DNA of 34,504 nucleotides from an uncultured Anaerolineae bacterium. GTDB taxonomy: Bacteria; Chloroflexota; Anaerolineae; Anaerolineales; Villigracilaceae. Location of the stretch: contig CAIWAX010000483.1 in assembly GCA_903910795.1 (NCBI GenBank), positions 1 through 34,504 of the forward strand. Direction: 5' to 3'. Made by a program: the position numbers and the translations under genes. Of the stretch, positions 1 through 34,504 are shown in pieces; the first letter of the stretch is position 1; each line of letters opens with the position of its first letter. Below the pieces are notes generated by a model, which worked only from the letters and a program-made list of their open reading frames with translations, ran no database searches and was not told where the DNA came from.

Positions 1-754
1 CAAAGCGCCAACCCAAAAACGCATAAACGCCCGAAATTCCCAGAACCGTGACCCCATTCACCGGGAAATCCGGCAGGGAAACCCGCCGCTCAACCATGGC
101 TTGATGCCTGGCAACCGCAAGTCCCACTAAAAAAATACCGCAAAAAGTAAACAAATCCTGGCCCAAACGTGGCACAGGAATAGGGGAAATTAACCCCACC
201 GTAAGATAAACGGCTGCCAGAATACCAAAGATTGAAGCCAGCAGGAAATAACGACCGTGCGAAGTCAGACCAATTTTTTCGCCGCTCAATAATTTGGATA
301 AAAGGGAGTATGAAACCAATATCTGGAAAATTGTCCAAATGATATAGGGCCAGCCCAGGTTCATGTGAGCAACATAAAGATAATTGCCCCCTTCATTCGT
401 AAATACATTGGGCGAGACAAGCATGAGAATAATCGCAACCGCACCGAGCAGGTAAATACCTATTTCGAGACGGCTGAAATCAGCCTGCTTCTTCGATGAC
501 ATGAGCTGTGAGATCAGGCTGTACCATGTACCAAAACCAATGATGACCATGATCGCCCGCCAGACTGCCATGCCAACATATTGGTGATAAAGATTGGAAA
601 ACGCGCCAAAAAAGAAAACGGAAAAAGCCAGCAACATCACCACGGCCCGCAGCGCAATTGGGTGTGGAAAACTTCGCCCAAGCAAATACAAACCCAACCA
701 AAGGGTTATGGCCATGGCTGCAAAGTCAACAAGAGAAGTAATAATAAACAGCAT
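1..754 (-). CDS. Polytopic membrane protein, partial (C-terminus beyond window edge)
   Basis: Hand translation of the minus strand from ATG at 754 gives an uninterrupted frame to position 1: MLFIITSLVDFAAMAITLWLGLYLLGRSFPHPIALRAVVMLLAFSVFFFGAFSNLYHQYVGMAVWRAIMVIIGFGTWYSLISQL..., with several hydrophobic helices. It is absent from the ORF track because its stop lies outside the window. Confidence 0.8.
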   Translation of the reverse strand, partial: MLFIITSLVDFAAMAITLWLGLYLLGRSFPHPIALRAVVMLLAFSVFFFGAFSNLYHQYVGMAVWRAIMVIIGFGTWYSLISQLMSSKKQADFSRLEIGIYLLGAVAIILMLVSPNVFTNEGGNYLYVAHMNLGWPYIIWTIFQILVSYSLLSKLLSGEKIGLTSHGRYFLLASIFGILAAVYLTVGLISPIPVPRLGQDLFTFCGIFLVGLAVARHQAMVERRVSLPDFPVNGVTVLGISGVYAFLGWRF

Positions 755-884
755 ATACTCTACTCTACCCGGATATTTCTAATATTATCCTGAAAGTGAT
801 TTTCTTTGGTTGGATAACTCACGGTTCGGTCATTTTTAGAGCAGTTTTAAAAAATTAGATGTCTTGCGTAACTAAAAAACGTTC

Positions 885-1000
885 GTAATTGCTCACGGGG
901 TGGGTGCTTTTGGGCAGAAACCCATCCTCGCGAAGAACGCGCGGGGTGCAAGAACCTTTCCCAAAATCGGGAAGGGTTCTTGCACCCCGTGAGCAGTTAC
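885..1000. mobile_element. MITE-like element with GTAAYTGCTCAC terminal inverted repeats and an internal 20-bp-arm hairpin
   Basis: GTAATTGCTCAC (885-896) versus GTGAGCAGTTAC (989-1000). The left ~70 nt resemble the element at 31268. Internal hairpin 943-962/969-988 has one mismatch. No target duplication seen. Confidence 0.6.
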
Positions 1001-1043
1001 CCTTTTTTATTAGATTGGTTCTAAAGCAAATTATACAATCCGG

Positions 1044-1088
1044 CAGATAAACGGAGTCATGGATTAGATCCGCGACTCCGTTTATCTG
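1044..1088 (-). terminator. Hairpin downstream of the GH3 gene, possible terminator
   Basis: 15-bp perfect arms CAGATAAACGGAGTC / GACTCCGTTTATCTG just after the GH3 stop. No clear U-tract. Confidence 0.45.
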
Positions 1089-1095
1089 TTATTTT

Positions 1096-3405
1096 TTAGC
1101 CCAGGCTGTACACCTGCTTCAAAAATCCCTGCACCATTTCTTCTGGAGTCTGGGGCAGCATATTTTGTTGGAACATAAGGACGCTCAACAGTGGAGTGTC
1201 GTTCATCATGTCCATAATATTGCCCATGCCCAGGGCGTCATCTTCACTTTCATCTTCGCTGGCGCCGTAGCGGTCTTCACCACCGAATACTTTATCAATC
1301 TGGCTTTCAATTAATGCATACAACTGCCCAAGCACCTGCTTCCCGCGCGGATCGGCCATCCATTCACTCAGCGTGGATTCATTATCCAGAATACAGGGCA
1401 GGCTTAGCGTGGAAGTCAAAGTAACGTTTACAGATTGGCGAATATCGAGGGCCGAAGCTCCGATCAGGATATCAAAATCACCACCTTCCGTAATCCACTG
1501 CTTATGCTCAGGGTGATAGAAGGCAAAAGCGCGGAAGTCAAGGGCGAGTGTGACTGTTTTGGTTTCACCCGGCTGAAGTTCAAGCTTGGCAAAACCTTTT
1601 AATTCTTTTACTGGCCGTTCCAAACTCGATTTTTGATCGTGGATATAGACCTGCACTATTTCCTTACCCGCAACCTTTCCGGTATTGGTGACATCCACGC
1701 TGACTTTCACGCCATCCACATCTTTAAAAGTACTGGATGACGCCCGCGCATTAGTGTAAGCGAAAGTTGTGTAGCTCAGTCCATAGCCAAACGGGAAAAG
1801 GACCGGAACTTCTCTGGCATCATAATAGCGGTAACCAATATACAGTCCTTCACCGTAGCGCACCGCACCCGCGCTGCCAGGCCAGCTTATATAGGCGGGG
1901 GTATCAACAAGGCGAAGCGGGAAGGTTTCGGCGAGTTTGCCGCTCGGATTGACTTTCCCATAAAGCACATCTGCGATGGCTGCGCCGCCCGACTGTCCCA
2001 TCATGTAGGCTTCCAGCACGGCAGACACACCATGAAACCATTCACTCATGACAACCGGTGAACCATTATTTAAAACAACTACGCAGTTGGGCTGTACCTG
2101 GCTGACCGCCTTGATCAAGGCAACCTGCTGATCGGTCAGGTCCAGATCTTTCCGATCATATCCCTCAGACTCCTTAAAGGTTGGCAGAGCAATGTAAAGC
2201 ACGGCGACATCTGAATTCGCGGCTAGCTGAACAGCCTGTTCGATCATCTCGGGTCTGAAAGAGTTGTCAGCCGGATAACCTTCGGCGAAGGCCAATTCGG
2301 CGTTTCCGGCCCGGGATTGCAGTTCGTTAAAGGGCACGGCCACCTGTGTGGGATTGATATGTGAGCTGCCCCCACCCTGGAAATGTGCCTCCATGGCGGC
2401 GTGTCCGATCACAGCCAAATGCTGCGGATCTTTGAGCGGCAGAATGCCGTTATTCTTTAATAACACCATGCTTTCGGCTGCAATTTTGTACGCAAGCGCA
2501 TGATGAGCATCTGCATCAAAACTACCCTGCTTTGGAGTTTCTTTCGTTTTAAAAACAATTCTTAAAATGCGGCGGACGGATTCATCCAGAAGCGCTTCAT
2601 CGAGTTCACCGGCGCGAACAGCCTGCACCACTGCCTGAACTCTGCGATCCATCGGCCCGGGCATCTCCCAATCCAAACCGCCTTTCAAGGCGGCCACACG
2701 GTCTCGAACGGCGCCCCAATCGGAGACAACCAGACCTTCAAAACCCCACTCATTCTTTAAAATTTCAGTCAGCAGGGTATGATGCTGAGATGCGAAAGTA
2801 CCATTCAGCTTGTTATATGAACACATCACAGTATAGGGCTGAGCCTGTTTGACTGCTTTTTCAAAAGCCGGAAGATAGATTTCGCGCAGAGTACGTTCAT
2901 CAACTTCCGCGCTGATACTAAAACGCTGGAATTCCTGGTTGTTGGCGGCGAAGTGTTTGAGGGAAGTACCCACACCTTTGCTCTGAATTCCATTGATAAG
3001 GCTGGCAGCCATCTCACCCGCCAGGTATGGATCTTCTGAAAAATACTCAAAGTTGCGGCCGCCCAGCGGTGAGCGTTTCATATTTACACCGGGGCCAAGT
3101 AAAACATCCACATTTAGCGCGATGCACTCTTCAGCGAGTGCTTCTCCCATTTCAAAAACAAGATCGTTATCCCAGGATGCGGCCACGCAGGAAGCCGTTG
3201 GGAAACATGTGGCCGGCAGGCTTTTCGCTCCGACCACATGCAAGTCAGGCTGGCGTCTGACGCCATGCGGGCCGTCCGAAACAATCATTTCAGGCACGCC
3301 CAGGTGCTCGATTGGGGTGGTAGACCAATTGCTGGCGCCAGTACAAAGAGCAGCCTTTTCTTCCAGGGTCATTTTCGCGATAATCGATTTAATGTCGGGT
3401 GTCAT
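1096..3405 (-). CDS. Glycoside hydrolase family 3 beta-glucosidase-type enzyme
   Basis: 769 aa; GH3 hallmarks KHFAANNQE, GLVVSDWGA nucleophile region, C-terminal fibronectin III-like domain. Confidence 0.93.
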   Translation of the reverse strand: MTPDIKSIIAKMTLEEKAALCTGASNWSTTPIEHLGVPEMIVSDGPHGVRRQPDLHVVGAKSLPATCFPTASCVAASWDNDLVFEMGEALAEECIALNVDVLLGPGVNMKRSPLGGRNFEYFSEDPYLAGEMAASLINGIQSKGVGTSLKHFAANNQEFQRFSISAEVDERTLREIYLPAFEKAVKQAQPYTVMCSYNKLNGTFASQHHTLLTEILKNEWGFEGLVVSDWGAVRDRVAALKGGLDWEMPGPMDRRVQAVVQAVRAGELDEALLDESVRRILRIVFKTKETPKQGSFDADAHHALAYKIAAESMVLLKNNGILPLKDPQHLAVIGHAAMEAHFQGGGSSHINPTQVAVPFNELQSRAGNAELAFAEGYPADNSFRPEMIEQAVQLAANSDVAVLYIALPTFKESEGYDRKDLDLTDQQVALIKAVSQVQPNCVVVLNNGSPVVMSEWFHGVSAVLEAYMMGQSGGAAIADVLYGKVNPSGKLAETFPLRLVDTPAYISWPGSAGAVRYGEGLYIGYRYYDAREVPVLFPFGYGLSYTTFAYTNARASSSTFKDVDGVKVSVDVTNTGKVAGKEIVQVYIHDQKSSLERPVKELKGFAKLELQPGETKTVTLALDFRAFAFYHPEHKQWITEGGDFDILIGASALDIRQSVNVTLTSTLSLPCILDNESTLSEWMADPRGKQVLGQLYALIESQIDKVFGGEDRYGASEDESEDDALGMGNIMDMMNDTPLLSVLMFQQNMLPQTPEEMVQGFLKQVYSLG

Positions 3406-3423
3406 AGTTTCTCCAAAGCTGTT

Positions 3424-5973
3424 TTATCTTTTTGAATAGGTGTTATAGACGGAACGGACCTTGAAAGCGGCCTGGGCTCTGGCCAAATCCCAACCATCTG
3501 GCAGAGGCGCACTGATGGTGATCGTTTTTTTAGCGGGCAGATCAAAATAATTATCTGTGAAAACCACATCCGCACCGCTCAGGCTGCATTCTACAAGGCG
3601 GGCCAATGATTGCGATGACAGTTCGATCAACAGTATGCACCCTGAGGGTTGGTTTTCTTTAATGGATAAATTGGAGATGATCTGGGGATCCACCAGGGAT
3701 ACATGTTTGGTTGGGACAAAAAATGCCGTTTGCAAAGCCAGGCGGGTTTCAACCTGCCACAATTCAGCCGTAAAAACAAGTTCCCTACGCGTATCACCAT
3801 CCAAATATTTCGAGAAATCCAGGCTTTCGACCGCCAACACACCGCCTGGCTCAACATGCGCCGCTTTTTCACCAGAAACAAGCGCATTGCCATCCAGTGT
3901 CGCCAGTGACCAGGAAACCGAACCATCCCAGGGGTTGAGCAGATCGCTGCTGATAAAAATGGACTGATGGGGCGAATCATCCTCGATCGAGAGCATCAAA
4001 GGCGCATAAAAGCGCCGGGCGGCATAATGCAAAGCCTTCCAGCGGCCGAAATAGTCCAGACTGGCCCAGGAAGCCACCGGCCAGCAGTCATTTAACTGCC
4101 AGTACAGGGTTCCAGAAACGCGATCAGTGTGCCTGCGCCAGTGTTCGACACCATACCGGATACCCTCAGCCTGTAAAACCATACTGAGGTAAACCAGAGA
4201 ATCGAAATCCATGGGCAGGCGGAAGGTATCCAGCATTTGTCCCACCATCAGAGAATTCCCGCTGTTATTCTTCTGATGCTGTTCCATGATATACGAAGTC
4301 ATATTCCAATCAGACTCTTCGGCGTAGGTGCGAATTGTCTCCAGAGGTGGCAGGGCCTGAAAGCCAAACTCGCTCATGAAGCGCGGATATTGTTTGCGAT
4401 AGGCGGTAAAGGGTTTGCGCCCGTGCCAGACATCCCAATAATGCGCGTCACCCTGGGTCTGTCCATTTGGGTTCTCGAAGGGCGCATCAGAGGAGGGCGA
4501 GCTGGGCCAATAGACATGATCCGGGTCCTCCGCTACACACCACTCTTTCAGCGTATGATGGAAGAAACGATCATACGAGTCTTTCAACGGCTGATGCTCC
4601 GGCTGGGTCCAGCCCCACTCAGCCCAGCCCTGTTCCATCTCATTGTTGCCGCACCACAGCGCCAGGCTGGCACGGTGGCGAATGCGCTGCACATTTTCAA
4701 TGACTTCAACGTGTAAATTATCCAGGAATTCCTGGTCGTCGAGCGGGTAAATACTGCAGGCAAAGATAAAATCCTGCCAGATCAAAATTCCATATTGATC
4801 GCAGAGATCATAAAAAGTCTCATCCTCGTAAAAACCGCCGCCCCAGACGCGCAGCATATTCTGGTGCGTTTCGGCTGCCGAGCGGATTAAACCTTCCAGT
4901 GATGCTCGAGTCAGGCGGGTGGGAAAAGAATCGGCTGGGATCCAGTCAGAGCCTTTGGCAAAGAATGGGTGTCCATTGACAACGAAGGTAAACGAGCGCC
5001 CCCATTGATCCGGCTCCTGCCGCAGTTCGATGGTGCGTAAACCAAGCTGGTAATCTTTTTCATCCAGAACCGCATAACTACCCTGCGGGTAACTACCCTG
5101 TGGGTAACTACCCTGTGGGCCGGCCTGGCTCAGTTTCACATTTACTTTGTAAAGTGGCTGATTCCCCAGGCCATTTGGCCACCACAACTGCGGGTTTTTG
5201 ATCTCAATGGACAGAAGATTTTCAGCTTCGGAATTCAAAGCAGATGAAGAGGTGAAGACTTCACCGTCAGGCGCGGTCACCTGCAAAATCGCCGCAAGTC
5301 CGGTAGTCCAGTTCTCGACAGACAAGCCAGCCTGCACCCGGACAACACCCGCGTTGTGAAATTGGCGCAAATGGACTTCTGACAAGCGTGCAGAATCAAA
5401 TGCCTCCAGACGAATATCCTTCCAGATGCCGGCAGGGGGAAGTTGAGGTCCCCAATCCCAGCCGAATTGGCAGGGCGCTTTACGAATATGCGGACCACCG
5501 ATGATGGCTTGCGAAACACCGGGCAAGGCGCGTTCAGTCTGCTTTTGAGCAGCGACTCTCACAACTGAATCAAAATAGATCGATAATTCGTTACTGAACT
5601 TATGGGTACTTTCCATTCCATCCGCCATTAGCAGGGGCTTTACATCCCACCGGTATTGGCGAAACATGTTTTCTGTGTTTCCCAGCAAATGGCCATTCAG
5701 TGTCACCCTGGCAAGCGTATCCAGACCATCACAAACCAGCCAGACGTGTTCATGCTTTAATACTTCGGGGTGAACTTGAAATGCGTATTTATATTCCCAA
5801 TCGGTCTGCGCCACCCAGGCAACCCGAATTTCATTATCCCCCACAAAAGGATCGGGGATACGGCCGAGCGCCAGTAAATCCGTATGAACACCACCCGGTA
5901 CGCTGCCAGCCAACCACTCGTCTGTACCAGACTGGCGAAATTGCCAGGCGCCTGTCAAAGATTGCTTCTGCAT
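3424..5973 (-). CDS. Glycoside hydrolase family 2, beta-mannosidase-like
   Basis: 849 aa; SDWIPADSF, MLRVWGGGFYEDETFYDLCDQYGILIWQDF, LWCGNNEMEQGW, RFMSEFGFQALP motifs typical of beta-mannosidases. Confidence 0.92.
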   Translation of the reverse strand: MQKQSLTGAWQFRQSGTDEWLAGSVPGGVHTDLLALGRIPDPFVGDNEIRVAWVAQTDWEYKYAFQVHPEVLKHEHVWLVCDGLDTLARVTLNGHLLGNTENMFRQYRWDVKPLLMADGMESTHKFSNELSIYFDSVVRVAAQKQTERALPGVSQAIIGGPHIRKAPCQFGWDWGPQLPPAGIWKDIRLEAFDSARLSEVHLRQFHNAGVVRVQAGLSVENWTTGLAAILQVTAPDGEVFTSSSALNSEAENLLSIEIKNPQLWWPNGLGNQPLYKVNVKLSQAGPQGSYPQGSYPQGSYAVLDEKDYQLGLRTIELRQEPDQWGRSFTFVVNGHPFFAKGSDWIPADSFPTRLTRASLEGLIRSAAETHQNMLRVWGGGFYEDETFYDLCDQYGILIWQDFIFACSIYPLDDQEFLDNLHVEVIENVQRIRHRASLALWCGNNEMEQGWAEWGWTQPEHQPLKDSYDRFFHHTLKEWCVAEDPDHVYWPSSPSSDAPFENPNGQTQGDAHYWDVWHGRKPFTAYRKQYPRFMSEFGFQALPPLETIRTYAEESDWNMTSYIMEQHQKNNSGNSLMVGQMLDTFRLPMDFDSLVYLSMVLQAEGIRYGVEHWRRHTDRVSGTLYWQLNDCWPVASWASLDYFGRWKALHYAARRFYAPLMLSIEDDSPHQSIFISSDLLNPWDGSVSWSLATLDGNALVSGEKAAHVEPGGVLAVESLDFSKYLDGDTRRELVFTAELWQVETRLALQTAFFVPTKHVSLVDPQIISNLSIKENQPSGCILLIELSSQSLARLVECSLSGADVVFTDNYFDLPAKKTITISAPLPDGWDLARAQAAFKVRSVYNTYSKR
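5075..5119 (-). repeat. 3 x 15-bp tandem repeat (PQGSY x3) inside the GH2 CDS
   Basis: TAACTACCCTGCGGG, TAACTACCCTGTGGG, TAACTACCCTGTGGG head to tail; encodes PQGSYPQGSYPQGSY. Confidence 0.95.
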
Positions 5974-6274
5974 AATTTTTTCCTTGATAATTTTTAGATT
6001 TTTTAGCTTTGCCGTAACTGACGGGAAAAAGCATAAACACGATGGTCACCAGGGACTCAAAGGGTTTAAAACCTTGATTTTCGCTCTGTTCTTCCTTCGA
6101 GACCTTTGTGTCCGAAGCCCACATGATTTTGGTGGGACATGTTCAAAAGGCTTTTCCCATTAAACGGGAGAGCCAATCTTTTAAAGTGATGGCATTTATC
6201 CTGGGATTAATCCAGGCATCCCTGGATAGAACCCAAAATGGCGCACAAACGAACAAACAACATCGTCTTAAATA

Positions 6275-6308
6275 GAATGTGGAAGGATGATTACTTCCTT
6301 CCACATTC
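6275..6308 (-). terminator. Hairpin after the ABC ATPase gene
   Basis: 13-bp arms GAATGTGGAAGGA / TCCTTCCACATTC immediately downstream of the stop at 6321. Confidence 0.6.
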
Positions 6309-6320
6309 ACAAAACACATC

Positions 6321-7193
6321 TTAAACGGTTGTAAGATCCCACTCCTCGTAAATCTTTGGAACATCGTTAATCAGGCGCTTGGTGTAAGGCTCCCTTGGAT
6401 GCAAAATTACATCATCGGGAGACCCACTTTCAACAAATTTCCCGTGCTCCATAATAAACACCTGGTCTGAGACATAATACGCCAGACCAATATCGTGAGT
6501 GATGAAGATCAGGGTCATGCCTGTCTCATCGCGCAGTTTCATCAACATGTCTAGGATGGTGGCGCGAGAACAGGCATCGATCATGGAGGTGGGTTCATCC
6601 GCCAGCAGGATCTTGGGTTTGAGCAGGAAGATGCGGGCAATCATTAAGCGCTGCATTTGGCCGCCGGAAAGCTCAAACGGATATTTGTTGGTCATTTCCT
6701 CATATTTCAGGTTGACAAAACTGCAAGCCTCGGTCATCATCTCCACTTTTTTCGCCTGTGGAAGCCGGCGCCCGCCACGCATATTGATGCAATCCAAAAG
6801 CACAGCATCGATCTTGTTAAAGATGTTGTAGGAAGAAAAAGGATCCTGGAAGATGGCCTGGATATTTTTCCAATATTCCTGTTTCTTGCTGTAAGAGCTG
6901 ATATCACGCTTCTTGCCCTGGAAGTAAATATCGCCTTCGGTGGAGTTGATCAGCCCCAGCAGCATTTTTGAAAGTGTAGTCTTGCCGCTGCCCGATTCTC
7001 CGACGATCGAAACAACTTCGCCCTCGTAGAGATCCATATCCACTTTATTCACGGCGACATTTTTTTGGCGGCCAAAACCAAATTCCTTGGTCAACCCTTT
7101 AACACTCAGGCAAAGCTTCTTTCCCACAGGGTTATTACCCACAGGGTTATTACCCACAGGGTTATTACCCACAGGGTCATTATTAGTTGGCAT
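6321..7193 (-). CDS. Oligopeptide/oligosaccharide ABC transporter ATP-binding protein (OppF/DppF type)
   Basis: Walker [10 protein letters not shown], signature [10 protein letters not shown], Walker [10 protein letters not shown]; 290 aa. Confidence 0.92.
7123..7182 (-). repeat. 4 x 15-bp tandem repeat (PVGNN-type) at the N-terminus of the ABC ATPase
   Basis: CCCACAGGGTTATTA x3 followed by CCCACAGGGTCATTA; encodes (N)[19 protein letters not shown]. Confidence 0.96.
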
Positions 7194-8193
7194 TTTTATA
7201 TACCTCCCGCAGTTCTTTTTCAGAAAGGATACAGCGGTAAGTGCGGTTATCGCCCACAGTGGTCACTCCTACCGAAGACGCCTTGCACTCAGGATGGACA
7301 TATTTACAGCGTTCAGCAAAACGGCAGCCTGAGGGCGGTTTCTTCAGGTTTGGCGGCACGCCGGGGATGGCGGTCAACTTGACACCGCGCAAGCCAGCCT
7401 CAGGCACAATAATGGAACCCATCAGCCCCTTGGCATAGGGATGCAGCGGATCAAACACGGTTTCTTTGGCAGCACCTTTTTCCACAATCTGTCCCGCATA
7501 CATCACCATGATATCGGTGGTAACGTTGTATAACAAAGGCAGCTCATGTGTGATGAAAATCATGGCCTTGATCATGCCATTATCCATCAAGTTGCGCAGC
7601 ATCTTAATGACCATCTTTTGGGAGGTCACATCCAGCGCCGAAGATGGCTCATCCGCGATCAAAACCTTGGGCCCCAGGATCACCGAAATAGCGATCACCG
7701 TGCGCTGTTTCATGCCGCCGGAAAGTTCAACGGGGTACCTTTGGAGCACGTCCGCTGGAAGTCCCAGCTTTTCAAAACCAGCCCGGGCAAGATCATAAAT
7801 ATCTTTCTTCTTTTTGGATGGATCGTGAGCCTGAACCACATCTTCAATAATATTGATGACTTTCTGCGTGGGGTTCAGCGCGTTCATGGCGGCCTGAGGG
7901 ATATAGGCAATCTCGGTTCCCAGGATTGATTTGCGCACATCATCCGGTTTCATGCCAGTGATATTATGCCCATCGATGATAATTTCGCCGCTGGTGTAGT
8001 GCAGCGGAGGGAAGTAATAACCCATCAGGCTGAGGGCCAGCGTTGATTTTCCGCAGCCGGATTCGCCCGCGATCCCCAGGCTTTTGCCTTCCTCGACTTT
8101 CAGAGAGACGTGATCGACGGCATATACATCCTCGCCAAAGCGGGTGATGTATTTTGTGGTCAGTTCATTAACCTCTAAGATAACTTTTCCCAT
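7183..8193 (-). CDS. Oligopeptide/oligosaccharide ABC transporter ATP-binding protein (OppD/DppD type)
   Basis: Walker [36 protein letters not shown]-terminal CRFAERC motif typical of OppD/DppD. Confidence 0.93.
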
Positions 8194-8202
8194 ATCGATA
8201 CC

Positions 8203-9453
8203 CTAATCCCTTAGTGCCGGATTGAAGACCTGGTCAAGACCGGTATTCATCAAGTTCAACGAGAATGTAATCAGGGCGATATCCAGGAGGATCGGGAAAT
8301 AAGCCCACCATTTGCCCAGGATATGTGCCTGATAAATCATGGCCCAGTTCATCATCAACCCCAGTGTTGGGACATCCGTGGTTCTGGGGCCCAGGCCCAG
8401 GATCGACAGGCCAGCTTCCGCCAGAATACCCGATGAAATCTGTAAAATAAACGCCATGACCACATAGGATGCAATATATGGCAGAATATCGCTAAGGATG
8501 ATGTGAACGATCGAGTGCCCGGATAACTTCGACAGGTTGACATGATCGCGGTTACGCAATGAAATCACCTGCGAACGAACCGCCCTGGCCGTCCAAACCC
8601 AGGAGGTAAACCCAATCACCACCGCGATGGTAACAGCACCGCGTTGATCCTGCCCGATGCTGAAGGAGATCAAAATCAACAGCACAAAACTGGGTATGAC
8701 CGTAAACAGGTTAGTGATGAACATAATAATGTCATCCAGCATACCGCCTATATAACCGGCCAGCAAACCCAGAGTCAACCCAATCAAGGTCGCGATCAAA
8801 CCAGCCACAAAACCGATTTGCAAAGAAACCTTGGTGGCGCTCACCAATTCTGTCAACACATCCCGGCCAAAGTTATCCGTTCCAAGTGGCAACACTTTCG
8901 CGCTGGCGATCTGATTGATATCGACATAATCAGTCAGTTTCACTGTCCCGGTCTGAGTCAGGGCGCCAGAGGTCGGGTCCTGGGAGGCGAGGACAATGCC
9001 CTGGTCAGAGTTGGCATTTTGGAGCGAGGTATTGAGACGAATAAACTGGTTGCGCTTGGCATTGGTCACGCCGGAAATGTTTTTATTTGGATCGTAATTT
9101 GTCTTCCATTGTTCCAGGAGTTTTTGGGTGTCAGTCAGATCGATCTGGCCTTCAGGAACACCCACCAGAACAAGATAATCCTTAATGGCAGCCTTATCCG
9201 TGTCACTCACCTTACTACCAATACGCGCAGCGGACGCATTTTGCAGGTTGAGCGTATATTGGGTGGAACCAAGGCTGTCATAAACACTGACATAGGTTCC
9301 TGGTGGGAAAAAGGTGCCCTGAGCGATAATGGCCAAAGGGGCATCGGGTACAACCAATGGATAAATAAATACAAACAGGATCAGTGCCATAAAGATGGCG
9401 AAACCAATCACGAAATTGGGAGAGCGAAAAATCTGTTGAAGGGTGTGTTTCAT
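8203..9453 (-). CDS. ABC transporter permease (OppC/DppC type) with enlarged extracytoplasmic loop
   Basis: [26 protein letters not shown] and the C-terminal permease region; 416 aa. Confidence 0.9.
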
Positions 9454-9467
9454 AACAGCATCTCTCC

Positions 9468-10472
9468 TTAGTCTGCCTGGGCAGCTTTAATACGCGGGTC
9501 GATGAAACCGTAAATGATTTCGATGGCAAAGTTCGCAGTCAGAACCATGAGCGTGACGATCAAAGTGGCCGCCGAAAGCAATGGATAATCCTGGCCCATA
9601 ACCGCGTTCAAGAGTGTGGAACCCAAGCCTGGATAGCTGAAAACGATTTCGGCTACCAACGCGCCACCCACCATCGTGCCAACCGAAAGCGCCAGACCGG
9701 TGATCTGCGGGAGCATGGCATTACGGAAAACATACATGACGATCTTGTTATCCTTGATGCCCAGAAAGCGGGAGTATTTGACATAATCAGCGTTCAGCTC
9801 ATAAATGGACATGGAGCGCATACCGATCGCCTGGCCGCCAATCGCTATCAGCACGATTGACCAGAATGGCAATTGGTAATGGACGATCACAGACCACATG
9901 AATTGCAAGCTCAGGGTCGGTATCAGATCAAACCCATACCCGCCCGAAGTTGGGAACCATTTCAAATTGACCCCGAAAATGACCATCAAAATGACCGCCA
10001 TGCCAAAGGCCGGCAGATTGCTGATGAAAATACTGAGCGGCATGAGTACTTTATCAAAGCCGCCTTTAAGGTAAGCCGCCAGAGCCCCAAGCGTATTGCC
10101 GACCAACCAGCCAACAATGATGGCCGGGAACTGCAGGCAAATCGTCCACCAAATGGAGGCGCTGAGTACATCTGCCACCGATCTGGGATATTGGCTGAAT
10201 GAGAAACCAAAATCACCCCTGGCAACATTTTTCAAATAAATGAAAAACTGGACATACATGGGCTGGTTCGTGCCAAACAGTTCAGCATACTGTTGATAAA
10301 TTGCCTGCACCCCGCTTGCATTGCTCTGACCCTGGGCCATATGGGAAACGATGAGTGCCACAGGGTCGCCAGGCATCATACGCGGCAAAATGAAATTCAA
10401 CAGAAATCCAACGATGAGTGTAACGAGGAACCAGGCGAGCTTGTTAAGGAAATACCTGCGATAACCTTTCAA
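9468..10472 (-). CDS. ABC transporter permease (OppB/DppB type)
   Basis: 334 aa; MPGDP motif near the N-terminus, [16 protein letters not shown]..., [23 protein letters not shown]. Confidence 0.92.
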
Positions 10473-10615
10473 CCCAACACCTCCTCAGTAAATTGATTAA
10501 CACAATAATAATAGCGATTAACTTTCTAGGCAATAGATGAAAAGTAACTTGGTATACAAACCGAACAAATCTCAAAAATTACCTGGATAAAAAATTTGCC
10601 TTCACTAATTATTAC

Positions 10616-10656
10616 AAGAACAGCCATGCCCCAGTACATGGAACATGGCTGTTCTT
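10616..10656 (-). terminator. Hairpin downstream of the solute-binding protein gene
   Basis: 13-bp arms AAGAACAGCCATG / CATGGCTGTTCTT. Confidence 0.6.
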
Positions 10657-10670
10657 TAGAACTTTATTTT

Positions 10671-12638
10671 TTACTTCTTGACAAGCGTCAGGTTGTAAAG
10701 GCCTGCGATTGACCAACCATCAGTCATATCCAGCGGCGGGACGGGCGGCTTGGTGCCATCGTTCTGGTGCGGGAAGTTAGTCCAGACACTCTCGTTCACA
10801 GTGTGGAAAGCCTGCGGGCGATACATGAGGGTGAAGGACGGGACATCGGTCAGGTAGATCTTGACCAGGTCGGTGTAATCCTGCTTCAACTTGGCGGGAT
10901 CAGTTTCACCGGGGATGGCGGCGATCAACTTGTCAGCATCGGGGTTGCTGTAGCCGCCCCAGTTACCGTTCCAGTTGCTGGCCGCGCCATTGAATTCAGA
11001 GCTCATCAGTTTGCGGATGCGTCCCCAGGGCTGGGTCGGGCCAGCGCCGTCGGTCCACATCATGAAGATGTCATAACCCTTGGGCAGCGGAGCGTCGGAC
11101 TTGGTGACAACGCTCAAATAAACGGACGCTTCTGGGTAGTTGGTGGTGATGTCGATGCCAATTGCCTTGCCGGCAGCGGCTACAACTTCGATGGAAGCCT
11201 GCCAGTCGGACCAGCCGTTCGGGCAGGTGGCGACATAGTGCAGGGTCTGGCCGTTGTACTGGCGCAGGCCATCAGGGCCCTTCTTGATACCAGCATCGTC
11301 GAGCATCTTGTTGGCGCCGGCGATATCCTTGCCAGCCCACTGCAAACTCTTGACAGCGGCATGGTCATACATGGCCTGTTCGTTAGCGGTCGGGTTCATG
11401 AGGGACCGCGGAACCTGGGCAAAGGTGGGGGATTGATTGGTCATGGCGTTGGCAATGATGGTGTCATAGTCAACGGCCATGGCGATGGCCTTGCGAACGA
11501 CGACCTGATCCAAACCGGGGGACTTCAGGTTGAAGAAGGCGGTCGGGAGGCTGGCGCCAATGCCGTAAGGTGCATCGGGCAGGTAGGTGGAGATAGGCAG
11601 GTTCGACTTGAGCCACAGGTCCTGAACGTTGGAGTTGAACTCCTGGCTCACATCCACTTCGCCAGCTTGCAGAGCAGTGGTACCGGCGGCGTTATCCTTG
11701 AAGATGGTGTGCGCCAGGTACTTGGGAGCGGGCAGTTTGCCAAACATGCTGGCATCGGTGCCCCAATATTTTTCATCGCGGATCAAAACGACCTTGGTGT
11801 CGTCATTAAAGAAGCGGAGATACGGGCCGGAGGAAACAACATCCATGGCCGTGTCAGCCATGAACTTGGTGGAATCGCCGCCAGTGCGCTTCTCGAGGGT
11901 CATGGTCCAGGCCTTCTGGATGACATAGTCAGTGCTCAAGTAGGCAGCAACCTGCAGGGGATTGACAGCTTTCCCATCCTTGCCCAAGATGGCCTTGACG
12001 ACCACGGTCTGGGGATCAGAAGCGGTAATGGTGTCGATGTAATCCTTGTTGCCAGTTCCGGCAGAGGTCTTATACTTGACATTGGAAGCCCAGGTGTAAG
12101 CAACATCATCGGCGGTCACCGGGGTACCATCAGACCAGTGAGCAGCCTTCTTAATTTTGAAGGTGATCGCGGTTGTGCCAGCATCCCAGGCATACGGGCC
12201 ATCGGCCAGCAGAGGATAAACCTTGCCGTCCAGCATGTTGTACAGATAGGGGGTTTCGAACATGGTCACGCGAGCGCTATCCTGCTGAGTAACCGCCAAG
12301 GCGTTGTTGCAGCTGGAGGAATAGGGATTCCAACAAGCAACCGCGCCCCATTGCTGACCATTGAAGTACAGGGTTTCATTGCGGGGCAGGGATTTGGCCG
12401 CTGCTGCGTTAGGATCTGTCGTAGGAACGGCAGTGGGGGCGACTGTTGGGGCAGCAGTGGCAGCGGGAGCCGCAGTTGCAGCAGGAGCTGCGGTGGGAGC
12501 GGGGGCAGCAGTATTAGTTGCAGCCGGGGCCGCAGGCGCCACAGTAGGGGCGGGAGCAGGCGTGGCAGCGGGTGCGCAGGCAGCCAGGATCATCGAAGCG
12601 ACGATCAGCAGGCTGGTTACAAAAAACATCTTTTTCAT
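10671..12638 (-). CDS. Extracellular solute-binding lipoprotein, family 5 (Opp/Dpp type)
   Basis: ORF 10671..12692; [23 protein letters not shown] lipobox starts at 12638 behind a GAGGAG ribosome-binding site. SBP_bac_5 features include [16 protein letters not shown]. Confidence 0.9.
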
Positions 12639-12727
12639 CGTGAATTTTCTCCTCTTCAGAATTGTTTGGAACCGTGAATAAAGGTTGGGCAAAAAGTTGG
12701 TATTTTGTTAGGGACTTCACCTCCTTT

Positions 12728-13762
12728 TCATAAGGCTGGCACTAACTCGTGCACACATCCGCACGAACGACGAAGGATGATTTCTGTGGGAAGCAAGATT
12801 TCCTGTTCGACTGGAATCTCTTGTAAAAGGTTAAATAACTGCCGGGTGGCCACACGCCCCACTTCATCCGTGGGGGCTCGTACAGTGGTCATAGGCGGGT
12901 TCAAAAACGGTGTCAGACGTGAGTCGTCAAAGCCAACCACCGAAACATCTTCTGGAACACGCAGGCCGGCTTCCTGCAAAGCAGTCAGCACACCCATCGC
13001 GGCATCGTCATTCCCGGCAAAAACTGCGTCAAAGCAACTTTTATTTTTCGCTATCAGATTCTTAATCGATAAATACGCACTTGGGCCCCTGAACTCGCCA
13101 TCCAACATCAGATCCGATCTGACAGGAATGCCATGCGCTTCCAGGGAGCTTATGTAACCTTGCTCGCGCCAGTTTGAATCTTCCTGTCCACGCGGGCCGC
13201 GCAAGAACACAATGGAACGGCGATCATGGGCTTCAATCAAGTGATCGATCAGTTTACAAGTCGCAGCTTTGTTTTCGATTGTAATAAATGGAATTTTTAA
13301 GTAAGGAGGAGGCGTACGATAGAGCAATACAAGCGGAAACTTTATGATGCACATCTGTGTGAGCTGCTCGTCACTCAAACAATCTGCGAAAACCAGCATC
13401 CCATCCGTATTATGCGGCCCAAGGGGCGGCTGGTTTTTGGTTTCAGATGCCTTATACGTGGCAACCAGCAAATTATACTGATTCTCGCTGACAACCTGCT
13501 CAACGCCGCTCAATAAAGGTGGGAAAAAGTCGGTATGTATATTGTGAACTACGATCCCTATCGTTTGCGTGCGACGGGTTGCCAGGTGCCGGGCTGCCGC
13601 ATGCGGCGTGTAGTTCAAATCCATCATCACTTGCGAAATACGCTCACCAGCTTCCTGTGAAACAGGTGCATTCCGGTTCATATAACGACTGATCGTCGCC
13701 ACAGAAACTCCGGCATGCCTTGCAACATCGCGTATTGTAACTGATGACGATTTACGGGTCAT
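12728..13762 (-). CDS. LacI-family transcriptional regulator
   Basis: VTIRDVARHAGVSVATISRYMNRN HTH and a periplasmic-binding-like domain (GNDDAAMGVLTALQEAGLRVPEDVSVVGFDDSRL). Confidence 0.95.
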   Translation of the reverse strand: MTRKSSSVTIRDVARHAGVSVATISRYMNRNAPVSQEAGERISQVMMDLNYTPHAAARHLATRRTQTIGIVVHNIHTDFFPPLLSGVEQVVSENQYNLLVATYKASETKNQPPLGPHNTDGMLVFADCLSDEQLTQMCIIKFPLVLLYRTPPPYLKIPFITIENKAATCKLIDHLIEAHDRRSIVFLRGPRGQEDSNWREQGYISSLEAHGIPVRSDLMLDGEFRGPSAYLSIKNLIAKNKSCFDAVFAGNDDAAMGVLTALQEAGLRVPEDVSVVGFDDSRLTPFLNPPMTTVRAPTDEVGRVATRQLFNLLQEIPVEQEILLPTEIILRRSCGCVHELVPAL

Positions 13763-13793
13763 AATGAGTTGTTAATAATTATATCCTATTGAA

Positions 13794-13805
13794 GTAACCG
13801 GTTAC
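13794..13805. promoter_or_regulatory. Candidate LacI-family operator upstream of the lacI-type gene
   Basis: Perfect 12-bp palindrome GTAACCGGTTAC with central CG, about 30 bp upstream of the regulator start. Confidence 0.55.
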
Positions 13806-13882
13806 ATTAAATCACGATTAACAATCCGAGTCAATAGTTTTTTGTCACTTTTTTTACATGAAATTTCAAGGTGAGGCACAAC

Positions 13883-15331
13883 CTATTTGGAAGGAATGGA
13901 GGGGAAAATCTGAACATTCCCGGCGGCAGGGCCGCGGGCAATCATGCCTACCGGCCGAGCAAGCAGCGATTCTATCTTTTGAATCACTTCCATCTCACCC
14001 GCAGGGTACATATATGTACCCTGCGGGTTTGCTCCACATGTTTCCAGGATTGGCTCAACTGCAAAAAGTGCTCTTGTAATCTGCTCCCGTTGTTCGAGGG
14101 AAAGGAAGCGCGGGAGCTGGAAGCTTTTCAGAACCCCGCCGGTCACCTGTGCGTTGATCAACATGCTTTCAATGACATGGTATCCTGCATACCCTGCACA
14201 ATATTTAAAAAGTTTCAGGCGCGAAATCATATCCATGTGAGTGATTGCCAGAGCATCCACCCCGCCCATCACCCCAAGCGCATATCGCGCAAGAACTGCA
14301 TCAAACCAGCCATAGCGTACAAGGCCCTGCCATTCATTTTGTTTATTATGATCGGAAACGCTGAAGGCGAATACATCTGTCTCGGTTGGCAGCGGCCCAG
14401 GGCCATGGCGGACTGCATGGGAGCGCAGCACCCCAATTTTAAACACGCTTGCATCTGGAACCATTTCATTTATCAGATGAATGGCATTCTCCGCGGTACA
14501 GGTAGACCAGGTTGTGTATGGATGAAAACCAGCAGCGGCATCCAGCAGTACGCCCTGGGCGCCCTCAAATATTGCAGTTTCTGCTGCTCCAAGCCACTGC
14601 GCCAAAACCGAATCGGGCACTACCAGACCAAGTTCACAAATCCGGGCAATGGATGCCATCCAATGATCTATCACATCCCCATTCTCGAAAATTGCCCATT
14701 CCCTGGTAATTGAAGCTCCGAGCGATTTATCCATGCAAAATTCAAGCAGTTGTTGGTATTTTAGTTCACGAATAGATCTCAATTTCTGGCGCAGTTTGGT
14801 CGGGTTTGCCAGATCACCTGCCATTACCTGATTTTCAGGATGCGACAGCGCATCTTCGACAGCCTCACCCACTCCCACCCCGCAACTTCCATGGCGCTCC
14901 GCGCCCCGTACCATTTCCCGAATACGGTTGGCGGCCTGGTGAAAAGGCGTTATAACAAGCGCCTGGTCACTCAACCGCAGCCGGGAAAAAACATCACGAA
15001 CACCCTTCCCTTCGAGTACCTGCCCTTCAACGAGTAAGGCGCCGGGGTGAATCACAACATCTCTGGAAAGGTAAGTTCTGACTCCAGGGATGAAAGTTCC
15101 AGAACCAAATTGAGAAAACGTATGGTGGCGCCCATCCGGGGTAATCACATTATGGCCGGCCTGGGCGCCGCCATTATAGCGAACTACGATACTGGATTTA
15201 AAGTGACGGACCAGATAATCTGTCAGCAAACCCTTTCCAGCATCCCCAAAACCAAGATCCACAATAATGTATGCGCGCAAAGTGAAAAAGCTCCTGGCGA
15301 CATCGCTGAGGTGAGAGTTATGATTTTGCAA
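13883..15331 (-). CDS. Divergent adenylosuccinate synthetase (PurA)-like protein
   Basis: VDLGFGDAGKGLLTDYL ... VVRYNGGAQAGHNVI ... EGAQGVLLDAAAGFHPYTTWSTCT; PurA fold with altered P-loop-like motif; 482 aa. Confidence 0.8.
   Translation of the reverse strand: MQNHNSHLSDVARSFFTLRAYIIVDLGFGDAGKGLLTDYLVRHFKSSIVVRYNGGAQAGHNVITPDGRHHTFSQFGSGTFIPGVRTYLSRDVVIHPGALLVEGQVLEGKGVRDVFSRLRLSDQALVITPFHQAANRIREMVRGAERHGSCGVGVGEAVEDALSHPENQVMAGDLANPTKLRQKLRSIRELKYQQLLEFCMDKSLGASITREWAIFENGDVIDHWMASIARICELGLVVPDSVLAQWLGAAETAIFEGAQGVLLDAAAGFHPYTTWSTCTAENAIHLINEMVPDASVFKIGVLRSHAVRHGPGPLPTETDVFAFSVSDHNKQNEWQGLVRYGWFDAVLARYALGVMGGVDALAITHMDMISRLKLFKYCAGYAGYHVIESMLINAQVTGGVLKSFQLPRFLSLEQREQITRALFAVEPILETCGANPQGTYMYPAGEMEVIQKIESLLARPVGMIARGPAAGNVQIFPSIPSK
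13997..14028. repeat. Perfect 32-bp palindrome: two 15-bp units head to head inside the PurA-like CDS
   Basis: ACCCGCAGGGTACATATATGTACCCTGCGGGT equals its own reverse complement; encodes NPQGTYMYPAGE. Confidence 0.97.
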
Positions 15332-16220
15332 TCACCTCTGCAAAAGGCGTGAGTGTCCGGATGACTGCGCCACGCCGGTCAGCAGGCAAGCCGGCATTGT
15401 TTAAGAGAACCGCCAGTTGCTCAATGTTTGAAGCGCGCCTTTCATTGAGCAAAATAGCTCCTGCGGCTGCGAAGCAAACATCAACGGGAGATTCAAGGCA
15501 AAGAACGTTATCCCCAAACAAGTCCCGCCAGCGGCGCTCGCAGCGTTTTGCGCGGACAAGGTCTGGGATGATAAAAAACGGAACAAACGATTTTTGAACT
15601 TCAGCAACAATCTCTTCGCAGGTGAGATCTTCATCCAGGTTGTCTCCAATAATTGTCTCGACGACATGCCTGGAAAGAACGGGATACGGCACCTCATCCC
15701 CTGTCATAAAAAGATAACCTCGTTTTTTCCGCTTTAGCATGCAATCCATTTCAGAATGCATGGCGAGGAAATACAAAGCCAGTTCATAAGATTCCTGTCC
15801 GGTGCCCCCGCCGCCGCTTTCAATATAAGACCAGGTTAACCATTGATCCATTAATTCGGCTGTCGATTCAAACTGGCCAACCTGAAGCGGCGCATTATCG
15901 CTGATAGCATCTCCAACAGCCATGAAAAGGAGCTGCGGATCCGGGATCTGACAATCCATCAAAGTTTTCATGAAAGCAGGTAGCTGCCGGGTGGCCATGA
16001 TTCTTGGGATTTCGCCCATCGAGCCAGTCACATCCAGCGCAAAAACGATACCCAGCGCTTGTGGGTGATCAGCGCCATCGCGGCTTTCACGGAGGCGCAC
16101 ACCTTTCGGATCCATGAGCGGATGACATTTTTCTTGTTTAAAAACCTTTTGCGCGGGAATATCCGCGCGTCCGTGAAGAAGCGCCTCATGTGCCGCATAG
16201 CTGTAATTACCATTACCCAT
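15318..16220 (-). CDS. VWA domain protein
   Basis: LGIVFALDVTGSMGEIPRIM MIDAS-like motif, GGGGTGQESYELALYFLA; 300 aa. Confidence 0.82.
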   Translation of the reverse strand: MGNGNYSYAAHEALLHGRADIPAQKVFKQEKCHPLMDPKGVRLRESRDGADHPQALGIVFALDVTGSMGEIPRIMATRQLPAFMKTLMDCQIPDPQLLFMAVGDAISDNAPLQVGQFESTAELMDQWLTWSYIESGGGGTGQESYELALYFLAMHSEMDCMLKRKKRGYLFMTGDEVPYPVLSRHVVETIIGDNLDEDLTCEEIVAEVQKSFVPFFIIPDLVRAKRCERRWRDLFGDNVLCLESPVDVCFAAAGAILLNERRASNIEQLAVLLNNAGLPADRRGAVIRTLTPFAEVIAKS

Positions 16221-16271
16221 TTTGACATCTCCTTTTCTTCAAAAAAACTCAGGTGGCGGTTCGAACAAAGA

Positions 16272-17333
16272 TTATGCACCCTGCGGGCCGGATGGCATGA
16301 CGATCGGCATAAACTGTGGCGGCCCAAAGACCTCCCTGGCAATGATGCCAAGTTCGTCATGAATCGTCCAGGCATTTAAATCTAATTTATCAGCGTAATC
16401 TAGCCGGGCAATTCGCTGCACGATGTCAGCCAGTTTTGCAGGAACTGACGCAGGTAAAAATCCAGTTTCAGGATCTCCGCCCAAAATCGCAGCGATACAA
16501 CGGGCACTCATCACAAGATCCAATTTTTCTGATATGTACCCTGCGGGCAGGGTCGAATGAAGATTGATCGTTTTGGGATAGAAAGGTTCAGAACCCTCTG
16601 AAATGGCGGGTAGTTTTGCCCCTAATTTACCAGCAGAGCTGTACCCTACAAGCCGTACACCGTGTTCATGCTCCTGTACGAGTATATGCTCCGGTAATAC
16701 CGCTCCGTGAGCCATTCCGGAAGTATGTAAGAAGGAAAGAATTTCGAGAATTCGCCTCCAGACCCAGACAGAAGCCTGAGGCGGAATCCCGCTTGGATAA
16801 GCCTGGATAACATCTTTAAAAGTATGGGTAAATCCACCCTCCCGACGGAATATGCTCACCCGATTGCCAGCCAATGATCCAGATGAAATATTGCCGTGGA
16901 TTACGGGTTGAGGAATAAGCCTTGTAAAAACTTCTGCGCCGGGCGCATCGCTATGTTGAAGAGTCTGGAGAGTATCCCACTCATTATCAAAAAGGAGCAC
17001 ATGCGCTGGATCACGCAACAACTTCAAGATAACAAGCTCGGTGGGCCAGCGCGCGCGCCTGGCGGAATATACATCTGAGATGGCGCCGTGCGCAATACAT
17101 TTATCCAACGACCAGTGGCCGTTGCCGATTGAAACCAGGGACGAAGTGTGAAAGAACTCTGGAGAATTCCAGGCCCGGAATGCCTCTCGAAATCTCGCCG
17201 CCGAAACCGAGCCTTCATCCAGGCGAACAGTAGCTCCACAATAAGGACAGATAATCGACCGCGCAAATTGATGCGGCGTGAGGGGTGCATTACATTGTGG
17301 ACACATTATCGCACGTTCCATTTTTTCAACCAT
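16272..17333 (-). CDS. Zinc-ribbon protein with protein-kinase-like (probable pseudokinase) domain
   Basis: CPQC..CPYCG N-terminal ribbon; kinase-like GAISDVYSARRARWPTELVILKLLRD; catalytic-loop position reads HGAVLPEHILV and the DFG position VGYSSAG. Confidence 0.72.
   Translation of the reverse strand: MVEKMERAIMCPQCNAPLTPHQFARSIICPYCGATVRLDEGSVSAARFREAFRAWNSPEFFHTSSLVSIGNGHWSLDKCIAHGAISDVYSARRARWPTELVILKLLRDPAHVLLFDNEWDTLQTLQHSDAPGAEVFTRLIPQPVIHGNISSGSLAGNRVSIFRREGGFTHTFKDVIQAYPSGIPPQASVWVWRRILEILSFLHTSGMAHGAVLPEHILVQEHEHGVRLVGYSSAGKLGAKLPAISEGSEPFYPKTINLHSTLPAGYISEKLDLVMSARCIAAILGGDPETGFLPASVPAKLADIVQRIARLDYADKLDLNAWTIHDELGIIAREVFGPPQFMPIVMPSGPQGA
16273..16287 (-). repeat. 15-bp unit forming the C-terminus and stop of the pseudokinase gene
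   Basis: TATGCACCCTGCGGG; encodes PQGA followed by the stop. Confidence 0.85.
16533..16547 (-). repeat. 15-bp unit (PAGYI) within the pseudokinase CDS
   Basis: TATGTACCCTGCGGG; protein context STLPAGYISEKLD. Confidence 0.9.
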
Positions 17334-17376
17334 CCTTAACGTAATGACAAACTAACCATTCAATAGGGCCCTGTCA

Positions 17377-17413
17377 TACTGAACTTACATTTGCCCTGTG
17401 GGTGGGTACTTTC
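17377..17413 (-). repeat. 37-bp inverted repeat, left copy, contains a 15-bp unit
   Basis: TACTGAACTTACATTTGCCCTGTGGGTGGGTACTTTC; exact reverse complement at 18557-18593. Confidence 0.95.
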
Positions 17414-17429
17414 TATTATGATACAACAA

Positions 17430-17444
17430 TATGTACCCTGTGGG
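17430..17444 (-). repeat. 15-bp unit, intergenic
   Basis: TATGTACCCTGTGGG. Confidence 0.85.
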
Positions 17445-17629
17445 ACAGCTTTTGGTTGCAAATTTTGGCACATTCCCCCCACTTGTGCTTAAATGCACGT
17501 GCGCTGTCTGAAAGTGCTATAATTTTAATGAAGGGGAAGAGGCGTAGCCCTTTATGTGCCCTGCAGAGCAGCTCGCCGCGTTGTCGAACCCATAGGGTAC
17601 GTATAAATCATCAAGGAGCATGAATCGTT

Positions 17630-18553
17630 GTGACCGCGGATATTACTGCCTTACGTAACGCGCTAATCGATGAAATCATCCGCGCTGTGGGTCTGCCCCT
17701 AAACGCCAGACTGCCTCGGTTCCTGTTAGCCAAAATATTTCACGGGCCAATCGAGGAGTTTTCCAGCAGCGGCGCAACTTTCGATCAAATGGTTGCCGAT
17801 GAGGGATTCGAGAAAGCAGCAGCCTGGCTGTTACCCCGGGCTTGCTCAAGCGTAACTGCGCATGGAACAGAGCACATCCCAGCGCGAGGCCCCTTGCTCA
17901 TCATTGCCAACCATCCAGGGACATTTGATGTCCTGCTGATTGCATCCTGCATGAACCGCGATGATATCAAAATCATCACCAGCGATATCGTCTTTTTAAA
18001 GAATCTGCCAAATACCTTTACGCATCTCATTTTCCGCGCCCGCACAAATGACATTTATAGCCGTATGACCGCAATTCGCGCAGGTATCCGCCATCTGCAA
18101 AGTGGTGGGGCCTTGATTCTCCTGGGTAGCGGGTTACTCGATCCTGATCCGGAAATCTCTGCGCTGGCAGAGAAGAACCTTGAGCATTGGTCTCCCTCAA
18201 TTGATTTATTTTTGGAAAAGGTACCCGAGACGAATATTCTCGTCACAATCGTGAGTGGCATGCTTTCCCGCAGTTGGAGCGATCATCCAATTACCTGGTT
18301 GAGACGCGCTGAATGGCGGAAACACTTACTGGCAGAGGTCGGACAGGTGGCTCAACAGCTTTTATTCCCCGGCAGCCTGTACCTGACACCGCATATTAGT
18401 TTTGCCCAGGCTGTAGGTATAGCCGAATTACAGCGTGAAAGCAGTTCTGGTCGAAACTTGCCAGCCATTATTACCCGCGCAAAAACTTTAATGGCACAAC
18501 ATCTGGACCGAATCACTTATGTACCCTGCGGGTCGGCAGAAGCAGGGAACTGA
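17630..18553 (+). CDS. PlsC-like 1-acyl-glycerol-phosphate acyltransferase family protein (GTG start)
   Basis: LLIIANHPGTFDVLLIA (HX4D motif); AAGGAG upstream of the GTG at 17630. Confidence 0.8.
   Translation: MTADITALRNALIDEIIRAVGLPLNARLPRFLLAKIFHGPIEEFSSSGATFDQMVADEGFEKAAAWLLPRACSSVTAHGTEHIPARGPLLIIANHPGTFDVLLIASCMNRDDIKIITSDIVFLKNLPNTFTHLIFRARTNDIYSRMTAIRAGIRHLQSGGALILLGSGLLDPDPEISALAEKNLEHWSPSIDLFLEKVPETNILVTIVSGMLSRSWSDHPITWLRRAEWRKHLLAEVGQVAQQLLFPGSLYLTPHISFAQAVGIAELQRESSSGRNLPAIITRAKTLMAQHLDRITYVPCGSAEAGN
18518..18532 (-). repeat. 15-bp unit near the C-terminus of the acyltransferase
   Basis: TATGTACCCTGCGGG encoding YVPCG, 6 residues before the stop. Confidence 0.9.
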
Positions 18554-18556
18554 ATG

Positions 18557-18593
18557 GAAAGTACCCACCCACAGGGCAAATGTAAGTTCAGTA
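18557..18593 (+). repeat. 37-bp inverted repeat, right copy
   Basis: GAAAGTACCCACCCACAGGGCAAATGTAAGTTCAGTA, reverse complement of 17377-17413. Confidence 0.95.
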
Positions 18594-18602
18594 AGAGCTG
18601 AA

Positions 18603-18647
18603 TATGTACCCAGTGGGTACGTACCATGCGGGTACGTACCCTGCGGG
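18603..18647 (-). repeat. 3 x 15-bp tandem array in the leader of the exporter ATPase gene
   Basis: TATGTACCCAGTGGG, TACGTACCATGCGGG, TACGTACCCTGCGGG. Confidence 0.93.
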
Positions 18648-18677
18648 TTAGCGAGTCAGTGTTATCAGAGGATTTGT

Positions 18678-19421
18678 ATGGAAGAATTGCCGTCGAACCC
18701 CACACACCCGGCCCTGCCCGCAGGGTACGTAATCCAGGCAACAGGAATAAAGAAGGTTTACAAACGCGGCAGGGAAGAAATTGTAGCCTTATGGGATACC
18801 AACCTGAGCATCCTGCCCGGGGAATTTATCGTCATGATCGGCCCAAGTGGCAGCGGCAAATCAACCCTGTTGCACTTGTTGGGAGGGATTGACCGGCCCA
18901 CCCGAGGTGAATTGCGCGTCAATGGGGTTGACCTGATCACCGCCAACGAGGATGCTCTGACCCGTTTCCGGCGTGACAACATCGGGTTTGTTTTCCAATT
19001 CTATAATCTATTGCCCTCACTCAACGCCCTGGACAACGTCATCCTGCCTCTACTGGCAAAAGGGATGAGTTGGAAAGCCTCCCGGGAGCGTGGGGCGGTT
19101 GTGCTCGAGCAGGTTGGCCTGAGCCACCGCCAAAAGCACACGCCCAGCCAGCTTTCTGGCGGAGAACAGCAGCGCGTTGCCATTGCGCGCGCCATGGCGC
19201 TCGAGCCGCGCGTCATCCTGGCCGATGAACCAACTGGCGACCTGGATAGAGCCTCTTCCAACAGCATTATCAACTTGATGGTTGATCTCAAACAACGCCT
19301 GGGGGTGACCTTCATTGTTGCCACCCACAACCTGAACCTGCTCCAGGTGGCTGACCGCTCGTATGAATTAACAGATGGTCATCTCAACCGCATGTCCAAC
19401 GGACCCGCAGGGTATATATAA
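18678..19421 (+). CDS. ABC transporter ATP-binding protein, MacB/LolD type
   Basis: Within ORF 18519..19421; ATG at 18678 behind AGAGG. Walker [36 protein letters not shown]. Confidence 0.92.
18717..18731 (+). repeat. 15-bp unit (PAGYV) near the N-terminus of the exporter ATPase
   Basis: CCCGCAGGGTACGTA; context [12 protein letters not shown]. Confidence 0.9.
19404..19418 (+). repeat. 15-bp unit (PAGYI) as the last five codons of the exporter ATPase
   Basis: CCCGCAGGGTATATA directly followed by TAA. Confidence 0.88.
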
Positions 19422-19424
19422 GCT

Positions 19425-20558
19425 ATGCGCATTTTAGGTTATTTTGTTGCCAATGATCTGATTCACGACCGCTGGCGCAGTCTGCTGACAGTACTCAGCC
19501 TGGCGGTAGTGGTCGTTGGCTATCTGCTGCTCGCCTCGCTCGCACAGGCCTTTGCCGAATTTGGCAAGCAGTCACAAGTCACGGGCAATTTAGTCATTGT
19601 TTCGGCAGAGGCGCTTGACCCCACGGAAGGCTCCTTGAGCGAAGATGTTCTGCGAACCGCTCAACAGGTTGCCCCGGCCCAGATCCAGCGCACCTTTCCA
19701 GTTATTTTTCGTTATTTGAACATCCAGGGTAAAACCATGCAGGTCTGCGCGGTTCCACTGGCTGAGATGCCAGCAGCCCTAAGCCTGGCCCTGGTGGATG
19801 GCGGTTGGCCGTCAGCGCAAGGCGAACGGCAGGTTGTGATCAGTGAAAGCATAGCCCAGGCTACTTCCTGGAAAATCGGAACCAGCGTGAATATTTACGG
19901 CGAGGATTTCCAGGTGACCGGCCTGGTGCGATCCAATGGAGATGATTATTCCGCTGTGTGGATGAGCTATCCCGAAGGCCAGCGCCTGTTCGGGATGAAG
20001 CGCGGCTTCCAAATCGGCTACTTGCCGCTGGTACCTTCGGCAGACCCTGAGAGCGTGCGCCAGAGGCTCCAGGCCGACCCACGCATCTCCACGCACTACT
20101 CGGTCTATCTCGAAAATGCGCTGAGCGCCCGCTATAGCCAGTTCAACCACAATCTACAGACTCTCAGCAGCCTCCTGGCTCTGGTTTCCCTCTCCGCGAT
20201 CACCTTCGGCATGTACAACGCTACCAGTCTCAGCCTCAACGAACGCAGCCGTGAGATCAGCCTGCTGCGGGTGATCGGCTTCACCCAGGCCGGGCTGCGC
20301 GGTTTTCTATTGGTACGCACCCTGGTGCTAACGCTGGCGGGCTATAGCCTGGGCTGGATAGCCGCTCTTTTTCTGATCCATACCTTGAGCCTCCAATCCC
20401 CCGTTGACATACTGGTTGCCCCGGTGGTGCTCAGCCTGAGCCCCTCGATCAGCCTGCTCGGCCTGCTCACGGCAACTGTCTTTGCCTTTCTGGGCATCTG
20501 GCTGACGACCGGACATCTCGCAGCACTGAGCCCGCTGACCAGGAGCGAGCCCGTATGA
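19425..20558 (+). CDS. FtsX/MacB-like ABC transporter permease
   Basis: N-terminal TM, MacB-PCD-like periplasmic domain, NATSLSLNERSREISLLRVIGFT FtsX motif. Confidence 0.88.
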   Translation: MRILGYFVANDLIHDRWRSLLTVLSLAVVVVGYLLLASLAQAFAEFGKQSQVTGNLVIVSAEALDPTEGSLSEDVLRTAQQVAPAQIQRTFPVIFRYLNIQGKTMQVCAVPLAEMPAALSLALVDGGWPSAQGERQVVISESIAQATSWKIGTSVNIYGEDFQVTGLVRSNGDDYSAVWMSYPEGQRLFGMKRGFQIGYLPLVPSADPESVRQRLQADPRISTHYSVYLENALSARYSQFNHNLQTLSSLLALVSLSAITFGMYNATSLSLNERSREISLLRVIGFTQAGLRGFLLVRTLVLTLAGYSLGWIAALFLIHTLSLQSPVDILVAPVVLSLSPSISLLGLLTATVFAFLGIWLTTGHLAALSPLTRSEPV

Positions 20559-21661
20559 GCATGGCTTGCTTCCTGGTCACTCTCCGGCTTGGCCTGCACG
20601 ATCTGCTCAGTCACCGCCGCCTGGTGCTGGTGATGGCGCTCTCAATTGCCATCGCAACCAGCATGTTAGCGATCATAGAAGCCTACCGCGCCGGTCTGGC
20701 AGCCGAATTCGATGAACAAATGCCCAACCTGCTGCTGGTGCATGAAAACCAGTTCTCTGGTGAGTTCTATGGCAGCCAGATTTCCAATCAGGTGGGCGAG
20801 AGTCTCGCCCGGATGGGGATCAGCCTGATCGTGCCAGAAATCCATGCTGTGACTGGTACGGCAGTGGAGAACGCCACGCTCATCCGTGGGGTTGATCTGG
20901 GACAATATACGCGCCTGGAGACCTTCTCCATGGTTTCGGGACGCAGCCTGCAGCCGGGCGACAGCCCGCGCCTGGCCATGCTGGGTGTGCGCCTGGCCGA
21001 AAGCCGCCATCTGAAGGTTGGCGATGTGATTTCGCTGCGCGGCCGGGATTTTAATGTCGTGGGAATTTTTGAGAATGGCACCTATATGGATAATCAAGCC
21101 TGGATTTCGCTGGCCGATGCTCAAACCCTGCTCGGCTGGGGACAGGATATCTCAGTTTACATCATCCCGGATGAAGGTATCCTGCATCCCGGTGATAGCC
21201 TGCCAGGCGGAATTTCCGTGTCGCGCAAAGGCACAAGCGTTCGTTTTATGGCTAATCAGTACCGGCTGCCACTGGCCCTGCTCAGCTCTGTAGCCTTAGC
21301 ACTCGCGATTTCCGCAGCGCTAACCCTCACCAACATCCTCTGGCGGCTGGCGTGGGCGCGCCGGCGCGAGATGGCCATCCTGCGCACGACCGGGTTCCCG
21401 ACCCTATCCCTGGTGGGTTACTTGTTGGCGCAGGCCGGTGGGATCACCCTGCTCGGCGTTTTTCTGGGCGGCCTGTTCGCGATGATCTTTTTCCTGGCTG
21501 TACGGCTGACAGTCTCTGGATTCACCATCGTGCCCCGCCTGGAAGCTCCGATACTGCTTCCCAGCCTGGGCTGGATTGGATTGATGATGTTGGCTGGCAG
21601 TCTGTTGCCGGCCTGGTGGTTGAGCCATTTGAACCTGGCTCAATTGTTACGTTCCGAATGA
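20555..21661 (+). CDS. FtsX/MacB-like ABC transporter permease
   Basis: Start overlaps the preceding stop (ATGA). LRLGLHDLLSHRRLVLVMALSIAIATSM..., ARRREMAILRTTGFPTLSLVGYLL. Confidence 0.88.
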   Translation: MSMACFLVTLRLGLHDLLSHRRLVLVMALSIAIATSMLAIIEAYRAGLAAEFDEQMPNLLLVHENQFSGEFYGSQISNQVGESLARMGISLIVPEIHAVTGTAVENATLIRGVDLGQYTRLETFSMVSGRSLQPGDSPRLAMLGVRLAESRHLKVGDVISLRGRDFNVVGIFENGTYMDNQAWISLADAQTLLGWGQDISVYIIPDEGILHPGDSLPGGISVSRKGTSVRFMANQYRLPLALLSSVALALAISAALTLTNILWRLAWARRREMAILRTTGFPTLSLVGYLLAQAGGITLLGVFLGGLFAMIFFLAVRLTVSGFTIVPRLEAPILLPSLGWIGLMMLAGSLLPAWWLSHLNLAQLLRSE

Positions 21662-21679
21662 TTCACAAAGGAGAAAAAA

Positions 21680-22441
21680 ATGAAAAAGAGGATAACAATA
21701 TGCCTGTCTCTACTTGTGATGGCTATTTTGGCCTGTGGTCTGCCAACTTCCGGTCTTCCAGGCGGCAACCCGCTGGGCGGCAATAATGCCGCCCAGCCGG
21801 TCAGCCTCTCGAAGGGTTTGGCCAGCCTCAATAGCTACCTGGCCACCTTCTCAATCAAGACCAGCGGGCCAGACCCGGCAGATTCTTCAACAATTGTGTA
21901 TGAAAGCCAGCGTTCCCAAAAACAGGATGCCCACTATACCCGTATGACATCCACTCAGGTAAAAAAAGGGGCGGATAGCCCGCAGGGTAATGATAGCGCG
22001 GGCGAAGTCTACCGCATCGGGAATGACCAATGCACCAAATCGGGCGACAAATGGAGTTGGACAAGTATGCCCCCCAACGAGGCAGAAATGCTAAATCTGA
22101 CCATGAACGTGTTTGATATCACGCCCATGATCGATAACCCGACCTTTGTGGCGAATGAGACCGTCAATAATATCCCCACCAAACACTATTCATTTAAGGT
22201 CACCGGATTGGGAGTGAAATCCGGGGCGAATGTGACCGCCAATCAGGGCGATTATTGGCTGGCGGTCGATGGGCAATACATTGTCAAATACTCACTGGTG
22301 GTTGAAACAGTGGTGGATCCTAAAACCAGCATCATCCACATGGAAGTGTTGATTGATGTCAAGAATATTAACCAGCCAGTCAACATCGCCTTCCCGCAAG
22401 CCTGCCTGGACGCAAAAGCGGCGGCCACACCTGTGCCATAA
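21680..22441 (+). CDS. Lipoprotein, paralogue A
   Basis: Lipobox LVMAILACG; GGAG ribosome-binding site; homologous to the next CDS over its whole length. Confidence 0.85.
   Translation: MKKRITICLSLLVMAILACGLPTSGLPGGNPLGGNNAAQPVSLSKGLASLNSYLATFSIKTSGPDPADSSTIVYESQRSQKQDAHYTRMTSTQVKKGADSPQGNDSAGEVYRIGNDQCTKSGDKWSWTSMPPNEAEMLNLTMNVFDITPMIDNPTFVANETVNNIPTKHYSFKVTGLGVKSGANVTANQGDYWLAVDGQYIVKYSLVVETVVDPKTSIIHMEVLIDVKNINQPVNIAFPQACLDAKAAATPVP
21979..21993 (+). repeat. 15-bp unit within lipoprotein A
   Basis: CCCGCAGGGTAATGA, context DSPQGNDSAG. Confidence 0.75.
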
Positions 22442-22464
22442 AGCGATTCACAAAGGAGAAAAAT

Positions 22465-24237
22465 ATGAAAAACAGGATGGCAATCTTCCTACCCGCAGGG
22501 TACATATCTCTACTTGTGATGGCGATGTTGGCCTGTAGCCTATCGACCTCTGTCACTCCGGGAGGAAACCCACTGGGTAATAATAATTCCGGCCAGCCGG
22601 TCAGCCTCTCGAAGGGTCTGGCCAGTCTCAATAGTTACCGGGCCACCATTACCATCAAAACCAAGGGCCCGGACCCAACAGATTCCTCAGCCATCGTATA
22701 CGAAGCTCAGCGCTCTCAACAGCAAAATGCCCGCTACACCCGTACAACCTCCTCTCAAGTCAAAAAGGGAGTGGAGAGTTCTGGCAGCAACGCTGACGAA
22801 GTCTACCGTATCGGAAATGACCAGTGCACCAAATCGGGTGACCAGTGGAGTTGGACGAGCATGCCCGCCAACGAGGCTGAAATGATGGATCTGAGCCTGA
22901 ACGTGTTTGATCCCACCCCCATCATTGATAACCCGACCTTTGTTGCCAACGAAACGGTCAATAATATCCCCAGCAAACATTACACCTTTAAAGTCAGCGG
23001 GCTGGGAGATAAATCCGGAGCGAAGGTGACCTCCAACCAGGGCGATTACTGGCTGGCGGTCGATGGGCAATACATCGTCAAATACTCCCTGGTGGTCGAA
23101 ACTGTCGTGGATACGAAAACCAGCATCGCGCACATGGAAACGTTCATTGAAGTCAAGGATATTAACCAGCCGGTCAGTATCGCCTTCCCACAAGCCTGCA
23201 AAGATGCGGCTACGGCCAAGCCCCTGTCTCCCAATCAAAGTCCTCAAACGCCCACTGACATCCCGGCTGTAATTCCAACCCGTGCGCCCACTGACGTCCC
23301 TGTAATTCCAACTACAGTGCCGAATCCCACCCAGGACTCAACCACCGGCGGATTTGCGGGTTCGTGGGATACGAAGTACGGAGATATGACTTGCACTGTC
23401 GTTGGTGAAAACGTGAACTGTACGTATACCCATAACGCCGGTAGAGTCGAAGCTTTTTTGAATCCTGACGGGAGGTCGCTGGAGGGCAGTTGGTTTGAAG
23501 CCCCCACCTATAAGCCACCCGCCCACGCAGGCAAAATGGTCTGGAGCCTTTCCGCGGATGGAAATTCTTTCACCGGCCAATGGTGGTACGGGCCGGCTGG
23601 CGATGGGGGTATGTGGACAGGCGCCCGAAAAACGGGTTCAGCCTCAACGAATAGCGGATCGGCACTTTTTGAGGATGATTTTTCAACCCCAAATAAAACA
23701 ATCTGGCCGGAGGATAGTGATGAAAACCATTTCAGGGGGTTCTCTGAAGGTGGCAAATATGGAATTACTATCTTGAATCCCGGTAAAATTGCTGTAGCGA
23801 TTCCAAGTGTTCCCTTAAACGCAGAGACCCTGACGGATGTCGTGGTTGAATTTACAGCTACAATCGTCGACGGCTGGGAAAGTGACGCTGGTTATTACGA
23901 GGTGGGCTGCCGCCGCACAGGAGATGGTGGGTATGCTGTACTTTTTTATAACGGTTATTATGCCGTGGAATACGAAAATGCCAAAGCAAATATCTCCTTT
24001 CTTAAAAGCAAATGGGTAAAGACTACGGCCATTCAACAGTATGATAATCGCGTCAAGGTAAGCTGTATTGGCAGCACCATTACGGTGTGGGTCAACGACC
24101 AACTGCTGGTTCAAGTCAGTGATCCACAAGCGCGCGCCAAAAGCGGATTTGTATGGCTGGGTGCTGGGGCCTTTGATAAGCCCTCTCCCAACGGGGTAAA
24201 AGTATTATTTGATGATTTCAGGGAGTCCATCCCATGA
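22465..24237 (+). CDS. Lipoprotein, paralogue B with extra C-terminal domains
   Basis: Lipobox LVMAMLACS; N-terminal ~250 aa matches paralogue A; Pro/Thr linker then a beta-rich C-terminal domain (DDFSTPNKTIWPE...VLFDDFRES). Confidence 0.87.
   Translation: MKNRMAIFLPAGYISLLVMAMLACSLSTSVTPGGNPLGNNNSGQPVSLSKGLASLNSYRATITIKTKGPDPTDSSAIVYEAQRSQQQNARYTRTTSSQVKKGVESSGSNADEVYRIGNDQCTKSGDQWSWTSMPANEAEMMDLSLNVFDPTPIIDNPTFVANETVNNIPSKHYTFKVSGLGDKSGAKVTSNQGDYWLAVDGQYIVKYSLVVETVVDTKTSIAHMETFIEVKDINQPVSIAFPQACKDAATAKPLSPNQSPQTPTDIPAVIPTRAPTDVPVIPTTVPNPTQDSTTGGFAGSWDTKYGDMTCTVVGENVNCTYTHNAGRVEAFLNPDGRSLEGSWFEAPTYKPPAHAGKMVWSLSADGNSFTGQWWYGPAGDGGMWTGARKTGSASTNSGSALFEDDFSTPNKTIWPEDSDENHFRGFSEGGKYGITILNPGKIAVAIPSVPLNAETLTDVVVEFTATIVDGWESDAGYYEVGCRRTGDGGYAVLFYNGYYAVEYENAKANISFLKSKWVKTTAIQQYDNRVKVSCIGSTITVWVNDQLLVQVSDPQARAKSGFVWLGAGAFDKPSPNGVKVLFDDFRESIP
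22492..22506 (+). repeat. 15-bp unit (PAGYI) in the signal peptide of lipoprotein B; absent at the same site in paralogue A
   Basis: CCCGCAGGGTACATA between codons CTA and TCT; paralogue A has CTG-TCT contiguous. Confidence 0.95.
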
Positions 24238-24300
24238 TCAATCTTGACTTAAAAACACCGCCTGTTTTTCAGCGCACCCCACGCAATTGTCATGCAGTTC

Positions 24301-24539
24301 GTAACTACTCAGCCATGTCATTGTGAGCGCTCTCCAGCGAGCGTGGCAATCTCCTCACCGGAAGCAGGGATTGCCACGCCGCCACACCTGCCCCTTGTTT
24401 CACCCCTTGCTTCACCCCTTGTTTCACCCCTTGTTTCACCCCGGTGCTCTTCCGGGGCTGCTCTTCCGGGGGTGTCCTTCGGGAAAGAACAAAAGCGGCG
24501 GCTCGCAATGACAATTTCGGAGTATGGCTGAGTAGTAAC
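24301..24539. mobile_element. Non-autonomous MITE-like element (IS66-type ends), 239 bp
   Basis: Terminal repeats GTAACTACTCAGCCAT / ATGGCTGAGTAGTAAC (15/16) flanked by the perfect 8-bp duplication TGCAGTTC (24293-24300 and 24540-24547). Confidence 0.85.
24391..24438. repeat. 4 x 12-bp tandem repeat inside the MITE
   Basis: CCCCTTGTTTCA / CCCCTTGCTTCA / CCCCTTGTTTCA / CCCCTTGTTTCA. Confidence 0.95.
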
Positions 24540-24667
24540 TGCAGTTCTATCTTTTTCGCAATCTTTGACTTTGTCAAAAGTCCAATGCAAGCGATATAGA
24601 GGGGCAGAGATGAAAGTCCGTGGAAGCCCTGGTATTGGCCAGTTGGATTGTTTTCTTTCTTCCAGGC

Positions 24668-25609
24668 TTATACCTGACTTTCACTCGAGTCGCGCAAATA
24701 ACGGTTAAACCATTCAATGGCCTCATTACTGGATTGCGTGAGCCAGGGTTCTCGAACGTAAAGATCGGTATGCAAGCAGTCATACACAACCAGTTTCTTG
24801 GGTTCATTCGCCCGATCAATGACCGCCTGCACAACTGCTGTAGGAATAAAATCCTGATTGCCATGGATCATTAACAATGCGGTGGGTGAGATGAGTTCAA
24901 CAGCGGCAGCGGAGTGATCAGCAAATAAATACTCCAGGGATTCGAGCGTGACCCGGTTCTCGTAGGTGGGTGCGTAGGTTTTTTGGGCTTCAGAATAAAA
25001 ATCATAAGCCTCGGGAAAAGCCATCATACCGCCGTCACCAGGCATAGAAACTGCCGGTATGTAGGTGGCAGGGCTGCCACTCTGAAGGCGCGCATCGTGA
25101 TCCAGGTTGATCATTTTCAAAAAGCCCTGTAAACCATCCCGCCCCATGATGGCTTCAAAAACGTTCAGGCCGGTTGCGACCGTGACGACAGCCTTCAAGC
25201 GCCGGTCATAAGCCCCCAGGTGCAGCATGTGCACAGCCCCAAAGGAAATTCCCCAACCGCCGATGTTGTCAGTCTCCACCTCCGGCTGCGTGCGCAGCCA
25301 GGTGATCGCGTTGCGGACATCCTGCATCTGCTCGAATGGGACAATGTGATTGCGGGGTTCACCGCCGCTGGCACCATAGTGACGGTAATCAAATACCAGC
25401 ACCACAAAACCCGCATCTTCAAAACGGGCCGCATACCCTGGCAGGGTGATTTCCTTGATCGCGCTGATGGCATTCGCCATGACAATCGCTGGCGCGCGGC
25501 CTTTCAGGCCATCCGGCACATATAACCAGCCTCGGCACTCAATTCCCTGGCTTGTAAACACAATATCCTTGCGCAATTTTTGCCTCCGATAAAAAATGAG
25601 ATCGGTCAT
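24668..25609 (-). CDS. Alpha/beta hydrolase (dienelactone-hydrolase-like)
   Basis: VLVFDYRHYGASGGEPRN, GGWGISFGAVH nucleophile elbow, C-terminal HTDLY region. Confidence 0.85.
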   Translation of the reverse strand: MTDLIFYRRQKLRKDIVFTSQGIECRGWLYVPDGLKGRAPAIVMANAISAIKEITLPGYAARFEDAGFVVLVFDYRHYGASGGEPRNHIVPFEQMQDVRNAITWLRTQPEVETDNIGGWGISFGAVHMLHLGAYDRRLKAVVTVATGLNVFEAIMGRDGLQGFLKMINLDHDARLQSGSPATYIPAVSMPGDGGMMAFPEAYDFYSEAQKTYAPTYENRVTLESLEYLFADHSAAAVELISPTALLMIHGNQDFIPTAVVQAVIDRANEPKKLVVYDCLHTDLYVREPWLTQSSNEAIEWFNRYLRDSSESQV

Positions 25610-25904
25610 AGTTTATAATAAAGTATATATTACCTAATTTATCACATTAAGTGAATTTTGGCATAAATTTTTCTGGTTCTGATTTATTTTGTGGTTTAAT
25701 GCAAAACCATCCGCGAATTTGCTCATAAATATTTTTATCTGCTCGGCACAGATGTAACTTCAAACCCGCGGCCGTATGCAGATGAATTTGGAATTGCTGA
25801 ATTGCAACTTTCAGGGTTTGAACGCATCTGATATAATGCCCCCGATCAGCGATTCTGTGATCGTGTGGGGTATAAAATAGATAATCATAAAAACGAGGCC
25901 AAGA

Positions 25905-26882
25905 ATGTCTTTAAGTCTTAGTGGTATTTCTCTCACATCCAATCCTGTCGAAGAAAAGCATGTCAAAGTCCTGGTGCTTGGCTCAGGCCCGGCCGGATTG
26001 ACAGCGGCTCTTTACGCTGCCCGCGCGGAGCTGGAACCGGTGGTTCTGACTGGTACTGAGCTGGGCGGGCAGGCAGCCCTAACCCATACCATCGAAAATT
26101 ACCCTGGTTTTCCCGATGGCGTGGGCGGCTCTGAGCTTGGAGAACTTTTTCAAAAACAGGCTGAACGCTTTGGCGCAACTGTCGAATTTGATACCGCCGA
26201 CAGTGTTGACCTTTCTGAACGACCCTACAAGGTAACAACCGATAACGGCGTGTATCTGGCGGATAGCCTGATCATCGCCACTGGCGCACGCTCAAATCAC
26301 CTGGAAATTCCGGGCGAAATTAAATTAACCGGCAAGGGTGTCTCTTACTGCGCCACTTGCGATGGCTGGTTCTTTAAAGAAAAGAGGGTTGTGGTGGTGG
26401 GCGGTGGCGACAGCGCGATTGAAGAGGCCCTCTTCCTGACCCGTTACGGTTCTTCTGTGACAGTCATTCACCGGCGCGAAAGTTTGCGCGCCGGAAAAGT
26501 ACTCCAGAACAGGGCTTTTTCCAACCCCAAAATCAAGTTTATCTGGAACTCGGTTGTGACCGAGGTGGTTGGGAATGAAAAAGTAACCACTTTGAAGCTT
26601 AAGGATACCCAGACAGGGCTTGAGTCTGATCTGGAGGCAGACGGCCTTTTCATCTTTATCGGGCATACGCCCAACACACAGATGTTCAAGGGCCAGTTGG
26701 AGATGGATGAGCTGGGCTACATACAGGCCAACCAGTACATGGAAACCAGCAAACCTGGTGTGTTTGTGGCTGGTGAAGTAGCCGATTCTCACTTCCGTCA
26801 GGTGATCACATCGGCTGGGATGGGCGCTGCCGCAGCGATCCAGGCTACCCAGTTCCTCGAAAAAGAAACTGTGCTTTCTTGA
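25905..26882 (+). CDS. trxB: Thioredoxin reductase-like flavoprotein
   Basis: GSGPAGLTAALYAARAELEPVV, redox motif CATCDG, VVGGGDSAIEEALFLTRYG. Confidence 0.92.
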   Translation: MSLSLSGISLTSNPVEEKHVKVLVLGSGPAGLTAALYAARAELEPVVLTGTELGGQAALTHTIENYPGFPDGVGGSELGELFQKQAERFGATVEFDTADSVDLSERPYKVTTDNGVYLADSLIIATGARSNHLEIPGEIKLTGKGVSYCATCDGWFFKEKRVVVVGGGDSAIEEALFLTRYGSSVTVIHRRESLRAGKVLQNRAFSNPKIKFIWNSVVTEVVGNEKVTTLKLKDTQTGLESDLEADGLFIFIGHTPNTQMFKGQLEMDELGYIQANQYMETSKPGVFVAGEVADSHFRQVITSAGMGAAAAIQATQFLEKETVLS

Positions 26883-27061
26883 TGGAAAGTACCCATAAGT
26901 TCAGTATTTCCGGTTCTGCCGGTTTGGTTTTTATTACAATCTTTTAGATATTTTGTGACTTAAACGACTGTCCTAAATCAACATTTGAATTAAAATTCAA
27001 GCACTCCCGGGAAAAACTGTGTTTTCGGGAGTATTGTTCGTAACTCAAAAAAGGAGGAGTT

Positions 27062-28000
27062 ATGCCAAAGGTTTCCATTATTGGCGCCGGTATGACTGGC
27101 GCCACAACTGCCCACTGGCTTGCGGAGCGGGAACTGGCAGATTTGGTGCTGGTTGATGTTCTGGAAGGGATGCCACAGGGTAAGGCGCTGGATATGTTCG
27201 AAGCAATGCCGATCATTGGGAAGGATGTCGATATTGTAGGCTCGAACAGTTATGAAGCCACCAAGGGATCGGATATTATTGTCATCACGGCTGGTTTGCC
27301 TCGCAAGCCCGGTATGAGCCGTGATGATCTGCTGACCGCCAACGCCGGTATCGTTGGCAAGGCCACCACCGAAACTTTGAAATATTCGCCGGATGCCATT
27401 TACGTTGTCCTGACCAATCCGCTGGATACCATGGCATATTTGGCCATGAAAGTCGGCAATATCCCGGCGAATCGTATCATCGGCCAGGCCGGCATCCTTG
27501 ACTCGGCTCGCATGCGCGCTTTTGTCGCAATGGAAACGGGTGTCAGTGTTGAAAACATCAATTGCTATGTGCTGGGTGGGCATGGTGATGAAATGGTGCC
27601 GCTGACTCAGCACTCCAATATCGCTGGCATCCCTTTGCGCGATTATTTGCCTGCTGACAGACTGGAAGCTATTTTGAACCGCACCCGCAAAGGCGGCGGT
27701 GAGATTGTAAATCTGCTCAAGACCGGTTCGGCTTTTTATGCGCCCTCCGCAGCGATTGCCCAGATGGTGGAAGCAATTCTGAAAGATAAACACCTGATTG
27801 TGCCTTGCGCGGCTTATATGCAGGGTGAATATGGTTTGAAAGACATGTTCTTTGGCGTCCCTGTTCAACTTGGCCGCAATGGAATCGAGCGCATCGTTGA
27901 ATACAAACTCGATGCTGACGAACAGTCTGCCTTTGATAAATCCGCGGCTTCGGTCAAGGAAACCATTGAAGCACTGAAAAACCTGGTCAAACTGTCCTGA
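27062..28000 (+). CDS. mdh: Malate dehydrogenase (LDH-like type)
   Basis: MPKVSIIGAGMTGATTAHWLAERE, TAGLPRKPGMSRDDLL, LTNPLD, GGHGDEMVPL. Confidence 0.93.
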   Translation: MPKVSIIGAGMTGATTAHWLAERELADLVLVDVLEGMPQGKALDMFEAMPIIGKDVDIVGSNSYEATKGSDIIVITAGLPRKPGMSRDDLLTANAGIVGKATTETLKYSPDAIYVVLTNPLDTMAYLAMKVGNIPANRIIGQAGILDSARMRAFVAMETGVSVENINCYVLGGHGDEMVPLTQHSNIAGIPLRDYLPADRLEAILNRTRKGGGEIVNLLKTGSAFYAPSAAIAQMVEAILKDKHLIVPCAAYMQGEYGLKDMFFGVPVQLGRNGIERIVEYKLDADEQSAFDKSAASVKETIEALKNLVKLS

Positions 28001-28042
28001 AACTTGTAACCTTTGTACCTTATGTCAGAAAGGAGCCGTTAT

Positions 28043-29359
28043 ATGATTTTGCATGACAAGATCGCTGAACAATTACCTGAATGGCGTAACCGCTATAAAG
28101 CCCTTGGGAAGGAACATGCTGATGTGGTGGTTGACAAGGTAACAGTTGGGCAGGTTGTTGGCGGCATGCGGGATATAAAATCGCTTGTAACCGACATATC
28201 CTATGTCGACCCAGCCGAAGGCATCCGCTTCCGCGGTCTATCCATTCCGGAGGTTTTGAAAGCCCTCCCGAAACCGCGTGGAGCCAAAATTCCGTATGTG
28301 GGCGGCCTATATTACCTGCTGATGCTTGGTGAGATACCCACCCGCGAGCAGGCTTTGTTGGTGGAAGCTGAATGGGCGAAGCGCGCCGTTGTGCCGGATT
28401 ACGTTTATAAAATGATCCGATCCATGCCCGCTGAAACCCATCCGATGACCCTGCTCTCTCAAGCGGTGCTGGCCCTGCAAAATGGCTCTGCCTTTGCCCA
28501 CCAGTACCACGCCGGGATGAAAAAGGATTCCTATTGGGAACCTGCGCTTGAAGACAGCCTGGATCTGACAGCTAAACTGCCAGTCATCGCCGCGTTCATT
28601 TATCGGATGAAGTATTTTGGAGAAACCAGAAAACCAAAATACAATTCCAGGCTCGATTACGGCGCAAATTTCGCAAAAATGATGGGCGTCAAGGATCAGA
28701 AGGGTTATGCCGAACTGGCCCGCTTGTATTTCATTCTACACAGCGACCACGAATCTGGTAACGTTTCTGCGCATACCATGCACCTGGTCGGATCTGCCCT
28801 TTCCGATCCCTACCTGTCCTTCTCCGCTTCCCTGAACGGACTGGCTGGCCCACTGCACGGCCTGGCCAACCAGGAGTGCCTTGGATGGCTGCTGGATGTC
28901 TACAAGATGTTTGGCAAGGTGCCTTCGCGCGAAGAACTTTACAAATTTGCTTGGGATACCCTCAACAGCGGTAAGGTTATCCCCGGTTACGGTCATGCGG
29001 TTTTGCGCGTACCTGATCCTCGCTTCACGGCCCAGATGCAGTTTGCCAAAGAACGCTTCCCACAGGATGACCTTGTTCAACTGGCTGATCTGGTTTTTGA
29101 CGTGGTTCCGGCGGTTCTCAAGGAACAGGGCAAGGCCAAAAACCCGGCGCCCAATGTCGATGCCATTTCTGGCACGCTCCAATATTATTACGGCGTACGA
29201 GATTTTGACTTTTATACCGTTTTGTTCGGCGTTGGCCGCGCCCTGGGCGTCACCCCCAATTATGTTTGGGCTCGCGCGCTTGGTCAGCCAATTGAGCGTC
29301 CAAAATCGCTCTCAACCAAAATGCTGGAAGATATTGTGAAGGCTGCCCAGCCAGCCTAG
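28043..29359 (+). CDS. Citrate synthase, mitochondrial/eukaryotic-like type
   Basis: ORF 28013..29359; ATG at 28043 behind AAAGGAG. HSDHESGNVSAHTMHLVGSALSDPYLSFSASLNGLAGPLHGLANQE, PGYGHAVLR. Confidence 0.93.
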   Translation: MILHDKIAEQLPEWRNRYKALGKEHADVVVDKVTVGQVVGGMRDIKSLVTDISYVDPAEGIRFRGLSIPEVLKALPKPRGAKIPYVGGLYYLLMLGEIPTREQALLVEAEWAKRAVVPDYVYKMIRSMPAETHPMTLLSQAVLALQNGSAFAHQYHAGMKKDSYWEPALEDSLDLTAKLPVIAAFIYRMKYFGETRKPKYNSRLDYGANFAKMMGVKDQKGYAELARLYFILHSDHESGNVSAHTMHLVGSALSDPYLSFSASLNGLAGPLHGLANQECLGWLLDVYKMFGKVPSREELYKFAWDTLNSGKVIPGYGHAVLRVPDPRFTAQMQFAKERFPQDDLVQLADLVFDVVPAVLKEQGKAKNPAPNVDAISGTLQYYYGVRDFDFYTVLFGVGRALGVTPNYVWARALGQPIERPKSLSTKMLEDIVKAAQPA

Positions 29360-29371
29360 CACGTGAATATG

Positions 29372-29408
29372 AAGCGGGCTTCCAAAAATGGAAGCCCGCT
29401 TTTGATTT
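29372..29408 (+). terminator. Rho-independent terminator after citrate synthase
   Basis: AAGCGGGCTTCC aaaaat GGAAGCCCGCTTTTGATTT. Confidence 0.85.
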
Positions 29409-29425
29409 AAGAAGCACTCGTTATT

Positions 29426-29896
29426 TCAGGCCAGAACCTGGCGTTTGCGTGATTCGGCATATCGAATCAAATCCGGGGTAGGATTTTCGTATTCTTCGTT
29501 CATCAGGTTTGACGAGATGATGAAATCTGCTGTAGCCCGGTTGGATGCAGTCGGGATGTTGTAGAGAACTGCCAGCCGTAAAAGCGCCTTAATATCCGGG
29601 TCGTGCGGTTGGGGTTCGAGCGGATCCCAAAAGAAAATCAGGAAATCGATATCGCCTTCGGCGATTTTTGCGCCAATTTGCTGGTCGCCTCCGATGGGGC
29701 CGCTTTTAAACTGGGTAATGGGCAGTTCCAATTCATTTTCCAGCATACTGCCTGTGGTGCCTGTTCCGAAGAGATGATGGCGGGAAAGTGTGCCGCGGTT
29801 GAAACGAGCCCATTCGAGCAAATCCTTTTTCTTGTTATCATGGGCTACCATTGCAATTCGTTTTTTTACTCCGATGATGGGAGGGTTTGTTGTCAT
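29426..29896 (-). CDS. mgsA: Methylglyoxal synthase
   Basis: RIAMVAHDNKKKDLLEW, GTTGSML, KSGPIGGDQQIGAKIAEGDIDFLIFFWDPLEPQPHDPDIKALLRLAVLYNIPTASNRATADF. Confidence 0.96.
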   Translation of the reverse strand: MTTNPPIIGVKKRIAMVAHDNKKKDLLEWARFNRGTLSRHHLFGTGTTGSMLENELELPITQFKSGPIGGDQQIGAKIAEGDIDFLIFFWDPLEPQPHDPDIKALLRLAVLYNIPTASNRATADFIISSNLMNEEYENPTPDLIRYAESRKRQVLA

Positions 29897-29995
29897 TTTT
29901 TACCTTACCTTGTTTGTGCCTGTTTGAATAAAAAGCTCAAAACAGTCTTCAGAGGAAAAATATCCTCCGGGTTTTCATTTCTTTCTTGCATTATA

Positions 29996-30022
29996 TAAAA
30001 ACTCCCCGCATGGGCGGGGAGT
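29996..30022 (-). terminator. Terminator of the LysM protein gene
   Basis: On the minus strand, ACTCCCCGC-4 nt-GCGGGGAGT followed by a U-tract (TTTTTATAT). Confidence 0.75.
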
Positions 30023-30030
30023 TCACATGC

Positions 30031-31197
30031 TTATGGTGTTGGTGTTGCTTCCGGGGCGACTCCCTGCCAGGTAAAGTCGCGTTGACTTGATTTATCCCCC
30101 GCGCTCTGATACACGGGCTGACCTTGATCATCTGTGGAAACCTGGCGCACGGTCGAGATAAACCATCGTAAAATGTGGGGTGCATTGTCCTTCGGTCGGA
30201 AGGAGACCGGCACAATATACTTGGTATCATGAACATAGTCAATCAACCGCCGGCCCTGTCCTTCGGTGATATCTTCAATGGTGATGATATAGGCTTCGCT
30301 ATCGCGCAGGGTGCCAATCGAAGCCCATTGCAGCGTGATGTTGTCATTCGCCAGAGTAAAGGCAGCGCCATCCGCGGGTAAAAGCAAGTTCGGAGCGGGA
30401 TACGGCGGCGGTGTGGTGGCTGTCGGGGTTGGGCCAGGTGTGGCGGCGCGCATACACAATGGAATCGTCAGGTTCATTCCCAGGAAGACTGTATCGGTGC
30501 TCAACCCGTTATAGGATTTGATCGCGTCACCAGGGACAGAGTAGTTGGCGGAGATGGATCCGAGGGTATCGTTTGCCTGAACGGTATAAATCACCTTATC
30601 ACAGGCTGCCAGCGTAGCCTGGGCGGGCTCAAAGGTGCCTGTGGCTGCCGCCGGTGGTGTTGGAGTGGGATGCGGGACTTGAATTTTCTGCCCAATTGAG
30701 AGCGTGTTGCAGGCTATTGGCAGATTGTTCAGCGTGATGATGCTCTGCACGGATACGCCAAAGCTGACCGCGATGGATGTGCAGGTGTCACCGGTGGCAA
30801 TGGTGTAATCAAAAGGAGCCTGCAAGGTGGCTGAGGGTACTGTGGTGGCCGTGGGCGCATCCGTTGCCAGGATCGTTGCGGTTGCAGTGGCCGTGACAGT
30901 AGCCGTGCCGCCTTTAGGAGCGTTGGCTGCGCCGGTTGCAACACCGGTCACGCGTAAAACAACGTACACAAGGACTGCGCCAACGATCAGAAACAACGTT
31001 AACAGGCCAAGAACCGCTGGCAGGCTGAGGGTGATTTCGGGCATGCGGCTGGCCTGTACAGTGGCAGGCTTTTTGGCCTCCACGGTTGGTCGCAGTTCTG
31101 TGCCGCACACAAGGCAGCGTGTGGCGTTATCGGCCAGGCGCGTTCCGCAGGTAGGACAAATTTTTGTATTGGGGGTGGATGTGGTTGCTGGACTCAT
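30031..31197 (-). CDS. Zinc-ribbon, single-TM, LysM-repeat protein
   Basis: CPTCGTRLADNATRCLVCG ribbon, TM helix, two LysM-like repeats (YTIATGDTCTSIAVSFGVS...; YTVQANDTLGSISANYSVP...). Confidence 0.87.
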   Translation of the reverse strand: MSPATTSTPNTKICPTCGTRLADNATRCLVCGTELRPTVEAKKPATVQASRMPEITLSLPAVLGLLTLFLIVGAVLVYVVLRVTGVATGAANAPKGGTATVTATATATILATDAPTATTVPSATLQAPFDYTIATGDTCTSIAVSFGVSVQSIITLNNLPIACNTLSIGQKIQVPHPTPTPPAAATGTFEPAQATLAACDKVIYTVQANDTLGSISANYSVPGDAIKSYNGLSTDTVFLGMNLTIPLCMRAATPGPTPTATTPPPYPAPNLLLPADGAAFTLANDNITLQWASIGTLRDSEAYIITIEDITEGQGRRLIDYVHDTKYIVPVSFRPKDNAPHILRWFISTVRQVSTDDQGQPVYQSAGDKSSQRDFTWQGVAPEATPTP

Positions 31198-31267
31198 ACA
31201 AAAAAAGATTATACCATGCTAAAAAGAGGAAAATTGGTGCTGCCCGGCAAAAATGCTTAGATAATTC

Positions 31268-31466
31268 GTAACTGCTCACGGGGTGGGTGCTTTTTGGCAA
31301 GAGCCTATCCCCGCTAAGAACATGCGGGGTGCGGAGCAAACCATCGAAATTTAGTTCATTTACCCACATTTTTTCCGAATGGAAAGTACCCACGATTTGC
31401 TCCCGCAAGGGCATCGGGACGATGTTAGCAAATCGTTCAGTATGACGGAACATGGTGAGCAGTTAC
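31268..31466. mobile_element. Non-autonomous MITE-like element (IS66-type ends), 199 bp
   Basis: 12-bp perfect terminal repeats GTAACTGCTCAC / GTGAGCAGTTAC flanked by the perfect 8-bp duplication GATAATTC (31260-31267 and 31467-31474). Confidence 0.9.
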
Positions 31467-31592
31467 GATAATTCTTATTGTGACCATGAAGAGTAAAGTT
31501 CGGATCGGTTTGAGCCTGGTCTTATGTTTTGTTTTTGAGCGGCATGAGTGCGCCACGTAGCGATAGCTTACCTCTGCTATAATTCAAATTCT

Positions 31593-32480
31593 ATGACCCA
31601 CAATTATGATCTCTATCATCAGATGTTATTAATCCGTCGTTTTGAAGAGCGAGCCCTGGCTGAGTTTTCGGCCGGGAAGTTGTTTGGTACGACCCACGCT
31701 TACATTGGACAGGAAGCTGATGCGGCTGCCATTTTTGAGATGCTGAACTCGCGGGATATCGTGTGGAGCAACCACCGCTGTCACGGTCATTTTCTGGCGT
31801 ACGGCGGCGATCCTTACCGGTTGGCGGCAGAATTGATGGGCAAGGCTACCGGCCTGGTGGGCGGGCGCGGCGGCAGCCAGCACATCCACTGGCGGAACTT
31901 TTATTCCAATGGCATCCAGGGCGGCATTGTGCCCGTTGCAACCGGTATGGCGCTTGCCCAAAAAGTGCAAAAAACGGGCGGAATCGCCGTTGTGTTTTGC
32001 GGAGATGGTACCCTGGGGGAAGGTGTACTCTACGAAAGTCTCAATATTTCTGCGCTCTGGCAGTTACCGGTGTTATATGTTGTGGAAGATAACCGCTATG
32101 CGCAGACAACTCCCGTTGAGAAGGGCTTGAGTGGGTCATTTCGGGCTCGCTTTGAAGCATTTGGGATTAAAACTTTCGAGCTGGAATCAAGCGATGTGTT
32201 AACAATCACTCCTTACGCTGAGGAAGCCGTTCAATTTGTGCGCGACAACAGCCGGCCTGCCGCGCTTATTTTGCATACGTATCGTTTTTCCGCCCATAGC
32301 AAAGGGGATGACCCCCGCGACCGGGATACTATCGCTAAAATCCGGGCTGAATTCGATCCGTTAACTATTCAAGCTGCCCGTCTCACAACTATTGAAATCG
32401 ACCAGGCTGAATCGGAGGTTTCGATGGTGGTTGATGCGGCTTTTACGCGCGCGCACGCCGACCCCTTTCCGGTTTTATGA
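31593..32480 (+). CDS. Pyruvate/acetoin-type dehydrogenase E1 component, alpha subunit
   Basis: ORF 31548..32480; probable ATG at 31593 (MTHNYDLYHQMLLIRRFEERA). ThDP motif GDGTLGEGVLYESLNISALWQLPVLYVVEDN. Confidence 0.9.
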   Translation: MTHNYDLYHQMLLIRRFEERALAEFSAGKLFGTTHAYIGQEADAAAIFEMLNSRDIVWSNHRCHGHFLAYGGDPYRLAAELMGKATGLVGGRGGSQHIHWRNFYSNGIQGGIVPVATGMALAQKVQKTGGIAVVFCGDGTLGEGVLYESLNISALWQLPVLYVVEDNRYAQTTPVEKGLSGSFRARFEAFGIKTFELESSDVLTITPYAEEAVQFVRDNSRPAALILHTYRFSAHSKGDDPRDRDTIAKIRAEFDPLTIQAARLTTIEIDQAESEVSMVVDAAFTRAHADPFPVL

Positions 32481-32498
32481 TAAACAGAGAAAATAATT

Positions 32499-33500
32499 AT
32501 GCCAACTGTGCTTGAACGTTTGAATGCTGGCTTGCAGCATGTGATGGAAATTGATGAACGCGTCTACCTGTTAGGAGAAGATATTCTTGATCCCTATGGG
32601 GGAGCCTTCAAGGTCACTCGCGGTCTTTCCACGCGTTTCCCGGAAAGGGTGTTGACAACCCCGATTTCTGAGGCCGCGATTACTGGCATTGCCAATGGGT
32701 TGGCCATGCGTGGACTGCATCCCGTGGTGGAGATCATGTTTGGTGATTTTGTGACTTTGATTGCCGACCAGTTGATAAACCACGCTTCCAAGTTTCGCTG
32801 GATGTACAATGACCAGGTACGCGTTCCGCTGGTGGTTCGAACTCCGATGGGCGGTCGCCGCGGTTACGGCCCCACCCATTCTCAATCCCTTGAAAAACTT
32901 TTTATGGGAGTGCCTGGTCTGCGCGTGCTCGCGCCTAACTCTTTGTCCGATCCGGCGGCTTTGTTAGAGTCTGCTATCCTTCAGGAGGAAGGTCCCATTT
33001 TGTTTGTGGAACACAAATTACTTTACACCTGCCCCGTGCTTGAAATTGGCAAAGCAGATTTGATCGATCTTCAATTCGAAAAAGTTTCTGACCAATATCC
33101 CGCATTTATTGTGCGTATCGCGGGAGTGCCTCAGGCACACTTGACCATCGCCGCGTATGGTTATAATTTCGAGCTTGCCCGTGCGGCCGCCTTGAAATTG
33201 GCCTATGAATACGAGATCTTTTCAGAGATTGTGCTCTTTAGCCAGCTCAGTCCATTTGAAATAACCCCGCTTCTGGAATCAGTTAACCGCACCAGACATC
33301 TGCTCATGGTTGAAGAAGGTACACAGACACTTGGTTGGGGGGCGGAAATTGCCGCCCGAACGGCAGAGGTCGTTTCAAATTTCAAATGCGCGCGGGCGGC
33401 TGCGCTGGATTTGCCAATCGCAAATTCAAAAACTTTGGAAGACATGATCTTGCCATCCGCAGAAAAAATCATCCAGATGGCACTCGAACTGGTTAAATAA
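32499..33500 (+). CDS. Pyruvate/acetoin-type dehydrogenase E1 component, beta subunit
   Basis: LGEDILDPYGGAFKVTRGLSTRFPERVLTTPISEAAITGIANGLAMRGLHPVVEIMFGDF. Confidence 0.94.
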   Translation: MPTVLERLNAGLQHVMEIDERVYLLGEDILDPYGGAFKVTRGLSTRFPERVLTTPISEAAITGIANGLAMRGLHPVVEIMFGDFVTLIADQLINHASKFRWMYNDQVRVPLVVRTPMGGRRGYGPTHSQSLEKLFMGVPGLRVLAPNSLSDPAALLESAILQEEGPILFVEHKLLYTCPVLEIGKADLIDLQFEKVSDQYPAFIVRIAGVPQAHLTIAAYGYNFELARAAALKLAYEYEIFSEIVLFSQLSPFEITPLLESVNRTRHLLMVEEGTQTLGWGAEIAARTAEVVSNFKCARAAALDLPIANSKTLEDMILPSAEKIIQMALELVK

Positions 33501-33532
33501 AAAAATGGCGGGTCGCAGCCCGCCATTTTTTT
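33500..33532 (+). terminator. Rho-independent terminator after the E1 beta gene (probably bidirectional)
   Basis: AAAAAATGGCGGG tcgcag CCCGCCATTTTTTT. Confidence 0.88.
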
Positions 33533-33540
33533 ACGTTTGA

Positions 33541-34215
33541 TTAGAATGTGGTTGCTGCGCTGACGCCTTGCGCAGCCCTGGCGAGTTTATATGCCTGCCC
33601 CGTCAGGTTGTAAGAAACCGTGCTCAGATAAGCCATGGCGACGAACACACCAACGACACAGAAAACCACGCCGAGCGGCACCAGGATGATCGCAGCCACA
33701 CCAGTGACCAATACTTGCAGCAAGTACGGCCCCAGAGCTGAGCGAACCAGGCCCAATAACTGGTTGAAATTGAATGCCGCGGATAACTGTCCGGTGTCTG
33801 CCAGGATACCGAGCGCCGCCGGGGTGAGGAATGCAGCGATGAGCGAGAAAATTACACTGACGCAGCTCAAGCAGATCGAGGCAATACCAGCAGCCGAGGC
33901 CATTTGATTTGAATTGCTATTTTAAATGGCAACACTGATTCCACTCTGACACATACTGATCAGCAGGGATGGTATCGAAAGGGCCAATGTAACTACAAAT
34001 CCCCGAAAGCCTTTGGAGAGGTAACCGCCGAAATCGTTCCATTCAGGCAGCAGATCAGTCTGATTATTGATCACGCGGCGGGTGATTTCAAGCCCCCAGC
34101 CCATTACTGTGATCGGCCCAATGATCGGAATTAGAAAAATCAATGCTGCAAGGCCAACCTTTTTAAGCCAATCTGTATCTTGAAAAGCATAAGTAAAAGC
34201 ACTGCCGAAATCCAT
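33541..34215 (-). pseudogene. DUF4013-like membrane protein split by an in-frame TAA (ORFs 33922..34215 and 33541..33903)
   Basis: Both ORFs share the same frame (5' ends 312 nt apart). They are separated only by TAA plus 6 sense codons: ...GISVAI*NSNSNQMASAAG... Confidence 0.6.
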
Positions 34216-34229
34216 ATCAAAACCTCCGT

Positions 34230-34504
34230 ATGATTGATAGAAAAATTACCAGTTCACAATTATCAGACAAAACAGGTAAAATTGCAACACCGAATTCGCT
34301 TTGTGGGAACAAAAATTTGCCTACCCCTGTTTTAGTGCCCCTTTTGAATGCCAATGAACCCGAAGCCCGCCTGGTGATTATTCATATTCAGGATGGTTCG
34401 CCTGTTCAAAAAGGTGAGCTGATCTTTACGATCGAAACGACCAAAGCTGCCGCCGATATAGAATCCCCTGACACTGGTTTTTTACGATTATCTGCCAGGG
34501 AAGG
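34230..34504 (+). CDS. Lipoyl/biotinyl-domain protein, partial (runs off window; start uncertain)
   Basis: Hand translation in one open frame: ...TPVLVPLLNANEPEARLVIIHIQDGSPVQKGELIFTIETTKAAADIESPDTGFLRLSAREG; ETTKA matches the lipoyl-lysine hairpin. Confidence 0.75.
   Translation, partial: MIDRKITSSQLSDKTGKIATPNSLCGNKNLPTPVLVPLLNANEPEARLVIIHIQDGSPVQKGELIFTIETTKAAADIESPDTGFLRLSARE

What the first reader, a model, noticed from the sequence alone, without database searches (positions are those of the whole stretch)
13997..14028. Perfect 32-bp DNA palindrome inside the PurA-like CDS made of two head-to-head units
ACCCGCAGGGTACATATATGTACCCTGCGGGT is perfectly self-complementary: CCCGCAGGGTACATA joined to TATGTACCCTGCGGG. 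It adds PQGTYMYPAG near the C-terminus. It could extrude as a cruciform or form a strong mRNA hairpin, and suggests that units can join in both orientations.
Basis: seen in the sequence. Interest (0 to 1): 0.7.

Follow-up and report, generated by a model that had tools for sequence, protein, structure and literature searches.

The report
Tiny 15-base DNA insert, mirrored pair
A gene for a PurA-like enzyme carries two mirror-image copies of a 15-base DNA unit that has spread over 160 times through this one bacterium's genome, inserting cleanly, often inside genes as 5 extra amino acids, after a recognisable C..A|T target by a mechanism that is not known.

Summary
ACCCGCAGGGTACATATATGTACCCTGCGGGT is the only long perfect palindrome in the window and the only such pair in the genome. 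All six PurA-like homologues compared lack exactly its 10 residues, so it is a clean 30-bp insertion.

The unit belongs to a family, CCCRCAGGG+YANNTR (15 bp): 164 exact copies in this genome, reversed-pattern control 0. The narrower CCCRCAGGGYACATR has 77 copies against at most 1 in each of 395 genomes of the class. Filled and empty sites in proteins (HtrA, pantothenate kinase, GH4, GH2) and in DNA show exact insertion of 15n bp, with no target duplication.

Two rules emerged. Upstream base -4 is C in 76 of 94 independent copies and -1 is A in 64: target CNNA^T. Neighbouring copies share strand (38 of 48 pairs). The PurA empty site, CTCA^TTTG, has CNNA^T on both strands, so two insertions, one per strand, explain the palindrome.

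Anatomy resembles single-strand (HUH, IS200/REP-like) mobility, but REP's GTAG motif is absent and the assembly's only IS200-type domain looks dead. The mover is unknown. I file it as a new, very small variant of small mobile repeats (SDR/REP/RPE).

The parts
13997..14028 (.). Perfect 32-bp palindrome: two inverted 15-bp units plus one complementary flank pair
13998..14012 (+). Unit CCCGCAGGGTACATA, upstream target CTCA^
14013..14027 (-). Unit CCCGCAGGGTACATA, upstream target CAAA^
13883..15331 (-). PurA-like ORF (adenylosuccinate synthetase family, 482 aa) that carries the insertion as residues 436-445
5075..5119 (-). Three tandem units (CCCRCAGGGTAGTTA) in GH2 mannosidase ORF 3424-5973; net 15-residue gap in the solved homologue
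3634..3648 (-). Variant unit CCCTCAGGGTGCATA in the same GH2 ORF; 5-residue gap in the solved homologue
7123..7182 (+). Four tandem units (CCCACAGGGTTATTA type) at the N-terminus of the ABC ATPase ORF 6321-7193; upstream of the part that aligns to solved homologues
16533..16547 (-). Unit in ORF 16272-17333 (PAGYI); absent from both orthologues
16273..16287 (-). Variant unit CCCGCAGGGTGCATA at the C-terminal end of ORF 16272-17333
17388..17402 (-). Unit CCCACAGGGCAAATG nested in a 24-bp repeat
17430..17444 (-). Intergenic unit CCCACAGGGTACATA
18518..18532 (-). Unit at the end of ORF 17630-18553 and start of ORF 18519-19421
18568..18582 (+). Unit CCCACAGGGCAAATG nested in a 24-bp repeat in ORF 18519-19421
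18603..18647 (-). Three tandem units near the N-terminus of ABC ATPase ORF 18519-19421
18717..18731 (+). Unit CCCGCAGGGTACGTA in ORF 18519-19421
19404..19418 (+). Unit CCCGCAGGGTATATA at the C-terminus of ORF 18519-19421
22492..22506 (+). Unit in ORF 22465-24237; the paralogue 21680-22441 in the window shows the empty site

Best explanation
The palindrome is two copies of a species-specific 15-bp mobile unit (CCCRCAGGG hairpin core plus YANNTR tail), inserted on opposite strands at the same site in a PurA-like gene. The unit inserts exactly, without target duplication or loss, 3' of a CNNR (mostly CNNA^T) target read on the unit's own strand. Because the commonest units end in CATA, CATG, CGTA or CGTG, they recreate a CNNR target at their own end, which can give head-to-tail arrays. 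Because the PurA empty site CTCA^TTTG has CNNA^T on both strands, a second unit could enter from the other strand and meet the first tail to tail. As 15 is a multiple of 3 and the unit seldom carries a stop, insertions in loops of proteins can survive as 5 residues per unit. SHOWN: the insertion, its exact length, the target rule, the strand clustering, the species restriction. INFERRED: two separate insertion events (about 0.75); movement as single-stranded DNA by an HUH-type or similar strand-specific enzyme (about 0.4; enzyme not found).
For: Six homologues lack exactly the 10 residues. Solved homologues lack exactly 5 residues per unit in HtrA, pantothenate kinase and GH4 and 15 plus 5 in the window's GH2 enzyme. 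Orthologues of ORF 16272-17333 lack the 5 residues, and window paralogues give a DNA-level empty site CCTG^TCTC against CCTA[unit]TCTC. Further DNA-level empty sites. 164 exact copies, reversed control 0; 77 against at most 1 in each of 395 class genomes for the narrower pattern. Target statistics: -4 C 76/94, -1 A 64/94, +1 T 47/94. Dyad targets 19/68 against 14.6%. Strand sharing 38/48.
Against: No active transposase was found: the only Y1 domain looks degenerate and the Y2 search had no working control. Arrays with tails TTATTA, TAGTTA and CAGGTG do not recreate C at -4. Strand does not follow GC skew. The dyad argument for two insertions is modest: about 15% of CNNR sites are dyads anyway. 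No reads were available to exclude an assembly error.
Confidence: 0.8

Rival explanations
1. One unit inserted and was then copied in inverted orientation in place (template switch or hairpin-templated copying), or a ready-made inverted dimer moved as one piece, like a REPIN.
For: The two arms are identical. Inverted dimers are the usual mobile form of REPs (PMC3116915, PMC3733652).
Against: The pair is unique in the genome while single units are common, so no dimer is spreading. Both outer flanks satisfy CNNA independently, which local copying would not require.
Confidence: 0.2
2. The units enter through a double-strand cut at a dyad-like CNNA^TNNG site, with a short templated filler copied in during repair, rather than through single-strand transposition.
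For: Dyad targets are somewhat enriched (19/68 against 14.6%, P 0.003). No transposase of the HUH kind was found. Neighbours share tail class (34/48, p 0.011), as if copied from nearby.
Against: The target signal is much stronger on the 5' side (C at -4, 81%) than on the 3' side (G at +4, 37%). The exact and constant 15-bp length with no loss is unlike repair fillers. Strand sharing is not predicted by it.
Confidence: 0.3
3. The palindrome is native sequence with a function in DNA or RNA (protein-binding site, terminator, regulatory hairpin) and the protein residues are ancestral.
For: A strong hairpin is predicted in mRNA and single-stranded DNA.
Against: Six of six homologues lack exactly these residues. 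No T-run follows it. The same unit sits in unrelated genes in all frames and both strands.
Confidence: 0.02
4. The inverted pair is an assembly artefact and the true locus holds one unit.
For: The genome is a 496-contig assembly, inverted repeats are a known source of assembly error (general knowledge), and no reads could be checked.
Against: The pair keeps the frame open, both outer flanks fit the target rule, and the assembler did not make such pairs at any of the other copies.
Confidence: 0.05

Closest known systems
Small dispersed repeats (SDR) of cyanobacteria, Elhai et al. 2008, Genome Res 18:1484 (paper not held; content from memory, cited as reference B65 in PMC3733652)
   Same: Very short dispersed units with empty sites, too short to encode anything, found among other small repeats (from memory)
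   Different: Here 15 bp rather than roughly 20-27 bp, different sequence, outside cyanobacteria as far as tested, with a CNNA^T target and strand clustering; not compared directly because the paper is not held
REP elements and REPINs mobilised by RAYT (TnpA-REP)
   Same: Short hairpin units, dispersed, sometimes intragenic, can occur as inverted pairs (PMC3116915, PMC3733652)
   Different: No GTAG or CGTC tag, stem of only 3 bp, more than half of copies inside long ORFs, tandem rather than inverted pairs dominate, no RAYT found
Rickettsia palindromic elements RPE-4 and RPE-6 (CGTC class in PMC3733652)
   Same: In-frame insertion into unrelated protein genes, kept as extra residues
   Different: RPE insertions encode 20-30 residues in over half of cases (dimers or groups, PMC3733652); here 5 residues per unit; no CGTC tag; sequences were not compared
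IS200/IS605 and IS91/Helitron single-strand transposons
   Same: Strand-specific target 5' of the element, no target duplication, hairpin near the end, 3' end resembling the target; the A^T target recalls Helitrons (general knowledge)
   Different: No transposase gene, no guide sequence 5' of the hairpin, roughly 100 times smaller

Membership tests
REP/REPIN | GTAG (or CGTC) tetranucleotide at the foot of the hairpin | tested here: not met
   Flanks and unit show no GTAG or CGTC; upstream consensus is CNNA
REP/REPIN | Cognate RAYT transposase in the genome | tested here: inconclusive
   Only one Y1 domain, degenerate, in a 561-aa protein; the assembly is 92% complete
REP/REPIN | Mostly extragenic, inverted doublets common | tested here: not met
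   57 of 94 units in long ORFs; 11 of 12 abutting pairs are tandem
IS200/IS605-type element | Target tetranucleotide 5' of the element on one strand, no target duplication | tested here: met
   CNNA^T rule; clean empty sites
IS200/IS605-type element | Active Y1 transposase with HUH and catalytic tyrosine | tested here: not met
   Only Y1 domain reads RVH and F at the expected positions (my reading of the motif)
IS200/IS605-type element | Lagging-strand orientation bias | tested here: inconclusive
   Neighbours share strand 38/48 but no link to GC skew on short contigs
Rickettsia palindromic elements | Sequence relationship to RPE families | not tested
   RPE sequences were not compared
Rickettsia palindromic elements | In-frame insertion into protein genes | tested here: met
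Small dispersed repeats (SDR) | Very short mobile unit with empty sites | tested here: met
Small dispersed repeats (SDR) | Sequence and length of the described SDR families | not testable with these tools
   Paper not held

The most novel reading that the evidence does not exclude
A 15-nt hairpin unit is itself the mobile element, among the shortest known, moved as single-stranded DNA by a host enzyme that cuts after CNNA on one strand. Its own 3' end regenerates the target, so arrays grow, and mirrored pairs arise where the target is a dyad. Proteins are decorated with 5-residue inserts as a by-product.
Probability: 0.3. Interest if true: 0.82.

Novelty: new variant of a known kind. Interest (0 to 1): 0.62.

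Why it matters
How mobile DNA far too short to encode anything spreads is an open question. Here the unit is only 15 bp, its ends are defined to the base by many filled/empty pairs, and it has a measurable target rule and strand clustering, so mechanisms can be tested directly. It also shows a source of small in-frame insertions into conserved enzymes.

Tried and rejected
(1) Native residues or chance: rejected by six homologues and by copy number. (2) RAYT/IS605 or IS91 mobiliser: one degenerate Y1 domain; no Y2 match, but the Y2 control rang nowhere. (3) Spread by reverse transcription: two genes most like group II intron RTs are present; no link to the unit found. (4) Replication-strand bias through GC skew: no correlation. 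(5) Same target rule for the 24-mer repeat: only weak C at -4, 12 of 26, p 0.015. (6) Other species: a genome-collection scan for tandem pairs gave three unrelated records; viral contigs 0 for the palindrome. (7) The C33 24-bp inverted pair looks like a terminator, not two units. (8) A core hit that breaks the tail rule (21979 in the window) was judged a false positive because the paralogue shows no 5-residue gap there.

Full report
OBSERVATION. The 32-bp sequence at 13997-14028 is exactly as described and is the only perfect palindrome of 16 bp or more in the window. Composition alone would give about 8e-6 such palindromes. It is made of CCCGCAGGGTACATA on + (13998-14012) and the same unit on - (14013-14027). 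The outer A/T pair is flank. The unit is found 14 times at up to 2 mismatches in the window (0.04 expected) and 39 times at up to 1 mismatch in the genome, with 0 for the reversed pattern. No second pair of this kind exists genome-wide at up to 3 mismatches.

IT IS AN INSERTION. The host ORF 13883-15331(-) is a member of the adenylosuccinate synthetase family (Pfam PF00709) but well below the cut-offs for canonical PurA. Two searches gave homologues at 61, 52, 44, 41, 41 and 39% identity. All six have a 10-residue gap exactly where the window has PQGTYMYPAG (residues 436-445). In an AlphaFold2 model (mean pLDDT 84.5) the insert lies in the lower-confidence loop between strand 426-432 and helix 446-457. 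Without the 30 bp the strand reads GGAGCAAA^TGAGATG, in frame.

THE FAMILY. Aligning all CCCRCAGGG occurrences shows a 15-bp family CCCRCAGGG+YANNTR in which the first and last tail bases go together (C..G 49, T..A 36, mixed 9 of 94). There are 164 exact matches in the genome and none for the reversed pattern. The narrower CCCRCAGGGYACATR has 77 copies against at most one in each of 395 genomes of the class, so the expansion is restricted to this species among those searched. Abutting copies are head-to-tail in 11 of 12 cases; this palindrome is the twelfth.

EXACTNESS. Single units match net 5-residue gaps in alignments to solved structures of a Deg/HtrA protease, type III pantothenate kinase and GH4 glucosidases. 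In the window's GH2 mannosidase a three-unit array matches a net 15-residue gap and a single variant unit a 5-residue gap. ORF 16272-17333 has PAGYI, absent in both orthologues. At DNA level the window holds its own empty site: paralogues 21680-22441 and 22465-24237 align as CCTG^TCTC against CCTA[unit]TCTC. Other DNA-level pairs include CCCG^TGAG at 97% flank identity and CGAA^TTCA sites, and units nested in a 24-bp repeat at CCCA^TAAG. None of these shows a target duplication or loss.

TARGET. In 94 independent units, base -4 is C in 76 (P 5e-28), -1 is A in 64 (P 7e-20) and +1 is T in 47 (P 2e-8). Other flank positions show only weak deviations. The dyad CNNR^YNNG occurs at 19 of 68 CNNR sites against 14.6% in the genome (P 0.003). 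The PurA empty site reads CTCA^TTTG on + and CAAA^TGAG on -, that is CNNA^TNNG on both strands. Each unit of the palindrome therefore has its own correct target half, which a local inverted copy would not need. The commonest units end in CATA, CATG, CGTA or CGTG and so carry C at -4 for a next insertion, which would give head-to-tail arrays. Arrays with other tails (TTATTA, TAGTTA, CAGGTG) do not fit this and may have grown by slippage.

STRAND AND PLACE. Neighbouring units within 10 kb share strand in 38 of 48 pairs (shuffle mean 23.8), and in 25 of 35 without the two richest contigs (P 0.008). Neighbours also share tail class (34 of 48, p 0.011). Strand did not follow GC skew on these short contigs. 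Units lie in long ORFs less often than random positions (57 of 94 against 85%), as expected if many insertions are purged, but they use both strands and all frames.

MECHANISM. Shown: clean 15-bp insertion, a mainly one-sided target, strand clustering, species restriction. Inferred: a strand-specific, probably single-strand DNA process resembling HUH transposition (IS200/IS605, REP, IS91/Helitron), because the target lies 5' on one strand, the 3' end mimics the target, a small hairpin is present and there is no duplication. Against it, the only IS200-type domain in the assembly (C496, inside a 561-aa protein) reads RVH and F at the expected HUH and tyrosine positions (my reading of the sequence), and no RAYT was found; about 8% of the genome may be missing. 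A double-strand cut with templated fill-in at the dyad is the main rival.

KNOWN KINDS. REPs carry a GTAG or CGTC tag and are mostly extragenic, with inverted dimers common and some intragenic cases including Rickettsia RPE-4 and RPE-6 (PMC3733652; PMC3116915). E. coli TnpA-REP needs GTAG and cuts at CT (PMC8266576). The tag and the extragenic habit were tested here and not met. The nearest concept is the cyanobacterial small dispersed repeat (Elhai et al. 2008, not held; from memory). I therefore call this a new, smaller variant of a known kind.

LIMITS. The genome is a 496-contig assembly with no reads available here. I sampled 1.34 Mb of it (including about 32 kb masked as N), enriched for contigs with units; the flank statistics use that sample. 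Genome-wide counts are exact-pattern counts. A predicted hairpin is not evidence of function.

Noticed in passing
window 26882-26907 (+) and one - copy near 28.9 kb; genome-wide: A 24-bp repeat, ATGGAAAGTACCCATAAGTTCAGT, single or in tandem; its 14-bp core has 212 exact copies in this genome and 0 in 40 relatives. It serves as a landing site for several smaller elements, including the 15-bp unit.
   Followed up: partly
L114, L119, L053, L065 and others: REP-like elements GTAGTAGCGACT..AGTCGC, some with a CCCGCAGGG-type insert in the loop (15 or 18 bp), although no active RAYT was found.
   Followed up: partly
L106, L053, L090, L096 and others: Further short palindromic families, CGATTTGCTWAGCAAATCG and AGACTTCSGAAGTCT, often in pairs.
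   Followed up: no
window 24391-24480: A 12-bp tandem array (CCCCTTGTTTCA) next to a 14-bp tandem array (TGCTCTTCCGGGGC); a similar pair lies in L062 3957-4064.
   Followed up: no
window 13883-17333; L144 6854-10202; L146 7903-11190: A conserved three-gene module: a zinc-ribbon protein with weak kinase-like matches, an unknown protein (72-76% identity, no Pfam), and the PurA-like enzyme, in the same order in G571 and G649.
   Followed up: partly
L151:1474-3159 (G000:C496): A 561-aa protein with an IS200-type Y1 domain at its C-terminus that seems to lack the catalytic residues; possibly a domesticated domain.
   Followed up: partly
L180:16382-16405 (G000:C33): 24-bp palindrome CCCACAGGGCAACTGCCCTGTGGG with extended stem and T-run: a terminator-like hairpin with the same core letters.
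   Followed up: partly

Follow-up and report, generated by a model that had tools for sequence, protein, structure and literature searches.

Two adjacent lipoprotein genes in an uncultured Anaerolineae bacterium of the Villigracilaceae (contig CAIWAX010000483.1; the whole stretch analysed, 34,504 nucleotides, is called the window here) differ near their starts by exactly 15 bases, and the locus raises the question of what these bases are and how they came to lie in one gene of the pair. The two genes, lipoproteins A and B (Table 1), are tandem paralogues with 79% identity across their common part as judged by protein search. Lipoprotein A reads ATATGCCTG/TCTCTACTTGTG and lipoprotein B reads ATCTTCCTA/CCCGCAGGGTACATA/TCTCTACTTGTG (a slash marks the bond at which the 15-bp unit sits or would sit). 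An earlier note had read CCCGCAGGGTACATA, encoding PAGYI, at 22492-22506, and the letters match that reading exactly; its further statement that the unit is the sole local difference in length holds for the first ~100 bases of both genes, the start-to-start spacing of A and B being 785 ahead of the unit and 800 past it. A separate 6-base difference occurs further along the pair, and lipoprotein B has a C-terminal extension of ~340 residues that is not in lipoprotein A.

Table 1. The lipoprotein pair and the 15-bp units of the window, with strand and setting.
Feature	Position	Strand	Setting
Tandem array, 3 units (CCCRCAGGGTAGTTA)	5075..5119	-	+15 residues in beta-mannosidase (GH2); gap region versus solved beta-mannosidases
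Tandem array, 4 units (CCCACAGGGTTATTA)	7123..7182	+	Opposite strand, N-terminus of ABC transporter ATPase; NNPVG repeats
Unit, first of head-to-head pair	13998..14012	+	Adenylosuccinate-synthetase-like gene; own-strand C at -4
Unit, second of head-to-head pair	14013..14027	-	Own-strand C at -4
One-mismatch unit (CCCGCAGGGTGCATA)	16273..16287	-	3' end of gene 16272-17333; unit end is the stop codon
Unit, in frame (PAGYI)	16533..16547	-	Within gene 16272-17333
Unit (CCCACAGGGCAAATG)	17388..17402	-	Within a copy of the 24-bp repeat S1
Unit (CCCACAGGGTACATA)	17430..17444	-	Intergenic
Unit	18518..18532	-	3' end of gene 17630-18553
Unit (CCCACAGGGCAAATG)	18568..18582	+	Within a copy of the 24-bp repeat S1
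Tandem array, 3 units	18603..18647	-	Upstream of ABC ATPase gene
Unit, in frame (PAGYV)	18717..18731	+	Near ABC ATPase N-terminus
Unit, in frame (PAGYI)	19404..19418	+	ABC ATPase C-terminus
Lipoprotein A, empty paralogue	21680..22441	+	Empty site ATATGCCTG/TCTCTAC, between 21708 and 21709 region
Lipoprotein B, filled paralogue, 590 aa	22465..24237	+	
15-bp unit CCCGCAGGGTACATA	22492..22506	+	In frame, signal peptide of lipoprotein B, adds PAGYI; missing from paralogue A and 7 orthologues

Taken by themselves, A and B are compatible with either direction of change, and the unit could be ancestral, with a later deletion from paralogue A and from relatives. A protein search over 151 genomes of the family found lipoprotein orthologues in other genera, and PAGYI is absent at the N-terminus in all seven of the orthologous genes inspected (five genomes, two other genera), that of G104 reading MKKRMVIFLSLLVMMVLAC. 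At the DNA level the site reads GCCTG/TCTCTACTTGT in A, TTCCTG/TCTCTACTTGT in G104, which belongs to another genus, and TCCTA/CCCGCAGGGTACATA/TCTCTACTTGT in B; since A and G104 are both empty, the duplication came first and B acquired the unit later. That B had received a discrete insertion following duplication was what the earlier note had proposed, with PAGYI in orthologues of A or in outgroups as the sign of deletion from A instead. None carries it, a result that favours insertion, and deletion from A is rejected because PAGYI is missing from the paralogue and from every orthologue inspected. Against an ancestral unit there is also the gene coaX, empty in 12 of 12 relatives, and the near absence of the 15-bp family from relatives, so that this alternative has become exceedingly improbable. 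The same note had remarked on a TA at either side of the unit, and here the letters are correct but their meaning is not: the right TA is the unit's own end, and the left TA lies in CTA where A and G104 have CTG, so a G has become A there, either at insertion or later.

A dispersed family in one lineage

The 15-mer of lipoprotein B is far from solitary. With up to three mismatches allowed, CCCGCAGGGTACATA has 19 matches in the window where 0.74 are expected, and 16 exact copies occur in the genome (an assembly of 496 contigs, 92% complete) against 0 of the reversed control. A survey of all CCCRCAGGG heads brought to light a second subfamily with CACATG beside TACATA, and the consensus of the family is accordingly CCCRCAGGGYANNTR, of which the genome holds 168 perfect copies (reversed control, 0) and 371 copies with at most one mismatch (reversed control, 23). 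It is clear from these counts that the recurrence is not due to chance. The unit occurs in both orientations between genes, within other repeats and in gene interiors; of the 121 perfect copies sampled, 65 fall within open reading frames of at least 200 codons, on both strands and in all phases. Neither of the two common consensus forms has a stop in any of the six frames, and, as 15 is a multiple of three, a gene that receives a unit gains five residues and stays open. Units of the same tandem array have a common tail, which differs from array to array, and the arrays therefore probably arise afterwards by local duplication.

The distribution among relatives is strikingly uneven. The exact 15-mer CCCGCAGGGTACATA has no copy in 40 relatives, ten of the same genus included, and in an order-wide draw perfect CCCRCAGGGYANNTR matches number 0-2 in three other same-genus genomes and in most of the remaining genomes, with 5-9 in a few; the TA-type pattern of the unit occurs 0-2 times per genome across the family. 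Four genomes of the same family and other genera (G121, G166, G131 and G011) have 5-9 perfect CCCRCAGGGYANNTR matches with a control of 0, which may represent a small or an old branch of the 15-bp family. As far as tested, the burst of the unit is confined to this lineage. A literature search on SDR-like repeats in Chloroflexi/Anaerolineae found nothing on the 15-bp unit.

One conceivable origin of such a motif is at the protein level, through selection or codon usage that favours PAGYI- or PQG-type peptide repeats. YPQG-type protein repeats with similar DNA do exist in Rhodococcus and the Competibacteraceae; a tandem-unit scan of genome contigs returned protein-driven repeats in these two groups only, and the scan of viral contigs gave no match. 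Yet in the present genome it is the DNA and not the peptide that is conserved, six frames being used (PAGYI, PQGTY, THRAH, YVPCG, MYPAG and CALW), and the units sit in unrelated proteins and between genes, so that a protein-level cause can scarcely be entertained. The unit is very probably a dispersed mobile insert.

Target, junctions and anatomy of the unit

Precise, scarless and target-directed insertion of a tiny two-palindrome unit is demonstrated by the flanks of single copies, by empty sites at several loci and by the pattern of bases within the unit. Flank statistics were taken from the 93 single copies without mismatch that lie in 1.06 Mb of the genome (about a fifth of it), a portion chosen largely for carrying units, which biases copy density and not flank composition. 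C stands at -4 in 74 of the 93 (p ~2e-26), a purine at -1 in 80 and A or T at +1 in 77. The C at -4 is present in every reading phase and is thus not explained by codon usage; it is already there in most empty orthologues, and at those sites it belongs to the target and not to the element. Insertion is non-random, at a loosely conserved target with C at -4, a purine at -1 and A/T at +1 (CNRR/W). The two units that lie head to head at 13998-14027 occupy the site CTCA/TTTG, a bond that offers C at -4 on both strands. The TA-target model with which the lipoprotein site had seemed compatible does not survive these data, as TA stands left of 3 of the 93 single copies, the coaX site is CCTG/ACAGG, no target site is duplicated and relatives have TG at the lipoprotein site. 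Around single copies no consistent signal was found of a target-site duplication of 2-6 bases or of direct or inverted flank repeats; direct flank repeats at k = 6 reach z ~2.7, and neighbouring lengths do not share this value.

Filled and empty sites can be compared at several other loci. The unit in coaX (contig C99) encodes an additional PAGYI, and 12 relatives, nine of the same genus, have an exact 15-bp gap in its place. The empty site is GACCTG/ACAGGC, with no base duplicated or lost, and the gap can be placed without ambiguity, as the adjoining flanks match neither end of the unit. The identical five-residue gap is present at the position of PAGYI in a solved type III pantothenate kinase. 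Exact 15-bp gaps are likewise seen at L064:8841 (in G010, G004 and G008) and at L062:2393 (in G004 and G010), and L062:7878 is probably another clean empty/filled site (G001 and G008), by our own judgement of a looser alignment. Within the genome itself, the 24-bp repeat S1 is empty in 40 copies (CCCA/TAAG) and carries the 15-bp unit at the identical bond in 9, although these nine may be copies of one event. An HtrA-like protease has an insert, PQGTY, inside an otherwise conserved GSGF...GYIVTNNHV stretch, the position of the gap being inexact, and this protease, the ATPase termini and PEPC (L064:13205) are compatible with empty sites but too diverged for exact placement of the gap.

The unit itself is built of two abutting mini-palindromes. 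Positions 10 and 15 covary (CG 72, TA 38, TG 6, CA 5; z ~50 versus shuffles), and positions 4 and 10 are only weakly linked. The last six bases, with Y10 paired to R15 and A11 to T14, form a mini-palindrome YA-NN-TR that abuts the mini-palindrome CCC-RCA-GGG, and it is the 10-15 covariation together with A11/T14 that identifies the tail as such. Subfamily history could contribute to part of this covariation; position 4 is mixed in both subfamilies, whereas 10-15 is not. The same head is found with longer palindromic tails in CGCTTTGCG, CGCTTCGCG, CGCACTGCG and CGCAAAGAACGCG, which represent few independent events; CGCACTGCG is an 18-bp insert in a MITE-like repeat (five filled copies versus four empty), and the 18-bp and 22-bp forms share the head and have palindromic tails of their own. 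The single-strand folding energy of the unit is no better than that of shuffles. A circular 15-nt dumbbell intermediate was considered as the basis of the 10-15 pairing and set aside, a linear element of two palindromes being simpler given the palindromic-tailed 18-bp and 22-bp forms.

How the unit may move, and what it resembles

In all likelihood the 15 bases in lipoprotein B are one copy of a lineage-specific, non-autonomous and very small mobile repeat, in whose movement a single-stranded DNA step would be the conjectural part. Elements of the IS200/IS605 type move by peel-and-paste, inserting 3' of a short target without duplicating it, and have folded ends and a right end that resembles the target. 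The 15-bp unit, too, inserts 3' of a short specific target with no target-site duplication, and there is a likeness between its right end (C-R-T-R) and the left target (C-N-R-R). Together with the mini-palindromes and the one-sidedness of the target, these traits point to peel-and-paste of the IS200/IS605 type or to a similar ssDNA recombinase, by which the unit would be mobilised in trans as folded single-stranded DNA. Such a mover is put forward tentatively, with somewhat less than even confidence. Differences from IS200/IS605 are that no Y1 transposase or guide pairing was identified and that the unit is too short to hold two separate folded ends of the usual size.

A rival reading, that the unit is a very short REP-like element spread by a RAYT/IS200-type Y1 transposase missing from the 92%-complete assembly, would account for the lack of target duplication, the short one-sided target, the palindromic structure and the likeness of right end and target. 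A PF01797 search of that assembly, however, found no RAYT/IS200 transposase; its one match, a 565-aa protein, was rejected as a RAYT, as it looks like a response regulator by eye and has counterparts in relatives without the unit. The unit also lacks the GTAG/CGTC tag of REPs and falls below their 20-40 bp (PMC3733652), and REPs are mostly extragenic; this reading is possible but doubtful. A templated process, for example addition of the unit by a reverse transcriptase from a short template RNA, or capture of small DNAs at breaks, would fit the tandem arrays of exact units, and reverse transcriptase genes are present in the genome. Same-genus genomes that lack units nevertheless have these genes equally often or more often, and as they are not specific to this genome a reverse transcriptase was dismissed as the partner; the strong C at -4 speaks against random capture, and the tails common within arrays fit local duplication. 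We consider a templated origin improbable. A further alternative is a previously undescribed recombination system, neither RAYT nor IS200, that copy-pastes a folded 15-nt unit after CNRR/W with single-base precision and no duplication. This is rather unlikely, but if true the unit would rank with the smallest known pieces of mobile DNA, and would be one that, being open in six frames and a multiple of three in length, writes five-residue peptides into genes without inactivating them.

Several families of short repeats invite comparison. The small dispersed repeats (SDRs) of cyanobacteria, reportedly 21-27 nt long, are like the 15-bp unit in being tiny, single as well as tandem, and situated within and between genes and in other repeats; like it, they encode nothing and have no known mover. 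The unit for its part has many dispersed copies, single and in tandem, that lie in genes, between them and in other repeats, and it has filled and empty sites; set against the reported SDRs, it is shorter, has a defined target (CNRR/W) and a palindromic tail with covarying bases, shows exact empty sites in orthologues, and differs in lineage and sequence. REPs and REPINs are short and palindromic, and their movement is attributed to an IS200-like RAYT acting in trans (PMC3116915, PMC3733652), REPs being 20-40 bp long with a GTAG or CGTC tag (PMC3733652). Neither tag is present in the unit or its flank profile, about half of its copies are in genes, and it is not filed as a REP because it is smaller and untagged and no RAYT was found. 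The Rickettsia palindromic elements, palindromic inserts of ~150 bp that lie in frame within unrelated genes (PMC10969869), have the in-frame habit in common with it but are ten times longer and unrelated in sequence, and their length sets them apart. The unit is best read as an unusually small SDR/REP-like non-autonomous element. This genome is a tractable case for studying the spread, in bacteria, of repeats that are too short to code for anything: it has well over 100 near-identical 15-bp copies, there are unit-free genomes in the same genus, the empty sites are exact, the target is defined and the palindromic end covaries. It also illustrates that mobile DNA can add exactly five residues to conserved proteins (the lipoprotein signal peptide, CoaX, the HtrA-like protease, beta-mannosidase and the ABC ATPase), and five-residue gaps relative to relatives need not be ordinary slippage.

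Other repeats of the genome

The window and the other contigs hold further repeats. A second dispersed family, S1 (GGAAAGTACCCATAAGTTCAGTAT, 24 bp), lies at 5592-5616 (-) and 26882-26906 (+) and on many other contigs, singly and in long tandem arrays, for instance at several contig ends. A 44-nt inverted pair (95%; 17374-17417 and 18553-18596) flanks an acyltransferase-like gene at 17630-18553, each arm being an S1 copy that contains a 15-bp unit. The palindrome CGATTTGCTWAGCAAATCG replaces TAAG in ~13 S1 copies, with a net gain of 15 bases, and also occurs elsewhere. A MITE-like repeat with the ends GTAACTGCTCAC...GTGAGCAGTTAC, found at 872-1013, at 31265-31332 and on many contigs, is a mosaic in which S1, the CGATTTGCTWAGCAAATCG palindrome and head-plus-tail inserts are nested as modules. 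Between genes, at 24391-24442, there are 4.3 copies of a 12-bp tandem repeat, CCCCTTGTTTCA.
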